This document shows, one piece after another, positions 1-64,000 of a stretch of DNA of 64,000 bases. The notes under the pieces are model-generated. The model ran no database searches. It was not told the DNA's origin and saw only the letters and a program-made list of their open reading frames with translations. Made by a program: the position numbers and the translations under genes. Location of the stretch: NCBI RefSeq assembly GCF_014635245.1, contig NZ_BMCP01000002.1:868001-932000 (forward strand), written 5' to 3'. This DNA is from Agaricicola taiwanensis (GTDB lineage: Bacteria; Pseudomonadota; Alphaproteobacteria; Rhizobiales; Methylopilaceae). Position 1 is the first letter of the stretch; every line of letters starts with the position of its first letter.

Positions 1-1072
1 AGGTGGATGCGGTGCGCGAGTTCCTGGCATTGAACGGGATCATCAGACTTTCGAAACCGCCCCAGGAATAGCCCATTCCGAACAGCGAGAACTCATTCAA
101 CATGTCTTTGAGGCTGTCGGCCTCAACAGGCAGGAGTTCAACGCCGAACAAACCGGAAGCACCCAAAAAGTCCCGGCGCCAGAGCGGATGGTACGGATTG
201 CTCTCCAGCCCCGGATGCATCACTCGCGCGACCTCCGGCCTCTGCTCAAGCCAGCGGGCAACGACAAGCCCCGCTTGGTGATGTTGGGCCAGGCGAACAC
301 CCATGGTGCGAAAGCCGCGCAAAGCCAGATAGGCATCGTCCGGACTGAGACAAAGACCGAGATTGCCGTGGGTCTCCTTCACGCGCGGCCAATATTCCTC
401 CGTGGCCGAGATGGTTCCGACCATCACGTCGGAATGGCCGGAGAGATATTTGGTGCCGGCCTGAATTGAGATATCGACACCATGCTCATGGGCCTTGAAA
501 TAAAGAGGGCTTGCCCAGGTGTTGTCCATCACCACGGCAACTCCCGAGGCACGGGCAGCATGTGCGATGGCAGGAATATCCTGAATTTCGAAGGTGAGCG
601 ATCCCGGGCTTTCGACAAAAACGGCTCTGGTCCGATCCTCAAAAAGGCCGCGGATGTCACTGCCGAGAGCGGGATCATAATAGGTCGTCCGGATACCAAG
701 CCTTGCCAAAGTCGTATCGCAGAAATGCCGGGTGGGGTGGTAGACTGTGTCAACCATAAGAAGATGATCACCCGCCGACAGCACAGCGAGGAGGGCAGTG
801 GTTACAGCATTCAAGCCGGAGGGTGCCAGCACCACACCCGCACCGCCTTCGACGGCGGTCAAGGCTGCTGATAATGCATTGGTGGTCGGGTTGCCTCGGC
901 GCCCATACGAATATCGGCTCCGTCCGGCAAGAAAATCTTCGGCGTTTGGATAAAGAACAGTCGATCCTCTTGTGACCGCCGGGTTTACAAAGCCTTGCTG
1001 CTGGGCCGCATCCCGCCCGGCCTGCACCAATACTGTATTGGTGCCGTGATTTTGATCAGTTGCTTTTGACAC
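1..1072 (-). CDS. metC: Cystathionine beta-lyase (partial, 3' end off the left edge)
   Basis: This is a PLP-dependent Cys/Met-metabolism enzyme that would cleave cystathionine to homocysteine, pyruvate and ammonia in the cytoplasm. About 357 codons are visible and the frame runs off the left edge without a stop. The family is usually close to 395 residues, so about 40 C-terminal residues are missing. The PLP-binding lysine is seen in QAGTKYLSGHSDV (Lys208), and RYSYGRRGNPTTNAL near the N-terminus fits the substrate/PLP region. The start chosen is GTG at 1072, preceded by a purine-rich CAGGGGCAG. The gene is divergent from aapJ, an arrangement I recall from Rhizobium. A cystathionine gamma-synthase or gamma-lyase function cannot be fully excluded. 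Confidence 0.88.
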   Translation of the reverse strand, partial: MSKATDQNHGTNTVLVQAGRDAAQQQGFVNPAVTRGSTVLYPNAEDFLAGRSRYSYGRRGNPTTNALSAALTAVEGGAGVVLAPSGLNAVTTALLAVLSAGDHLLMVDTVYHPTRHFCDTTLARLGIRTTYYDPALGSDIRGLFEDRTRAVFVESPGSLTFEIQDIPAIAHAARASGVAVVMDNTWASPLYFKAHEHGVDISIQAGTKYLSGHSDVMVGTISATEEYWPRVKETHGNLGLCLSPDDAYLALRGFRTMGVRLAQHHQAGLVVARWLEQRPEVARVMHPGLESNPYHPLWRRDFLGASGLFGVELLPVEADSLKDMLNEFSLFGMGYSWGGFESLMIPFNARNSRTAST

Positions 1073-1311
1073 AGTCTGCCCCTGTACCGAAATTGAAACA
1101 CTAGATCGCCAAATCTGTAGCGGAATCTTGAATTAGGCGCTTGATCATCGTGCAAATTTATAATGTTATCATTGCCGTCTCCTGAGCGGGGGCGGAACGG
1201 GCGCTAACAGCCTGTTCTGCTTATCATGGGGCGTCAGGCCACACGATGGCCTTATCGAAACAACGGGATCGACAACGCATCGGTCCCAACAGGATAAACA
1301 GAGGCTGCACT
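1073..1311. promoter_or_regulatory. Divergent metC/aapJ intergenic region
   Basis: This 239-bp non-coding stretch separates the divergent metC and aapJ genes and should hold both promoters. It is AT-richer than its flanks. An exact TATAAT lies at 1159-1164 on the plus strand, with TTGATC at 1141-1146 only 12 bases upstream, too close for a standard sigma-70 pair, so the -35 element is unclear. No convincing operator dyad was seen. Confidence 0.35.
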
Positions 1312-2325
1312 ATGAAAAAATTTGTCGCGCTGGCTTTCGGCGCTGCTGTTGGCATTTCGGCGACCGCTGCATCTGCCGCAACCCTCGACGACGTCAAGTC
1401 GCGGGGCGAGTTGCATTGCGGCGTGACGACTGGCCTGCCAGGCTTCTCAGCGCCAAACGACAAGGGCCAGTGGGCTGGTCTGGACGTGGACCTGTGCCGC
1501 GCACTGTCCGCCGTCATCTTCGGTGATGCCAACAAGGTGAAGTACTTCCCGCTCTCGGCCAAGGACCGTTTCCCGGCACTGCAGTCAGGCGAGATCGACG
1601 TCTTGTCCCGCAACACCACCTGGACCTCGTCCCGTGACAGTTCGCTCGGCCTGAATTTCGCTTCGCCGAACTACTTCGACGGCCAAGGCTTCCTGGTTCG
1701 CAAGGATCTGAACGTCTCCTCGGCCAAGGAACTGGATGGCGCCTCGGTCTGCACCCAGACGGGCACCACGACCGAACTCAACATGGCTGACTACTTCCGC
1801 AGCAACAACATGAAGTACGAGCCGGTGGCGTTCGAAAGCAACGACGCCGTGGTCCAGGCCTATGATGCCGGCCGTTGCGAGGTTCTCACCTCCGACGCTT
1901 CGCAGCTCTACTCGCTGCGCCTGAAGCTCGCCAACAGCGAAGATCATGTGGTTCTTCCCGAGATCATCTCCAAGGAGCCGCTGGCTCCGGCGGTCCGCCA
2001 CGGCGATGACCAGTGGTTCGACCTCGTGAAGTGGACCCTCTACGGCATGATCAATGCCGAAGAGCTTGGCGTGACCCAGGCCAACCTGGAAGAGATGAAG
2101 AAGTCCGACAATCCGGATGTGAAGCGGCTTCTTGGTGTCGACGGCAACTTCGGTGAGCAGCTCGGTGTCAGCAACGACTGGGTCGTCCGCATCGTGACCG
2201 CGGTCGGCAACTACGGCGAATCCTTTGAACGGAACGTCGGAACCGGATCGCCGCTCAAGATCGAGCGCGGACTCAATAAGCTCTGGACCCAGGGCGGTCT
2301 CCAGTACGCGATGCCCGTTCGCTGA
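1312..2325 (+). CDS. aapJ: General L-amino acid ABC transporter, periplasmic binding protein
   Basis: AapJ captures a broad range of L-amino acids in the periplasm and delivers them to AapQMP. The 337-residue product has a classical signal peptide (MKKFVALAFGAAVG, cleavage after TAASA near residue 22) followed by the family-3 solute-binding fold. This includes GELHCGVTTGLPGFSAPND near the mature N-terminus and the GLDVDLCRALSAVIFGD segment. The ATG at 1312 has AGAGG seven bases upstream. An upstream in-frame start would add a non-signal extension and was rejected. It is the first gene of aapJQMP, and a stem-loop follows it. Assignment rests on strong resemblance to rhizobial AapJ and on the complete operon. 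Confidence 0.95.
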   Translation: MKKFVALAFGAAVGISATAASAATLDDVKSRGELHCGVTTGLPGFSAPNDKGQWAGLDVDLCRALSAVIFGDANKVKYFPLSAKDRFPALQSGEIDVLSRNTTWTSSRDSSLGLNFASPNYFDGQGFLVRKDLNVSSAKELDGASVCTQTGTTTELNMADYFRSNNMKYEPVAFESNDAVVQAYDAGRCEVLTSDASQLYSLRLKLANSEDHVVLPEIISKEPLAPAVRHGDDQWFDLVKWTLYGMINAEELGVTQANLEEMKKSDNPDVKRLLGVDGNFGEQLGVSNDWVVRIVTAVGNYGESFERNVGTGSPLKIERGLNKLWTQGGLQYAMPVR

Positions 2326-2344
2326 ACGTTTGAAAACGTAAGCA

Positions 2345-2376
2345 ACCTTCGGCCGGAGCACCCTCTGGCCGAAGGT
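2345..2376 (+). promoter_or_regulatory. Stem-loop between aapJ and aapQ
   Basis: A perfect 10-bp inverted repeat, ACCTTCGGCC and GGCCGAAGGT, encloses a 12-base loop just after the aapJ stop. It is followed by ATTTTC, too short a T-tract for a strong terminator. In binding-protein transporters such structures often stabilise the upstream mRNA or lower downstream expression, so that binding protein exceeds permease. That role is inferred here. Confidence 0.7.
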
Positions 2377-2468
2377 ATTTTCATGGTTTAAGATTTATAA
2401 ATACCATCTGCGGAAGGCGTGTGGGGCGCTCATCCGCAGCGTCGTCGAATGGCGACAGAGGGGGTTTC

Positions 2469-3674
2469 ATGTCCGTACAGGAAGGGATTTCGCCGTCTCC
2501 ATCGACTGGCGACAGCGGCCGCGTTTCCCTGGTCAATAATCCAAGGGTTCGCGGTTTCATCTTTCAGCTCATCACAGCGATCATCATCGCCGTGGTGCTT
2601 TACATCTTTGTGACCAACGCGCAGACCAATCTACGCTCGCAGGGTATCGCAACCGGCTTCGGGTTCCTGGACCAGCCGGCCAGCTTTGACGTCAACCAAA
2701 GCCTAATCGAATTCACCCAGAACGCCACCTACGGCCGCGTTCTTCTTGTCGGCATCCTGAACACCCTCTTGGTCGCGGCCGTTGGTATCATCCTGGCGAC
2801 GATCATCGGGTTCATGGTGGGCATCGCGCGATTGTCGCCCAACTGGATGGTCCGCACGCTTGGCACGATCTACGTCGAGGTCACCCGCAATCTGCCGCCG
2901 CTGTTCCAGATCTTCTTCTGGTATGTGGTGCTCATCAAGTTCTCGCCGTCGCCGCGCGACAGCTTCTCGCTGTTCAACGCGTTCTTCTACAGCAACCGCG
3001 GCCTCTACATGCCGAGCGTCGTACTGGGCAACGGGGCGATCTTCATCGAGCTTTCGATCGTCATCGCCGTGGTGCTCGCCCTGGTGGTGCGTTACTGGGC
3101 GCGCAAGCGCCAGGAGCAGACGGGCGAGCAGTTTCCGGTGCTATGGACCGCCATTGGACTGATCATCGGGTTGCCATTGATCGTCTCGGCCATCTTTGGT
3201 TTCCCGATCACCTTCGATGTGCCCGAACTCGGCGGCTTCAACTTCCGGGGAGGCACCCGCGTCATACCGGAATTCGTTGCCCTCACCTGGGCGCTGTCGA
3301 TCTATACGGCAGGCTTCATCGCGGAGATCGTGCGCGCGGGGATCATGGCGGTAAGCCATGGCCAGACTGAGGCGGCCGGCTCGCTTGGCCTTCGGCCGGG
3401 ACCTACGCTCCGCCTTGTTGTGATCCCGCAGGCGATGCGCGTGATTATTCCGCCGCTGACGAGCCAATATCTCAACCTGACCAAGAACTCGTCTTTGGCC
3501 GTGGCGGTGGGTTATCCGGAAATCACAGCGATTTTCGCCGGCACGACGCTGAATCAAACAGGACAGGCCATCGAGGTCATCGCCATAACGATGTGCGTCT
3601 ATCTGACGATCAGCATCGTCACGTCGATCTTCATGAACTGGTACAACAGGCGCGTCGCGCTGGTCGAACGCTGA
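2469..3674 (+). CDS. aapQ: General L-amino acid ABC transporter, permease AapQ
   Basis: This is one of two inner-membrane permease subunits of the Aap amino-acid importer. The 401-residue protein is longer than typical His/Glu-type permeases because of an insertion between the first helices, as in rhizobial AapQ. Hydrophobic segments include one near residues 30-50 and several in the C-terminal half. The EAA loop that contacts the ATPase is GQTEAAGSLGLRPG, followed by VIPQAMRVIIPPLTSQYLN. The ATG at 2469 was chosen because GAGGGGG lies directly upstream. An upstream in-frame start at 2421 would add 16 polar residues without a ribosome site. aapM follows after 10 bases. Confidence 0.93.
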   Translation: MSVQEGISPSPSTGDSGRVSLVNNPRVRGFIFQLITAIIIAVVLYIFVTNAQTNLRSQGIATGFGFLDQPASFDVNQSLIEFTQNATYGRVLLVGILNTLLVAAVGIILATIIGFMVGIARLSPNWMVRTLGTIYVEVTRNLPPLFQIFFWYVVLIKFSPSPRDSFSLFNAFFYSNRGLYMPSVVLGNGAIFIELSIVIAVVLALVVRYWARKRQEQTGEQFPVLWTAIGLIIGLPLIVSAIFGFPITFDVPELGGFNFRGGTRVIPEFVALTWALSIYTAGFIAEIVRAGIMAVSHGQTEAAGSLGLRPGPTLRLVVIPQAMRVIIPPLTSQYLNLTKNSSLAVAVGYPEITAIFAGTTLNQTGQAIEVIAITMCVYLTISIVTSIFMNWYNRRVALVER

Positions 3675-3684
3675 GGGACTGTCC

Positions 3685-4824
3685 ATGATCGATACAGCAA
3701 TTCCAAATCAGGTCTTCGTCCGCTCTCAGCTTGTCGAAACCCTGCCTGCACCCAAATCAGAGGTCGGACCTCTCGCCTGGGCCCGCGCCAATCTGTTCAG
3801 CGGCCCGATCAACAGCCTTCTGACCATCATTGGCTTCGGGCTGCTCGCCTATATCCTGTTCGCCCTTCTCGATTTCCTCGTCCTTCGGGCCGTTTGGACC
3901 GGGGAGAACCGCGAGGCCTGCCTTGGTCCCGAGGTCGGTGCCTGCTGGCCCTTCATCAAGGCGAAGTTCGGCCAGTTGGTCTACGGCTTCTATCCCGTGG
4001 ACGAGCGGTGGCGGCCCAATCTCGTCTTCCTCCTGGGCGCGATCCTGATCGTGCCTCTCATGGTGCGAACGGCTCCCTTCAAGCTCGCCAACGCTGTTCT
4101 CTTCTTCGTCGTCTATCCGGTTGTCGCCTTCTTCCTGCTTCAGGGCGACGTACTCGGTCTGCCGCTGGTCTCGACCCGAATCTGGGGTGGCATCCTGGTC
4201 ACCTTGGTTGTGGCCGTGGTTGGCATCGTCGCGTCGCTGCCCCTGGGCATCGTCCTGGCTCTCGGACGGCGATCGCAGCTGCCCATCATTCGCTTCGCGT
4301 CGATCGCCTTCATCGAGTTCTGGCGTGGCGTGCCGCTCATCACGGTGCTGTTCTTCGCGACCTACATGCTGCCGCTCTTCCTGCCGCGGGGCTTGGAATT
4401 CAATGGGTTGCTGCGCGCGTTGGTCGGTGTATCGCTGTTCGCCGCGGCCTATATGGCGGAGGTGGTTCGCGGCGGCCTTCAGGCCATTCCACGGGGTCAA
4501 TATGAAGGCGCCATGGCCGTCGGCCTCGGTTATTGGCGGATGATGTTCCTCATCATTCTGCCGCAGGCGCTGAAGCTGGTTATCCCCGGGATCGTCAACA
4601 CCTTCATCGGGCTGTTCAAGGATACGACGCTGGTGTTGATCGTCTCGATCCTTGATCTCCTTGGCCAGTTGCGCGCCGCCTTTGCCGATCCCAATTGGGC
4701 GACACCAGTGACCGAGTTCACAGGCTATGCCTTCGCCGGATTCTTCTACTTCTTCTTCTGCTACGGTATGTCCCGCTATTCCCGCTACGTCGAGCGGCGG
4801 CTCAATACCGGCCACAAACGATAA
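3685..4824 (+). CDS. aapM: General L-amino acid ABC transporter, permease AapM
   Basis: This is the second permease subunit of the Aap importer, 379 residues, and pairs with AapQ in the inner membrane. Hydrophobic helices occur near residues 35-60, 110-155 and throughout the C-terminal transport domain. The EAA-type coupling motif is [14 protein letters not shown], followed by [18 protein letters not shown], characteristic of polar amino-acid permeases. The cysteine-containing soluble loop (residues about 70-95) fits the extended AapM type. The ATG at 3685 lies 10 bases after the aapQ stop, preceded by GAGGGA. It is co-transcribed with aapJQ and aapP by position and strand. Confidence 0.93.
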
Positions 4825-4837
4825 GAGGGGTAATATC

Positions 4838-5620
4838 ATGAGCGTCACCCAGACAGCAGCCGCCGTGCCGCAGAGCCAGGCGAGCACGCGCCATGCCATC
4901 GAACTGATCGACGTCAACAAATGGTATGGCGAATTCCATGTTCTGAAGGACATCAACCTTCAGGTCAGCCGTGGCGAACGGATCGTGATCTGCGGGCCTT
5001 CCGGCTCAGGCAAGTCCACCATGATCCGCTGCATCAACCGGCTTGAAGAGCACCAGAAGGGCCGCATCTTCGTCGACGGCACCGAGCTCACCAACGATCT
5101 GAAGAAGATCGACGAGGTGCGCCGCGAGGTCGGCATGGTGTTCCAGCATTTCAACCTCTTCCCGCATCTCACAATCCTTGAGAACTGCACCCTGGCGCCG
5201 ATCTGGGTCCGCAAGATGCCCAAGAAGGAAGCCGAGGAAGTTGCCATGCATTTCCTCGCCAAGGTGAAAATCCCCGAACAGGCCAAGAAGTATCCCGGCC
5301 AGCTTTCCGGCGGCCAACAGCAGCGCGTGGCCATCGCGCGCGCGCTCTGCATGAGGCCGAAGATCATGCTGTTCGACGAGCCGACTTCGGCACTTGACCC
5401 CGAGATGGTCAAGGAGGTGCTCGACACCATGGTCAGTCTTGCCGAGGAAGGCATGACCATGCTGTGCGTCACCCACGAGATGGGCTTTGCACGCCAGGTT
5501 GCGGACCGCGTTATCTTTATGGACTACGGCCAGATCATCGAATCCAACGAGCCCAATGAGTTTTTTGCCAACCCGCAACATGAGCGGACGAAGAAGTTCC
5601 TCGCCGACATCCTGCACTGA
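4838..5620 (+). CDS. aapP: General L-amino acid ABC transporter, ATP-binding protein
   Basis: This cytoplasmic ATPase drives amino-acid uptake through AapQM. The 260-residue protein carries Walker [10 protein letters not shown] (residues 53-61), Q-loop [10 protein letters not shown], signature [15 protein letters not shown], Walker [15 protein letters not shown] and switch histidine VTHEMGF, all intact. The ATG at 4838 was chosen for AAGAGGGG seven bases upstream. An earlier in-frame ATG inside aapM lacks a ribosome site. It is the last gene of aapJQMP and a strong intrinsic terminator follows within 10 bases. Length and motifs match the GlnQ/HisP/AapP subfamily. Confidence 0.95.
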
Positions 5621-5628
5621 GCAAAAAG

Positions 5629-5657
5629 AAAAGCCGGGCATGCATGCCCGGCTTTTT
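5629..5657 (+). terminator. Intrinsic terminator of aapJQMP
   Basis: A perfect GC-rich palindrome, GCCGGGCATG and CATGCCCGGC (5633-5652), has AAAA before it and TTTTT after it. The symmetric A and T flanks allow bidirectional use, and the convergent cysteine synthase gene ends only 20 bases further on. Confidence 0.92.
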
Positions 5658-5676
5658 CATTGGTCCTGGCTTGGCT

Positions 5677-6717
5677 TCAGGAGGCGAGGGCGCTTTCCCG
5701 CGTGATGCTGGGTTTTTTCTCCAGCCATTCTGGTACCGGGAGGTTCCTGGAGCGCAGGAACTCAGGATTGAACAGCTTGGATTGATAGCGCGTGCCGTAA
5801 TCGCACAACACGGTCACGATGGTGTGTCCAGGCCCGAGCTCACGGGCAAGGCGGATCGCGCCGGCGACATTGATGCCGGATGAGCCGCCAAGGCAGAGCC
5901 CCTCTTCGGTAAGCAGATCAAAGATGATCGGAAGGGCTTCCTCATCCGGGATCTGGAAGGCCGTATCAATCGGCGCATCCTCGAGATTGGCGGTGATGCG
6001 GCCCTGTCCGATGCCTTCGGTGATCGAACTGCCCGAAGCCTTGAGTTCTCCGGTGGTGTAATAGCTGAACAGCGCGGCCCCTAGGGGATCCGCTAGGCCG
6101 ATGCGGACCGACGGGTTCCGCTCTTTCAGCGCCATAGCCGTGCCCGCCAGGGTGCCGCCGGTGCCAACAGCGCAAATGAAGCCGTCCACCCTGCCGCCAG
6201 TCTGAGCCCAGATCTCGGGGCCCGTCGTCTCAATATGTGCTTGCCGATTGGCGACATTATCGAACTGATTGGCCCAGATCACACCCTTTGGATCCTCTTT
6301 GGCCAGCTTCTCCGCCAAGCGCCCGGACACCTTCACGTAGTTTCCGGGATCCTTGTAGGGGACGGCAGGCACTTCGATCAGTTCGGCGCCGGCAAGGCGC
6401 AGCATGGCCTTCTTCTCATCCGACTGCGTCTCGGGGATGACGATAACTGTCTTGATCCCGAGCGTGTTGCAGACGAGGGCGAGGCCAATGCCCGTGTTAC
6501 CAGCCGTGCCTTCGACCACCGTGCCGCCGGGCTTCAAGGTGCCGCGCTTCAACGCGTCCTGGACGATGAACAATGCCGCGCGATCCTTCACGGATTGGCC
6601 GGGGTTCAGAAACTCTGCCTTGCCCAGGATTTCGCAGCCGGTGGCTTCGGATGCTTTTTTCAGGCGAATGAGAGGGGTATTGCCGATGGTGGCAAGAAAA
6701 TCGGTTCGGATGTCCAT
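5677..6717 (-). CDS. cysK: Cysteine synthase family PLP enzyme
   Basis: This predicted O-acetylserine sulfhydrylase makes cysteine from O-acetylserine and sulfide. The 346-residue product has the expected PLP lysine in NPGQSVKDRAA, TAGNTGIGLALV, and the glycine loop GTGGTLAG that binds the cofactor phosphate. It resembles the rhizobial paralog of about 345 residues with a C-terminal tail more than E. coli CysK (323), so partial specialisation, such as a cystathionine beta-synthase-like role, is possible. The start at 6717 (MDIRTDFLATIGNTPL) follows homologs. A GTG at 6747 would add ten residues and has AAGG too close to it. It lies 73 bases downstream of the photolyase gene on the same strand. 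Confidence 0.85.
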   Translation of the reverse strand: MDIRTDFLATIGNTPLIRLKKASEATGCEILGKAEFLNPGQSVKDRAALFIVQDALKRGTLKPGGTVVEGTAGNTGIGLALVCNTLGIKTVIVIPETQSDEKKAMLRLAGAELIEVPAVPYKDPGNYVKVSGRLAEKLAKEDPKGVIWANQFDNVANRQAHIETTGPEIWAQTGGRVDGFICAVGTGGTLAGTAMALKERNPSVRIGLADPLGAALFSYYTTGELKASGSSITEGIGQGRITANLEDAPIDTAFQIPDEEALPIIFDLLTEEGLCLGGSSGINVAGAIRLARELGPGHTIVTVLCDYGTRYQSKLFNPEFLRSRNLPVPEWLEKKPSITRESALAS

Positions 6718-6790
6718 GATCGTCAGAATGTCGGAGAAGATGAGCACACCTTAAGGACATGCGGCGCGCGTGCGAAGTTAAAACGTACAG

Positions 6791-8227
6791 TCATTCGCTG
6801 GAATTTCGCAAATCTTTTAGCGCATCCAGCGCCATCTCGCGGGCGGCCTTGTGGTCGACGACAGGATGAGGATAGGTCTTTCCCAATGTGACCCCTGCGT
6901 CTTTCAACCGCTGTTCGCCCACGGTCCAAGGGCTGTGAATCTGCGGCGCAGGTAAGCCTGCCAGCTCAGGCACGAAACGCCTGACATAGCTGCCTTCGGG
7001 ATCGAAAAGCTCACCCTGCCGAATGGGATTGAAGATGCGAAAGAAGGGCGCCGCATCAGCGCCTGAGCCTGCAGCCCACTGCCAGTTGGCAGGATTATTG
7101 GCGGGATCGGCGTCCACCAGCCTGTTCCAGAACCAACGCTCGCCCTCACGCCAGTCGACCAAGAGGTGCTTGACCAAAAAGGAGGCGGCGATCATGCGGA
7201 CGCGATTGTGCATCCAGCCGGTCTCACGCAGCTGGCGCATGCCCGCATCCACGATCGGATAGCCGGTCCTGCCCTCCTGCCATTCCTGCAGGCTGCTTTC
7301 ATTTTCGCGCCAAGGGAAAGCGTCGAACCTTGGCTGGACGTTGCGCTCATGAAGATCCTGATGGTGGAACGCTATGTGGTGGTTGAATTCCCGCCAGCCG
7401 AGTTCCATCCGGAAGCGGTCGGCATCCTCTCCCTGCCGGTTCCTGACGGCGTGCCAGATCTGAAACGGGCTGATCTCACCGAAGCGCAGGTGAGGGGACA
7501 ACCGTGACGTGCCCTCCCGATCCGGCCGGTCACGAGCACGGGCATAACCATTGAGCCGCCGGTCCACAAACTCGGACAGTCGCTCAAGCGCGCCTTGCTC
7601 TCCAGGCTGCCAAACGCGCGAAAGCTTATGCGCCCATTCACTCTGCGCCGGTCGCAGCGTCCATTCAGAGAGTTCATCGCCGCTCACCTTCAAAGGGTTC
7701 GACCGATCGCTGGGAAGGGGCAGAGGAACCCGCGGCGCACCCCGCTGGAGAGCAGCACGCCAGAACGGAGTGAATACGCGGAAGGAGCCGCCCGCCTTGG
7801 TCGTTACATCGGATGGCTCGAACAGCAGATTGGCCGCACATGTTACGACCTTGACACCGAGGTCGTGCATCGCGTTCGCCACCTCGTTGTCGAGCGCGAC
7901 GGCTGCCGGATCGTACCGGCGATTCCAAGCAACCGCTTCAGCACCCGTCTCTTCCGCGAGGTCCCTGACAACGTCGATGGTTGGCCCGCACCTCAGGACA
8001 AGCGGAATGCCGACTCGCAGCAAGGAGGTGCGCAGGCTCTCCAGGCTGCCATGCAGCCACCATCGGGTGGCAGTGCCGAGAGGCCGTGGAAATTCGCTTA
8101 TGAGATCGAGAACATAAAGAGCGATGATTGGCCGGCCTGCTTCCGTCGCATGAACGAGGGCAGGATTGTCGCCGACGCGGAGATCGTCGCGAAACCAGAC
8201 GATGACAGGGGCAGAGGAGCTCGGCAT
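6791..8227 (-). CDS. phr: Deoxyribodipyrimidine photolyase
   Basis: This class I photolyase/cryptochrome-family flavoprotein uses blue light to split cyclobutane pyrimidine dimers. The 478-residue product has the N-terminal antenna domain (VIVWFRDDLRVGDNPAL) and the FAD-binding domain with RTGYPIVDAGMRQL, WMHNRVRMIAASFLVK and the segment ANWQWAAGSGADAAPFFRIF, which resembles E. coli Phr. The start at 8227 (MPSSSAPV) is preferred, since the upstream in-frame ATG at 8263 adds a non-conserved dozen residues. tRNA-Asn lies just upstream on the same strand. It may share a transcript with cysteine synthase downstream, but a joint function is not implied. Confidence 0.92.
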   Translation of the reverse strand: MPSSSAPVIVWFRDDLRVGDNPALVHATEAGRPIIALYVLDLISEFPRPLGTATRWWLHGSLESLRTSLLRVGIPLVLRCGPTIDVVRDLAEETGAEAVAWNRRYDPAAVALDNEVANAMHDLGVKVVTCAANLLFEPSDVTTKAGGSFRVFTPFWRAALQRGAPRVPLPLPSDRSNPLKVSGDELSEWTLRPAQSEWAHKLSRVWQPGEQGALERLSEFVDRRLNGYARARDRPDREGTSRLSPHLRFGEISPFQIWHAVRNRQGEDADRFRMELGWREFNHHIAFHHQDLHERNVQPRFDAFPWRENESSLQEWQEGRTGYPIVDAGMRQLRETGWMHNRVRMIAASFLVKHLLVDWREGERWFWNRLVDADPANNPANWQWAAGSGADAAPFFRIFNPIRQGELFDPEGSYVRRFVPELAGLPAPQIHSPWTVGEQRLKDAGVTLGKTYPHPVVDHKAAREMALDALKDLRNSSE

Positions 8228-8321
8228 GTCGGCTACAACGCCGGCATTCCTCAAAGAGGTCAATATCGCTTCTGGATGAGAGCATCTCCGGCGTCCCGCT
8301 TTCGCGGTGATCGCGGAAATT

Positions 8322-8396
8322 TGGCTCCCCGGGCCGGATTCGAACCAGCGACCGATCGATTAACAGTCGATTGCTCTACCACTGAGCTACCGGGGA
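8322..8396 (-). tRNA. tRNA-Asn (GTT)
   Basis: This is a 75-base cloverleaf including an encoded CCA (8322-8324). The acceptor stem TCCCCGG pairs with CCGGGGA, the D-arm has AGCTCAGTGGTAGAGC, the anticodon loop is CTGTTAA (anticodon GTT), and the T-arm is GGTTCGAATCC. No integrase or att-like duplication of the 3' end was seen nearby. Confidence 0.97.
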
Positions 8397-8500
8397 ACGG
8401 GCACCAAAGGCACCAACGGCGCGCCCTATAGCAGACACTTCCGCATCATGCCAAGCGCTCAATGCTCGCAACGCCACATTCTCCCATTATATCTGGGACC

Positions 8501-8755
8501 ATGTCAGGCTCATCTATCCGTTTCGGCAAGCGCCGTATCGCCGTTCCCGGCAACCGCATTGTCCGCACATTGTTGGGCATTGCTCTCGTTTGCGGCGGCC
8601 TGGTCGGCTTCCTGCCTGTGCTCGGCTTCTGGATGGTGCCGCTTGGGCTCATCATCCTGTCCGTCGACATGCCCGTGGTGCGCCGCTGGCGGCGCCGCGC
8701 GGAAGTCGCGGTACTGCGCCGCTATCGAGCGAGCAGGTTTGGCGAAAGGAAGTGA
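8501..8755 (+). CDS. Small membrane protein, PGPGW-like
   Basis: This 84-residue protein has a basic N-terminus, then two closely spaced hydrophobic segments (about residues 23-57) joined by GGLVGFLPVLGFWMVP. The layout resembles the uncharacterised PGPGW transmembrane family. A very basic tail (RRWRRRAEVAVLRRYR) would sit in the cytoplasm. The start MSGSSIRFGKRR (8501) is preceded by GGGACC. An in-frame ATG at 8462 overlaps no feature but lacks a ribosome site. The gene lies between two opposite-strand tRNA genes and its stop is two bases from the tRNA-Cys 3' end. No function can be assigned. Confidence 0.7.
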   Translation: MSGSSIRFGKRRIAVPGNRIVRTLLGIALVCGGLVGFLPVLGFWMVPLGLIILSVDMPVVRRWRRRAEVAVLRRYRASRFGERK

Positions 8756-8757
8756 GA

Positions 8758-8831
8758 TGGAGGCCACGCCCGGAATCGAACCGGGGTGCAAGGATTTGCA
8801 GTCCTCTGCGTAACCACTCCGCCACGTGGCC
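8758..8831 (-). tRNA. tRNA-Cys (GCA)
   Basis: This is a 74-base cloverleaf with an encoded CCA (8758-8760). The acceptor is GGCCACG/CGTGGCC, the D-arm is GCGGAGTGGTTACGC, the anticodon loop is CTGCAAA (anticodon GCA), and the T-arm is CCGGTTCGATTCCGG. It is opposite in strand to both neighbouring protein genes. Confidence 0.97.
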
Positions 8832-8988
8832 TCTGACCGGCAGCAGCGCTGCGGGTGAAGAGCCTATAGCAGAGCGAATCCTAAGATCGCAATAACCACC
8901 TTTCTGTGCGGCGGTTCGCCTGCTTGCCTTCGGGGGGCAATTCCCGCAATAGGACGCCAGCAATAGCGTGGCGCAAGAGGCAACGGGT

Positions 8989-9651
8989 ATGAACTATCAG
9001 CAAGCGCGGCAGATGATGGTCGACGGCCAGATCCGGCCGAGCAGCATAACCGATCCGCGGGTGACCGCCGCACTTGGCGCTCTTCCGCGCGAGGAATTCG
9101 TGCCGGCGTCATGGAAGTCTCGCGCTTATGCGGATGCTTCGGTGCCACTGCAGGGGGAGGGGCCGGAAATCCGTCACATGTTGACGCCGACCACGCTCGC
9201 CAAGCTGGTTCAGGCCGCGGAAATCGCCGAGCATGACATGGTGCTGGATGTCGGCTGCGGCAGCGGATATTCAACGGCCTTTATCGCACGCATTGCCGCT
9301 TTCGTGGTCGGTCTGGAGCAGGATGCAGGGCTGGCGAACGAGGCCGCGACCAATCTGGCGAAGACCGAAACGACTAATGCCGTCGTGGTAACCGGCATGT
9401 TGGCCGAAGGGTACAGCGTATCGGCACCCTACGACATCATCATCGTTGAGGGGGCTGTCGAAGCGGAGCCGACCGCACTGCTGGCACAGTTGAAGGATGG
9501 TGGCCGGCTGGCGACCATCGTCGGCGTCGGCGGCAGCGCCAAGGCCACTGTCTATGTCCGCTCCGGTGACACCGTCAGCTCCAAGACCGTCTTCGATGCA
9601 TCCGCACCTATCCTGCCCGGTTTCGCCAAAAGCGTAGGCTTTGTGTTCTGA
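8989..9651 (+). CDS. Protein-L-isoaspartate O-methyltransferase family protein
   Basis: This 220-residue SAM-dependent methyltransferase of the PCMT family would repair isoaspartyl residues or methylate a related target. The SAM-binding motif I is VLDVGCGSGYSTAFIARIA, and the N-terminus MNYQQARQMMVDGQIRPSSI is typical of the alphaproteobacterial paralog found beside tolC-like genes. The start at 8989 has AGAGG ten bases upstream, and a GTG at 8968 is an alternative. A second, canonical pcm gene lies at 29622, so this copy may have a specialised role. The 176-base gap to the next gene shows no clear structure. Confidence 0.85.
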   Translation: MNYQQARQMMVDGQIRPSSITDPRVTAALGALPREEFVPASWKSRAYADASVPLQGEGPEIRHMLTPTTLAKLVQAAEIAEHDMVLDVGCGSGYSTAFIARIAAFVVGLEQDAGLANEAATNLAKTETTNAVVVTGMLAEGYSVSAPYDIIIVEGAVEAEPTALLAQLKDGGRLATIVGVGGSAKATVYVRSGDTVSSKTVFDASAPILPGFAKSVGFVF

Positions 9652-9827
9652 AACGGGCAACGCTTGTTGTCGGCAACCGTGGCCCAAAAGCCGCATCTTC
9701 CCGCGAACGTCCCCTGACGCCTAAGAGCGGGTTCCGCGAGGCTTCTCCCACGGCTAAGATTGCCATTGACGGGAAACTTCAGGCGGATGGCGGGGATTGG
9801 CCGTTCGGCTGCTTACGGAAACAACAT

Positions 9828-11237
9828 ATGTCTTTTGCGTTGCATCACCGGAGATGGGTGGCGCGGTCTGCTTTCGCGGCCGCCCTTCTTTTGGCTATGA
9901 ATTCGTCCGTTTCAGCCGAGACGCTTGAGGCTGCTCTGGCACGGGCCTATGCCGGGAATCAGACGCTGAATGCGCAGCGCGCCGCAACGCGCGCCGTGGA
10001 CGAGCAGGTTCCCCAGGCGCTGTCTGGTTATCGCCCGCAAATTTTTGGCAGCGCCGCCGTTTCGGCGGAAGCGACCGAGGCTCGTGGCGGTGGGCAATCC
10101 CGCACCATCACCGGCTATCCTCGCAGCGTCGGCATCAGCCTTGAGCAAAATCTCTTTGATGGGTTTCGCACGCCAAACTCGGTCCGAGCGGCCGAAGCGT
10201 CGGTGCTGGCATCGCGCGAGGCGCTGCGGAACACCGAGCAGAATGTGCTCTTCGACGCCGTCGAAGCCTATATGAACGTGCTGCGCGATTTCGCCATTTT
10301 CGATCTTCAGCGCAACAACGTCGACCTGATCAACGAGGACCTGCGCGCGACGCGCGAGCGGTTCGATGTGGGTGAGGTCACTCGCACCGATGTCGCACAG
10401 GCGGAAGCCCGGCTTGCGAGCGGGCGGTCGCAGGTCAGCGTTGCCGAGGCGAACCTGAAGGCGAGCCGCGCCATCTATCGCCAGCGCATCGGCAATGACC
10501 CCGGCAAGCTCTTCCCGGGCCGCGCCATCGACCGGCTGCTGCCCCGTTCGATCGATGAAGCCATCCAGATCGGCCATGCCGAGCATCCGGCCATCATGGC
10601 GGCGCTCTACAATGTCGATGCGGCGCAGATGCAGGCCAAGGTCATCGAAGGCGAACTGCTGCCAACGGTCTCAATCGAGGCGGGCGTCACCAATTCCTGG
10701 AACAACGGTGGCAACAGTGGGGGTATCTCAACCAGCGCCGATCGCTCAACCGCCGGTTCCATCACGGGCCGCGTAACCGTTCCCATCTATCAGGGGGGCG
10801 GTGTGTCGTCGCGCGTGCGCCAAGCCAAGGAAACGCTCGGCCAAAGGCGGATCGAAGCCGATCTCACCCGTGAGGAGGTCCGTGCCGCCATCGTGTCCGC
10901 TTGGGGCGCGCTCGAAGGCGCCCGGGCTCAGATCGTGGCAGCCCAAGCCCAGGTGGAAGCTGCGCAGATCGCCCTCAACGGTGTGCGCGAGGAATCAAAG
11001 GTGGGGCAGCGTACCACCCTCGACGTGCTGAACGCACAGCAGGAACTGCTCAATGGCCGCGTGACCTTGATCACCGCGCAGCGGGACCGGGTGGTTGCCT
11101 CCTATGCCCTTTATCAGGCGGTCGGGCGCCTGTCGGCCCGGAGCCTCACGCTCGCGGTTTCCGAGTACAAGCCTACTGAGCATTACAATCAGGTGCGCGA
11201 CAAATGGTTCGGCCTGCGCACGCCTGACGGCCGCTGA
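9828..11237 (+). CDS. tolC: TolC-family outer membrane efflux protein
   Basis: This is a trimeric outer-membrane channel for type I secretion or multidrug efflux. The 469-residue product begins with a signal peptide (RSAFAAALLLAMNSSVSAE, cleaved near residue 30). It contains the two tandem OEP repeats, each with long alpha-helical heptad stretches such as RATRERFDVGEVTRTDVAQA and GVREESKVGQRTTLDVLNAQ. Those two segments are the internally repeated, TolC-diagnostic motif. Its place before popZ and valS matches rhizobial gene order. The partner inner-membrane pump is not in the window. Confidence 0.9.
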   Translation: MSFALHHRRWVARSAFAAALLLAMNSSVSAETLEAALARAYAGNQTLNAQRAATRAVDEQVPQALSGYRPQIFGSAAVSAEATEARGGGQSRTITGYPRSVGISLEQNLFDGFRTPNSVRAAEASVLASREALRNTEQNVLFDAVEAYMNVLRDFAIFDLQRNNVDLINEDLRATRERFDVGEVTRTDVAQAEARLASGRSQVSVAEANLKASRAIYRQRIGNDPGKLFPGRAIDRLLPRSIDEAIQIGHAEHPAIMAALYNVDAAQMQAKVIEGELLPTVSIEAGVTNSWNNGGNSGGISTSADRSTAGSITGRVTVPIYQGGGVSSRVRQAKETLGQRRIEADLTREEVRAAIVSAWGALEGARAQIVAAQAQVEAAQIALNGVREESKVGQRTTLDVLNAQQELLNGRVTLITAQRDRVVASYALYQAVGRLSARSLTLAVSEYKPTEHYNQVRDKWFGLRTPDGR

Positions 11238-11376
11238 GTTAGCCCTCTGTTGGGGATGGCTGGCGTTAAAGCTTTGGCCTTGCTTGCCTTGAATGCATGC
11301 AGTGCGATACTTGCCAGCCAACGTGTCTTCGGGATGCGCTGATTCGAGACCGTCACGCTGCAGCGGGAAGTAGAGC

Positions 11377-12126
11377 ATGAGTAACGCCGCAAAAGCACAG
11401 CACGAGCCGACAATGGAGGAAATTCTCGCCTCCATCCGGCGCATCATCTCCGATGACACTCAAACGGCGGAGCCTGCGGCAAAGGCGAAGGCCAAACCCG
11501 CAGAACCGGCACCTGCCGCGCCGGCACCCAAGGCCGTCGAACCTGCGCCCGCAGAGGCTGAGGCTGAGGCTGAAGAAGACGGCCTCAATCAAGACGATAT
11601 CGATGCCGTTTTCGCGTCCATGGATGCCGACAGCACCGAGGACAAGGCCGCCGAGCCCGACGATGTGCTTGAGCTGACCAGCGACATGAGCGACTGGGAC
11701 GAGGCTCTCGCCGAAGCGGAGGCAGACAAAGAGGAAGAAGACGCCGAAGATCTGGCTGCCGCCGTTCCCGATCTCGTCGAACCCGCCGGTGTTGTTTTCG
11801 ATGATCCCGAGGAGACGGAACCGGCCGCGGAAGCGCTGGAACCCGCAGAAACCGAGGTCCCGTCGTTTGCCGAGCGGACTTATGGCGGAAGCTCCAGTCA
11901 TGCAGAAACGGAACCGCTGCTCTCTCCCTTGACCAATGCCGCCGTGTCGTCGGCCTTCGGCTCCCTGTCACGGACGCTTCTGAACCAGAATCCGCGCACG
12001 CTGGAAGATCTGGTGGGAGACATGCTGCGTCCCATGCTCAAGGAATGGCTCGACACCAATTTGCCCGGCCTCGTCGAACGGATGGTGCGGGCCGAGATCG
12101 AGCGCATGTCGCGCGGGCATAACTGA
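11377..12126 (+). CDS. popZ: Polar organizing protein PopZ (DUF2497)
   Basis: PopZ self-assembles into a pole-specific matrix that anchors chromosome-origin complexes and cell-cycle regulators. The 249-residue protein shows the diagnostic layout: an N-terminal helix EPTMEEILASIRRIISDD (residues about 10-27); a long Pro/Glu/Asp-rich, Ala-rich disordered linker (residues about 30-180); and a C-terminal oligomerisation region with LVGDMLRPMLKEWLDTNLP and LVERMVRAEIERMSRG. The length exceeds Caulobacter PopZ (177 residues) through a longer acidic linker, as in other Rhizobiales. Location directly before valS supports the assignment. Confidence 0.9.
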   Translation: MSNAAKAQHEPTMEEILASIRRIISDDTQTAEPAAKAKAKPAEPAPAAPAPKAVEPAPAEAEAEAEEDGLNQDDIDAVFASMDADSTEDKAAEPDDVLELTSDMSDWDEALAEAEADKEEEDAEDLAAAVPDLVEPAGVVFDDPEETEPAAEALEPAETEVPSFAERTYGGSSSHAETEPLLSPLTNAAVSSAFGSLSRTLLNQNPRTLEDLVGDMLRPMLKEWLDTNLPGLVERMVRAEIERMSRGHN

Positions 12127-12207
12127 TTGCCGATCTGCCGTTGACTTCGGCCGAGGGCTCGGTTTCAACGAGCGCGTGACAGACACCGCCGTTCGAGAGC
12201 CTTTCCC

Positions 12208-14916
<2,709 letters not shown>

Positions 14917-14944
14917 AGCCAGGAACTCTGCGGGCGATTACATC

Positions 14945-14975
14945 GCCACCGCCAGTCTTCAGTGCTGGCGGTGGC
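14945..14975 (+). terminator. Stem-loop after valS
   Basis: A perfect 11-bp inverted repeat, GCCACCGCCAG and CTGGCGGTGGC, with a 9-base loop begins 28 bases after the valS stop. No T-tract follows, so it is a weak or processing-type terminator at best. The remaining gap to about 15270 carries no recognised gene. It is AT-richer and likely holds the exoR promoter. Confidence 0.5.
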
Positions 14976-15272
14976 TCCGCTCCTGCGGTTGTGACAATCC
15001 TGCAACAACCTGATTCCTTTGCATCTGTTCGTCGGGTGCAAGCCCTATTCGCCGTGATTGCGCCATAAATTCGTAGCTTCGTATAGGCTCAGTTAAGCTG
15101 TTGATCAGTATAAGCTTTCTGAGCCTTTGCAGAAGTTCTCTCTTGAAAGCAGGAGCGACAGAGCCGCTCCGCTCGTTACTTGTCTGGCTTTCTTAGGCAT
15201 GGCAACGACAAGACAAGGAGAATGTCGAAGCCGTGGGTTACCCAATTGGTGGGGCATGCGAGACGTCGTGAT

Positions 15273-16151
15273 ATGCGGACATTGAACTGGTTTGTCGGTG
15301 CGTATTTTGCCGGCGCCGCACTGAGCGCTCCGGCCCTGGCATTTGATGGTGCTCCCGGTTCTCCGGCCGAGCAGGGCATCGCGACCGCTGCAACCGCAGC
15401 GGCCCCGACCGCGGACATCGTTGCTGAAGTCACCCCCCGCAGCGCCTATGAAAATGGCCTGAAGTCCTATTTCTCCGGCGACAAGGCATCGGCTCTGTCC
15501 GCGCTGCAGTATGCGGCGGGCAAAGGACATCCCATCGCGCAGTGGAAGCTCGGACGGATGTATGCCGAGGGCGACGGCGTGGTGCACGACGACCTCAAGG
15601 CCTTCGACTACTTCAGCCAGATCGTGCGGCTGCATGCGAGCGAAGATCCTGATGCCATCGAAACCCGTGCCCGCGCACCCTATCTCGCCGATGCGATCGT
15701 CCAACTCGGCTATTACTATCTGGAAGGCATTCCCGGGACCTATGTGAAGCCCAATCCAGGCCTTGCGCGGGATCTCTTCACCAATGCCGCCTTCAACTAC
15801 GGCGATCCCAACGCACAGTACAAGCTGGCTCTGATGTATCTGGAGGGCACCGGTGTCCGTAAGGACGCTTCACAGGCCGTGCGTCTCCTGAACCTTGCCG
15901 TTGAGAAGGACCATCCGCCGTCCAGGGCTCTCCTCGGCCACATCCTTTTCATGGGCGATGCGGTGAAGAAGAACCGCCCGCTCGGGCTTATGTGGATGAC
16001 CCTTGCACGAGAGCCGGCGGAACTCGGCGGTAATCCGGCCGACAAGTGGATCATCGATTTCCACGAGGCAGCCGTCGCCGCCGCAACGGAAGACGAGCGT
16101 GCCCAGGCCCGCGTCTACCTGGAACGCTATCTCCAGAACCGCCATAACTGA
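15273..16151 (+). CDS. exoR: Exopolysaccharide regulator ExoR (Sel1-repeat periplasmic protein)
   Basis: ExoR-type proteins sit in the periplasm, bind and inhibit the ExoS sensor kinase, and so repress exopolysaccharide synthesis and control motility and acid response. From ATG 15273 the product is 292 residues, with a signal peptide ending ALSAPALA. At least three Sel1-like repeats follow: HPIAQWKLGRMYAEGDGV, DPNAQYKLALMYLEGTGV and HPPSRALLGHILFMGDAV. An alternative ATG at 15222 adds 17 residues but has AAGGAG only one base away. Position between valS and xth agrees with rhizobial genomes from memory. A generic Sel1-repeat protein is the alternative. The partner exoS-chvI genes are outside the window. 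Confidence 0.8.
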   Translation: MRTLNWFVGAYFAGAALSAPALAFDGAPGSPAEQGIATAATAAAPTADIVAEVTPRSAYENGLKSYFSGDKASALSALQYAAGKGHPIAQWKLGRMYAEGDGVVHDDLKAFDYFSQIVRLHASEDPDAIETRARAPYLADAIVQLGYYYLEGIPGTYVKPNPGLARDLFTNAAFNYGDPNAQYKLALMYLEGTGVRKDASQAVRLLNLAVEKDHPPSRALLGHILFMGDAVKKNRPLGLMWMTLAREPAELGGNPADKWIIDFHEAAVAAATEDERAQARVYLERYLQNRHN

Positions 16152-16167
16152 CGCTGGCGAGACTCCG

Positions 16168-16959
16168 CTAACGGATCGGAATTTCGAGCTCAACCACCAC
16201 CGGCACGTGATCGGAGGGCTTGTCGCGCGCGCGCTCGTCCCGATCGATCCAAGTTGCCTTCAACCTGTCCGCCGCTTGAGGCGACAGCATGAGGTGATCG
16301 ATCCGGATGCCGTTGTTTTTCTGGAAGGCGCCGGCCTGATAGTCCCAGAAGGAATAGATTTTCTCGTCATCGCTGCAGGCGCGCAGGGCGTCGGTATAGC
16401 CGAGCGCGGCGAGGGCCCGGAAACGGCCGCGGCTTTCCGGCTGGAACAGGGCATCCGCCAGCCAGTTCTCTGGAAAACGCGCGTCAATGGGCATGGGGAT
16501 GATGTTATAGTCGCCCGCCAGAACCACGGGAACTTCCAACTCGAGAAGCATGCGGGCACGGGCGGTCAGCCGATCCATCCAGGCCAGCTTATAGTCGAAC
16601 TTCGGGCTGGCGATCGGGTTACCGTTAGGAAGGTATATCGACGCGATCCGAACTGAGCCGCCATCGGTCGAGATAGTCGCCTCCAGATAGCGCGACTGTT
16701 CATCCGCATCATCGCCCGGAAGGCCTGTCATCACGTCCTCCAGAGGATGGCGCGACAGTATGGCAACCCCGTTGAAGCCCTTCTGGCCGTGAACAGCGAC
16801 GTTGTAGCCGGCGCCCTCGATTTCCAGGCGCGGAAAGGCATCGTCGGTGCACTTCAACTCCTGAAGGCACACGACATCCGGCTGGTTGGCGCGCAACCAG
16901 CCAACCGTATAGTCCAGGCGCTGCCGAATTGAATTGACGTTCCAGGTGGCGATGCGCAC
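16168..16959 (-). CDS. xth: Exodeoxyribonuclease III
   Basis: This AP endonuclease and 3'-5' exonuclease acts in base-excision repair. The 263-residue protein starts MRIATWNVNSIRQRL. It shows LQELKCTDDAFP (metal-binding Glu), VLAGDYNIIP (catalytic Asp and Asn), YSFWDYQAGAFQKNNG, and SDHVPVVVEL (Asp-His pair), so the endonuclease/exonuclease/phosphatase fold is intact. It converges on exoR with 16 bases between stops and lies 78 bases downstream of erpA on the same strand. Confidence 0.95.
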   Translation of the reverse strand: MRIATWNVNSIRQRLDYTVGWLRANQPDVVCLQELKCTDDAFPRLEIEGAGYNVAVHGQKGFNGVAILSRHPLEDVMTGLPGDDADEQSRYLEATISTDGGSVRIASIYLPNGNPIASPKFDYKLAWMDRLTARARMLLELEVPVVLAGDYNIIPMPIDARFPENWLADALFQPESRGRFRALAALGYTDALRACSDDEKIYSFWDYQAGAFQKNNGIRIDHLMLSPQAADRLKATWIDRDERARDKPSDHVPVVVELEIPIR

Positions 16960-17037
16960 GGCGACTCCCCTGCTGTGACCGGGTGGAGCCTATGGCTCTA
17001 GAAGAGACGGCGGCCTCGTGCAACGCCGGCGAGCGGG

Positions 17038-17370
17038 TCACATGGCAAAGCTGGTGCCGCAACCGCAGGACGAAGCGGCGTTGGGATTGCGGATCTGGAA
17101 GGAAGCGCCGATCAATTCGTCCACGAAGTCGATCTCCGAACCGCGCAGAAAATCGAGCGACACCGGGTCGATCAGGACTTCGACACCATCGCGCTTCACC
17201 AGCACATCATCAGCCGCGATACCTTGCTCAAACCCGAACTCATAGCGAAAGCCCGAGCAGCCCCCACCTTCCACGCTCACGCGCAGACGTGAGCCTTCGG
17301 GCTCATTCTGAAGGATCGCTCCGATGCGCCGTGCGGCGCTCTCGCTCAATGTCACGTCGGTCGTCACCAC
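17038..17370 (-). CDS. erpA: Iron-sulfur cluster insertion protein (A-type carrier)
   Basis: This A-type carrier delivers Fe-S clusters to apo-enzymes. The 110-residue protein has the three invariant cysteines: Cys38 in EGGGCSGFRYEF, and Cys102 and Cys104 in the terminal SCGCGTSF. It is slightly longer at the C-terminus than E. coli ErpA. Whether it is ErpA, IscA or SufA cannot be settled from sequence alone. ErpA is chosen because no isc/suf genes are adjacent and the gene stands beside dgt and xth. It is divergent from dgt, with about 100 bases of shared upstream DNA. Confidence 0.88.
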   Translation of the reverse strand: MVTTDVTLSESAARRIGAILQNEPEGSRLRVSVEGGGCSGFRYEFGFEQGIAADDVLVKRDGVEVLIDPVSLDFLRGSEIDFVDELIGASFQIRNPNAASSCGCGTSFAM

Positions 17371-17472
17371 GACGTCATCTCCTAAACATCATACGGCGGG
17401 CAACTTGCGTGCCCAGTGTCATCACTCTATGTGCGACCGCAATACCAATAGGGCAAGGGGCGACGCAGCAAA

Positions 17473-18705
17473 GTGACCGACGGCTTCAGTCTACCGCATC
17501 CCGAGGCGATTTACAGGCGGCATGCGGCCTACGCCGCCGATCCCCGGCGCAGCCGAGGCCGCCTTTATCCGGAAGATCCCAGCCCGACGCGCACCGAGTT
17601 CCAGCGCGACCGGGATCGTATCCTGCATTCCTCGGCCTTTCGCCGGCTCAAGCATAAAACGCAAGTCTTCGTCTACCACGAGGGCGACCACTATCGCACG
17701 CGTCTGACCCACACTCTGGAGGTGGCACAGATCGCCCGCTCCATTGCCCGCTCACTGCAGCTTGATGAAGACCTCGCCGAGACGCTCGCGCTCGCCCATG
17801 ATCTGGGCCACACGCCCTTCGGCCATGCCGGCGAGCGGGCGCTCGATGAGGTAATGAAACCTTACGGCGGCTTCGATCACAACGCGCAGTCGCTGCGGAT
17901 CGTGACTTCTCTCGAACGCCGTTATGCCGCCTATGACGGCTTGAATCTCACCTGGGAAACGCTGGAAGGTCTCGTCAAGCACAACGGACCGCTGACCACA
18001 CGCGACGGCACCCCTGTCGGGCGGCACTCCGGCCCCGTTCTTCCCACGGCCATAAGGCTCTATGCGGAGAAACAGGACCTGGAACTGTGGAGCCACGCCA
18101 GCGGGGAGGCCCAGGCCGCAGCGCTTGCCGACGACATCGCCTATAACGCCCATGACATCGACGATGGGCTCCACGCGGGTCTGTTCGCTCTGCCCGATCT
18201 GAAGGAAGCGCCGTTCCTGCGCGAGATACTGGAGGAGGTTGAAGCACGATGGCCGGGTCTTGAGACGGCGCGTTGCGTTCATGAAGTCGTGCGCCGCGTC
18301 ATCACACGGCTGGTGGAAGATGCCATCGGCGAGGCGACGCGCCGTCTGGAGGACGCAAAACCCACCTCGGTGGGAGATATTCGTCACCTGGAGAAGCCGA
18401 TCATCGCCTTTTCGCCGGGGATCGAGGAGGCGGACAGGGACATCAAATCATTCCTTTACCCACGCATGTATCGCCATGACCGCGTGATGAAGATCATGCA
18501 CGACGCGGAAGCCGTCGTGCGGGACCTCTTCCATTTCTATTCCCGGCACCCTGACGAAATGACAGCTGAATGGGCCGAGGGCTGCGCCACGCTCAATGAA
18601 GAGGCTCGGGCACGACGCATTGCCGATTTCATCGCTGGCATGACCGACCGCTTCGCCCTTCAGGAACATGGGCGTTTATTTGACGCTTCACCGAAATTAC
18701 GGTAG
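17473..18705 (+). CDS. dgt: Deoxyguanosinetriphosphate triphosphohydrolase-like protein
   Basis: This HD-domain dNTP triphosphohydrolase would hydrolyse dGTP or other dNTPs to nucleoside and triphosphate. The 410-residue protein has [19 protein letters not shown] followed by the metal-binding [13 protein letters not shown] and [15 protein letters not shown]. The start is GTG at 17473 (GTGACCGACGG), as no better in-frame ATG exists. argS follows 48 bases downstream. Length fits the dGTPase-like family of alphaproteobacteria rather than E. coli Dgt (505 residues), and its physiological substrate is unknown. Confidence 0.92.
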
Positions 18706-18753
18706 GCGCGGCTGCTCATCATCCGCCCTTCGCGCGTGTTTCCAGGTTCTATC

Positions 18754-20499
18754 ATGAATATATTTTCGATCTTCGAGGAGAGGATCAAAGCCGCCGCCCA
18801 GAATCTTGTCACCGAGGGTGTGCTGCCGCAGGGCGCCGACATCGAAAAGATCGTGGTCGAACCTCCGCGCGATGCCAGCCATGGCGACATCGCCACCAAT
18901 GCGGCCCTTATCCTCGCGAAGACCGCCGGCATGAAACCGCGCGAGCTGGCCGAAGCGCTGGCGCGCAAGCTGGAAGACGACGCCGATTTGGCAAAAGTGG
19001 ACATCGCCGGGCCTGGCTTCATCAATCTCACGCTCACGCCGGCGTTCTGGCCGCGGGTGCTTCGGTCTGTACTTGCCGCCGGACAGGACTATGGCCGAGG
19101 CGAAGCCAACCAAAGCATCAACGTGGAATATGTATCGGCCAATCCGACGGGGCCCATGCATGTCGGCCATTGCCGCGGCGCCGTGTTTGGCGACGCGCTC
19201 GCCAATCTTTTGGACTTCGCCGGGTACGACGTCACTCGCGAATATTACATCAATGATGCGGGGGCGCAGGTGGACGTTCTCGCCCGTTCCGCTTTCCTGC
19301 GTTATCGCGAGGCCCTGGGCGAGCCGATCGGCCAGATACCGGAGGGGCTTTATCCCGGCGACTATCTCGTCGCCGTCGGGAAAGCATTGGCCCGCGAGCA
19401 TGGCCCGGCACTCAAGGATCTTCCCGAGTCGGAATGGTTGCCTCTGGTGCGCAATGTGGCCATCGACGCGATGATGGCGGCCATCAGGGATGACCTCGCC
19501 GCGCTGAACATCACCCATGACGTCTTCACCTCAGAGCGATCACTGTCGCAGCCGGAGGACAAGATCGCGCGTATGATGCGTGACCTGCAGGCGCGCGGCC
19601 TCATCTACGAGGGGCGGCTTCCTCCGCCGAAGGGACAGTTGCCGGAAGATTGGGAAGACCGGGAACAGACCTTGTTCCGCGCGACCAAGTTCGGCGACGA
19701 GATCGACCGCCCACTGCTGAAGTCCGACGGCAGCTACACCTATTTCGCGGCCGACATCGCCTACCACAAGGACAAGATCGATCGCGGCTTCAACCACATG
19801 ATCGATGTGTGGGGGGCCGACCATGGCGGCTATGTAAAGCGCATGCGCGCGGCGGTCGACGCCGTCTCCGATGGCCATGCCGACCTCGACGTGAAGCTGG
19901 TGCAGCTCGTGCGCCTTTTCCGGGCCGGAGAGCCGGTCAAGATGTCGAAGCGCTCAGGCGATTTCGTCACCCTGCGGGAGGTCGTGGATGAGGTCGGCCG
20001 TGATGCCGTCCGTTTCATGATGCTCTACCGCAAGAACGACGCTGTCCTTGATTTCGACTTCGCCAAGGTGGTCGAGCAGTCACGCGACAACGCCGTCTTC
20101 TACGTGCAATACGCTCATGCGCGTGCCTCATCCATTCTTCGGAACAGCATCGAGGCCTTCGGGGAGGAGGTTCAGTCCACGGCGCCGGATGCTGATTTCG
20201 ACCAGCTGAACGATGCCGGGGAAGTGAAACTCATTAAGCGGCTTGCGGAGTATCCGCGGCTGATCGAATCTGCCGCCTCAGCCCATGAACCTCACAGGGT
20301 CGCTTTCTACCTCTATGAGCTTGCCAGCGAGCTTCACGCGCACTGGAACCGCGGCAAAGACTCGCCGCATTTACGATTCATTATCGAAAACGATAAAGAA
20401 TTGAGTAAGATGCGGCTTGGACTTGTGCGTGGCATAAGGAATATTCTGGCATCCGGTCTTGCTTTGCTTGGTGTGACAGCGCCGCAAGAGATGCGATAG
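18754..20499 (+). CDS. argS: Arginyl-tRNA synthetase
   Basis: This class I synthetase charges tRNA-Arg. The 581-residue product from ATG 18754 has the N-terminal Add-1 domain, the HIGH equivalent in [20 protein letters not shown], the KMSK-like segment [16 protein letters not shown], and a C-terminal DALR anticodon-binding domain ending near [12 protein letters not shown]. An in-frame start six codons upstream lacks a ribosome site. The gene lies between dgt and a SPOR-domain gene, all on the plus strand with short gaps, consistent with one transcript. Confidence 0.96.
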
Positions 20500-20542
20500 C
20501 GAGGTTGCTTGGCCGCTGACACGCAATTTGCTTAGGGAACAC

Positions 20543-22000
20543 ATGTCGCAGGATCCTTATAGGCGGTCCCCGTCTTCTCAGTCATCCGCGCACCAGCGCG
20601 GATCGGAAAACGAATGGCTCGGTGAGGATGATCCGCTCGCGGAGCTCGCCAGACTTGTCGGCCATCCCGACAGCCGCCAGAACGACAGCGATCTTTATGC
20701 GTCCGGTCGGCAGGAGCCGAATTTCGCCGATATCGACCCGCCGGGAGGCTGGGCGGAGCCGATGCACGCGGATCATGATCAGAATGAGCATGAGCTGTTC
20801 GATGGCGATCAACCCTATGAAGAGTATCGCTATCCGGATGAGCCGGTGGCTGAAGGCGCGGCTGAAAGCGAGGATCGCGGAGGAGGGCGGCGCAGCGGCT
20901 CGCTGATGATCGCCTCCGTGCTTGGCATCGTCGTTCTCGGCACCGCCGGTGTCATGGGTTATCGCTTCTTCACGGGCTCAGCCGAAAATGGCCCTCCGCC
21001 GGTCATCAAGGCAGACGGGCGTCCGTCAAAGGAAGTCCCGGCCGGAGCAGATGCCTCTCCTCAAGGCACCAACAAGCAAAGCTATGACCGCGCCACCGAT
21101 CAGGCGAGGGTTGTGGAGCCGGAAGAGCCGGCCGAGCGTCCGGTCGGTCAGCCTCGAGTGATCCCAACATCGCCCAGCGACGGCGGCGGTGAGGTCGACG
21201 AGAATGGCGTCCGCCGCGTGCGGACCTTCGTGGTTCGTCCGGATGGGTCGGTGGTCGATTCGGCGGAGGCGGGCCAGCAGTCCGGCACGCCTGATCAGTC
21301 GTCGACCAATGCCGCGGCAACCGAGCCGGCGGCTCAACAGCCCCAGAGCGGCCAACCCACCGACCAATCTCAAGCCGCGCAGAACAACCAGCCAGCCGCT
21401 CCTCAATCAATCGAGCAGCTCGCGGCCGCGATCCAGGAACCGCCGCCGGCCGAAATTCGTGGAGAGAGCGACGGGCCGTCCGCCGGGATCAGCTTCGCGC
21501 CGGGAGAGCAATTTGGCATCATCGCTGATTCTCCGGCTCCCACTGCCGACCAGGCTGCCGCGCCAGCGGCGGGCGCCAACTCGGTTCCCATGCCGGCGCC
21601 GCGTCCTGTCAACCTGGCTTCGACTTCACCGCAGCGGCCCGCCGCTTCACCACAGGCGCCGCAGCAGTTGGTTCAGCCGCAACAACAGCAGCAGACACAG
21701 GCTTTCGCGCCGGCGCAGACTGCCGCGCCAGCGGCCCAACCGGCGCGCGGCGGCGGTTTTGTCGTGCAGGTTTCGTCTCAGCGAACGGAAGCGGATGCGC
21801 GAGGCACGTTCGCGCAGTTGCAGCAGCGCTTCCCGCAGATTCTCGGCTCCTATCAGCCGTCGATCCAGCCGGCCAATCTGGGTGATCGCGGAACCTACTA
21901 CCGGGTTCGCGTCGGCCCCTTCGCGTCGCGCGAGGACGCCACCGGCCTGTGCATGAATCTCAAGACGGCTGGCGGAGACTGCGTGGTTCAGGCCAACTGA
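20543..22000 (+). CDS. SPOR domain-containing membrane protein
   Basis: This 485-residue single-pass inner-membrane protein has a cytoplasmic acidic N-terminal region of about 118 residues and one transmembrane helix (IASVLGIVVLGTAGVMGYRF). A long Pro/Ala/Gln-rich disordered periplasmic linker with poly-Gln patches follows. The C-terminal SPOR domain (about 75 residues, from GGFVVQVSSQRTEADA to GGDCVVQAN) binds denuded septal glycan. Such proteins act at division sites. The start at 20543 has AGGGA four bases upstream. It precedes nagZ by 39 bases, linking two peptidoglycan-related genes. It is FtsN-like in layout, but orthology cannot be shown. Confidence 0.88.
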   Translation: MSQDPYRRSPSSQSSAHQRGSENEWLGEDDPLAELARLVGHPDSRQNDSDLYASGRQEPNFADIDPPGGWAEPMHADHDQNEHELFDGDQPYEEYRYPDEPVAEGAAESEDRGGGRRSGSLMIASVLGIVVLGTAGVMGYRFFTGSAENGPPPVIKADGRPSKEVPAGADASPQGTNKQSYDRATDQARVVEPEEPAERPVGQPRVIPTSPSDGGGEVDENGVRRVRTFVVRPDGSVVDSAEAGQQSGTPDQSSTNAAATEPAAQQPQSGQPTDQSQAAQNNQPAAPQSIEQLAAAIQEPPPAEIRGESDGPSAGISFAPGEQFGIIADSPAPTADQAAAPAAGANSVPMPAPRPVNLASTSPQRPAASPQAPQQLVQPQQQQQTQAFAPAQTAAPAAQPARGGGFVVQVSSQRTEADARGTFAQLQQRFPQILGSYQPSIQPANLGDRGTYYRVRVGPFASREDATGLCMNLKTAGGDCVVQAN

Positions 22001-22039
22001 GCCACGCGCCATTTCGGCGCCAGCTAAGAGGTTTGGCCA

Positions 22040-23059
22040 ATGTCAATCGGTGCTTTCATCTGCGGCTGCGCGGAGTCTTCCTTCTCATCGGATGAGCGTG
22101 CCTTTCTGAAGGACGCCAATCCTTGGGGGCTGATCCTCTTCGCGCGGAATATCAGCGAACCACAGCAGGTGCGGGCGCTTTGCGAGGATTTCCGCAGCAT
22201 CGTCGGGCGCGCGGATGCACCGGTTCTGATCGATCAGGAAGGAGGCCGTGTGCGACGTCTGCGGCCGCCGCTTGTGGCGGATCATCCGCCGGCCTGGACT
22301 TATGGCAGCCGCTATGCCGGCGACCCGGAAGGGGCGCGCCAGGCGGCGCGGCTGTCCGGCCAGGTCCTGGGCGCTGAGCTGTCCGATCTCGGCATCACCG
22401 TCAATTGCGCGCCGGTGCTCGATCTTCGTTACAAGGATGCTCATGACATCGTTGGCGATCGCGCCTTCGGCGATACGCCGGCAACCGTCGCCGATCTGGG
22501 GCATGCGCTGGCCGATGGGCTGATGGATGCCGGCGTCCTGCCCGTGGTGAAGCATATTCCCGGCCACGGCCGCGCAATGGCCGACAGCCATTTTTCCCTG
22601 CCTGAGGTGAACACGCCGCGGGAGGAACTCGAGGCGACATGCTTTGCCCCCTTCCGCCTTTATGCCGACGCGCCGCTCGCCATGACGGCACATGTGGTTT
22701 ACCGCAGCATCGATGCTGAACGTCCGGCGACGACCTCGCCAATCGTGGTTGAAGACATCATCCGCAGCTTCATCGGTTTTGATGGACTGCTGATGAGCGA
22801 CGACCTCTCCATGAAAGCGCTGCAGGGGCCGATCCGGCAGCGGGCGGAAGCGTCCATTTCAGCAGGATGCGATGTGACGCTCCACTGCAACGGCAATATG
22901 GCCGAGATGATGGATGTCGCCGCCGGCTCTCCCGTGCTGACAGGCAAAGCGGCCGCGCGTGCCGAAGCGGCGCTGGCCCTCATCGCGGGCGCTCGCAAGG
23001 TGGATCTGTCCGAACATCGCGCACGGCTGGAAGCCATGTGGCGCTCCGCCGTTGCCTAG
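22040..23059 (+). CDS. nagZ: Beta-N-acetylhexosaminidase (GH3)
   Basis: This cytoplasmic glycoside hydrolase of family 3 removes N-acetylglucosamine from anhydro-muropeptides during cell-wall recycling. The 339-residue single-domain protein has LIDQEGGRVRRLRPP, the NagZ-diagnostic loop KHIPGHGRAMADSHFSLP with the His general acid/base, and the nucleophile segment GFDGLLMSDDLSMKAL. No signal peptide is present, as expected. scpA follows after a 4-base gap, so nagZ, scpA and scpB are likely co-transcribed, a common alphaproteobacterial arrangement. Confidence 0.94.
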   Translation: MSIGAFICGCAESSFSSDERAFLKDANPWGLILFARNISEPQQVRALCEDFRSIVGRADAPVLIDQEGGRVRRLRPPLVADHPPAWTYGSRYAGDPEGARQAARLSGQVLGAELSDLGITVNCAPVLDLRYKDAHDIVGDRAFGDTPATVADLGHALADGLMDAGVLPVVKHIPGHGRAMADSHFSLPEVNTPREELEATCFAPFRLYADAPLAMTAHVVYRSIDAERPATTSPIVVEDIIRSFIGFDGLLMSDDLSMKALQGPIRQRAEASISAGCDVTLHCNGNMAEMMDVAAGSPVLTGKAAARAEAALALIAGARKVDLSEHRARLEAMWRSAVA

Positions 23060-23063
23060 CTCC

Positions 23064-23840
23064 ATGAGCGACACCGGGGAGGAGGCCTCCCTTGGAGCGG
23101 TCGACGAGGCCTTTCTTGTCGACGTCGGCCTCTTCGAAGGACCGCTCGATCTTCTACTCGATCTCGCCCGCCGGGAGAAGATCGACCTCGCCCAGGTGTC
23201 GATTGCAAAGCTCGCGGCGCAGTATCTCGACTATATTGAGGATGCGCGTCTGAAGCGGCTGGAGATTGCTGCTGAGTATCTGGTGATGGCCGCGTGGCTC
23301 GCCTACCTCAAGTCCCGGCTCCTGCTTCCCGACGACACCGGCGATGAGGAGGAACCGTCAGCGGCCGAACTTGCTGAGAATCTCGCACGACGGCTCCGTC
23401 ATCTCCAGGCCATCCGTCAGGTGGCGGATATGCTCATGACGCGGCCGCGCCTGGGCAGCGATGTTTTCGCGCGCGGAGCCGGCGAAGGCGTGCGCTCGCT
23501 CGTCACGCCCACCTATGACGTCACCCTCTTCGATCTTCTGACCGGCTATGCCCGTCAGCGAGAAAAGGAGGCGCTGTCGCTCGTGACCATACGGCGTCGT
23601 CCGGTGCTCGCGCTTGCCGATGCTCGCGAGAGCCTCACGCGGCTCGTCGGACCGATATCGGAGTGGACGCGGCTCGATGCATTGCTGCGCCACTATCTGA
23701 TGTCCGATGAAGAGCGCCGTAGCGTCACAGCCTCCAGCTTTGGCGCTCTGCTCGAGATGGTGCGGGAAGGGTCGGCCGAAATCCGCCAGCATGCGCCCTT
23801 TGGCCCGATCTACCTCCGAAAGGGCCGAGAAGGCTCATGA
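23064..23840 (+). CDS. scpA: Segregation and condensation protein A
   Basis: ScpA is the kleisin subunit of the SMC-ScpAB condensin, bridging SMC heads during chromosome segregation. The 258-residue protein has the N-terminal kleisin motif LFEGPLDLLLDLARREKIDL and the conserved LVMAAWLAYLKSRLLLP helix. A C-terminal winged-helix region containing SFGALLEMVREG completes it. The start at ATG 23064 was chosen over an in-frame start inside nagZ. Its stop overlaps the scpB start by 4 bases (ATGA), implying coupled translation of partner subunits. The SMC gene is not in this window. Confidence 0.93.
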   Translation: MSDTGEEASLGAVDEAFLVDVGLFEGPLDLLLDLARREKIDLAQVSIAKLAAQYLDYIEDARLKRLEIAAEYLVMAAWLAYLKSRLLLPDDTGDEEEPSAAELAENLARRLRHLQAIRQVADMLMTRPRLGSDVFARGAGEGVRSLVTPTYDVTLFDLLTGYARQREKEALSLVTIRRRPVLALADARESLTRLVGPISEWTRLDALLRHYLMSDEERRSVTASSFGALLEMVREGSAEIRQHAPFGPIYLRKGREGS

Positions 23841-24526
23841 GCACGCCGGAACAAGAAGAGTGGGATGGCGACCTGACAATGCTGGAGCACGCCCGGATGG
23901 TGGAGGCGCTGCTGTTTGCCGCGGCCGAGCCGCTGGACGAGGAAACGATAGCCGAACATCTGCCAGAGCGGGTTGATGTGGCGCGTGTGCTGAAGCATCT
24001 TTTGGAACATTATGCGCCTCGCGGTGTGCGCCTCGTGCAGGTGGGCGGATGCTGGGCTTTCCGTACCGCACCCGATCTTGCGCCGCTCCTGCGCCGCGAC
24101 AGGTCCGAGCCGCGCAAGCTTTCCCGCGCCGCTGTGGAAACCCTTGCCATCATCGCCTACCATCAGCCGGTGACGCGCGCGGAGATCGAAGCGATCCGCG
24201 GCGTGTCGGTTGCCAAGGGCACATTGGACGTTTTGGTGGAGGCAGGCTGGGTGCGCCTGCGCGGGCGGCGGCGGACGCCCGGACGTCCGGTGACCTTCGG
24301 CACCACTCCGCGCTTTCTGGACCATTTCGGCCTGAATCAGATTTCCGATCTTCCTGGTCTCGACGAGTTGAAGGCCGCCGGCTTTTTTGACGGGCGCTTG
24401 CCGTCAGCCTTTGATATGCCCTTGCCGTTCGATGATCCTGCCCTGCGCGACGATGAAGACCCGGTTGAGCCGGACATGCGGGATTTCTTTGAAACGGATG
24501 TGCCGGACGGCCCTGCGAAACCATGA
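23837..24526 (+). CDS. scpB: Segregation and condensation protein B
   Basis: ScpB is a winged-helix dimer that binds ScpA in the SMC complex. The 229-residue protein shows MVEALLFAAAEPLDEETIAE near its N-terminus and the second winged-helix motif AAVETLAIIAYHQPVTRAEI, with IRGVSVAKGTLDVLVE after it. The RPVTFGTTPRFLDHFGL segment is highly typical. An acidic tail of about 30 residues ends in the 4-base overlap with the downstream ABC ATPase gene, an uncommon partner for scpB. Confidence 0.93.
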   Translation: MSTPEQEEWDGDLTMLEHARMVEALLFAAAEPLDEETIAEHLPERVDVARVLKHLLEHYAPRGVRLVQVGGCWAFRTAPDLAPLLRRDRSEPRKLSRAAVETLAIIAYHQPVTRAEIEAIRGVSVAKGTLDVLVEAGWVRLRGRRRTPGRPVTFGTTPRFLDHFGLNQISDLPGLDELKAAGFFDGRLPSAFDMPLPFDDPALRDDEDPVEPDMRDFFETDVPDGPAKP

Positions 24527-25629
24527 GCGAGACCATCGACCCACTGCCGAAACCCCGCTGGGGCCGCAGAATAGCAGCAGGCGTCAGCATTCCGTCGCGA
24601 TTGTCCTTCACCGGGCTGACCCATCGCTACGGCCGCGTCACGGCGGTCGATGATCTTACTCTGTCGGTAGAGCCCGGCGAAATCGTTGCCCTCCTGGGTC
24701 GCTCCGGTTGCGGTAAGACGACGCTCCTGCGGGTGGCGGCGGGAATCGAACGGCAGGTCTCGGGCGATGTGCACCTCGATGATCGTCTGATCGCAGGCGA
24801 GGGCGTGTTCACACCGCCGGAAAGGCGCGGCATCGGCCTCGTCTTCCAGGATTATGCTCTCTTTCCTCATCTGGACATCGTCCAGAATGTCGCCTTCGGC
24901 CTTAAGTCACTAAGCAGTGCAGAGGCGCGCCGGGCGGCACTGGCAGCGCTTGAACGTGTCGGCATGGCAAGGCATGCCGGAAGCTATCCGCACGCTCTTT
25001 CCGGTGGAGAGCAGCAGCGTGTCGCCCTTGCTCGGGCGGTCGCGCCGCGTCCTGGCGTGCTCCTCATGGACGAACCTTTCTCCGGCCTCGACAAGCGCCT
25101 ACGCGACAGTGTCCGGGAGGAAACGCTGGCCGTACTGCGCGAGACCGGCGCGACCTGCCTGATCGTGACGCATGATCCCGAGGAAGCCATGCGCATGGCC
25201 GACCGGATCGCCTTGATGCGCAGCGGCAAGCTCGTTCAGGCGGGGACCGCGGAGGAGCTTTATCTCCGGCCAAGCGACCTGTTCGTGGGGCGTTTCTTCA
25301 GCGAGCTTAACGAAATTGACGCCGTCGCGCGCAACGGGCGTGTCGAAACGCCGCTGGGGACCTTCCCGACCGGGATCGGGGATGGGCCGGTGACGGCCGC
25401 CATCCGTCTCTCGGCCCTGCGTGTCGTTCCGTCAGGCGAAGGAGTGATCGGGACGCTTCTGTCCCGACGCTTTCTCGGGGAAGTCGAGCTGCTTGAAATC
25501 GGGATCGAGAGTCTTGATCTGCCGATCCGCGCCCGCGTTCCGGCGGGTGTGCCCTTTGCACCGCGAGACGAGGTCCGGATCATCACGGATCCGTCAGGAG
25601 TGCTTGTGTTCCCGGCGGACGGGACTTAA
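24523..25629 (+). CDS. ABC transporter ATP-binding protein, FbpC/PotA-like, orphan
   Basis: This 368-residue ATPase of the iron(III)/spermidine/sulfate importer type has Walker A LGRSGCGKTTLL, Q-loop VFQDYALFPHLD, signature LSGGEQQRVALARAV, Walker B VLLMDEPFSGLDKRLRD and switch VTHDPEEAM. A C-terminal TOBE-like domain spans about residues 280-365. No permease or binding-protein gene is adjacent, so its partners must be encoded elsewhere. The start ATG overlaps the scpB stop (ATGA), and tatA follows after 36 bases. The N-terminal 25 residues before the ABC domain are basic and proline-containing. Substrate is unknown; ferric iron is only a guess from family resemblance. Confidence 0.85.
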   Translation: MSETIDPLPKPRWGRRIAAGVSIPSRLSFTGLTHRYGRVTAVDDLTLSVEPGEIVALLGRSGCGKTTLLRVAAGIERQVSGDVHLDDRLIAGEGVFTPPERRGIGLVFQDYALFPHLDIVQNVAFGLKSLSSAEARRAALAALERVGMARHAGSYPHALSGGEQQRVALARAVAPRPGVLLMDEPFSGLDKRLRDSVREETLAVLRETGATCLIVTHDPEEAMRMADRIALMRSGKLVQAGTAEELYLRPSDLFVGRFFSELNEIDAVARNGRVETPLGTFPTGIGDGPVTAAIRLSALRVVPSGEGVIGTLLSRRFLGEVELLEIGIESLDLPIRARVPAGVPFAPRDEVRIITDPSGVLVFPADGT

Positions 25630-25665
25630 CGTCTGCGGCAGTTTAGGCGCAAAGGGATTATCAGT

Positions 25666-25860
25666 ATGAGCGTCAGTCACTGGATTGTGGTTGCCATCGT
25701 CGTCGTGCTGCTGTTCGGACGCGGCAAGATTTCAGACATGATGGGCGACGTTGCCAAGGGCATCAAGAGCTTCAAGCAGGGGCTCAAGGAAGATGAAGCG
25801 CCGCAGCCGGTCGAGGCACGTGCCTCGCTTGCTCAGCCTGCAGATCAGCCCAAGGCCTGA
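25666..25860 (+). CDS. tatA: Sec-independent translocase TatA, copy 1
   Basis: TatA oligomerises to form the passage for folded proteins through the inner membrane. This 64-residue copy has a short N-terminal transmembrane helix ([16 protein letters not shown]), the conserved [18 protein letters not shown] hinge and amphipathic helix, and a short charged tail. A second tatA-type gene follows 30 bases later, and 25 of 28 residues across the hinge/amphipathic segment are identical. This copy has the shorter tail. It is the first gene of a tatA-tatA-tatB-tatC cluster, with AAGGGA about 11 bases before its ATG. Confidence 0.92.
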
Positions 25861-25890
25861 TTGGCGTCACGGCCTTAGGAGAAGAAACAT

Positions 25891-26130
25891 ATGTCCATCG
25901 GATTTTGGCAGATCGCTCTCATTGCGCTGCTCGTGCTGCTTCTCTTCGGCCGTGGCAAGATCTCCGATCTGATGGGCGACGTTGCCAAAGGCATTAAAAG
26001 CTTCAAGAGCGGGCTCAAGGACGACGAGACCTCTCCACCGGCCGAGGCCGCTCCGCCTCAGCAGGTAGAGCATACGCCGGCGCCGCGCACCGAAGCCCCC
26101 GCCGAAAGCGCGGACCGTAAAACCTCGTGA
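25891..26130 (+). CDS. tatA: Sec-independent translocase TatA, copy 2 (tandem paralog)
   Basis: This 79-residue TatA/TatE-type protein has a transmembrane helix ([16 protein letters not shown]), the same FGRGKIS hinge, an amphipathic helix ([18 protein letters not shown]) and a longer Pro/Glu-rich tail. It has GGAGAAG upstream of the ATG. Near-identity to the preceding gene over the core and divergence in the tails indicate local tandem duplication. It may be a TatE-like spare or a specialised subunit. tatB follows 27 bases downstream. Confidence 0.92.
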
Positions 26131-26157
26131 TCCGCGACGCGGCGCGGAACAGGCGAC

Positions 26158-26703
26158 ATGTTTGATATCGGTTGGTCGGAACTGCTGATCGTCGCTGTCG
26201 TGGCGATCGTCGTGGTGGGTCCCAAGGACCTGCCGGACATGTTGCGCAACCTCGGGCGAGGCATGCGTGCCATCAGGCGCATGGCGAGCGAATTTCAGGG
26301 TCAGTTCAATGAAGCTCTGAAGGAAGCTGAACTCGACGGCGTTCGGGATGAGTTCAACCGCTTTCGTTCGTCCGCGAGTGATCTGACGCGCTTTCAGGAC
26401 ATTCCATCCATTGCCCGCGATGAAATAAAAGGCGCCATCGAGGGCACGCCCAAAGCAGACGGGCCGGATGCACTACCCGCCGCTTTGCCTGAGCCGCAAT
26501 TGCCGGTGATGCAGGAACCGAAGATCGATGTGACCCCTGCACCGGAGCCGACGTCGAAACGCCGTGCCGGCGTCAGGCCGAAACGCAAGACGAAGGCGCC
26601 AGAAGCTGCCGTGGCAGCAGCTGACGAACTTGAGCCTGCGCCTCCGAAGCCGGTTCGCAAGCGGGCGCCGAAACCAAAAAAACCCGCGGGTGATGCATCA
26701 TGA
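26158..26703 (+). CDS. tatB: Sec-independent translocase TatB
   Basis: TatB pairs with TatC to recognise twin-arginine signal peptides. The 181-residue protein begins MFDIGWSELLIVAVVAIVVV, with the TatB-type Glu in the helix and the GPKDLPDMLRNLGR hinge. A long amphipathic helix (RMASEFQGQFNEALKEAEL) and a Pro/Lys/Ala-rich tail of about 80 residues follow. The stop overlaps the tatC start by 4 bases, indicating translational coupling. Confidence 0.95.
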   Translation: MFDIGWSELLIVAVVAIVVVGPKDLPDMLRNLGRGMRAIRRMASEFQGQFNEALKEAELDGVRDEFNRFRSSASDLTRFQDIPSIARDEIKGAIEGTPKADGPDALPAALPEPQLPVMQEPKIDVTPAPEPTSKRRAGVRPKRKTKAPEAAVAAADELEPAPPKPVRKRAPKPKKPAGDAS

Positions 26704-27491
26704 CTGCCGATGATGACATCGAAGCCTCGCGCGCGCCGCTGATGGAGCATCTGATCGAGCTCCGGTCACGTTTGATCAAGGCGATCGCCGCGCTCTTCAT
26801 TGCCTTCATCGCCTGCTTCTTCTTCGCCGACGACATCTTCAACATCCTGTTGTGGCCCTATGAGTTTGCAGCCGGACCGCAGAAGGATCTGCAGCTGATC
26901 TACACCGCGCCGCAGGAGTATTTCCTGACGCAGATCAAGCTCGCCCTGTTCGGCGCCGTCTTCATCGCCTTTCCGATCATCGCCATCCAGATCTACAAAT
27001 TCGTCGCGCCTGGGCTCTACAAGCACGAGAAATCCGCTTTCGTGCCTTACCTGATCGCCACACCGCTGCTTTTCCTGCTGGGCGCCGCCTTCGTCTATTT
27101 CGTGGCCATGCCCTTCGCCATGAGCTTCTTCCTCTCCATGGAGCAGCAGGGCGCGCCCGGCCAGGCCTCGATCCAGCTCATGGCGAGGACGAGCGAATAT
27201 CTCGGCCTGATCATGACGTTCATCCTGGCCTTCGGCATCTGCTTCCAGATGCCGGTCATCCTGACGCTGCTGGCGCAGATCGGCATTATCGATTCCCAGT
27301 GGCTCAGGCAGAAGCGGAAATATGCCATCGTCGCCATCTTCGCGATCGCGGCTGTGATGACGCCCCCGGATGTGATCAGCCAGTTTTCCCTGGCCATACC
27401 GACCCTGCTTCTCTACGAGGCGACGATCTACGTGGTGCGCCTGACGGAGAAGAAGAAAGCGAAAGTAGAGGCCGCCGCATCGGGTTCCTGA
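26700..27491 (+). CDS. tatC: Sec-independent translocase TatC
   Basis: This polytopic receptor of the Tat pathway is 263 residues with six predicted transmembrane segments. Diagnostic features are MEHLIELRSRLIKAIAALF near the N-terminus, the first periplasmic loop with YTAPQEYFLTQIKLALFGA, and FGICFQMPVILTLLAQIG. The segment AIFAIAAVMTPPDVISQFSL precedes the last helix. Together with tatA, tatA and tatB it completes a full translocase operon. serS follows 65 bases downstream. Confidence 0.97.
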   Translation: MTADDDIEASRAPLMEHLIELRSRLIKAIAALFIAFIACFFFADDIFNILLWPYEFAAGPQKDLQLIYTAPQEYFLTQIKLALFGAVFIAFPIIAIQIYKFVAPGLYKHEKSAFVPYLIATPLLFLLGAAFVYFVAMPFAMSFFLSMEQQGAPGQASIQLMARTSEYLGLIMTFILAFGICFQMPVILTLLAQIGIIDSQWLRQKRKYAIVAIFAIAAVMTPPDVISQFSLAIPTLLLYEATIYVVRLTEKKKAKVEAAASGS

Positions 27492-27556
27492 CCTCGCTTT
27501 TCCACGCCTGGCCGGTTAAACCCGGGCAATGACGCCAAAGCTTTGAGTCTCACCCC

Positions 27557-28846
27557 ATGCATGACATACGCCTGATCCGCGAAAATCCCGCAGCCTTCGA
27601 CGCCGGTCTAGATAAGCGCAACGGCGGCTTCTCCGGCCTTGCCGACGAACTCGTCAAGCTGGACGAGACGCGCCGCTCGCTCATTGCGGCCGCTCAGGAG
27701 ATGCAGGAACGGCGGAACGCGGCGTCCAAGGAGATCGGGCAGGCCAAGGCGCAGAAGGACGAGGCGAGGGCGCAGGCCCTTATGACGGAGGTGGCCGCGC
27801 TGAAGGAGAAGATGCCGGCTGTCGAAGCGGATCTCAAAGCAGCCGAAGCGGCACTGCAGGACAAGCTCGCCGGCATCCCAAATATTCCCGCCGAGGATGT
27901 GCCCGTCGGCGCCGATGAGCACGACAATGTCGAACGCCACCGTCACGGTGCGCCGCGCAGCTACGCCTTCACGCCCAAGCAGCATTTTGAAATCGGCGAA
28001 GACCTCGGCCAGATGGATTTTGAAACGGCGGCCAAACTGTCCGGCAGCCGCTTCGTGGTGACCAAGGGACCGCTGGCGCGGCTGGAGCGCGCCATTGGCC
28101 AATTCATGCTGGATATCCACGTGGACGAGCACGGCTATACCGAGGTCAATCCCCCGGTTCTGGTCCGCGATGATGCGATGTTCGGAACGGCGCAGCTGCC
28201 GAAATTCCGCGACGATCAGTTCCGCGCCGGCGACGATTACTGGCTCATCCCGACAGCCGAGGTTCCGCTCACCAATCTCGTGCGGGAGATGATCCTGGAC
28301 GAGCGGGAACTTCCCTTACGCTTCACAGCGCTCACGCCGTGTTTCCGTGCGGAAGCGGGGGCGGCGGGCCGCGACACGCGGGGCATGATCCGCCAGCACC
28401 AGTTCGCCAAGGTGGAGATGGTTTCCATCACGACACCGGGCACCTCGGCGGACGAGCATGAGCGGATGCTTTCCTGCGCCGAGGCCGTGCTGAAACGGCT
28501 CGATCTCGCCTATCGGGTCGTGACACTGTGCACCGGCGACATGGGCTTCTCCTCACGCAAGACCTATGACATCGAGGTCTGGCTACCCGGGCAGAATGCC
28601 TATCGTGAGATCTCGTCCTGTTCGGTCTGCGGCGATTTTCAGGCGCGCCGCATGGACGCGCGCTATCGCCCGGCGGAAGGCAAGGGGACCGCCTTCGTCC
28701 ACACACTGAATGGTTCGGGCGTTGCCGTCGGCCGGGCACTCGTCGCGGTTCTGGAAACCTATCAGAACGAGGACGGCTCGGTGACGGTGCCGGAGGCACT
28801 CGCTCCTTATATGGGCGGCATCACAAGGATCGAGCGGGCGTCCTGA
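27557..28846 (+). CDS. serS: Seryl-tRNA synthetase
   Basis: This class II synthetase charges tRNA-Ser and tRNA-Sec. The 429-residue protein has an N-terminal long-arm coiled coil (about residues 30-105), motif 2 in [20 protein letters not shown] with HQFAKVEMV, and motif 3 [16 protein letters not shown], so the catalytic core is complete. The start [18 protein letters not shown] is the family's usual N-terminus. The surE GTG lies one base after the stop. Confidence 0.97.
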
Positions 28847-28847
28847 C

Positions 28848-29618
28848 GTGCGGATCCTCATCACCAACGACGATGGAATTCATGCTCCGGGGCTCGCCGT
28901 TCTGGAGGGCATCGCGCGGGAACTGTCCGACGACGTCTGGGTGGTGGCGCCGGAAACCGACCAATCAGGCGTATCGCACTCCGTTTCGCTCAACGACCCC
29001 CTGCGCCTGCGCTTTGTCTCCGAGAAGAAGTATGCGGTCCGCGGGACGCCAAGCGACTGCGTGATCATGGGCGTCCATCACGTGCTGGAGGACAAACGGC
29101 CAGATCTTCTGCTGTCCGGCGTCAATCGCGGACGCAACGTTGCGGAGGACGTGACCTATTCCGGCACCATCGCCGGAGCGATCGAGGGCACCCTCCTGGG
29201 AATTCCCTCCATCGCACTCAGCCAGTGCTACAGCGCCGCCACCAAGACCAGCGACAACATGTTCGCATGCGCCGCGGCACGGGGCGCTGAAGCGGTGTTC
29301 AAGATCCGCGAAGCGGGTATCCCGGCCAGCAGCCTGGTCAACGTCAACTTTCCCGCCTGCGCACCGGAACAGGTGGAAGGGATGCGCGTGACACGGCAGG
29401 GGAAGCGCGCGCCCGGTTATCTGAAGATCGAGGGGCGCAGGGACGGGCGGAACAATCCCTACTATTGGATCATCTATGGTCGAACGGCTGCGGAACCCGG
29501 CGAGGGAACCGATCTCGGCGCCCTTGACCACAACATGATCTCGGTGACGCCGCTCAGAATCGACATGACTGATGACGCCTATCGTGCCCGCCTTACCGAC
29601 GTCTTTGGAGATGGTTGA
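28848..29618 (+). CDS. surE: 5'/3'-nucleotidase SurE
   Basis: This metal-dependent nucleotidase and exopolyphosphatase of stationary-phase survival is 256 residues. The N-terminal ILITNDDGIHAPGL carries the metal-binding Asp pair, and SGVNRGRNVAEDVTYSGTIA is the conserved substrate/metal loop. The start is GTG at 28848, which gives the exact family N-terminus MRILITNDDG. It follows serS by one base and precedes pcm by three bases. The serS-surE-pcm-nlpD order echoes the surE-pcm-nlpD order of E. coli. Confidence 0.96.
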   Translation: MRILITNDDGIHAPGLAVLEGIARELSDDVWVVAPETDQSGVSHSVSLNDPLRLRFVSEKKYAVRGTPSDCVIMGVHHVLEDKRPDLLLSGVNRGRNVAEDVTYSGTIAGAIEGTLLGIPSIALSQCYSAATKTSDNMFACAAARGAEAVFKIREAGIPASSLVNVNFPACAPEQVEGMRVTRQGKRAPGYLKIEGRRDGRNNPYYWIIYGRTAAEPGEGTDLGALDHNMISVTPLRIDMTDDAYRARLTDVFGDG

Positions 29619-29621
29619 GCC

Positions 29622-30287
29622 ATGCCGGTTTCGGGCCCGAACTCACATGAAGAAGCGGCGCGCCGGGCTGAGTTTCTGCTGTTCCTGAAACGCCGCGGGA
29701 TCGCCGATCGTAATCTGTTGCGTGCCATGGAAACGGTGCCGCGGGACCTGTTCGTCGCGCCGGAACTGCTGCAGCATGCCTATGCCGACAGGCCGCTTCC
29801 GATCGCTTGCGGCCAGACGATCAGCCAACCCTATCTCGTCGCCTATATGACCGAGCAGTTGGCGCTGAACGACCGCCACAAGGTGCTCGAGATCGGGACG
29901 GGCTCGGGCTATCAAACCGCGATCCTGTCGCGGCTGGCGCGCAGGATATACACCATAGATCGCTTCCGGACGCTGACCGCCGAGGCGGAAAAGCGCTTTG
30001 CAGAACTGCGCATTGCCAACATCACCACCATGACCGCCGATGGGGCCCTCGGCTGGCCCGCACAGGCTCCGTTCGATCGCATCATGGTTACGGCCGGCTG
30101 CGCCGATGTCCCGGATGCTCTGGTCGATCAGCTGGGGGACGACGGCGTCCTGATCATCCCAGTCGGCCCGCCGGGTGGCGAGCAGGAGCTTCTCAAGATC
30201 GAGAAGTTCGGCGAACGGACGGTGACGAAGAACCTGCTGACGGTTCGATTCGTGCCGCTTGTCCCCGGCAAAGCCGCCTCGCTTTGA
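29622..30287 (+). CDS. pcm: Protein-L-isoaspartate O-methyltransferase
   Basis: This enzyme methylates isoaspartyl residues in damaged proteins with SAM, starting their repair. The 221-residue protein has PLPIACGQTISQPYLVAYMT (substrate loop), SAM motif VLEIGTGSGYQTAILSRLA, and DRIMVTAGCADVPDALVDQL. It is the canonical copy, coupled to surE as in many proteobacteria. The more diverged paralog is at 8989. The ATG at 29622 follows the surE stop by three bases. Confidence 0.94.
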   Translation: MPVSGPNSHEEAARRAEFLLFLKRRGIADRNLLRAMETVPRDLFVAPELLQHAYADRPLPIACGQTISQPYLVAYMTEQLALNDRHKVLEIGTGSGYQTAILSRLARRIYTIDRFRTLTAEAEKRFAELRIANITTMTADGALGWPAQAPFDRIMVTAGCADVPDALVDQLGDDGVLIIPVGPPGGEQELLKIEKFGERTVTKNLLTVRFVPLVPGKAASL

Positions 30288-30393
30288 AAAAAGCAGATTT
30301 CTTACATTTCTTCCGGCCACGGCAACGGCTTGTTTACCTCAACAGCTTTTAATCAATCGCATCAAATTGGTGCGTATTTGAGTGAGTTGTCCC

Positions 30394-31815
30394 ATGCGTA
30401 AGACTGTAGTTGCGTTTTCGCCGCGGACCGTCTCGCGGGTTGCGATTGTCAGCATCGCCGGCCTGATGGCTGCAGGCTGCAGCTCTGACGCGATGCGATT
30501 CTCCGGCGGCAGCCCCTTCTCGAACCCCTTCTCGTCGAAGCAGGAGCCGAATTACACCGGCTCAGTCGCGGCGGCGCCATCGTCAAGCGTTTCCACCGCT
30601 CCGCTGGGTCCCGTCAGCAGCAGCCCCTACGGGCAGGGGGGTTACCAGCAAGGCGGCTATCAGCAGCCGGCGAGCCAGCCAAACTACCAGCAGCCGTCCT
30701 ATTCGCAGTCGAGCTATCAGCAGCCGAACAGCGGGGCGACCCGCATGGGCGCCGATCGTGACTGGTCGCTGCAAGGCGGCACGCCCATCACAGTTGGCCC
30801 GAACGACAGTCTCCAGACGATCTCATCGCGCTATGGCGTCCCGGCCAGCGCTATCGTCGCCACCAACGGTCTGTCGCCGACGCAAGCCCTGGCTCCAGGT
30901 CAGCGCATCACCATTCCGGTCTTCCGCCGCGCCGGTGGTGCCGCAACAGCATCGGTTGCTTCTTCGGCTCCGGCGCCTACGGTGACGGCATCGACCGCGC
31001 CGGCCGCTTCCCGCAGAGCAGGTGGCTCGCACACGGTGGGATCGGGCGAGACGCTGTTTTCGCTCTCCCGCACCTATGGCGTGAGCCATCGGGACATCGC
31101 GGCCGCGAACGGCATTGCTCCCGACGCGCAGCTACGCATCGGCCAAACCATAACGATTCCAGGCATGAACGGTTCGGCCTCGCAGGCCGTCGCGGCGGCG
31201 CCGAAGCCAGTGCAGCAGCAGCCCGCGCAGCAGCCGGGGACGCAGGTCGCATCGGCTTATGCGCCGACCGCCTCCGCCACGCCTTCGGTCGTTGCATCAC
31301 AGGCAGTGCAGCAGCAGACGCCGCGGATGCAGGCGGCCACGCCGAAGCCGCAGGAGACGGTTGCGACGGTACAGCCCGTCGTCGCCCGGCCTGATGATAC
31401 GGCGACGACCACTGCTGCGGCGTCGAACGGTGGCAAGCCGGACTTCCGCTGGCCGGTGCGCGGCCGGGTGATCTCCGGCTACGGCTCCAAGCCCAACGGT
31501 AAGCAGAACGACGGCATCAACCTCGCCGTGCCTGAGGGAACACCCATTCGGGCTGCCGAAAGCGGCACGGTTGCCTATTCCGGCAATGAACTTGCGGGCT
31601 ACGGCAATCTGGTGCTGATCCGTCACGATGGCGGTTGGGTCACCGCCTATGCTCATGCCAGCGAACTGCTGGTGAAGAAGGGCGATGTGGTGCGGCGTGG
31701 TCAGGTGGTTGCCCGAGCCGGACGGTCCGGTGACGTCTCGGCACCACAGTTGCACTTTGAGGTGCGGCGCGGCTCCAATCCGGTGGATCCGCTGGAGCAA
31801 TTGCCCCGCAGCTGA
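30394..31815 (+). CDS. nlpD: NlpD/DipM-like LysM-LytM lipoprotein with degenerate active site
   Basis: This 473-residue lipoprotein has a signal peptide with lipobox LMAAGCSS, then a Gln/Ser/Tyr-rich linker. Two LysM domains follow (about residues 130-175 and 209-255), then a Pro/Gln/Ala-rich linker and a C-terminal LytM/M23 domain (about 348-470). The zinc-ligand positions are changed. The usual HxGxD is Asn372-Asp-Gly-Ile-Asn376, and the HLHFE motif reads Gln452-Leu-His-Phe-Glu, while His421 in the YAH motif remains. This matches the inactive amidase activators NlpD and DipM, not a working endopeptidase. The surE-pcm context supports this. It likely acts at the division septum. A terminator follows. 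Confidence 0.88.
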   Translation: MRKTVVAFSPRTVSRVAIVSIAGLMAAGCSSDAMRFSGGSPFSNPFSSKQEPNYTGSVAAAPSSSVSTAPLGPVSSSPYGQGGYQQGGYQQPASQPNYQQPSYSQSSYQQPNSGATRMGADRDWSLQGGTPITVGPNDSLQTISSRYGVPASAIVATNGLSPTQALAPGQRITIPVFRRAGGAATASVASSAPAPTVTASTAPAASRRAGGSHTVGSGETLFSLSRTYGVSHRDIAAANGIAPDAQLRIGQTITIPGMNGSASQAVAAAPKPVQQQPAQQPGTQVASAYAPTASATPSVVASQAVQQQTPRMQAATPKPQETVATVQPVVARPDDTATTTAAASNGGKPDFRWPVRGRVISGYGSKPNGKQNDGINLAVPEGTPIRAAESGTVAYSGNELAGYGNLVLIRHDGGWVTAYAHASELLVKKGDVVRRGQVVARAGRSGDVSAPQLHFEVRRGSNPVDPLEQLPRS

Positions 31816-31833
31816 TCTCAGGTCAGATCGACC

Positions 31834-31866
31834 AATGCCCGGCCCCAGCGCCGGGCATTTTTGTTT
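31834..31866 (+). terminator. Intrinsic terminator after nlpD
   Basis: A 10-bp perfect stem AATGCCCGGC/GCCGGGCATT with a 6-base loop is followed by TTTTTGTTTT. It closes the serS/surE/pcm/nlpD unit and separates it from the Coq10-like gene. Confidence 0.9.
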
Positions 31867-31908
31867 TAGCTACTGGACAAACAGACAGCGGCTCTTCAGA
31901 AAACAAAA

Positions 31909-32361
31909 ATGCCCAGTTTTCGTACGACCCGCAGGGTCAATCATTCCGCCGCGAATATGTTCGACCTTGTGGCCGACGTTGAAAAATATCCACAGTTCGT
32001 GCCGCTGTGTGAAAGCCTTCGGGTGCGGCGCCGCGAAGAGCGAAACGGGCTCCCTTCGCTGGTTGCGGATATGACCGTCGCCTATACCGTCTTTCGCGAA
32101 ACATTCACCAGCCGCGTCGCTCTTGACCGTCCCAATCTCTCCATTCTGGTCAACTATATCGACGGGCCGTTCCGTCATCTGGAGAACCGCTGGCTGTTCA
32201 AGCCGACCGAGGAGGGCGGCTGCGAGATCACATTCTCGATCGATTATGAGTTCCGCAGCCGGGCGCTTGCTCTTTTGATGGGAGCCGCCTTCGAGAAGGC
32301 GTTTCGAAAATTCTCGGCGGCATTCGAGGCGAGAGCGGACGCGATCTACGGCCGGGCCTGA
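31909..32361 (+). CDS. Coq10/RatA-family START-like protein
   Basis: This 150-residue polyketide-cyclase/START-fold protein of the Coq10-RatA family starts MPSFRTTRRVNHSAANMFDL, with VEKYPQFVPLCESLRV and the C-terminal segment IDYEFRSRALALLMGAAFEK. Coq10-type proteins bind ubiquinone and assist respiration. The name RatA (a proposed ribosome-targeting toxin) is attached to the same family but is not supported here. The gene has only a weak ribosome site (AGAAAACAAAAATG). Its 3' end overlaps the convergent cinA gene by 16 bases. Confidence 0.85.
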   Translation: MPSFRTTRRVNHSAANMFDLVADVEKYPQFVPLCESLRVRRREERNGLPSLVADMTVAYTVFRETFTSRVALDRPNLSILVNYIDGPFRHLENRWLFKPTEEGGCEITFSIDYEFRSRALALLMGAAFEKAFRKFSAAFEARADAIYGRA

Positions 32362-32885
32362 TCGCCATCGCCCAGGCTCCTGACGTGCTCTTCGAGCATC
32401 CGGAGTGCGGTCTTCACCGATTGACGGCGCACCTCGCCGCGGCCGATATCGCCAAAGTTGACCTTGCGGTGCCGAACCTCGTCGCCGAGCGCGGTGGCAA
32501 AATGGACGAGGCCGATCGGCTTGTGCTCGCTGCCACCACCTGGGCCGGCAATGCCGGTTATGGAGACGGATAGGCGCGCCTGGGAATGGGCGAGCGCGCC
32601 GGACGCCATGGCACGGGCGACCTCTTCGCTGACTGCTCCGAAGCGCTCGATAAGATCGGCGGGCACGCCGAGCGTCGTCATCTTGGCCTCGTTTGAATAG
32701 GTGACAAAGCCACCTTCGACGACGGTGGAGGCGCCGGGTGCATCCGTCAGCACAGCGGCCACAAGACCCCCGGTACAGGATTCCGCGGTGACGAGCGTCA
32801 CCATATGGCTCTGGCACAGGTCCAGCAGTGCCGCAGCCTGCTCAAGCAGGTCCTGGGTTATCGGAGTGGTTTCAAGTTCGCCCAT
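32346..32885 (-). CDS. pncC: CinA-family nicotinamide-nucleotide amidase
   Basis: This is a stand-alone C-terminal CinA domain that deamidates NMN to nicotinate mononucleotide in pyridine-nucleotide salvage. The 179-residue protein has VTAESCTGGLVAA with the catalytic Ser, FVTYSNEAKMTTLGV, SITGIAGPGGGSEHKPIG and a regular C-terminus. No N-terminal molybdopterin-like domain is present. It lies 9 bases downstream of ispDF and is probably co-transcribed with it. A pncB gene also lies at 46773. Confidence 0.93.
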   Translation of the reverse strand: MGELETTPITQDLLEQAAALLDLCQSHMVTLVTAESCTGGLVAAVLTDAPGASTVVEGGFVTYSNEAKMTTLGVPADLIERFGAVSEEVARAMASGALAHSQARLSVSITGIAGPGGGSEHKPIGLVHFATALGDEVRHRKVNFGDIGRGEVRRQSVKTALRMLEEHVRSLGDGDQARP

Positions 32886-32894
32886 CGGGGTGCC

Positions 32895-34103
32895 TCAGTT
32901 CGCTGTGTCGCTGGTGAACGGCAATCGGAGCGTTGCGGTTGCCATGGCCGCGATTCCTTCCCCCCGTCCTGTGAAACCGAGGCGTTCAGTCGTGGTGGCT
33001 TTCACGGCGACCCGATCGAGCGGCAGCCCCGCGATCTCGGCGATGCGCCGGCGCATGGCATCCCGATGTGGACCGACCTTGGGCGCCTCGCACATGATGG
33101 TGCAATCAAGATGTGAAATCAGACCGCCGCGCGCCGCAACGCGCGACACAGCATCCTGGAGGAAGAGAGCGGAATCCTGCCCCTTCCACCGCATGTCGGA
33201 TGGTGGGAAATGCGCCCCTATGTCGCCATCTGCCAAGGCGCCAAGGATTGCGTCCGTCAGAGCATGAAGGACCACATCGGCGTCAGAATGACCTGACAGG
33301 CCATCGGTATGGGGAATCGCAATGCCGCCCAGCACCACATGATCACCATCGACGCAGGCATGAACGTCGAAGCCGGTTCCTGTCCGCACGTCGGGACAGG
33401 CAAGGAATTGTTGCGCCCAAAGGCGTTGCTCAGCATCACGCATGTCTTGTGCCGTGGTCAGTTTCACATTGCCGCTATCGCCTTCAAACAAGCCGACCAC
33501 ATGGCCATGCCATGCCATAAGGGCGCCGTCATCGGTGAAGTCATCGCGCGCTGTTGCCACCGCGGCCTCATGTGCTTGTTGCAATGGCCTCGTACGAAAG
33601 GCCTGCGGCGTCTGGACAGCACGTAAACGATCGCGGTCAAGTGTCGGCCCTCTCGCATCATCGGGCGCGAGTTCGACGATTGTGTCGGTGAGGGCGATAG
33701 CCGGTACAGCGGCCTCGTAGGTCTCCAGCGATGCGATCGCACGATCGACCAGCTGAACACTGGCGAAAGGCCGTGCTGCATCATGCACGAGCACGCGATC
33801 ATGAGAGGCAGCGTCAAGCGCCTGGAGCGCGTTGCAGATCGACTGTTGCCGCGTCTCACCGCCATGCACGACCTGCGCCTCACAGCCTTTTCCATCGATC
33901 ATGCCTTCGATCCGGGTCACATCGTCGGGATGAGCGGCGACGACAATCCGGGAAACAGCGGGATGGCTGCGGAAGAGGCGGATCACCCGCGCTAACGCGC
34001 TTGCGCCGCCTGCCAGAGGCCGAAACTGCTTGGCCTCCGCCCCCGACTGCCGCGCGCGCCGCCCGCGGCCCGCGGCCGGAATGATGACTGCAACTTTACC
34101 CAA
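32895..34103 (-). CDS. ispDF: Bifunctional IspD/IspF (MEP isoprenoid pathway)
   Basis: This 402-residue fusion catalyses two non-consecutive steps of the MEP pathway: CDP-ME formation (IspD, residues about 1-228) and cyclisation to MEcPP (IspF, about 240-398). The IspD part has [20 protein letters not shown] and [16 protein letters not shown]. The IspF part has [50 protein letters not shown] with zinc-binding Asp/His residues, and [17 protein letters not shown] near its end. Fusion is common in alphaproteobacteria. The gene is divergent from dusB with 129 bases between. Confidence 0.96.
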
Positions 34104-34189
34104 AATCGGCCCCGTGCGCTTTGTCTCTCATCCAATGGTCGAAGTTCTAGACGAGGCTAAGGCCCTTGTCTCTGCTTCAAAAAAGTCTA

Positions 34190-34217
34190 TTGTGCGTGAA
34201 AAATAACCACAGCACAA
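34190..34217. promoter_or_regulatory. Dyad upstream of dusB-ntrBC
   Basis: TTGTGC and GCACAA form a perfect 6-bp inverted repeat spaced by 16 bases in the ispDF-dusB gap, ending 15 bases before the dusB start. The intervening DNA is AT-rich. The half-sites are in the opposite order to the NtrC consensus (TGCAC then GTGCA), so NtrC binding is not indicated. An operator for another regulator is possible. Confidence 0.35.
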
Positions 34218-34232
34218 ACTTTAGACAACTTC

Positions 34233-35237
34233 ATGCCCTCATTGCATATCGGCGACCTTCTTATCGCCAACCCCGTCGCCTTGGCACCCATGTCCGGGGT
34301 CACGGATATCATTTTCCGCAGGATTGCCGCTCGCCTCGGAACCGGTCTGGTGGTCTCGGAGATGGTGGCTTCAGGAGAGCTTGTCACGGGCAAGGAAGAA
34401 GCGCGCCTGCGTATGGACGGCGAGGGGATTTCTCCTCATGTGGTTCAACTCGCGGGGCGGGAGCCTCGGTGGATGGCGGAGGCCGCTCGTTTGGCGGAGG
34501 CCGCCGGCGCCGATGTCATCGACATCAACATGGGCTGCCCGGCCAAGAAGGTGACCGGCGGCTATTCCGGCGCGGCGCTCTTGAAGGATCTGGATCTTGC
34601 CGCCGCCATGATCGAGGCAACGGTTGCCGCGGTCGCGGTGCCGGTCACCGTGAAGATGCGTCTCGGCTGGGACGAGAATTCGATCGTCGCCCCCATTCTG
34701 GCCCGGCGCGCCGTCGGCCTTGGCGCCCGGCTGATCACCGTCCACGGACGAACCCGGTCTCAGTTCTACAATGGCACCGCCGATTGGTCGGCCATCGCCA
34801 AGGTCGTCGAAGCCGTGACATGTCCGGTCATCGCCAACGGCGACGTCACATCGCCTGAAAACGCCAAGGATATTCTCGCCATATCGGGCGCCAGCGGCGT
34901 CATGATCGGGCGAGGCGCGCAGGGCAGAGCCTGGCTGCCGGGCCTCGTCGCGCGCCATCTGGCGGGGGATATCGACGCCGTGCCTCCCTCGCTCAACGAA
35001 CAATTCGAACTCGCGATCGAACATTATGAGGGGCTTCTCTCGCTGTACGGAGTGGAGATCGGGGTGCGGCATGCCCGCAAACATCTCGATTGGTATGTGT
35101 CGGCGGCCGCGGAAACTTGCGGCGCCGCCTTCCAGCCGGAACTGAGAGCGCGACTGATGACGGCTGCCTCGCCTCGAGACGCTCGCACGGCTCTTCGAGA
35201 GGCCTTCGATTCCTTGGGATGGAGGGCAGCCGCATGA
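34233..35237 (+). CDS. dusB: tRNA-dihydrouridine synthase (DusB/NifR3)
   Basis: This FMN-dependent enzyme reduces specific uridines in the tRNA D-loop. The 334-residue protein has [19 protein letters not shown] at the FMN site, [20 protein letters not shown] with the catalytic Cys, [14 protein letters not shown], and [18 protein letters not shown]. It is the classic first gene (formerly orf1 or nifR3) of the alphaproteobacterial ntrBC operon. The ntrB start overlaps its stop (ATGA at 35234-35237), indicating tight co-expression of tRNA modification and nitrogen control. Confidence 0.96.
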
Positions 35238-36362
35238 CATCCGACAATCAAATTTTAAAGCGGCAGGAGCGCAATGTGGAATCGGAAGCGATCATAAACG
35301 CGCTCCCGCACCCGATCCTCCTGGTGGACGCCAGTGACCGGGTCATCGGATTGAACGTCGCAGCAGAATCCTTCTTTTCGGCCAGCGCGGCTGTGCTGAA
35401 ACGCCAGAAGCTTGACGAATTCATACCTTTCGGTTCGCCTCTTCTGACATTGGTCGATCAGGTGCGCCGCCGCGGATCGGCAGTCAACGAGTACCGTGTG
35501 GACCTCGGCACGCCTCGCATCGGAGTCGAACGGATCGTCGACATCTATGTGACGCCGCTTTCAGAAGGGCCGGGGCATGTCATCATCATGCTGCAGGAGC
35601 GGACCATGGCGGACAAGATGGACCGTCAGCTCACCCATCGCGGCGCGGTCCGGTCCGTCACGGCTCTCGCGGAAATGCTCGCCCATGAGATCAAGAACCC
35701 CTTGTCGGGCATTCGGGGCGCCGCCCAGCTTCTGGAGCAGTCGGTCGGCGACGAGGACCGGGCGCTGACGCGGCTGATCTGCGATGAGACCGACCGCATC
35801 GTAAAGCTGGTCGACCGGATGGAGGTGTTCGGCGACGAGCGGCCTCTGGAGGGCGATGCGGTCAACATTCATGTGGTGCTGGAGCACGTGAAACGGCTGG
35901 CCCAGTCTGGCTTTGCCCGCCACATCCGTTTCGTCGAGGAGTATGATCCCTCGTTGCCGCCGGTGACAGCGAGCAGAGACCGCCTGGTTCAGGTCTTCCT
36001 CAATCTGGTCAAGAATGCCGCCGAGGCCATCGGCGATGCGCCCGATGGTGAAATTCACCTCACCACCTCATTCCGCCCCGGCGTGCGCCTGACCATTCCA
36101 GGGACGCAGTCGCGCGTGAGCCTGCCGTTGGAGTTCTGCGTGCGCGACAATGGGCCGGGCGTTCCTGACGATCTGCTGCCGCATCTCTTTGATCCGTTTG
36201 TGACCACCAAACCATCCGGCACCGGCCTCGGCCTAGCGCTGGTGGCCAAGATCATCCGCGACCACGGGGGCGTCATCGAATGCGACAACCAACCCCGTCG
36301 CACCACCTTCCGCATTCTCATGCCCATTTATGCCGGTGATGCACAGCCGGCTGAGGACGACC

Positions 36363-37805
<1,443 letters not shown>

Positions 37806-37816
37806 CCTGTCCAAAA

Positions 37817-37835
37817 GTTGTCGCATTTCGACAAC
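37817..37835. promoter_or_regulatory. Dyad in the ntrC-ntrY gap
   Basis: GTTGTCG and CGACAAC form a perfect 7-bp inverted repeat with a 5-base spacer, 11 bases after the ntrC stop and 50 bases before ntrY. With no T-tract it is a poor terminator. It could be an operator for ntrYX transcription or an mRNA processing hairpin. Confidence 0.45.
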
Positions 37836-37885
37836 AGTGTGCTTTGCGTGCATCATGATTTAGGGTTGGGCCTAGAATCGGTTGC

Positions 37886-40153
37886 ATGCAAGGCTGGATC
37901 GTGACGGAAGCAACTACCCTTCAAAAACCTGAGCAAGAGGGAAGACCTGCTGCCGAACGGGAGCGGGGAGCCGGCCGTGCCGGTTTCCTCAGCGTTGCGC
38001 TCGCGCTTATTTCGGCGTTTTCGACCTTCGTCATCCTGGGTGGGCTGACATCGATCGAGCCAACGCACACGATCGTTGTGGCGACGCTCTTCATCAATCT
38101 CGCCTTCGCGCTTGTCCTCCTCGGCATCATCGCCCGGGAATTCTGGATCATCGCCCGGGCCAAGCGGGAAGGGTTCGCCGGCGCTCAGCTGCACGGCCGT
38201 GTCGTGGCCCTCTTCAGCGTGATCGCTGCCGTCCCCGGCATCCTCCTGGCTGTGGTTGCATTTGTAACGATCGACCGCAGCTTCGATAACTGGTTTTCGT
38301 CGCGCGTCCTGTCGATTTTGAACAATTCACTTGTCATCGCGGAGGCCTACCGCGACCAGCAGGTGAATACGATCACCGCGGATGCCTTCAATCTTGCGGC
38401 GACCCTTAATCGCAACCGCTTCATCTTCGACACCAACCGCGCCCAGTTCAACGCGGACTTTCAGGAACGGGTGGACTTCCGCGCCCTGGAAGGGGCCTTC
38501 CTGCTGCGATCGAACGGCGAGATCGTCCAGCGCGCGACAGCCGACATCGGTCGCGAATTCTCGTTGCCGCCACCTGGGACCATCATCCAGGCCGAAGGGG
38601 ACTCCGCCCTGGTGCTTTCGCCGGGAAGCCAGAACCTCATCGGCGCGATCATCAAGCTCGACGCCTATGAGGATCTTTATCTCTTCGTTGCGCGTCCCGT
38701 GGACGAACGGGCAACTCAGCATCTGCGGTCGACGGAAAGCGCGGTGGAGGATTTTTCCGTCCTGGCTCAGCGTCGGCTTGGAGCGCAGGTGGCCTATGGC
38801 ACCATGTATCTTCTCATTGCCCTGACTCTGGCACTGACGGCGATCTGGCTTGGGCTGTCCTTTGCCAACCGTCTCGTGTCGCCCGTGCGGCGTCTCATCA
38901 CAGCGGCCGATCAGGTGTCCGGCGGCAACCTCTATGTGCAGGTACCGATCACCGGCGACGACGGCGGAACCGGCGACCTCGGCGGCCTCTCCCGCACTTT
39001 CAACAACATGACCAGCCAGTTGCGCGTTCAGCGCAACGCGCTTCTGGAGGCAAGCGAGCAGATCGACCGGAGGCGACGCTTCACTGAGGCCATGCTGGCC
39101 GGCGTCAGCGCTGGCGTGGTCGGGCTCGATTCTGATGGCAACATCGCGCTCCTCAACAAACCCGCCGCACGATTGCTTGCTGTCGATGAGAGCGAGGTCC
39201 TCGGCAAGTCCCTGAATCTGGTCGCGGGTGAACTTGCGGCTCTCTTCGATGAAGCGGCGAAAGGGCAGGGGAGACTGGTACAGGGAACGGTCGAGGTCTC
39301 TCGCGGCGGCCGCGACCGGATCCTCAATGCCCGTGTGACCTCGGAACAGGCCGCTGCCTCCGAGCACGGCTATGTGGTGACACTCGACGACATCACGGAA
39401 CTTGTCAGCGCCCAACGCACCTCCGCCTGGGCGGATGTTGCCCGCCGTATCGCCCATGAGATCAAAAATCCGCTTACGCCGATCCAGCTCTCGGTCGAGC
39501 GGATCAAACGCAAATACGGAAAGGTCATTGTCGAAGACCGCGATATCTTCGATCACTGCACCGACACCATCGTGCGCCAGGTCGATGACATCAAACGCAT
39601 GGTCGATGAATTCTCCTCATTCGCGCGCATGCCGAAGCCGGTGATGGCGATGGAGAACATTGCCGATGTGACGCGCGAGATCGTGGTTCTGATGCGGGTG
39701 GGCAATCCGGATGTGGAGATCACGCTGGATGTGCCGGAACAGCCGGTCGAGGTACGGTTCGATCGCCGCCAGGTCTCTCAGGCACTCACCAACATCATCA
39801 AGAACGCTACGGAAGCCATCGCTGCCCTGCCGGAGGCCGAACGGCAGGCGCCACGCGTCGATGTTCGCCTGACCCAGACGAAAGAGAAGGTGCAGATCGA
39901 TGTCATCGATAACGGCGTCGGCTTGCCCGCGGAAAACCGGCACCGGTTGCTGGAGCCCTACATGACGACACGCGAGAAGGGTACCGGGCTGGGTCTTGCC
40001 ATCGTGGCGAAGATTTTCGAGGACCATGGAGGGGGCATCGAATTGCTCGATGCACCCGCCGTCGCCAGCGGCGGCCGTGGAGCCATGGTCCGCATGTATT
40101 TTCCGACCGGCACCTCCGGTGCGCTCAATACCGCTAACGAGACGGGTGACTGA
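37886..40153 (+). CDS. ntrY: Nitrogen/redox sensor kinase NtrY
   Basis: This inner-membrane sensor kinase of the NtrYX system is linked in alphaproteobacteria to nitrogen metabolism, envelope and microaerobic responses. The 755-residue protein has two N-terminal hydrophobic segments (about residues 35-90), a third near 115, and a periplasmic region with one more helix near 310-330. A HAMP domain, a PAS domain (LAGVSAGVVGLDSDGNIAL), His524 in [20 protein letters not shown], and ATPase boxes IIKNATEAIAAL, DNGVGLP and GTGLGLAIVAKI follow. The ATG at 37886 is used; a GTG five codons later is an alternative. ntrX follows after 2 bases. Confidence 0.95.
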   Translation: MQGWIVTEATTLQKPEQEGRPAAERERGAGRAGFLSVALALISAFSTFVILGGLTSIEPTHTIVVATLFINLAFALVLLGIIAREFWIIARAKREGFAGAQLHGRVVALFSVIAAVPGILLAVVAFVTIDRSFDNWFSSRVLSILNNSLVIAEAYRDQQVNTITADAFNLAATLNRNRFIFDTNRAQFNADFQERVDFRALEGAFLLRSNGEIVQRATADIGREFSLPPPGTIIQAEGDSALVLSPGSQNLIGAIIKLDAYEDLYLFVARPVDERATQHLRSTESAVEDFSVLAQRRLGAQVAYGTMYLLIALTLALTAIWLGLSFANRLVSPVRRLITAADQVSGGNLYVQVPITGDDGGTGDLGGLSRTFNNMTSQLRVQRNALLEASEQIDRRRRFTEAMLAGVSAGVVGLDSDGNIALLNKPAARLLAVDESEVLGKSLNLVAGELAALFDEAAKGQGRLVQGTVEVSRGGRDRILNARVTSEQAAASEHGYVVTLDDITELVSAQRTSAWADVARRIAHEIKNPLTPIQLSVERIKRKYGKVIVEDRDIFDHCTDTIVRQVDDIKRMVDEFSSFARMPKPVMAMENIADVTREIVVLMRVGNPDVEITLDVPEQPVEVRFDRRQVSQALTNIIKNATEAIAALPEAERQAPRVDVRLTQTKEKVQIDVIDNGVGLPAENRHRLLEPYMTTREKGTGLGLAIVAKIFEDHGGGIELLDAPAVASGGRGAMVRMYFPTGTSGALNTANETGD

Positions 40154-40155
40154 CC

Positions 40156-41523
40156 ATGGCAACCGATATTCTGATCGTCGACGACGAAATCGATATTCGC
40201 GAGCTTGTCGCCGGTATCCTCAGCGACGAGGGTCACGGCACCCGCGTCGCCAGCAACAGCGACGAGGCTCTTGCTGCCATCGGGCAGCGGCGGCCGCAGC
40301 TCGTCTTCCTGGATATATGGCTGAAGGGAAGCCGTCTTGATGGGTTGCAGATCCTTGAGGTCATCAAGGAACAGCACCCGGATCTGCCGGTCATCATGAT
40401 CTCGGGGCATGGCAACATCGAGACTGCCGTCGCCGCCATCAAACAGGGTGCCTATGACTTCATCGAGAAGCCCTTCAAGGCCGATCGGCTGGTTCTGGTT
40501 GCTCAGCGTGCCCTGGAGACGTCGCGGCTGCAACGTGAGGTCCGCGATCTTCGCCAGCGTTCCGGGCAGACCGCACGGCTCGTGGGAAAATCAAGCATCA
40601 TCAACCAGTTGCGTAGCACTATTGAGAGAGTTGCTCCAACCAACAGCCGCATCATGGTGAGCGGCGCTCCCGGCAGCGGCAAGGAACTCGTGGCGCGGAC
40701 TCTCCATGGCAGTTCGGCACGCGCCAATGGGCCCTTCATTGTCATCAACGCCGCCGCCATCACGCCGGAGCGCATGGAAACGGAGCTTTTCGGCATTGAG
40801 GCGGCCGAGGGCCGACCTCGGGCGACTGGAGCACTGGAAGAGGCACATGGCGGCACGCTGTTCATCGATGAGATCGCGGACATGCCGCGCGAAACGCAGA
40901 ACAAGATCCTGCGCGTGCTCGTCGATCAGAACTTCACCCGCGTGGGGGGAGCCACGCGCGTCCATGTGGACGTTCGCATTATTTCGTCCACCTCCCGTGA
41001 TCTCAACGCTGAGATCGCAGCGGGGCTTTTTCGTGAGGATCTGTTCCACCGGCTTTCGGTGGTGCCGATCCGGGTACCGAGCCTGGCGGAGCGGCGGGAG
41101 GATATTCCCGAACTTGTGGAGCATTTTATCGAGCAGGTCTCGATGCAGACCGGTCTGCCACGCCGCCGCATTGGCGATGATGCCATGGCCGTGCTGCAAT
41201 CGCACGATTGGCCGGGCAATGTCCGTCAGTTGCGCAACAACATCGAGCGCCTCATGATTCTCGCCAGCGGCGAGCCGGACGCCGTCATGACAGCCAGCAT
41301 GCTGCCGTCGGAGGTAGGATCCATGGTACCGCCGCTGCCCAATGGGGCCGGTGGAGAACAGCTGATGGGACTGGCTCTGCGCGAGGCGCGGGAGATTTTC
41401 GAACGGCAGTATCTTCTGGCGCAGATCAGCCGCTTTGGCGGCAACATCTCGCGCACGGCGGAATTCATCGGCATGGAACGATCGGCCTTGCACCGTAAGC
41501 TGAAGGCATTGGACATCGGCTGA
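40156..41523 (+). CDS. ntrX: Response regulator NtrX (lacks GAFTGA loop)
   Basis: This is the partner response regulator of NtrY. The 455-residue protein has a receiver domain with Asp53 (LVFLDIWLKGS), an AAA+ domain with Walker A GAPGSGKELVAR and Walker B GGTLFIDEIADMP, and a Fis-type HTH (GNISRTAEFIGMERSALHRK). Where NtrC has GAFTGAQ, NtrX reads GRPRATGALEEAHG, so the sigma-54 contact loop is missing. It therefore probably acts as a conventional DNA-binding activator/repressor rather than a sigma-54 activator. This fits what is known of alphaproteobacterial NtrX. trkA follows 12 bases later. Confidence 0.95.
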   Translation: MATDILIVDDEIDIRELVAGILSDEGHGTRVASNSDEALAAIGQRRPQLVFLDIWLKGSRLDGLQILEVIKEQHPDLPVIMISGHGNIETAVAAIKQGAYDFIEKPFKADRLVLVAQRALETSRLQREVRDLRQRSGQTARLVGKSSIINQLRSTIERVAPTNSRIMVSGAPGSGKELVARTLHGSSARANGPFIVINAAAITPERMETELFGIEAAEGRPRATGALEEAHGGTLFIDEIADMPRETQNKILRVLVDQNFTRVGGATRVHVDVRIISSTSRDLNAEIAAGLFREDLFHRLSVVPIRVPSLAERREDIPELVEHFIEQVSMQTGLPRRRIGDDAMAVLQSHDWPGNVRQLRNNIERLMILASGEPDAVMTASMLPSEVGSMVPPLPNGAGGEQLMGLALREAREIFERQYLLAQISRFGGNISRTAEFIGMERSALHRKLKALDIG

Positions 41524-41535
41524 TAGGGGCTCTTC

Positions 41536-42912
41536 ATGAAGGTCGTCATATGCGGCGCAGGGCAGGTCGGCTTCGGCATCGCCGAGCAGCTTGCCGCCGA
41601 GAAGAACGACGTGTCGGTCATCGACAAGTCGCCGCAGTTGATCCAGTCCATCTCTGACAAGCTCGAGGTGCGCGGTTTCGTCGGCAATGGAGCGCATCCC
41701 GATGTATTGTCTCGCGCCGGCGGCGCGGATGCCGACATGCTGATCGCTGTCACCCTGCACGATGAAGTCAACATGGTCGCCTGTCAGGTGGCCCACTCAC
41801 TATTCAACGTACCGACCAAGATCGCCCGCATTCGCGCCCAGTCCTACCGTGAACCGCATTGGAGCGATCTCTTCAGCCGCGAGCATATGCCCATCGACGT
41901 CATCATCTCGCCGGAGGTGGAGGTGGGTGAAACCGTGCTGCGTAGGCTGGCACTGCCCGGCGCCGTCGAGACGGTTGCCATGGCTGATGGGGCAATCATC
42001 GTCGCGGGCCTGCTGTGCGATGAAAACTGCCCCGTCGTCGACACACCGCTACGCCAGCTGACCGAGCTTTTCCCCGATCTGAAGGCAGTCATCATCGGCG
42101 TGAAACGGGGTGAGCGCCTTTTTGCACCCAGGAGTTCCGATGCCCTGCTCGTGGGCGATATCGCCTATGTAGCGACCGAGAGAGGGCAGGTCAGCCGCAC
42201 GCTGGGAATATTCGGCAAGGAAGAGGTGCCGGCCAACAGGGTGATCATCGCCGGTGGCGGCAACATCGGCATCTACGTCGCCCGCGCCATCGAGGAGCGT
42301 TTGCCGCACGCCACCCTGAAGCTAATCGAGGCCGATCGGGCGCGAGCGGTTTCCATCGCCGACGACCTGAAACGGGGGATCGTGCTTCATGGCAGCGCCC
42401 TGGACGAAGGAATTCTCGAAGAAGCCGGCATCGGCGAGAGCGAGACCTTGGTCGCCATCACCAACGACGAAAAGGCCAATGTGCTAGCTTGCGTAATGGC
42501 GCGCTCGCTCGGCTGCGCCCGCGGCCTGGCATTGGTGAATTCGCCCTCCTACGTCACCCTTGCGGAAACGCTCGGCATCGATGCCCACGTCAATCCAAAG
42601 GCGGTGACGGTATCCAAGATCCTGCAGCATGTGCGGCGTGGGCGCATTCGATCCGTCCACGCGCTGGAAAGCGGAAAGGGCGAAATCATCGAAGCCGAAG
42701 CGCTGGAAACCTCGCCGCTGGTCGGCAAACCGCTGCGCGACGTCACGCTCCTCGGCGGCATGCGGATCGGCGCCATCTTCCGCAAGGACAAGGTGATATT
42801 GCCGCGCGGTGAAACCGTGATCCAGGCTCGTGACCGCGTCATCCTGTTTGCCGAGCGGGAATCCGTGCGTCGCGTTGAGCAGCTTTTCCGCGTCAGCCTC
42901 GAATTCTTCTGA
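41536..42912 (+). CDS. trkA: Trk potassium uptake system, NAD-binding protein TrkA
   Basis: TrkA is the peripheral RCK regulator of the TrkH/TrkG potassium channel. The 458-residue protein contains two Rossmann/RCK repeats beginning VVICGAGQVGFGIAEQLA and VIIAGGGNIGIYVARAIEER. Each is followed by a TrkA-C domain, the second ending near the C-terminus (ETVIQARDRVILFAER). The channel subunit is not encoded here. The gene sits between ntrX and dat, the standard Rhizobiales order. Confidence 0.95.
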   Translation: MKVVICGAGQVGFGIAEQLAAEKNDVSVIDKSPQLIQSISDKLEVRGFVGNGAHPDVLSRAGGADADMLIAVTLHDEVNMVACQVAHSLFNVPTKIARIRAQSYREPHWSDLFSREHMPIDVIISPEVEVGETVLRRLALPGAVETVAMADGAIIVAGLLCDENCPVVDTPLRQLTELFPDLKAVIIGVKRGERLFAPRSSDALLVGDIAYVATERGQVSRTLGIFGKEEVPANRVIIAGGGNIGIYVARAIEERLPHATLKLIEADRARAVSIADDLKRGIVLHGSALDEGILEEAGIGESETLVAITNDEKANVLACVMARSLGCARGLALVNSPSYVTLAETLGIDAHVNPKAVTVSKILQHVRRGRIRSVHALESGKGEIIEAEALETSPLVGKPLRDVTLLGGMRIGAIFRKDKVILPRGETVIQARDRVILFAERESVRRVEQLFRVSLEFF

Positions 42913-42933
42913 TCTTGAAAAAGGAAGCCAGCC

Positions 42934-43797
42934 GTGAGCCGCATCGCCTATGTGAACGGTCGCTACACACCGCACTCCGAAGCATGTGTCCACGTTGAAG
43001 ACCGCGGCTATCAGTTCTCCGATGGCGTTTATGAGGTCTGTGAGATCCGCGATGGCCATCTGATCGACGAGACACGTCATCTGGTGCGCCTGGAACGGTC
43101 GCTGGACGAGCTTCGCATTGCGCGCCCCATGACGCGGGCGGCGCTGAAATGCGTGCTTCGGGAGGTCTTACGCCGCAACCGGGTGCGTGACGGGATTGTC
43201 TATCTCCAGGTCACCCGTGGCGTTTCCCGGCGCGATCATATCTTTCCGCCCACCCATGTGACGCCCGCTGTGGTCGTCACAGCACGCTCCCTTGACCCCT
43301 CCAGGAGCTCGAAAGCCGCCGAACAGGGGATTTCGGTCATCACGCTGCCGGACAACCGCTGGGACCGCGTGGACATCAAGGCGGTGAGCCTGCTGCCCAA
43401 CGTTCTGGCCAAGCAGGCCGCCAAGGAGGCAGGCGCCAAGGAGGCCTGGTTCGTCGACGCCGACGGCTATGTGACCGAGGGAGCCTCGACCAACGCCTGG
43501 ATCGTCACACCCGATGGAGAACTCGTCACACGACCGGCAGAGCAGGGTATCCTTCGCGGCGTCACACGAACCACCCTGATCGATGTCCTGGAGAAGAAGG
43601 GACTTCGTTTTGTCGAGCGGCCGTTCACGGTAGAGGAGGCAAAGAAGGCGAGGGAGGCATTCATCACAGCGGCGACCCAGATCACCATGCCTGTGGTGCG
43701 CATCGATGATACGATGGTCGCGGATGGCAAGCCCGGACCTGTGACACAAGCGCTCAGGGCGGTCTTTCACGACGTAGCGGAACGCCTGCCGATCTGA
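42934..43797 (+). CDS. dat: D-amino-acid transaminase (class IV aminotransferase)
   Basis: This PLP enzyme likely interconverts D-alanine and D-glutamate for peptidoglycan synthesis. The 287-residue protein has [20 protein letters not shown], the PLP lysine in [20 protein letters not shown], and [12 protein letters not shown] at the cofactor phosphate site. The start is GTG at 42934 with AAAGGAAG upstream. Branched-chain aminotransferase or aminodeoxychorismate lyase share this fold, but the N-terminus and length fit D-amino-acid transaminase. It lies immediately before hfq. Confidence 0.9.
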
Positions 43798-43805
43798 CGC
43801 GGCAC

Positions 43806-43836
43806 TTGCAGAAGGACGCATGGCGGCCTTTAATAT
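43806..43836 (+). promoter_or_regulatory. Candidate hfq promoter
   Basis: TTGCAG (43806-43811) is followed after 17 bases by TTTAAT (43829-43834), overlapping TAATAT (43831-43836). It lies in the 128-base dat-hfq gap, about 90 bases before the hfq start. This is a plausible sigma-70-type pair inferred from sequence only. The hfq ribosome site (GGGGGA) lies 13 bases before the start, slightly far. Confidence 0.4.
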
Positions 43837-43925
43837 GCCTCCATAAGTCCTGTCGTGATGATCTTTTGGTGAGCCCGGGGTGGCTGCCACGTCAGCGGGC
43901 GATAACGGGGGAATCTAACAAATCA

Positions 43926-44177
43926 ATGGCCGAAAAAGCACAAAATCTCCAGGACACGTTCCTCAACCACCTGCGCAAGAACAAGATTCCGCTGACCATC
44001 TTCCTGGTGAACGGCGTCAAGCTGCAGGGTGTCGTTACCTGGTTTGACAACTTCTGCGTGCTCCTGCGGCGCGACGGACACTCGCAGCTTGTCTATAAGC
44101 ACGCGATCTCCACGATCATGCCGGGTGCGCCCATTCAGCTGTTCGAAGGCGCAGAGACCGGTACCGAGAAGGCGTAG
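43926..44177 (+). CDS. hfq: RNA chaperone Hfq
   Basis: Hfq forms a hexameric Sm-like ring that pairs small RNAs with mRNAs. The 83-residue protein has Sm1 ([20 protein letters not shown]) and the diagnostic Sm2 motif with Tyr57-Lys58-His59 ([11 protein letters not shown]). The C-terminal tail is short, as usual in alphaproteobacteria. The ATG at 43926 gives the standard N-terminus [10 protein letters not shown]. hflX begins at the base following its stop. Confidence 0.97.
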
Positions 44178-45566
44178 TTGTCGGGCCCTCTCTCCTTTGA
44201 GCTGCATCGCAGTTCAAATCCCACGAAGGAACATGCGACGGGGCGGTGCTATGTGCTCGTCCCCGTCGTCAAATCGCGCGCCGCCAGCTCGGCTGCGTCA
44301 CCTTCGGCGCGGACCTCAGCGGCGCGCCTCGAGGAAGTCGCCGGACTTGCCCGCGCCATCGAGCTCGATGTCATCGGGCAGGGGCTGGTGCCGGTGACCA
44401 CGGTGCGTCCGGCGACCTTTCTTGGTAAAGGCAAGGTCGACGAAATCGCGGGCCTGCTGCGCATCGATGACGTGGGTCTCGTCATCGTCGACGCACCGCT
44501 GTCTCCTGTCCAGCAGCGCAATCTTGAGAAGGCATGGAGCGCAAAGGTGCTGGACCGCACCGGGCTCATTCTGGAAATCTTCGGCCGGCGAGCGCGTACA
44601 CGCGAAGGTTCTCTCCAGGTGGAGCTTGCCCATCTGAATTATCAGAAAAGCCGGCTGGTGCGCTCTTGGACGCATCTTGAACGGCAGCGCGGAGGATTCG
44701 GCTTTCTGGGTGGGCCGGGCGAGAGCCAGATCGAAGCCGATCGCCGGCAGATCCAGGAACGCGTCATCAAGATCGAGAAAGAGCTTGAGCAGGTCAAGCG
44801 AACCCGGGGCCTGCATCGCAGCGCGCGGCAGCGGGTGCCTTATCCGATCGTTGCTCTGGTCGGTTATACCAACGCCGGAAAATCAACGCTGTTCAACCGC
44901 CTGACGCAAGCCGACGTGGTGGCGGCCGATATGCTGTTCGCGACGCTCGATCCGACACTGCGGGCCGTGGAACTCCCTCACGGCCTGAAAATCATGCTGT
45001 CGGACACCGTGGGCTTCATCTCCGAACTTCCGACCATGCTCGTGGCCGCTTTTCGCGCGACGCTGGAGGAGGTGCTGGAGGCCGACGTCATTCTCCATGT
45101 GCGTGATGTCTCGCACGAAGACACGGAAGCCCAGGCCGGGGACGTTGTCGCCATCCTGGACGATCTTGGAATCGATCCGGCAGATCATCACCGATTGCTG
45201 GAGGTCTGGAACAAGATCGACGCCGTGTCCGACGAAGGTCGGCATGAGCTTTTTGAACGCGCCGCGCGGAGGGCAGGGGACGAGCGCGTGGCGCTCGTTT
45301 CCGCCGTGACCGGCGAGGGTGTAGACGCCCTGCTCGCCGAAATCGAGCAACGGCTGGTGGCCCACCGGATGGTGATCAGAATCACCGTGCCCGCGGCTGA
45401 TGGCTCAGGCCTCAACTGGCTCTATCGGCATGGCGAGATACTGGATCGACGCGAGCTAAAAAACGGCGCTATCGATGTGCTCGTCAGGATGCCGCCGGAA
45501 CGGCTCGATGAGACAAAACGGCGTTTCGACCTGCCGCCGGACCTTTCAACCTCGGAAGAGGAGTGA
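44178..45566 (+). CDS. hflX: GTPase HflX
   Basis: HflX is a ribosome-associated GTPase that splits stalled ribosomes. The 462-residue protein has an N-terminal glycine-rich HflX domain with FGFLGGPGESQIEADRRQI, then a G domain: G1 GYTNAGKST (residues 229-237), G3 DTVGF and G4 NKID. A C-terminal region of about 80 residues follows. The start is TTG at 44178, directly after the hfq stop, with AGAAGG inside the hfq end as ribosome site. A GTG at 44251 lies out of the usual N-terminal length. Its stop is 4 bases from the convergent mazG stop. Confidence 0.92.
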   Translation: MSGPLSFELHRSSNPTKEHATGRCYVLVPVVKSRAASSAASPSARTSAARLEEVAGLARAIELDVIGQGLVPVTTVRPATFLGKGKVDEIAGLLRIDDVGLVIVDAPLSPVQQRNLEKAWSAKVLDRTGLILEIFGRRARTREGSLQVELAHLNYQKSRLVRSWTHLERQRGGFGFLGGPGESQIEADRRQIQERVIKIEKELEQVKRTRGLHRSARQRVPYPIVALVGYTNAGKSTLFNRLTQADVVAADMLFATLDPTLRAVELPHGLKIMLSDTVGFISELPTMLVAAFRATLEEVLEADVILHVRDVSHEDTEAQAGDVVAILDDLGIDPADHHRLLEVWNKIDAVSDEGRHELFERAARRAGDERVALVSAVTGEGVDALLAEIEQRLVAHRMVIRITVPAADGSGLNWLYRHGEILDRRELKNGAIDVLVRMPPERLDETKRRFDLPPDLSTSEEE

Positions 45567-45570
45567 CGGC

Positions 45571-46389
45571 TCAGGCCTTTTCGCGCCGTTTGGCTTCCTG
45601 CCAAAGTTCTTCCATCTCGTCCAGACTCGCCTCGGCCAGAGCCACATCTTTTTTCTTAAGTTCTTCTTCTATCACATTGAAGCGGCGAATGAATTTCTCG
45701 TTCGCACGGCGAGTGGCCAGTTCAGGATCGACATGAAGGTGGCGGGCCAGATTGGCAACAACGAAAATCAGATCGCCGATCTCCTCTTCAGCCGCGCGTC
45801 GGTCAGACTGGTCGATCGTGTGCTCGACCTCATCAAGCTCTTCGCGGATCTTGGCCAGCACCAGCCGGGCGTTGTTCCAGTCGAAGCCGACCTCACCCGC
45901 CTTCTGCTGAAGCGCGACGGCACGAGCCAAGGCAGGGAGCCCCGACGGAACGCCTTCCAGGAGCCGGGGAGGGGTATCCACTCCCTGACCGCGGCGTTCG
46001 GTCCTCGCGGCTTTCTCTTCCGCCTTGATGCGGTTCCAGATCGCTTTTACTTCCGATGACGGCAGGTTGCGTGCATCGCCGAAGACGTGCGGGTGGCGGC
46101 GCACCAGCTTTGCGACGATGGCTTCCACCACATCTTCGAAGGCAAAGCTTCCTTCCTCCTCAGCCATGCGGGAGTGGAACACCACCTGCAGCAGGAGATC
46201 GCCGAGTTCGTCCTTCAGATCGTCCCGGTCGCAACGGGCGATGGCATCGATCACTTCCGCCGCTTCTTCCAACGTGTAGGGAGCGATGGTGTCAAAGGTC
46301 TGCTCCAGATCCCATTCGCAACCGGATCCAGGCGTGCGGAGGGCCGCCATGATGTCAAGAAGACGCTGGATGTCCGGCTTTGATGTCAT
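45571..46389 (-). CDS. mazG: Nucleoside triphosphate pyrophosphohydrolase MazG
   Basis: MazG hydrolyses NTPs and dNTPs to monophosphates and can lower ppGpp. The 272-residue protein has two all-alpha MazG domains. The first shows CEWDLEQTFDTIAPYTLEEA, then EVIDAIARCD and DELGDLLLQVVFHSRMAEEE with the metal-binding acidic residues. The second shows ELDEVEHTIDQ and EEIGDLIFVVANLARHL. The start MTSKPDIQRLLDIMAALR (46389) fits homologs, though further upstream in-frame starts exist. A coiled, charged C-terminus ends near the hflX stop. Confidence 0.92.
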   Translation of the reverse strand: MTSKPDIQRLLDIMAALRTPGSGCEWDLEQTFDTIAPYTLEEAAEVIDAIARCDRDDLKDELGDLLLQVVFHSRMAEEEGSFAFEDVVEAIVAKLVRRHPHVFGDARNLPSSEVKAIWNRIKAEEKAARTERRGQGVDTPPRLLEGVPSGLPALARAVALQQKAGEVGFDWNNARLVLAKIREELDEVEHTIDQSDRRAAEEEIGDLIFVVANLARHLHVDPELATRRANEKFIRRFNVIEEELKKKDVALAEASLDEMEELWQEAKRREKA

Positions 46390-46528
46390 GGCATGGCTTC
46401 TTGCAGATGGGATGGGAAGGGATGCTGGCTCGACGATGATAGCCATAGCGGAATGGGGGGTGATGGCAATCCGAGAAGCGGGATCAAGGGAAAATGGGTC
46501 AGGGACCGCAGACGGTCCCCGCCGCCTT

Positions 46529-46681
46529 TTATGTCTTAGCAGAGGAGCCCTGGTCTCTGTCGGATGGCGTAGGCTTCTTCTGCTTTTCGTCCGACTTCCG
46601 CTCCAGTTCCCTGTCGATCGTGTCGCGCGATCCCTCAGCCGGATCGACCTGGGGAGGGGCGCGCTCTGGTTCCTTTGCCAT
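46529..46681 (-). CDS. Putative 50-residue charged peptide
   Basis: A small ORF encodes a hydrophilic, Lys/Glu/Asp/Pro-rich peptide (MAKEPERAPPQVDPAEGSRD at the start) with no hydrophobic segment, probably disordered. Support is a good ribosome site (GGAG eight bases before the ATG) and the charged composition typical of small rhizobial proteins. No recognisable family is seen. It sits between pncB and mazG on the same strand. A 7-bp dyad (46502-46519) lies just beyond its stop. Confidence 0.4.
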   Translation of the reverse strand: MAKEPERAPPQVDPAEGSRDTIDRELERKSDEKQKKPTPSDRDQGSSAKT

Positions 46682-46772
46682 ATCTGTCTCCGTTGCGGTG
46701 AGGGCGTCTTGCCCATCGTCTATCAACCCGCGTCGCACCGTCGCCGGTTCCACAACCCGGACCAGACCGCCT

Positions 46773-48080
46773 TCATACGACGACCTCACGCGCCTCGTAG
46801 CTGCTTGCGCCGAAGACACGAAGATATCGCGCGATTTCAGCCGGGTCTCCTGTGGCCTTGACCGGATTATCGGACAGTTTGACCGCCGGGCGGCCGTTGG
46901 CGGATATCACCTTGCAGACGAGGGAGATTGCGTCGAGCCGGTCGTCGGGAATCGGAGCAAGTCCGCGAAAATCGTTGGTGAGGTTGGTGCCCCAACCGAA
47001 GCTCATGTCGACCTGCCCGGCGAAGTGGCGATAGGTTTGCTCGATTGTTTCGACGTCCATGCCGTCGGAAAAGATCAGCAGTTTGTCGCGAGGCTCCTCG
47101 CCGTGCTCCCGCCACCATTGCAGGATCGCCTCACCCCCTTCGATCGGAGGAGCGGAATCCGGCCGGAAGCCCTTCCATCGGGCAACCCAGGAAGGGCTGT
47201 TCCGCAGGAAGCTGGCCGTACCAAAGGCGTCTGGCAGCACCACCAGTAGATTGCCACCGTAATAGCGCTGCCAATCCTCAAGAACACGGTAGGGCGCCTG
47301 CCGCAGTTCCTCGTCGGTCTCGGCCAATGCGGCATAGACCATTGGCAGTTCATGCGCATTGGTGCCGATCGCTTCGAGATCAGCCTCCATGGAAATGAGG
47401 ACATTGCTGGAGCCGATGAAGGCTTGCCCCAGGCCCTCCTTCAAGGCCTCCACGCACCAGCGCTGCCAGAGAAAGCTGTGGCGCCGGCGAGTACCGAAAT
47501 CGGAAATCTTCAACCCCGGCAGCGCCTTAAGGCGCTGCACTTTATCCCATAGTTTCGATTTGGCCCGGGCATACAGCACATCGAGTTCAAACCGGCCGAA
47601 CTGCTGAAGCGCCGATCGTGACCTCAGTTCGTTGATGATGGCGAGCGCCGGCACCTCCCACATGGTGGTTTCAGCCCAGCGACCGTGAAAGGTCAGTTCG
47701 AACTGACCGTCCACCCGTCGCAGGTCATAGTCCGGCAGACGGAAGTGTTTCAGCCAGGCCAGAAAGTCCGAACTGAAGATCTGCGTTCTGCCGTAAAAGC
47801 TGTTTCCCGCCAACCAGATGAGTTCCCGCTTCGAGAAACGGATCGTGCGGGCATGGTCCAGTTGCGCGCGCAGTTCTCCCTCATCGAGGTCCTCCGCGAT
47901 TCTTGCGCTGAGAGTGCGGTTGATAAGCGAAAAGGTGGCGTCAACGTCAGGATGAAGGCGCCAGATCATCTGCAGCATCAGCAGCTTGTAGAAATCGGTG
48001 TCCAGCAGGCTGCGGACGATGGGGTCCAGCTTGAAGGTATGATTCCAGACGCGGGTGGCGATATCGGGGAGGGACATCAT
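46773..48080 (-). CDS. pncB: Nicotinate phosphoribosyltransferase
   Basis: This enzyme converts nicotinate and PRPP to nicotinate mononucleotide in NAD salvage. The 435-residue protein has [20 protein letters not shown] near the N-terminus, [13 protein letters not shown] (active-site segment with the phosphorylated-His region), [18 protein letters not shown], and [18 protein letters not shown]. The start at 48080 ([12 protein letters not shown]) is preferred; ATG 48077 and a longer form from 48161 are alternatives. Together with pncC at 32346 it could serve NAD recycling, but they are not linked. Confidence 0.95.
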
Positions 48081-48220
48081 GAACCTGGCCAAGGGAGCGG
48101 GAGATCGCGCCCCGACAGGGAGCCCGACGCGAGGCCACAGTGCGATGCCTGACCGGACCATTCAAGGTGACCGGCCCTTTTGGAGCAGCCCGCGGATGCC
48201 AAGGATGGGACCAGCGACGC

Positions 48221-48245
48221 AGGTGCCGCCGCCATGGCGGCACCT
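48221..48245 (-). terminator. Stem-loop after the DUF3597 gene
   Basis: A perfect 10-bp inverted repeat, AGGTGCCGCC and GGCGGCACCT, with a 5-base loop lies 16 bases past the DUF3597 stop on the minus strand. There is no T-tract, so it is a weak terminator or mRNA 3' stabiliser. Confidence 0.45.
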
Positions 48246-48260
48246 CCCAGTTGGCGAGGA

Positions 48261-48668
48261 CTAGTCTTTGAGATCGGCAGGAACTTTTCCGCCGTTCTCG
48301 GCGAGCTTCTGCATCAGTGCCTTGTGAAGCCACATGTTCATTGTCGCCGAGTCATTCGTATCGCCGGTGTAGTTCAGCTCCTTCGCCAGTTCCTTCCTGG
48401 CGCTCAGGCTGCTGTCGAGGTCCAGCGCCTTCATCAGGTCGACAATGGAGGTTCGCCAGTTGAGCTTCTGATTCTTCGAGGCAACTGCCTGCTCAAGAAC
48501 GGCCGCCACATCCACAGTGCCACCGCCCGGTCCCGCCGGTTGTGGTGTGGGAATCGTCTGTGCTGCCGTTCTACCTTCCGGTGTCGCAGATGCACTAGCG
48601 GATGTTGGCATGGGAGCCGCTTCGGCGCGGCCGAAGATGGCATTCTTGATCGTGTCAAAGATCCCCAT
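48261..48668 (-). CDS. DUF3597 domain-containing protein
   Basis: This 135-residue protein of unknown function begins MGIFDTIKNAIFGRAEA. It then has an Ala/Pro/Thr-rich linker (residues about 15-50) and a compact helical C-terminal domain (VDVAAVLEQAVASKNQKLNW, SIVDLMKALDLDSSLSARKE). This is recognisable as DUF3597, a small fold also seen fused to LysM-type proteins in other bacteria. The ribosome site AGGAG is clear. It lies 29 bases downstream of a Gly-rich membrane protein gene on the same strand and is likely co-transcribed with it. Confidence 0.85.
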   Translation of the reverse strand: MGIFDTIKNAIFGRAEAAPMPTSASASATPEGRTAAQTIPTPQPAGPGGGTVDVAAVLEQAVASKNQKLNWRTSIVDLMKALDLDSSLSARKELAKELNYTGDTNDSATMNMWLHKALMQKLAENGGKVPADLKD

Positions 48669-48697
48669 TTTTAATCTCCTGAACAGGTGGGATGGAA

Positions 48698-48991
48698 CTA
48701 TGTATGGGCGGCAAGCAGCTTGTTCTTGATGAGGCCGACAACGACCTGAACGATGGCCCCGGCAACACCGCCGCCGACCAACTGCCCGGCAAACGTCGCT
48801 ATATCGAATCCCGCCGCAGTGTCTCCCATGGTTCCACCGAGCAGAGCTCCAAGCAATTGTCCGCCGCCAACACCACCGATCGCGCCGGCGATCAGATTTC
48901 CAATGTTTCCGAGATCAGAATCCTTGAGGACCTTGCCACCAGCGGCTCCGCCGGCAGCACCACCAATCAGTTGTGCGAGAATAGCTTCCAT
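48698..48991 (-). CDS. Small glycine-rich membrane protein
   Basis: This 97-residue protein is dominated by Gly/Ala/Leu/Ile with several glycine-zipper stretches (LIGGAAGGAAGGK, LIAGAIGGVGGGQLLGALLG, AGQLVGGGVAGAIVQVVVGL) and a short basic end. It fits a small membrane-inserted protein of unknown function found in other Rhizobiales. The ATG at 48991 is chosen because GGAGGG lies four to five bases upstream. An ATG four codons earlier overlaps that ribosome site. A terminator-like hairpin sits in its leader. Confidence 0.7.
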   Translation of the reverse strand: MEAILAQLIGGAAGGAAGGKVLKDSDLGNIGNLIAGAIGGVGGGQLLGALLGGTMGDTAAGFDIATFAGQLVGGGVAGAIVQVVVGLIKNKLLAAHT

Positions 48992-49008
48992 CGATCCCTC
49001 CATTTTGT

Positions 49009-49030
49009 AAAAATCCGCTGGTTCAGCGGA
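49009..49030 (-). terminator. Intrinsic terminator or attenuator in the leader of the Gly-rich gene
   Basis: On the minus strand TCCGCTG-AAC-CAGCGGA is followed at once by TTTTT, a compact terminator. It ends about 18 bases before the start of the Gly-rich protein gene and just before its ribosome site. Either it ends an upstream transcript or it attenuates this one. No upstream minus-strand gene is close. Confidence 0.65.
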
Positions 49031-49444
49031 CCGGAATTACCCTTAGCTGCAGGCGAGTGGTCGCGTACGAGGGAATGAGAGGGGAGGCAGCATTAGACAA
49101 GGATGCGAGTGGTAGGCAGAATCGGAAAGCAGACTGACACGCCGCTCCATCATTCCTTCCCACGGAATCTTCGGATGTCCGGCTCTCTGCCGCGTATCCT
49201 CCTTTGCTTGCCGACCATCGGCGCCCAAGCCTACGCATGTCACCGATCGCAAGACAACCACAAAATAGGCGAAGTTTCGCCGCTTTGCATGAGCGGGTGG
49301 CAACCGTGGAAGGGAATGAATGTGGCGGCTGAGGCTGGCGAGAGGAGCCCGTCAGCCTCACACATGAGTCGCATAAGATGTATTATGGAACTTTTTCATA
49401 GCTATTGCTGCGTGTGAGCTCTATCGCCAGCCAATCACTTCACT
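49031..49444. other. Non-coding boundary between conserved core and accessory cluster
   Basis: About 410 bases separate the Gly-rich protein leader from the first TTT binding-protein gene. Short open frames exist on both strands, but none has a plausible ribosome site together with protein-like composition. I see no tRNA, insertion sequence or terminal repeat. The promoter of the Gly-rich/DUF3597 pair should lie here on the minus strand. Confidence 0.5.
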
Positions 49445-50401
49445 TCACTTCGCCGCGATGCCGCGCTCCTGCGCCAGACGTTTCCATTTCGCGAGCTCGT
49501 CGTGGACAAAGCTCGTGAACTCCGCCGAGGACATCGGTGCTGCGGCAGCTCCCTGCTTTGCCAGGAACGCCTCGGTCTCTGATCCGCCCATGATCTCATT
49601 GATGCCGGCGTTGAGCTTCTCCACGACGGCTGGCGGTGTCGCCGCCGGCACGAACACACCCCACCAAAAGGCCGTTGCCGCATCTTCCAGTCCGGCCTCA
49701 GCCACGGTCTCCACCTCAGGCAGGAGTTCTGACTTCTCCGGTCCCATCATGGCGATGGCCTTGAGTTGATCACCGGACAGGCTTGGGCGAACCTGCGTTA
49801 CCGTGCCGAAATAAACGTCGGCGCGTCCACCGATCAGGTCGATCACCGCCTCAGAGCCACCTTTGTAATGCACCGGCGTCATCGTCAGGCCGGCGGCCGA
49901 GTTGAAGGATTCGGCGGCGAAATGAGTCGCGCTGCCCACGCCCGCGGTCGCGTAGAACATCTCCCGTGTCTTAGCTTCTGCAAGGAAGTCCCTAAGATTG
50001 CTTGCTTTTACCCGTGATCCGGCGACCATGACGATTTCGCCCTTGGCAGCCATGGCAACCGGCTGGAGGTCCTTGACGGGATCGAACGGCAGACCGGCCT
50101 GTGTCGCAGCGTTCGTCGTGTAGCCCGACGATACGAACAGGATCGTGTGGCCGTCCGCCGGAGCCTGCGAGACGTAGGCAGAGCCGATAGCCGATCCTGC
50201 TCCGGGTTTGTTCTCCACGATCGCCGGCTTGCCCCAGAGTTTGGCAAGGCCGTCGGCGAGATAGCGCCCCACGATGTCATTGGAGCCTCCCGGCGTGAAA
50301 GGCACCACGACCGTGATACCCTTGGTGGGATAATCCTGGGCAAGTGCCGGGTGCCCAACCAGGGCCGCCATGGCAAAGATGCACGCTTGCACCATCTTCA
50401 T
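49445..50401 (-). CDS. Tripartite tricarboxylate transporter substrate-binding protein (Bug family), copy 1
   Basis: This periplasmic Bug/TctC-type receptor captures carboxylated solutes for a TctAB permease. The 318-residue protein has a signal peptide (MAALVGHPALAQ), the family start YPTKGITVVVPFTPGGSND, VENKPGAGSAIGSAYV, and MTPVHYKGGSEAVIDLIGG. It has a strong ribosome site (GGGAGGA) before ATG 50401. It follows the nitroreductase gene by 63 bases on the minus strand. It is clearly paralogous to the Bug gene at 61786. No TctA/TctB genes are on its strand, so it may serve the permease at 58044-60021 or an unlinked one. Confidence 0.93.
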   Translation of the reverse strand: MKMVQACIFAMAALVGHPALAQDYPTKGITVVVPFTPGGSNDIVGRYLADGLAKLWGKPAIVENKPGAGSAIGSAYVSQAPADGHTILFVSSGYTTNAATQAGLPFDPVKDLQPVAMAAKGEIVMVAGSRVKASNLRDFLAEAKTREMFYATAGVGSATHFAAESFNSAAGLTMTPVHYKGGSEAVIDLIGGRADVYFGTVTQVRPSLSGDQLKAIAMMGPEKSELLPEVETVAEAGLEDAATAFWWGVFVPAATPPAVVEKLNAGINEIMGGSETEAFLAKQGAAAAPMSSAEFTSFVHDELAKWKRLAQERGIAAK

Positions 50402-50464
50402 GTCTTCCTCCCGATTTTTATCTTTTTGCTAGTTCGACAGCACTTCCGACCGGCGGTTGAGCGG

Positions 50465-51139
50465 TCAAGTTTCCTCCGCTCCAAGGATCGTGGCGAAGCT
50501 CTCGAGCGGCTCTCGCGCGGTCCGATAGCCGTTCATCGGTGAAGCCAGATCCGCATAACCCAAGGACATGCCGGCGAAGACCATGTGGTCGGCTGGCAGA
50601 TCAAGGAAGGCCGCGATGGTTTTCGGCCAATTGGCCCAGACTTCCTGCGGGCAGGTCGCCAGTCCCTCTCCTGCCGCAAGCAGCATCAGCGTCTGCATAT
50701 ACATGCCGAGATCGGACCACTGCGGCGGGCCGAGCCGGCGGTCGAGGCAGAAGAACAGCCCGACCGGCGCACCGAAGAACTGGTAATTGAGCCGCTCCAG
50801 CTGAGCCTGCCCGTTGTCGGCGCGGCCGATGCCGAGCGCTTCATAGCGCTGCACCCCCGCGGCACGGCGGCGGGCACGAAAAGGCTCCCAGAGATCTCTG
50901 GGATAAATCGCGTATTCGGCGGTCTCGCGTTCACCGGCGTCCAGCTTCGCCGTGATCAACTCCTTGAAGTGGCGGAGCGGCTCCCCGGTCAGAGCATAGA
51001 CCCGCCACGGCTGCAGGTTGCCACCCGAGGGCGCAAGACGTGCGGCATCCATAAGGAACCGCACCAGGTGCACCGGCACAGGATCGGGCCGGAAGGCGCG
51101 CACCGCTTGGCGTTTCCTGACCGCCTCGAGCACATTCAT
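50465..51139 (-). CDS. Nitroreductase family flavoprotein
   Basis: This 224-residue FMN-dependent nitroreductase-fold protein starts MNVLEAVRKRQAVRAFRPD. It has LAPSGGNLQPWRVYAL (FMN contact) and DLGMYMQTLMLLAAGEGLAT, with FAGMSLGYAD near the C-terminus. These enzymes reduce nitro groups, quinones or enoyl-type bonds with NAD(P)H. GGGGAGG eight bases before ATG 51139 fixes the start; an upstream in-frame ATG at 51190 is less likely. It is divergent from the catabolic operon and shares its 116-base promoter region. Physiological substrate unknown. Confidence 0.9.
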   Translation of the reverse strand: MNVLEAVRKRQAVRAFRPDPVPVHLVRFLMDAARLAPSGGNLQPWRVYALTGEPLRHFKELITAKLDAGERETAEYAIYPRDLWEPFRARRRAAGVQRYEALGIGRADNGQAQLERLNYQFFGAPVGLFFCLDRRLGPPQWSDLGMYMQTLMLLAAGEGLATCPQEVWANWPKTIAAFLDLPADHMVFAGMSLGYADLASPMNGYRTAREPLESFATILGAEET

Positions 51140-51193
51140 CGTTCGCAACCTCCCCGAGTTCGTCCGAAGTATCCCCGGTATCACATTCATCCA

Positions 51194-51221
51194 TTGCCAA
51201 AACGCATCCTATGACTAAAAT
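51194..51221 (+). promoter_or_regulatory. Candidate promoter of the CoA-ester operon
   Basis: TTGCCA (51194-51199) is followed after 16 bases by TAAAAT (51216-51221), 34 bases before the MmgE/PrpD start, in an AT-rich patch. A short direct repeat of GTATC lies just upstream (about 51169-51183). A GntR/FCD operator would be expected near here, but no clear palindrome was recognised. Confidence 0.45.
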
Positions 51222-51255
51222 GATTTAAAGCAATTAAGATCATCGGGAGGGTGTC

Positions 51256-52677
51256 ATGCTTGAACGCACGCAGGCCGCCGCGACAGCCGAGCCGGACTTC
51301 GCCTTCACCCTGGCGGAGTTCGCGTCGAGCCTCACGCTGGACGCCCTGCCCCCGGATGTCATCGCGGCGGCAAAAACCAACATCTTCGACACACTCGCCT
51401 GTGCGGTGGCGGGCACCTCGGCTCCCGTGGTGGCCGAAACGCTTGAGCTCGTGCGCGAATGGGGCGGCGCGGGCCAGGCCACCGTGGTTGGTTTTGGCGA
51501 CAGGGTTCCCGCACATCATGCGGCCTGGATCAATGGCACCATCGCCCATGCCCGTGATTACGACGACACGCACGACGAGGCGGTGCTGCACGCCGGCGTG
51601 TCCGTCGTGCCCGCGGCCTTGGCGGCAGCGGAGCTCTCGGGAACGGCAACGGGCGCGGATGTTCTGGCGGGTGTCGTTGCCGGCCTGGAAACCGTTTGTC
51701 GGCTTGGCGTCGCGACGTCGATCGGCATCATCGAGAGCGGCTACATGTATACGTCGCTGTTCGGCCATTTTGGCGCGACCGTCGCGGCCGCCCGCGTTCT
51801 GAGGCTCGACCGAGCGCAGACCATCAATGCGATCGGCATCGGCTACAGCCAGGTGGCGGGTAATCATCAGGTGACACGTGATGCCGCCCTCACCAAACGG
51901 ATGCAGCCGGGGTTCGCCGCCAAGGCGGCGCTTGTCTCCGCCCAGCTTGCCCGCAAGGGCGTGCGCGGCGTACAGCACAGTTTTGACGGGCTCGACGGTT
52001 TTCTTCGTGTCTACCTGCGTGGCCTGTTCGATTCCGGCCGCCTTCGCGACGATCTGGGAACCCGGTTCGAGTTCCTGAACCTGAGCTACAAGCCCTATCC
52101 CTGCTGCCGCTTCGATCACACAGCGATCGACGCGGCGCTCGCGGCCAAAGCCGCGGGCGTGGAGGCCGCTGCGATCCGGCGTGTGGAGGTCGGCGTGAAC
52201 CGACAGGCCTATCAGGCGGTTTGCACGCCGGTGGAGATCAGAAAGGCGCCCCGCACGATCGTCGAGGCGCAATTCAGCATTCCGTTCACGGTGGCGGCGG
52301 CTCTCGTCGACGGAGAGCTCAAGCTTTCGCATCTCACCGACGAGGGACTGCAGCGGGCCGATATCCTCGCGCTCGCTGCGCGCGTCGACGGCGTGGTGGA
52401 CGACGAGATTGAGCGGGACTGGAGCCGCAACATCTCGCCGGCGCGTGTGCGGATCGAGCTGACTGACGGACGCATGATCGAGGAGCGGGTGGATCGCCCG
52501 CGCGGTGGAGCGGACAACCCCATGGGCGTCGCTGATTTCGACCGCAAGATGAACGATTGCCTGACCTTTGCGGCCATTCCGCTGCACGCGGATGCAACGG
52601 CGCGCCTTCGTGAAGCGGTGGAGCATCTCGGCGATGCTCCCGATATAGCGTCGCTGCTCGCGCCGGTCTGTCGGTGA
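51256..52677 (+). CDS. MmgE/PrpD family protein
   Basis: This family includes 2-methylcitrate dehydratase (PrpD) and cis-aconitate decarboxylase, acting on tricarboxylates. The 473-residue protein has AAKTNIFDTLACAVAGTSAP, the active-site region HARDYDDTHDEAVLHAG with Asp/Thr/His residues, and TKRMQPGFAAKAALVSAQLA bearing the conserved Lys. A C-terminal small domain (VGVNRQAYQAVCTPVEIRKA) follows. GGGAGG precedes ATG 51256. It is the first gene of an operon. Substrate is not predictable; alternatives are iminodisuccinate epimerase-type or other MmgE enzymes. Confidence 0.88.
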   Translation: MLERTQAAATAEPDFAFTLAEFASSLTLDALPPDVIAAAKTNIFDTLACAVAGTSAPVVAETLELVREWGGAGQATVVGFGDRVPAHHAAWINGTIAHARDYDDTHDEAVLHAGVSVVPAALAAAELSGTATGADVLAGVVAGLETVCRLGVATSIGIIESGYMYTSLFGHFGATVAAARVLRLDRAQTINAIGIGYSQVAGNHQVTRDAALTKRMQPGFAAKAALVSAQLARKGVRGVQHSFDGLDGFLRVYLRGLFDSGRLRDDLGTRFEFLNLSYKPYPCCRFDHTAIDAALAAKAAGVEAAAIRRVEVGVNRQAYQAVCTPVEIRKAPRTIVEAQFSIPFTVAAALVDGELKLSHLTDEGLQRADILALAARVDGVVDDEIERDWSRNISPARVRIELTDGRMIEERVDRPRGGADNPMGVADFDRKMNDCLTFAAIPLHADATARLREAVEHLGDAPDIASLLAPVCR

Positions 52678-53981
52678 TGCAGGCGATCGCTGTCTCCTCT
52701 CTCCGCTTCCGCGATCTCGTCCGACCGGGCGAGGTGATCTCTTGGCCGCAGGGCACCGGTGAGCCGGTCACCCTCGTTCAGGCACTGGTGGCGCAGCGCC
52801 ATGAGCTTCAACACGCGCGTCTGTTCGTGGGGATGCGGCTGACCTCCACGCTCCGCCCCGAGCATGTGGACGCCTTCCAGATTTCCGGGCTCAACGGCGC
52901 GGGCACCAACCGGCAGCTGACCGCAGCAGGTGTGATCGATCTCCTGCCGATGCATGTCTCGGGTGTCACAGCCGCGATCCGCGCCCGGCGGATCCCCATC
53001 GACGTGGTGCTGGTGCCGGTGCGGCCCGACGGCAAAGGTCGTTATTCGGTCGGCCCCATGGCGGACTATGTGCGTGCCATGGTGGAAAACGCGCGCCTCG
53101 TGATCGGCGAATTGAACGAGAACCTGCCGCTCACCGCCCAGGACGCAGTGATCGAGGAAGCCGACATCGATGTGCTCGTCCGGTCGCAAGGGCAAGTGGT
53201 CGAACTCGCCGATCCGGAACCGGCGGATATCGACGTGCGGGTCGCGAGCCATGTGGCGGCGCTTGTTCCCGATGGCGCGACCGTCCAGTTCGGCATCGGC
53301 AGCCTCCCCGTGGCTGTTGCGCGCGCCCTGTCAGGACATCGCGACCTCGGCGTTCACAGCGGCGTCATCTCCGACGCGGTCGTCGACCTGATCGAGAAGG
53401 GCGTGGTGACCAACGCCCGCAAGGGCCTGGATACCGGCGTGAGCGTCACCGGCGGCCTGTTCGGAACCAGACGTCTTTATGATTTCGCCGATGGAAACCC
53501 CGCCCTCCATCTCCGGAGCGTCGATCATACCCACAGCCAGGCCGTGCTTGGCACGCTTCACGCCCTGCATGCCGTCAACGGTGCGGTGGAGGTGGATCTC
53601 AGCGGCCAGATCAATGCCGAAACGGCGGCGGGGCGCTATCTCGGCGCGGTCGGCGGCCAGGTGGATTTTGTACGCGGTGCCCTCAGCTCGCCCGGCGGAA
53701 AGTCCATCATCGCCCTCCCCTCGGCCACACCGGATGAATCGCGGTCGCGCATCGTTCCGCGCCTCGCTGAAGCGGTGGTGACGACCCCCCGCAGCGATGC
53801 CGGCTATGTGGTCACCGAATATGGTGCGGCGGATCTGCGTGACCAGACACTGGCGGAGCGAGCGCGACGGCTGATCGCGGTCGCCCATCCGAAATTTCGT
53901 GACGAACTCTGGCGCGAATGCCGGCCGGTGCTGGTCGCGGGCGCGGTGCTGCCGGTGCAGGATAAGGAACCGGCATCATGA
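52677..53981 (+). CDS. Acetyl-CoA hydrolase/transferase family protein, catalytic Glu replaced
   Basis: This 434-residue class I CoA-transferase fold is related to 4-hydroxybutyrate CoA-transferase, with GAGTNRQLTAAGVIDLLPMH, FGIGSLPVAVARALSGH and the C-terminal VTEYGAADLRDQTLAERARR. In characterised relatives the acyl-CoA-forming glutamate lies in an HTEM motif; here the segment is His227-Ser228-Gly229-Val, so the glutamate is absent. The protein may use another residue or have a different function. ATG 52677 overlaps the upstream stop (TGATG). It sits between MmgE/PrpD and enoyl-CoA hydratase genes. Confidence 0.85.
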   Translation: MQAIAVSSLRFRDLVRPGEVISWPQGTGEPVTLVQALVAQRHELQHARLFVGMRLTSTLRPEHVDAFQISGLNGAGTNRQLTAAGVIDLLPMHVSGVTAAIRARRIPIDVVLVPVRPDGKGRYSVGPMADYVRAMVENARLVIGELNENLPLTAQDAVIEEADIDVLVRSQGQVVELADPEPADIDVRVASHVAALVPDGATVQFGIGSLPVAVARALSGHRDLGVHSGVISDAVVDLIEKGVVTNARKGLDTGVSVTGGLFGTRRLYDFADGNPALHLRSVDHTHSQAVLGTLHALHAVNGAVEVDLSGQINAETAAGRYLGAVGGQVDFVRGALSSPGGKSIIALPSATPDESRSRIVPRLAEAVVTTPRSDAGYVVTEYGAADLRDQTLAERARRLIAVAHPKFRDELWRECRPVLVAGAVLPVQDKEPAS

Positions 53982-54748
53982 GCACCGGCATCATCATAGA
54001 ACACCTGGACAGCCAGATCGTGCGCCTGACGCTCGACCGGCCCGAGCGGATGAACGCCCTCGGATCTGAAATGACTCAGGCCCTGATCGCCGCGGTGGAG
54101 GAGTTGGCTGGAACGGACACGCGCGTCCTCCTGATCACCGGCGAGGGCCGGAGCTTCTGCGCCGGAGCCGACCTCAAGGAGCGCAAGGGAATGGATCACG
54201 ATCAGCGGATCGCTCACAATCGCGCCATCAATGGTGCGATCAACGCGGTGGCGGCACTGCCTTTCGTGACAGTCGCAGTTGTCAACGGCGCGGCGCTGGG
54301 CGGAGGATGCGAGCTCATGCTCGCCTGCGATATGCGTCTGGCCGCGGCGAGTGCCACCATGGGCCTCACCGAGAGCAGGATCGGCGCCTTTCCCGGGGCG
54401 GGCGGCACCCAGCGGCTGCCAAGGCTGATCGGGGCTGCACCCGCGCTTGAAATGATGTTCACCGCTGATCCTGTCAGCGCGGAGCGCGCCGAACGGCTCG
54501 GGCTCGTCAATGAAGTCGTCGCACCCGAGCGCTTGCAGGAGCGCTCATTGGAACTGGCCCGGCACCTTGCCTCCCGCTCGCCGGCAGCACAGAGGGCAAT
54601 AAAGAGGCTGGTCTACGGCGGCGTGGAGCTGCCGCTGGCGGAGGGGCTCGCCAAGGAGCGCGCCGAACTTTCAGCTATCTTCAGTTCTGCCGATTATGCC
54701 GAAGGCCTCGCCGCTTTCGCCGAAAAAAGGTCGCCGCGTTTCTCATGA
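53978..54748 (+). CDS. Enoyl-CoA hydratase/isomerase family protein
   Basis: This crotonase-fold enzyme adds water to a 2-enoyl-CoA. The 256-residue protein has the oxyanion-hole motif GRSFCAGADLKERK. Both catalytic glutamates of true hydratases appear conserved: one in ALGGGCELMLACD, one in LTESRIGAFPGAGGTQRLPR. The C-terminal trimerisation helix is normal. Start and upstream stop overlap as ATGA (53978-53981), and the same occurs with the downstream regulator gene. In this operon it could hydrate a branched or dicarboxylic enoyl-CoA before cleavage by the CitE-like lyase; that link is inference. Confidence 0.92.
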   Translation: MSTGIIIEHLDSQIVRLTLDRPERMNALGSEMTQALIAAVEELAGTDTRVLLITGEGRSFCAGADLKERKGMDHDQRIAHNRAINGAINAVAALPFVTVAVVNGAALGGGCELMLACDMRLAAASATMGLTESRIGAFPGAGGTQRLPRLIGAAPALEMMFTADPVSAERAERLGLVNEVVAPERLQERSLELARHLASRSPAAQRAIKRLVYGGVELPLAEGLAKERAELSAIFSSADYAEGLAAFAEKRSPRFS

Positions 54749-55551
54749 ACAATCACACCCTGCCCGACAGTCCGGCGAGTTATTCCAGCAAGGCGGAGCA
54801 GATCGCCCAGGCCCTGCTGGCCTGGATCGCCACGTCCAAGCTTGGGCCCGGCGACACTCTCGCCACCGAGGCAGAGCTCCTCGCTCAGTTCGGGGTTAGC
54901 CGCCCCACCCTCCGAGAGAGCCTGCGCATCTTGGAATCGCAGGAGGTGATCCGGCTCAGGCCCGGTCCCGGCGGCGGTATCCTGGTGCGGCGTCCCAGCG
55001 TCGATACGCTCGCTCACAGCTTCTCGGTGTTCCTGAGACTGAACGATGTACCCTTCATCGAGGTACTGAAGGCGCGCGAGGCCATCGAGCCGGCTCTCGC
55101 CGCCGAGGCCGCCCTCAACGGCGAGGAAGTGCTGTTCGAGGAGATGCAGCAATCGATCGTCCGGATGAAACAAGCCGACATGAGCGATGAGGCCTTCGTT
55201 GCGGAGAACCGGATGTTCCACCGCCTGGTGGCGCAGGCGAGCGGCAACGAGGTGCTGAAGACGTTTTGGGAAGCGATCAGCATCATGGCAAGCGGCGAGC
55301 ATCACGGCATCCGTTATTCCTTCGGCAACCGCAGGCACATCGCTCAAGCCCACCAGGCGATCCTCGATGCCTGCCGTCGTCGGGATGCTCAGGGCGCCTC
55401 GAGCGCCATGGCCAGCCATGTTGGTGAACTGGAGCACCTCGTGCGGACCCGTTACATGCACCTGCTCGAACAGCCCACGCAGGTGACCGTCCGGACGCGC
55501 CGGCCCTCGGCCCAGGTCGCGGGCTCCGCCACCCGAAAGGAGCAGCCGTGA
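54745..55551 (+). CDS. GntR-family (FadR/FCD) transcriptional regulator
   Basis: This is the likely repressor of the cluster. The 268-residue protein has an N-terminal winged helix-turn-helix (TEAELLAQFGVSRPTLRESL and IRLRPGPGGGILVRRP). An FCD effector domain follows (about residues 95-245) with metal-binding histidines in ENRMFHRLVAQASGNEVLKT, HIAQAHQAILDACRRRDAQG and SSAMASHVGELEHL. FCD regulators usually bind a pathway carboxylate through the metal. It is embedded between hydratase and lyase genes with 4-base overlaps on both sides, so it is produced with the enzymes it may control. Confidence 0.93.
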   Translation: MNNHTLPDSPASYSSKAEQIAQALLAWIATSKLGPGDTLATEAELLAQFGVSRPTLRESLRILESQEVIRLRPGPGGGILVRRPSVDTLAHSFSVFLRLNDVPFIEVLKAREAIEPALAAEAALNGEEVLFEEMQQSIVRMKQADMSDEAFVAENRMFHRLVAQASGNEVLKTFWEAISIMASGEHHGIRYSFGNRRHIAQAHQAILDACRRRDAQGASSAMASHVGELEHLVRTRYMHLLEQPTQVTVRTRRPSAQVAGSATRKEQP

Positions 55552-56462
55552 TTCCCGCTGAAGGATGCAATGTACGCAGCGATGCGATGAGGTCCTATCT
55601 TTTCGTTCCCGGCGACGATGAGCGCAAGCTCATAAAATCGCTCAATTCCGGCGCGGATGCGCTGATCCTGGACCTTGAGGACGCCGTTGCGCCGGACCGC
55701 AAGCGGCTGGCGTGCGAGATGGTGGCGGAGTTCGTGGTCGCTCATCGCGGTACGATGGCCCCTCCCCTTTTCATCCGTGTCAATGGACTCGACACTGGCC
55801 TGTTGATCCCGGACTTAGCGATCGTGACGCGCAGTGCCCCGGTCGGCATCATGCTGCCGAAATGCAGCGGTGCCGCGGATGTCGCACTGGTGTCGGGCTA
55901 TCTCGATGCGCTGGAGGTCCGCGACGGGGTAGAGCCCGGCTCGATCCGCCTGTTCCCCATCATTACCGAGGAGGCGCGGGCACTTGCGGGATCTGCAGGT
56001 TACCATCAGGCGCCCCGACGCCTCACCGCAATGCTCTGGGGCGGTGAGGACCTGGCCGCCGACATCGGTGCTTTCGCGAACCGTACGCCCTCGGGAGACT
56101 ATCATTTTCCGTTCCAGATGGCGCGTGCCTTCTGCCTCTTCGCGTCGGCGGCCGCCGGCGTGGCGGCGGTGGACGCGGTCTATACCGACTTTCGTGACAT
56201 GGCGGGACTGGCGGCTGAGGCGAAGGTCGCTGCCGAGACCGGCTTCTCGGGCAAGGCCGCCATCCACCCGGCGCAGGTGGAGGTGATCAACCGCGCTTTC
56301 ACACCTGACGCTGAAGCAATCCAATGGGCGGAGGCAGTGCTCGCCGCCTTTGCCGGGAAAAGTGCAAGCGGCGTCGCCTCCCTTGACGGCAAGATGCTCG
56401 ATCGGCCGCACCTGCGCCTCGCGGAACGGCTGATCGCGCGCGCCAAACCTCCCGTGCGCTGA
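55548..56462 (+). CDS. CitE-like CoA-ester lyase (HpcH/HpaI family)
   Basis: This TIM-barrel aldolase is related to citrate lyase beta subunit, citramalyl-CoA lyase and malyl-CoA lyase. The 304-residue protein has MRSYLFVPGDDERKLIKSLN, DALILDLEDAVAPDRK, LFPIITEEARAL, MLWGGEDLAADIGAF (metal-binding Glu/Asp) and GFSGKAAIHPAQVEVIN. It would split a 3-hydroxyacyl-CoA into acetyl-CoA plus a 2-oxo acid. The start is GTG at 55548, overlapping the regulator stop. ATG 55587 gives a more standard N-terminus and is a real alternative. Exact substrate unknown. Confidence 0.9.
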   Translation: MIPAEGCNVRSDAMRSYLFVPGDDERKLIKSLNSGADALILDLEDAVAPDRKRLACEMVAEFVVAHRGTMAPPLFIRVNGLDTGLLIPDLAIVTRSAPVGIMLPKCSGAADVALVSGYLDALEVRDGVEPGSIRLFPIITEEARALAGSAGYHQAPRRLTAMLWGGEDLAADIGAFANRTPSGDYHFPFQMARAFCLFASAAAGVAAVDAVYTDFRDMAGLAAEAKVAAETGFSGKAAIHPAQVEVINRAFTPDAEAIQWAEAVLAAFAGKSASGVASLDGKMLDRPHLRLAERLIARAKPPVR

Positions 56463-56492
56463 ATGCGCCACGTTTTCAGACCAGGACATGAC

Positions 56493-57716
56493 ATGACTGA
56501 CGTAAAGGACAACACGACTGCAGAGGGCGGCCACTATCCGCTGTCGGGTGTCGTGGTGATCGATCTCTCGCACATCTACAACGGCCCCTATGCGACCTTC
56601 CTGATGGCCATGGCAGGCGCGACCGTGATCAAGATCGAGCCGCACGAGGGCGAACACCTCAGGATCCGTGCCGCGCTCGGGGGCGCTGCCCTGCCCTTCG
56701 CCATGCTCAACAGCAACAAGAAGTCGATCGCGCTCAACCTCAAATCGCCACGCGGGCGCGAAGTGCTTCTCGACATGGTGCGCAAGGCAGACGTGCTGGT
56801 GGAGAATTTCGCGCCCGGCGTCACCGACCGTCTCGGGATCGGCCCGTCGGTTCTGCAGGAGGCTAATCCGCGCCTGATCTATGCTTCCAGCTCCGGCTAC
56901 GGCCGCTCTGGCCCTTACCGCGATTATCCCGCCATGGACATCACCGTGCAGGCCATGAGCGGCGTTCTCAGCATCACCGGCTTCCCCGACAGCCCTCCGG
57001 TGAAATCGGGGCCTGCGATCTGCGATTTCTTCGCCGGCATCCACCTCTACGGCGGGATCATGACCGCGCTGTTCGAGCGCGAGCGATCTGGCAAGGGCCG
57101 CGTCGTGGAGGTGTCCATGCAGGAGTCGGTCTACGCTTCACTGAGCTCCAATCTCGGCATGTACTTCGGCCGTGGCGGCGCGATTCCGCCACGCACCGGC
57201 AACCGGCATGGTGGGTTGGCAGAGTCGCCCTACAATGTCTATCCGACCAGCGACGGCCACATCGCAATCATCTGCAACAACAATCGGCATTTCCACGCCC
57301 TGACCAAGGCCATGGGGCGCCAGGATCTGAACGATGATCCGCGCTTCCTCGACCTCAAGACCCGAGTGCAGAATATCGATACCGTCGATGAGATCGTCGG
57401 CGCCTGGACGGTCGGGTTCAAACGCGATGATCTGACCAAATTGCTCCTGGAACACCGCGTGCCGCACGCTCCGGTGCGGAACCTTCACGAGGTGATCAAC
57501 GACCCCAATATGCACGCGCGTGGCAGCCTGCAGTGGATCGATCACCCCGAGTTCGGCCGGATCGTGGTGCCGCACAGCCCAATGCGCTTCGATGGTGTCG
57601 ATCTCGTGCCGCTGAAGCCGAGCAGCGGGCTCGGTGAAGACACCGACGCCATCCTCGACTGGCTTGCCTATCCGGATGAGGAGGTCACGAAGCTGAAGCA
57701 GGACCAAGTGGTCTAG
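56493..57716 (+). CDS. CaiB/BaiF family (class III) CoA-transferase
   Basis: This enzyme would transfer CoA from a donor such as succinyl-CoA to a carboxylic acid. The 407-residue protein has LSGVVVIDLSHIYNGPYATF, GATVIKIEPHEGEHLR and NSNKKSIALNLKSPRGREVL. The catalytic Asp lies in DYPAMDITVQAMSGVLS, and EVSMQESVYASLSSNLGMYF follows. ATG 56493 has AGGA upstream; an in-frame ATG at 56463 is less likely. It probably activates the incoming acid for the hydratase and CitE-like lyase. It is the last gene before a palindromic intergenic region. Confidence 0.92.
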   Translation: MTDVKDNTTAEGGHYPLSGVVVIDLSHIYNGPYATFLMAMAGATVIKIEPHEGEHLRIRAALGGAALPFAMLNSNKKSIALNLKSPRGREVLLDMVRKADVLVENFAPGVTDRLGIGPSVLQEANPRLIYASSSGYGRSGPYRDYPAMDITVQAMSGVLSITGFPDSPPVKSGPAICDFFAGIHLYGGIMTALFERERSGKGRVVEVSMQESVYASLSSNLGMYFGRGGAIPPRTGNRHGGLAESPYNVYPTSDGHIAIICNNNRHFHALTKAMGRQDLNDDPRFLDLKTRVQNIDTVDEIVGAWTVGFKRDDLTKLLLEHRVPHAPVRNLHEVINDPNMHARGSLQWIDHPEFGRIVVPHSPMRFDGVDLVPLKPSSGLGEDTDAILDWLAYPDEEVTKLKQDQVV

Positions 57717-57719
57717 CTG

Positions 57720-57749
57720 CGTCATGCCCGGCGCAAATCGGGCATGACG
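57720..57749. repeat. Palindromic intergenic element after the CoA-transferase gene
   Basis: CGTCATGCCCG and CGGGCATGACG form a perfect 11-bp stem with an 8-base loop, three bases after the stop. There is no T-tract. The arms resemble GTCATGCCCGG-type palindromes that I recall as dispersed intergenic repeats in alphaproteobacteria. Only one copy was noticed in this window. It may also act as a weak terminator. Confidence 0.6.
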
Positions 57750-57983
57750 AAACGAGATATATGGCGGCCGCCGTCGCCATATTCGGGCTTGAAGCCTCTT
57801 CTCGGCGACATCCTTGTGCTTCTGACGTTCAGAAGAGATCAAGGGTATCGTAGCGATGCTTCGCGCCCAAGTTGATTGCAGTATTCTGTTCTTTTATTTC
57901 TACCACCAGAAGGATTGACAAAATCATTCTCCCCGGTCACCCTCGATATTCGACGAAATTCTATCTCGATAATAAGTTCTCGG

Positions 57984-58029
57984 CGACTTCCTGAAAGTCG
58001 AAACGACAGGACTACTCCCCAAATTGGGG
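57984..58029 (+). promoter_or_regulatory. Two dyads in the leader of tctB
   Basis: The 327-base gap 57717-58043 holds no gene. Besides the palindrome at its start, TTGACA occurs at 57915-57920 without a clear -10 element. Two perfect 6-bp-arm dyads lie next to tctB: CGACTT-CCTGA-AAGTCG (57984-58000) and CCCCAA-A-TTGGGG (58017-58029). The second abuts the ribosome site GGAGGAGG. They are candidate operators, possibly for the GntR regulator upstream, though neither matches a known FCD consensus. Confidence 0.4.
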
Positions 58030-58043
58030 CGGAGGAGGTTTAG

Positions 58044-58511
58044 ATGATTATCGTCAATCAAAAGGATTTCGCATCCGGGTTGTTGTATATCGCACTGGGA
58101 TCCGTTGTCACTTTTGGGGCAACCAGCTATCCGATCGGCACTGCGGCCAGCATGGGTCCCGGCTTTTTCCCGTTCTGGCTGGGTCTCATCCTGGCGCTGG
58201 TTGGCGGCGCGGTCATCTTTCATTCGCTTGGTAGCGGCAGGAGCGATGAAACAGGATTACTGGAGGCTTGGCACGTCCGCTCTCTCCTTATCATAACGAT
58301 ATCTGTTGTTGCATTCGGCGTAGCATTATCGTTTCTTGGTCTGATAGCGGCAATCGTCGTTTTAACATTGATTTCAAGCACAGCCAGCCAGCAATTTACC
58401 TTGACGCGGGCAGCCATAAATACGGTTTTGCTTCTTTTTATTACCATCGCAGTGTTCGTCTATGGCCTTGGTTTGCAGATCCAAATCTGGCCGCCATTCA
58501 TGTTGAACTAA
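58044..58511 (+). CDS. tctB: Tripartite tricarboxylate transporter, small permease subunit TctB
   Basis: This 155-residue membrane protein is the small subunit of a TctABC importer. Four hydrophobic segments are visible: SGLLYIALGSVVTFGATSY, FPFWLGLILALVGGAVIF, a double-length stretch from LLIITISVVAFGVALSFLGL onward, and LLLFITIAVFVYGLGLQI. GSMGPGFFP-like residues (ASMGPGFFPFW) mark the family. The DNA is notably AT-richer than the CoA operon. A strong ribosome site (GGAGGAGG) precedes it. tctA follows 10 bases later. Confidence 0.9.
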   Translation: MIIVNQKDFASGLLYIALGSVVTFGATSYPIGTAASMGPGFFPFWLGLILALVGGAVIFHSLGSGRSDETGLLEAWHVRSLLIITISVVAFGVALSFLGLIAAIVVLTLISSTASQQFTLTRAAINTVLLLFITIAVFVYGLGLQIQIWPPFMLN

Positions 58512-58521
58512 GGGCGACAAG

Positions 58522-60021
58522 ATGGACATATTTAGTAATATCGCGTTGGGTCTGACGACTGCCCTCTCCTTTCAGAACGTCCTCTATGCACTATTCGGAT
58601 GCCTTCTCGGCACGTTGATTGGCGTGCTTCCGGGACTTGGCCCACTCGCTACCATCTCGATGTTATTGCCATTTACGTTCGGGCTGGAGCCTCTTCCGGC
58701 GCTGATCATGCTTGCGGGGATTTATTACGGCGCGGCCTATGGCGGATCGACAACAGCTATTCTGGTAAACCTTCCAGGAGAAACCTCTTCGGTTGTCACC
58801 GTTATCGACGGTTATCAAATGACCCGGCAAGGCCGGGGCGGTGTCGCAATCGCGACGGCAGCGATTGGCTCGTTCTTCGCCGGTTGTGTCGGCGTACTTG
58901 TTTTGGCTGCTTTTTCTGCGCCATTGACCAAGCTTGCATTTAGTTTCGGGGGCGCGGAATACTTCTCGTTGATGGTTGTCGGGCTGCTCGGAGCGGTTTC
59001 TCTCGCGACGGGATCAATGCTGAAGTCGATCGGCATGGTGATCATCGGCTTGATTCTGGCGCTGATCGGCACCGACTTAAATACCGGAGTTCAACGATTT
59101 ACTTTCGGTCAGCCACATCTCTGGGATGGGCTTGATTTCATAGTTCTCGCTGTCGGCCTGTTCGCTTTCGGCGAGATCATCGCCAGTCTGGAAGCACGAG
59201 GAGACCGGGAGGCGCCCATTGGGGCCATAACCAGCCTTATCCCGACCCGTGAGGACTTCCGGCGTATGGCACCTGCCATTCTGCGGGGGACGGGAATTGG
59301 GTCACTGGTGGGTGTCCTGCCAGGGGCCGGCCTCTCCATGGCGTCGTTCCTCTCCTACAGCCTTGAGAAGAAAGTCTCCCGACATTCTGCTGAATTTGGA
59401 AGCGGCGCGATCGAGGGCGTGGCAGGGCCAGAAGCGGCCAACAACGCCGCGGCTCAAACCGCGTTTGTTCCAACCTTGGCGCTGGGCATTCCCGGCAGTG
59501 CAACCATGGCGTTGATGTTGGGCGCCATGGTCATGCATGACATCCAGCCAGGTCCAGGCGTTATGACCAAGAATCCGGATCTGTTCTGGGGCCTGATAGC
59601 CTCGATGTGGATCGGCAATCTGATGCTGATCGTTCTCAACCTTCCGCTGGTGGGGATCTGGGTCAAGCTCCTTAAGATCCCCTATCATGCTCTCTTTCCG
59701 GCAATCCTGCTGTTTTGCTGCATCGGGGTCTACTCCGTCCAGTTCAGCACTTTCGACATATACCTGGCAGCGGCAGCGGGAGTTGTCGGGTACCTCTTCC
59801 GAAAACTGGAGTGCGAACCGGCGCCGTTGATCCTCGGCTTTGTGCTTGGCCCAATGATGGAAGAGAATCTCAGGCGGGCGCTGGTCCTGTCTCGGGGCGA
59901 TTTCTCGACCTTTGTTACATCTCCAATCTCGGCCGGGCTCTTGTTACTCGCAGCGTTTCTGGTCGCCATCGTTCTCCTCCCCGCCGTCCGCAAGCGTCGT
60001 GACGACGTGTTTTCCGAATAG
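58522..60021 (+). CDS. tctA: Tripartite tricarboxylate transporter, large permease subunit TctA
   Basis: This 499-residue polytopic permease with about 10-12 transmembrane segments imports carboxylates delivered by a Bug protein. The family motif is [20 protein letters not shown] with [20 protein letters not shown], repeated in the second half as [20 protein letters not shown] and [20 protein letters not shown]. Length and motifs are complete. It lies between tctB and a thiamine-diphosphate enzyme gene, with a Bug gene after that, giving a full TctABC set. Confidence 0.95.
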
Positions 60022-60068
60022 CTTGGTCAATCCCGATCCCTGTGCCGTCCGTCCTGCTGAGGAATGAA

Positions 60069-61724
60069 ATGACCGAAAAGGTAATCTACCAAGCCCTCGC
60101 TGAAGCCTTCGTCCGGGAAGGGGTCGATACCCATTTCACCTTGATGGGCACGGGACAGATGCATTGGGCCATCGCGATGTCGAAGATGCCCGGCATGAAA
60201 ACCGTCCACGCAAGGCACGAGCAGAGCGCCTGCGCCATGGCGATCGGATATCATTTCGCCACCGGCAAAGCCGGTATCGCATCGGTCACATGCGGCCCCG
60301 GTTTCACCCAGACCATAACGGCATTGACCTCCGCGGTTCACGCGAAAGTACCTCTCATCATCTTGGCGGCAGATACTCCAGCCGGATCGCGATGGTACCT
60401 GCAGGATGTGGATCAAAGCGCCCTCACCAAAGCAACCGGCGCGCATTACATTGCGGGGCAGAGTCCGCAACTCATGCTCGCCTACGTTCAAGAAGCCTTC
60501 TATGTGGCCAATTATCAAAGACGCCCGGTGGTGCTCAGCATCCCCTACGATCTGATGAAGTTGCCACTCCCCCAGGGAGCCGAGTTTCCCGCCTCTTCGG
60601 CGATCATTCCGAAGCTGCGGCCGACGCCGCCCAATACGGACGATGTCGTAGAGCTGGCAGCCCTCCTGGCGGGAGCGAAGCGCCCCATTGTCATAGCGGG
60701 CCGCGGAGCGGTGGCGTCGGGCGCGGGACAGGCGATTGAGGATCTGGCCGATGCGACGGGCGCTCTTCTGGCGACCACTTTGCCGGCGCGTGGCCTTTTC
60801 GATCATCATCCGTTTTCGATCGGCATCGCGGGAGGATATTCTCGAGAGATCGCTGTCGAGACGTTTGCAGGGGCCGACTTTGTCTTGGCGGTCGGCGCCA
60901 GCCTGACCCATTACACGGTCAATGGCGGGAAACTGTTCCCGCAGGCCACCGTCGCACAGGTTGATCGCGAACCGCTGGGCCTCCAGCAGGGACGACGAGC
61001 CGCGGATTTTTACGTCAAAGCGGACGCGAAACTCACGGCCGAGGCGGTATTGCACGAGGTCAAAGGCAGACCGGTCGCCGCCACCATACGAACCCCCGAG
61101 CTGGCTGCCCAGATCGTTCAGCGCGCGGATGACAGCACCGAAGTTGATATCGAGAAAGAACTTCTTGATCCTCGTCTGGCGGTCCGAGCGTTGGATGATG
61201 TCGTTCCGAGAGATTGGGAAGTTGTCAGCGGGACCGGCCATTGCGCCTATTTCTATGCGCAGATGCGCAACCGCAGTCCGAAGCGCTTTCATGTGCTTCG
61301 TGAATTCGGCGCGATCGGCAGCAGTCTGGCTATGGCCATCGGCGTGGCCGCCGCAAAGGGTGATGGCAAGGTCATGCTGATCGATGGGGACGGTGGCGTG
61401 CTCATGTATGCCCAGGAGCTGGAAACGATCCGGCGTCAAGGCATCAAGCTTCTTATCTGCGTGCTCAATGATGGTGCTTATGGCGCGGAGATTCACAAGC
61501 TCAGAAATGAGGGCGTGGACGACAGCCCCGCCCAGTTTGGCCGGCCGGATTTCAGCGCGATTGCCCGTGGCTTCGGATTGCAAGGATCCACGGTCAAAGA
61601 CCTGGGCGATCTGCCACGCCTCTTCAACAGCTACAGCGATAGCAAGACGGCGGAGATCTGGGACTTTCACATCAGTGATCGCGTCGTTTCACCAGCACTT
61701 CGGAAATACACAGGACACGGATAA
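60069..61724 (+). CDS. Thiamine-diphosphate-dependent enzyme (acetolactate synthase-like)
   Basis: This 551-residue enzyme of the acetolactate synthase/decarboxylase superfamily has an N-terminal Pyr domain with the cofactor-activating Glu51 (VHARHEQSACAMAIGYHF), a central domain (KRPIVIAGRGAVASGAGQ), and a C-terminal PP domain. The PP domain has the metal/diphosphate motif Asp439-Gly-Asp-Gly-Gly ending in VLNDGAYG. All core motifs look active. GAGGA precedes ATG 60069. Its insertion between transporter genes suggests it acts on the imported acid or a 2-oxo acid derived from it, by decarboxylation or carboligation. True acetolactate synthase is unlikely, as no small subunit is adjacent. Confidence 0.88.
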   Translation: MTEKVIYQALAEAFVREGVDTHFTLMGTGQMHWAIAMSKMPGMKTVHARHEQSACAMAIGYHFATGKAGIASVTCGPGFTQTITALTSAVHAKVPLIILAADTPAGSRWYLQDVDQSALTKATGAHYIAGQSPQLMLAYVQEAFYVANYQRRPVVLSIPYDLMKLPLPQGAEFPASSAIIPKLRPTPPNTDDVVELAALLAGAKRPIVIAGRGAVASGAGQAIEDLADATGALLATTLPARGLFDHHPFSIGIAGGYSREIAVETFAGADFVLAVGASLTHYTVNGGKLFPQATVAQVDREPLGLQQGRRAADFYVKADAKLTAEAVLHEVKGRPVAATIRTPELAAQIVQRADDSTEVDIEKELLDPRLAVRALDDVVPRDWEVVSGTGHCAYFYAQMRNRSPKRFHVLREFGAIGSSLAMAIGVAAAKGDGKVMLIDGDGGVLMYAQELETIRRQGIKLLICVLNDGAYGAEIHKLRNEGVDDSPAQFGRPDFSAIARGFGLQGSTVKDLGDLPRLFNSYSDSKTAEIWDFHISDRVVSPALRKYTGHG

Positions 61725-61785
61725 TCGTCCGTGCCTGTGGCCTAGTTAAACAACAACGGCCAACAACGGCCTTAGGGAGGAAGAC

Positions 61786-62745
61786 ATGAGGCGCATCGCT
61801 TCGATCATTGCCGCGCTCGCGGTTATGCTTGGATCTCAATCTGTGTATGCTCAAACCTATCCGTCAAAAGCGATAACCATGGTTATCCCCCTGAGCGCGG
61901 GCGGATCCAATGATATCCTGGGAAGGTATCTTGCCGATGGCTTAAGCAAAGCATTCGGACAGCCGGTCGTGGTTGAAAATCGGCCTGGAGCCGGATCTGC
62001 GCTCGGATCCGCGCATGTCGCGAAGTCGAACCCTGACGGCTATACCATCATGTTCGTCTCCTCGACCTATGCAACGAATGCCGCGACGCAAAGCGGACTG
62101 CCCTTCGACGCCGAGAAAGACCTGCGGCCGGTGGCCCTGGCCGCAGCCAGTCAGTTTGTTCTCGTCGCCGGGCCATCTGTCAAAGCGAAAGATTTCAAGG
62201 AATTCCTTGAAGAAGCGAAGTCGCGCGAGTTGTTCTATGCGTCGACAGGTGTTGGCAGTTCAACCCAGTTCGCGGCCGAACTGTTCAACGATCGCGCCGG
62301 ACTTAAGATGACGCCCGTGCACTACAAGGGAGGAACTGAAGCCCTCGTCGACCTGATAGGCGGCAGAGCGAACGTTTATTTCGGTACCGTCACGCAGGTT
62401 CTGCCATACATCTCAGCCGGACAGGTAAGGCCGCTTGCTATTACAAGCAAGACCAGAAACGAGGCTTTGCCTGATGTGCCCACGGTCGGTGAAATGGGCA
62501 TTACCGGGGCGGAAACAAATATCTGGTGGGGCGTTTTTGTCCCATCCAAGACGCCAGAAGACGCTGTCGTGAAGTTGAACGCCGAAATCAACAAATTCCT
62601 TTCCACCGATGAATCGAAAGCCTTCCTGGCAAAGCTTGGGGCCGAGTTTATTCCGGGAGGAGCGGACGATTTTCAAACCCGTGTGCATACGGAGTTGAAC
62701 ACTTGGCGCAAGCTTGCCAAAGAGCGCGGGATCACAGCGAAATAG
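61786..62745 (+). CDS. Tripartite tricarboxylate transporter substrate-binding protein (Bug family), copy 2
   Basis: This periplasmic receptor is for the TctAB permease encoded just upstream. The 319-residue protein has a signal peptide (IAALAVMLGSQSVYAQ), the mature start TYPSKAITMVIPLSAGGSND, VENRPGAGSALGSAHV, and MTPVHYKGGTEALVDLIGG. It shares most of these motifs with the Bug gene at 49445, and the two are clear paralogs. AGGAAG before ATG 61786 fixes the start. A 13-bp hairpin follows the gene. Confidence 0.94.
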   Translation: MRRIASIIAALAVMLGSQSVYAQTYPSKAITMVIPLSAGGSNDILGRYLADGLSKAFGQPVVVENRPGAGSALGSAHVAKSNPDGYTIMFVSSTYATNAATQSGLPFDAEKDLRPVALAAASQFVLVAGPSVKAKDFKEFLEEAKSRELFYASTGVGSSTQFAAELFNDRAGLKMTPVHYKGGTEALVDLIGGRANVYFGTVTQVLPYISAGQVRPLAITSKTRNEALPDVPTVGEMGITGAETNIWWGVFVPSKTPEDAVVKLNAEINKFLSTDESKAFLAKLGAEFIPGGADDFQTRVHTELNTWRKLAKERGITAK

Positions 62746-62785
62746 CTCCAATCGGGGGAGCACGACTGGCACCAGACGAAAGATC

Positions 62786-62815
62786 AGGCTTGCGGTCCCC
62801 AAGGACCGCAAGCCT
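62786..62815. terminator. Strong hairpin between the Bug gene and the acyl-CoA dehydrogenase gene
   Basis: A perfect 13-bp stem, AGGCTTGCGGTCC and GGACCGCAAGCCT, with a CCAA loop lies between convergent genes. It lacks a T-tract on either side, so it is a factor-assisted terminator or a 3' mRNA-stabilising structure that could serve both strands. Confidence 0.6.
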
Positions 62816-62910
62816 CCAGAGCCACCAAGGAAGTCTGAGCAGCGAGAGATCGTCTGTTCTCCCGTCAGACGTGCTTTAGCCGGCTGACACTGCCTGCAGA
62901 GCTGCAGGGC

Positions 62911-64000
62911 TCAGTAAGTCTCCAGGCTCATGATACCATCTGTTGCGTCGTTCTTGACGATGGTTCGGCCGATCAGGTCACGGAGCGTTTCCGAGGCGCC
63001 GCCACCGATCGAGCCGTAACGCGCTCCGCGATAGAGTCGGGACACGAGATATTCGTCGGTGAAGCCTACCCCGCCGTGAAGCTGCAGGGCCTCGCTGGTG
63101 ACCCGGATCGACATCTCATTGTTGAAGACCTTGGCGACCGCGGCGAAGAAGGGATCGGGAAAGGGATTAGCGGTGGCGCAGGCCCGGTAGAGCAGTCCAC
63201 GCCCGGCTTCGATGTCCTTCAGCATATCGGCGAGCTTCCAGCGCACGCCCTGATGGTCACCAATCAGCTTTCCGAGCACCTTCCGCTGCTTGACATAGGC
63301 CACCGCCTCATCGAAGGCGCCTTCGGCCAGCCCGAGCGAAATGCTGGGGTTGAGGCAGCGCTGAGTGTTGAAGGCCGTGAGCAGTTTCTTGAAGCCGTCC
63401 TCCCGGATAACGAGGTTCTCCAGCGGCAGTTCGCAGTCACGGAACTGAATCTCGTGGAGATTTTCGCCTCCCATGGTGTGGAAGGTGCCGGTGACGGCAA
63501 AGCCGGGCGTGTCACGTCCCAGGAGGACACAGCCGATGCCCTCGCGCCCCGGCTGACCGTTCACGCGCGTGAAGACCACGAACATCTCGGCTTCAGGGGC
63601 ACGGCTGATCAAGGTCTTGGTGCCGTTGAGGACGATGCGGTCGCCCTTTATGACGGTGTTCGTCTTATATTCCTTCACGTCGGTGCCGGCATCCGGCTCG
63701 GTCATGCAGACCGCCAGCATGCATTCGCCCGACACCACCCTTGGCAGGATGTGATCCTTGATCTCCTTCGGCGCATAGGTCGAGATCACCCGGACCTGAA
63801 CGCCCGTTTCTCCCATGAGCGCCATGGCGGTGACGTAGTCGACCTTGGCGATTTCCTCCAGGACGAGAGCGGTGTCGAGAACCGACAAGCCGAGACCGCC
63901 ATATTCCTCCGGCACAGCCATGCCCATAACGCCGATTTCGGCAAGCTTGCGCATGTTCTCCCACGGGAATGTGCCGTCCAGCCACTTGTGAGCGGAATGG
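62911..64000 (-). CDS. Acyl-CoA dehydrogenase family protein (partial, 5' end off the right edge)
   Basis: This is an FAD flavoprotein of the acyl-CoA dehydrogenase fold, with 363 residues visible. About 20 N-terminal residues lie beyond the window, where the frame stays open. Seen are MAVPEEYGGLGLSVLDTALV, LAVCMTEPDAGTDVKEYKTN (flavin contact), HTMGGENLHEIQFRDC, ALQLHGGVGFTDEYLVSRLY and GSIGGGASETLRDLIG. The catalytic Glu of most members (YEGT motif) is Gly here. The alternative Glu in helix G (ER) reads Thr-Gln-Arg-Cys. Hence dehydrogenase activity is doubtful. It is convergent with the Bug gene. Confidence 0.85.
   Translation of the reverse strand, partial: HSAHKWLDGTFPWENMRKLAEIGVMGMAVPEEYGGLGLSVLDTALVLEEIAKVDYVTAMALMGETGVQVRVISTYAPKEIKDHILPRVVSGECMLAVCMTEPDAGTDVKEYKTNTVIKGDRIVLNGTKTLISRAPEAEMFVVFTRVNGQPGREGIGCVLLGRDTPGFAVTGTFHTMGGENLHEIQFRDCELPLENLVIREDGFKKLLTAFNTQRCLNPSISLGLAEGAFDEAVAYVKQRKVLGKLIGDHQGVRWKLADMLKDIEAGRGLLYRACATANPFPDPFFAAVAKVFNNEMSIRVTSEALQLHGGVGFTDEYLVSRLYRGARYGSIGGGASETLRDLIGRTIVKNDATDGIMSLETY

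Follow-up and report, generated by a model that had tools for sequence, protein, structure and literature searches.

The gene that closes the analysed window, a stretch of 64,000 nucleotides (C2:868001-932000 of a 3.76 Mb genome), encodes a protein of the acyl-CoA dehydrogenase (ACAD) fold that has neither of the two catalytic bases usual in this family, and both losses are shared by 82 relatives in other bacteria, so that its reaction is probably different from the usual oxidation. The explanation favoured here, tentatively and with less than even confidence, is that the protein belongs to a distinct conserved subfamily of FAD-containing, redox-neutral enzymes which would cleave a bond in a short CoA thioester.

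The open reading frame occupies 62911-63999 of the minus strand and runs past the end of the window, its first 25 residues being encoded just outside (contig C2, 932001-932074). The whole gene (L002:5912-7075, minus) specifies 387 aa from an ATG start preceded by a AGGAAGGAA stretch, and the Pfam families PF02771, PF02770 and PF00441 are all matched over their cut-offs. Beyond the window, a LysR gene (L002:7347-8243; GcvA-like, 280.7 bits vs a cut-off of 288) is divergent from the ACAD-fold gene, and the minus-strand stretch L002:8306-19791 holds ORFs named by eye as a dipeptide-type ABC transporter, three FAD oxidoreductase-like proteins and a second MmgE/PrpD-like protein, perhaps a cluster for the catabolism of amino acids or opines. 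The features within the window are collected in Table 1.

Table 1. Features of the ACAD-fold gene and of the plus-strand cluster that faces it (window positions).
Feature	Position	Strand	Remarks
MmgE/PrpD family gene	51256..52677	plus	Pfam; functional link to the ACAD-fold gene is putative
CoA transferase with AcetylCoA_hyd_C domain	52674..53981	plus	Pfam
Crotonase (enoyl-CoA hydratase/isomerase)	53978..54748	plus	Pfam; 55.6% identical homolog two genes upstream of the L104 ACAD ortholog
GntR/FCD regulator	54745..55551	plus	Pfam; 56.5% identical homolog directly upstream of the L104 ACAD ortholog
CitE/RipC-like CoA ester lyase	55548..56462	plus	Pfam HpcH_HpaI; best NCBIfam model RipC, 182 bits, cut-off 375
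Class III (CaiB-type) CoA transferase	56463..57716	plus	Pfam CoA_transf_3; 51% identical homolog in L038; likely activating enzyme
TctB + TctA, tripartite tricarboxylate transporter	58044..60021	plus	Pfam
Thiamine pyrophosphate enzyme	60042..61724	plus	Pfam
TctC solute-binding protein	61786..62745	plus	Pfam; convergent with the ACAD-fold gene
ACAD-fold gene	62911..64000	minus	Residues 26-387 of 387; Pfam ACAD N, M and C domains
Gly357-Gly358-Gly359, YGSIGGGASE motif	62998..63006	minus	YEG motif position; Gly358 replaces the usual Glu
Gln238 codon, AFNTQRCLN motif	63361..63363	minus	Site of the isovaleryl-type base on helix G; pairs in alignments with Gln of the desulfinase and Glu of IVD-type enzymes
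Arg95 (GVQVRVIS)	63790..63792	minus	Arg in 82/83 orthologs, Lys in one
Met84	63823..63825	minus	Aligned with desulfinase Arg84

Both base positions were located by phmmer against the structure of 3-sulfinopropionyl-CoA desulfinase, PDB 5af7 (AYNAQRVGA vs AFNTQRCLN at helix G and TIAGGTAQ vs SIGGGASE at the C-terminus). MAFFT alignments that included as many as 49 homologs gave the same result, so that a placement first made by eye in the preliminary description is now backed by two methods. Its reading of SIGGGASE in place of YEGT is borne out, as is its claim that both usual bases are absent: the Glu or Asp base that catalytic acyl-CoA dehydrogenases carry either in the YEG motif or on helix G is missing from 83/83 aligned orthologs. 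Gln238, C240 and G357-G359 are invariant in all of these, which speaks against a chance change. At helix G, where TQRC had been said to replace an E-R pair, Glu has indeed given way to Gln238, but the Arg is retained (R239, 82/83).

The orthologs comprise the window protein, L027 and L028 (60% and 55% identical to it) and 80 loci, 69-78% identical over their best segment, found by scanning a single genome for each species. That scan retained 80 of 110 confirmed stretches, and its patterns detect only sequences resembling its three-row query. The orthologs are 54-79% identical to the window protein and come mostly from Acetobacteraceae, with some from Rhodobacteraceae; L029 is the ortholog of Rhodopila globiformis. 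A pseudogene or frameshift was ruled out, since no stops occur in any of the 83. R264, Q331 and G335, which we take to be FAD-contact residues, are invariant as well; with these residues kept, and with Q238 and G358 present throughout, the gene is therefore not a decayed one, and its product would be expected to bind FAD. This conservation also bears on the notion of a catalytically silent or partner subunit in a mixed ACAD complex, which we regard as improbable: residues of the active site and those contacting FAD rank with the best conserved, and the window, like the majority of loci, has no second ACAD next to the gene. Three loci (L059, L060, L064) do have a second ACAD (cluster 68) beside the ortholog, and the Marinovum L112 tandem pair, with Thr/Gly in one member and Glu/Gly in the other, speaks for such a subunit. 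That pair, encoded on a Marinovum algicola plasmid (L112:2986-4140 and 1805-2980) beside CaiB and a TRAP carrier, may in itself hold a further base-less subunit or enzyme.

For comparison with other ACADs, a set of 49 rows was used, of which this clade supplied 13, the desulfinase clade 12 and other ACADs 24. The own-genome paralogs L007_2, L009_3 and L009_4 were left out of it for a badly aligned helix-G region; the C-terminal motif of L007_2, too, reads IGGG. The two base sites hold Gln and Gly in this clade and in all 12 desulfinase-clade rows, the desulfinase being the one sizeable group to share the pair. Glu stands at one of the two sites in 22 of the 24 other ACADs; of the remaining two, L112_1 has Thr/Gly and L127_c, a short sequence, has Trp/Gly. 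The IVD-like proteins L005, of the same genome, and L122 carry Glu on helix G. A related ACAD clade (L015, L016, L113, L114, L116), with ERCGN at helix G, and thus Glu kept, and IAGG at the C-terminus, offers a natural E-to-Q comparison. The helix-G Glu is also present in 4/4 ACADs from other CitE-linked plasmid clusters (L123, L124, L125, L127), which favours a real functional difference in this subfamily and counts against a working acyl-CoA dehydrogenase, for example one for a methylsuccinyl-CoA-like dicarboxylyl-CoA, that would use Glu89 as substitute base or a water held by Gln238. Such a dehydrogenase seems unlikely to us; the invariance of Glu89 in 83/83 orthologs is in its favour, yet this residue aligns next to, and not at, the helix residue that we take, from mapping onto isovaleryl-CoA dehydrogenase (IVD), to face the substrate.

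The pocket differs from that of the desulfinase in further respects. Position 84 is Met in 83/83 orthologs and Arg in 12/12 desulfinase-clade rows, and Arg84 is reportedly essential in the desulfinase (an observation ascribed to Schurmann, 2015). Position 83 is Ala in 81/83 orthologs and Arg in the own-genome glutaryl-type paralog L010; in glutaryl-CoA dehydrogenase, Arg94 is the carboxylate-binding residue. Judged from the alignment, neither known anion-binding Arg of the position 83/84 helix is present in this subfamily. The Arg of GVQVRVIS had been put forward as an anion ligand: R95 is indeed conserved, and is found in 7/24 other ACAD rows too, but it does not occupy the place of desulfinase Arg84; by helix spacing it could sit one turn past the pocket residues. 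R158, invariant in the orthologs and found in 1/24 other ACAD rows, is another candidate. Residues that are invariant in the orthologs and not shared by the desulfinase clade include M84, G88, E89, Q93, L155 and R158, of which Leu155, presumably beside the flavin, is present in 83/83 orthologs and replaced by an aromatic residue (Trp, Phe or Tyr) in all 35 alignable other rows.

An AlphaFold2 model of the part within the window (residues 26-387), built with 37 orthologs, reached pLDDT 83.9 and pTM 0.83 and is weak over the last 30 or so residues, including the GGG loop (pLDDT 41-63 per block of ten). Its PDB matches have Z 35-39, and Foldseek and VIA-align both put the desulfinase first (5ahs, Z 39.0, rmsd 3.0, 344 aligned). 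The likeness to the base-less desulfinase noted in the preliminary description is upheld by this rank and by the shared Gln and Gly. The structural comparison with desulfinase and IVD that it proposed was less decisive: SCAD, isobutyryl- and butyryl-CoA dehydrogenases fall within one Z unit of the 5ahs match and 1ivh (IVD) has Z 37.1, so on this model the fold ranking does not separate the desulfinase from ordinary dehydrogenases. Two maximum-likelihood trees were calculated with the motif columns excluded, the second without L111_3, L112_1, L127_b and L127_c. In both, the subfamily forms its own clade (100/100), apart from the desulfinase clade and nested among ACADs that lack the C-terminal Glu, in a larger group that is itself supported. 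Gln238 needs two changes by parsimony; a topology constrained to unite the Gln rows was not rejected by the AU test (p 0.058 and 0.104). The trees thus favour, rather than prove, independent loss of the bases in the desulfinase and in this clade, in which case shared chemistry need not follow. That the protein is itself a 3-sulfinopropionyl-CoA desulfinase was rejected as highly improbable: the Gln/Gly pair, the fold rank and the best NCBIfam model (NF042439) point that way, but the score of 287.6 bits is half the curated cut-off of 600, Met84 takes the place of the essential Arg in every ortholog, and the clade is a separate one.

The genes around the ACAD-fold gene suggest a catabolic setting. 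Homologs of the window crotonase and GntR regulator stand upstream of the ACAD ortholog in L104, which supports a link between the window cluster and the ACAD-fold gene. The same arrangement also speaks for a dehydrogenase with a substitute base, as does the likeness of the window MmgE/PrpD, CoA transferase, crotonase and RipC-like lyase genes to an itaconate/methylsuccinate cluster whose ACAD is a proven dehydrogenase (PMC12290011); the plus-strand cluster at 51256-62745 resembles that degradation pathway without matching it. Within the genome itself, a dedicated SucCD partner was not found (best SucC match 33%, one gene), nor was a dedicated HpaI partner (matches of only 29-32%), so that the CaiB-type transferase is preferred as the activating enzyme here.

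Neighbours of the orthologs over the 80 loci were chosen by an automatic, uncurated ORF script. Within 6 kb of the ACAD these were HpaI-type aldolase in 35 loci, TctC in 33, SucC-like in 28, SucD-like in 23 and CaiB-type in 13, and in 21/80 a SucC-like gene is the immediate neighbour, on the same strand; in L101 the SucD-like ORF (9105-10004) overlaps the ACAD ORF (10001-11173). The order ACAD, HMG-CoA-lyase-like, CaiB occurs in L044, L045, L047 and L051. Family scans lend support to the names of these neighbours, representatives of the SucC-, SucD-, HpaI- and CaiB-like groups scoring below curated cut-offs and the HMG-CoA-lyase-like one above its own (271 bits vs 246 for L047). From the recurrence of TctC, SucCD-like ligase, class III CoA transferase and HpaI aldolase beside the orthologs, we infer that the enzyme acts on the CoA thioester of an imported acid. 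Roseomonas-type MAGs (L069, L071, L072, L074, L082-L084, L086, L089, L090, L093 and others) have an FMO-like monooxygenase, HpaI-type aldolase, ACAD and then TctC, which may represent a different start of the pathway with the same enzyme. Some MAG contigs (L087, L032, L039 and others), titled for example Klebsiella pneumoniae or Asaia bogorensis, look mislabelled, their gene order being Acetobacteraceae- or betaproteobacterium-like.

None of the 60 nearest relatives (17 in the same family) has a match to the ACAD-fold gene above 38% at E 1e-60, an ortholog was found in 2/384 other genomes of the class, and the best matches were 39% at E 1e-68 in a phylum sample of 397 other genomes and 38% among the 277 records that a tblastn against plasmids gave. 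For the window CaiB gene, 13 of 20 relatives have a match at E 1e-60, and these reach only 34-37%. With no match above 38% in the 60 relatives, and CaiB matches of only 34-37%, the ACAD-fold gene looks acquired.

In the redox-neutral reading that we favour, an organic acid would enter through the TctABC carrier and be converted to its CoA thioester by a class III CoA transferase, here probably that of Table 1, and in other hosts by a SucCD-like ligase instead. The ACAD-fold enzyme would position the thioester above the flavin, Gln238 taking the place of the base as a hydrogen-bond partner. Lacking an acidic base, it would remove no C2 proton, being desulfinase-like in this one respect, and another bond of the thioester would be broken without net oxidation, with loss of CO2 or another leaving group; the product would then pass to crotonase, lyase or aldolase steps. 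The nearby crotonase and CitE-type genes count against this scheme in that they fit a dehydrogenase route.

An unlikely but serious competitor is a dehydrogenase or oxidase that decarboxylates a 2-carboxyacyl-CoA (malonyl-CoA type), similar to the benzylmalonyl-CoA dehydrogenase IaaF, in which departure of the 2-carboxylate as CO2 would replace proton abstraction and be followed by hydride transfer to FAD. GGG occurs in all IaaF members, and these still oxidise because decarboxylation replaces proton abstraction, which explains why the base is not needed (PMC8360864). The nearby crotonase and lyase genes would use the enoyl-CoA product. GGG is, however, found in 11/12 desulfinase-clade rows too and is hence not specific to IaaF, and no mutase was seen among the neighbour clusters that were annotated. 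The possible non-oxidative role raised in the preliminary description is thus favoured by alignment, conservation and fold rank, and is opposed by the oxidation that IaaF performs with GGG and by neighbours that suit a dehydrogenase.

By sequence, this base-less ACAD-fold subfamily is distinct from the desulfinase, the sole characterised base-less type compared with it in this manner. A bolder and more doubtful version of the redox-neutral reading holds that it represents a third, undescribed chemistry of the fold, a base-less, redox-neutral C-C (or C-heteroatom) cleavage in a widespread pathway for an imported acid, evolved independently of the desulfinase. Databases will label the subfamily as dehydrogenase; a flavin fold kept with both bases lost would instead mark a change of reaction within a catabolic pathway of CoA ligase or transferase, aldolase and tricarboxylate carrier, and would join desulfinase and IaaF, so far the two known examples of the fold giving up proton abstraction. 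No paper on this subfamily was found in the CC-licensed literature.

Among known systems, the (RS)-methylsuccinyl-C4-CoA dehydrogenase of the itaconate cluster shares the gene company of MmgE/PrpD, CoA transferase and CitE-type lyase, the basis on which it was compared, and differs in being a proven dehydrogenase. The PA0879/C. necator ACAD sequence was not found via RipC-like, MmgE/PrpD or CoA-transferase neighbours in plasmids, and a search of 398 genomes for the RipC family at E 1e-95 returned none, its 14 controls being silent too. IVD likewise lacks Glu in its C-terminal motif (GAG) and is close in fold, but has a helix-G Glu where this protein has Gln238; that Glu is confirmed as the base (E286, precursor numbering), and the C-terminal loop has Gly-Ala (PMC12369846). 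IaaF, likened here by its published description, shares GGG in place of YEG, whereas its operon serves indoleacetate degradation. The desulfinase (AcdA/AcdDPN7, NF042439, PDB 5AF7/5AHS) has the same fold, the helix-G Gln, the Gly at the YEG Glu position and the gene company of SucCD or class III CoA transferase with TctC; it differs by Arg84 for Met, Trp for Leu155 and Gly for Arg158, and by a two-residue deletion in the present protein within the MGxRG segment (HTMG--GENL). In Advenella mimigardefordensis, SucCD activates 3-sulfinopropionate, and genes for a family III CoA transferase, LysR and TctC lie beside the ACAD-fold desulfinase gene (PMC5373536). This similar outfit, taken with the same loss of both bases, is why we consider cleavage of a CoA thioester without net oxidation the likeliest activity of the subfamily described here.
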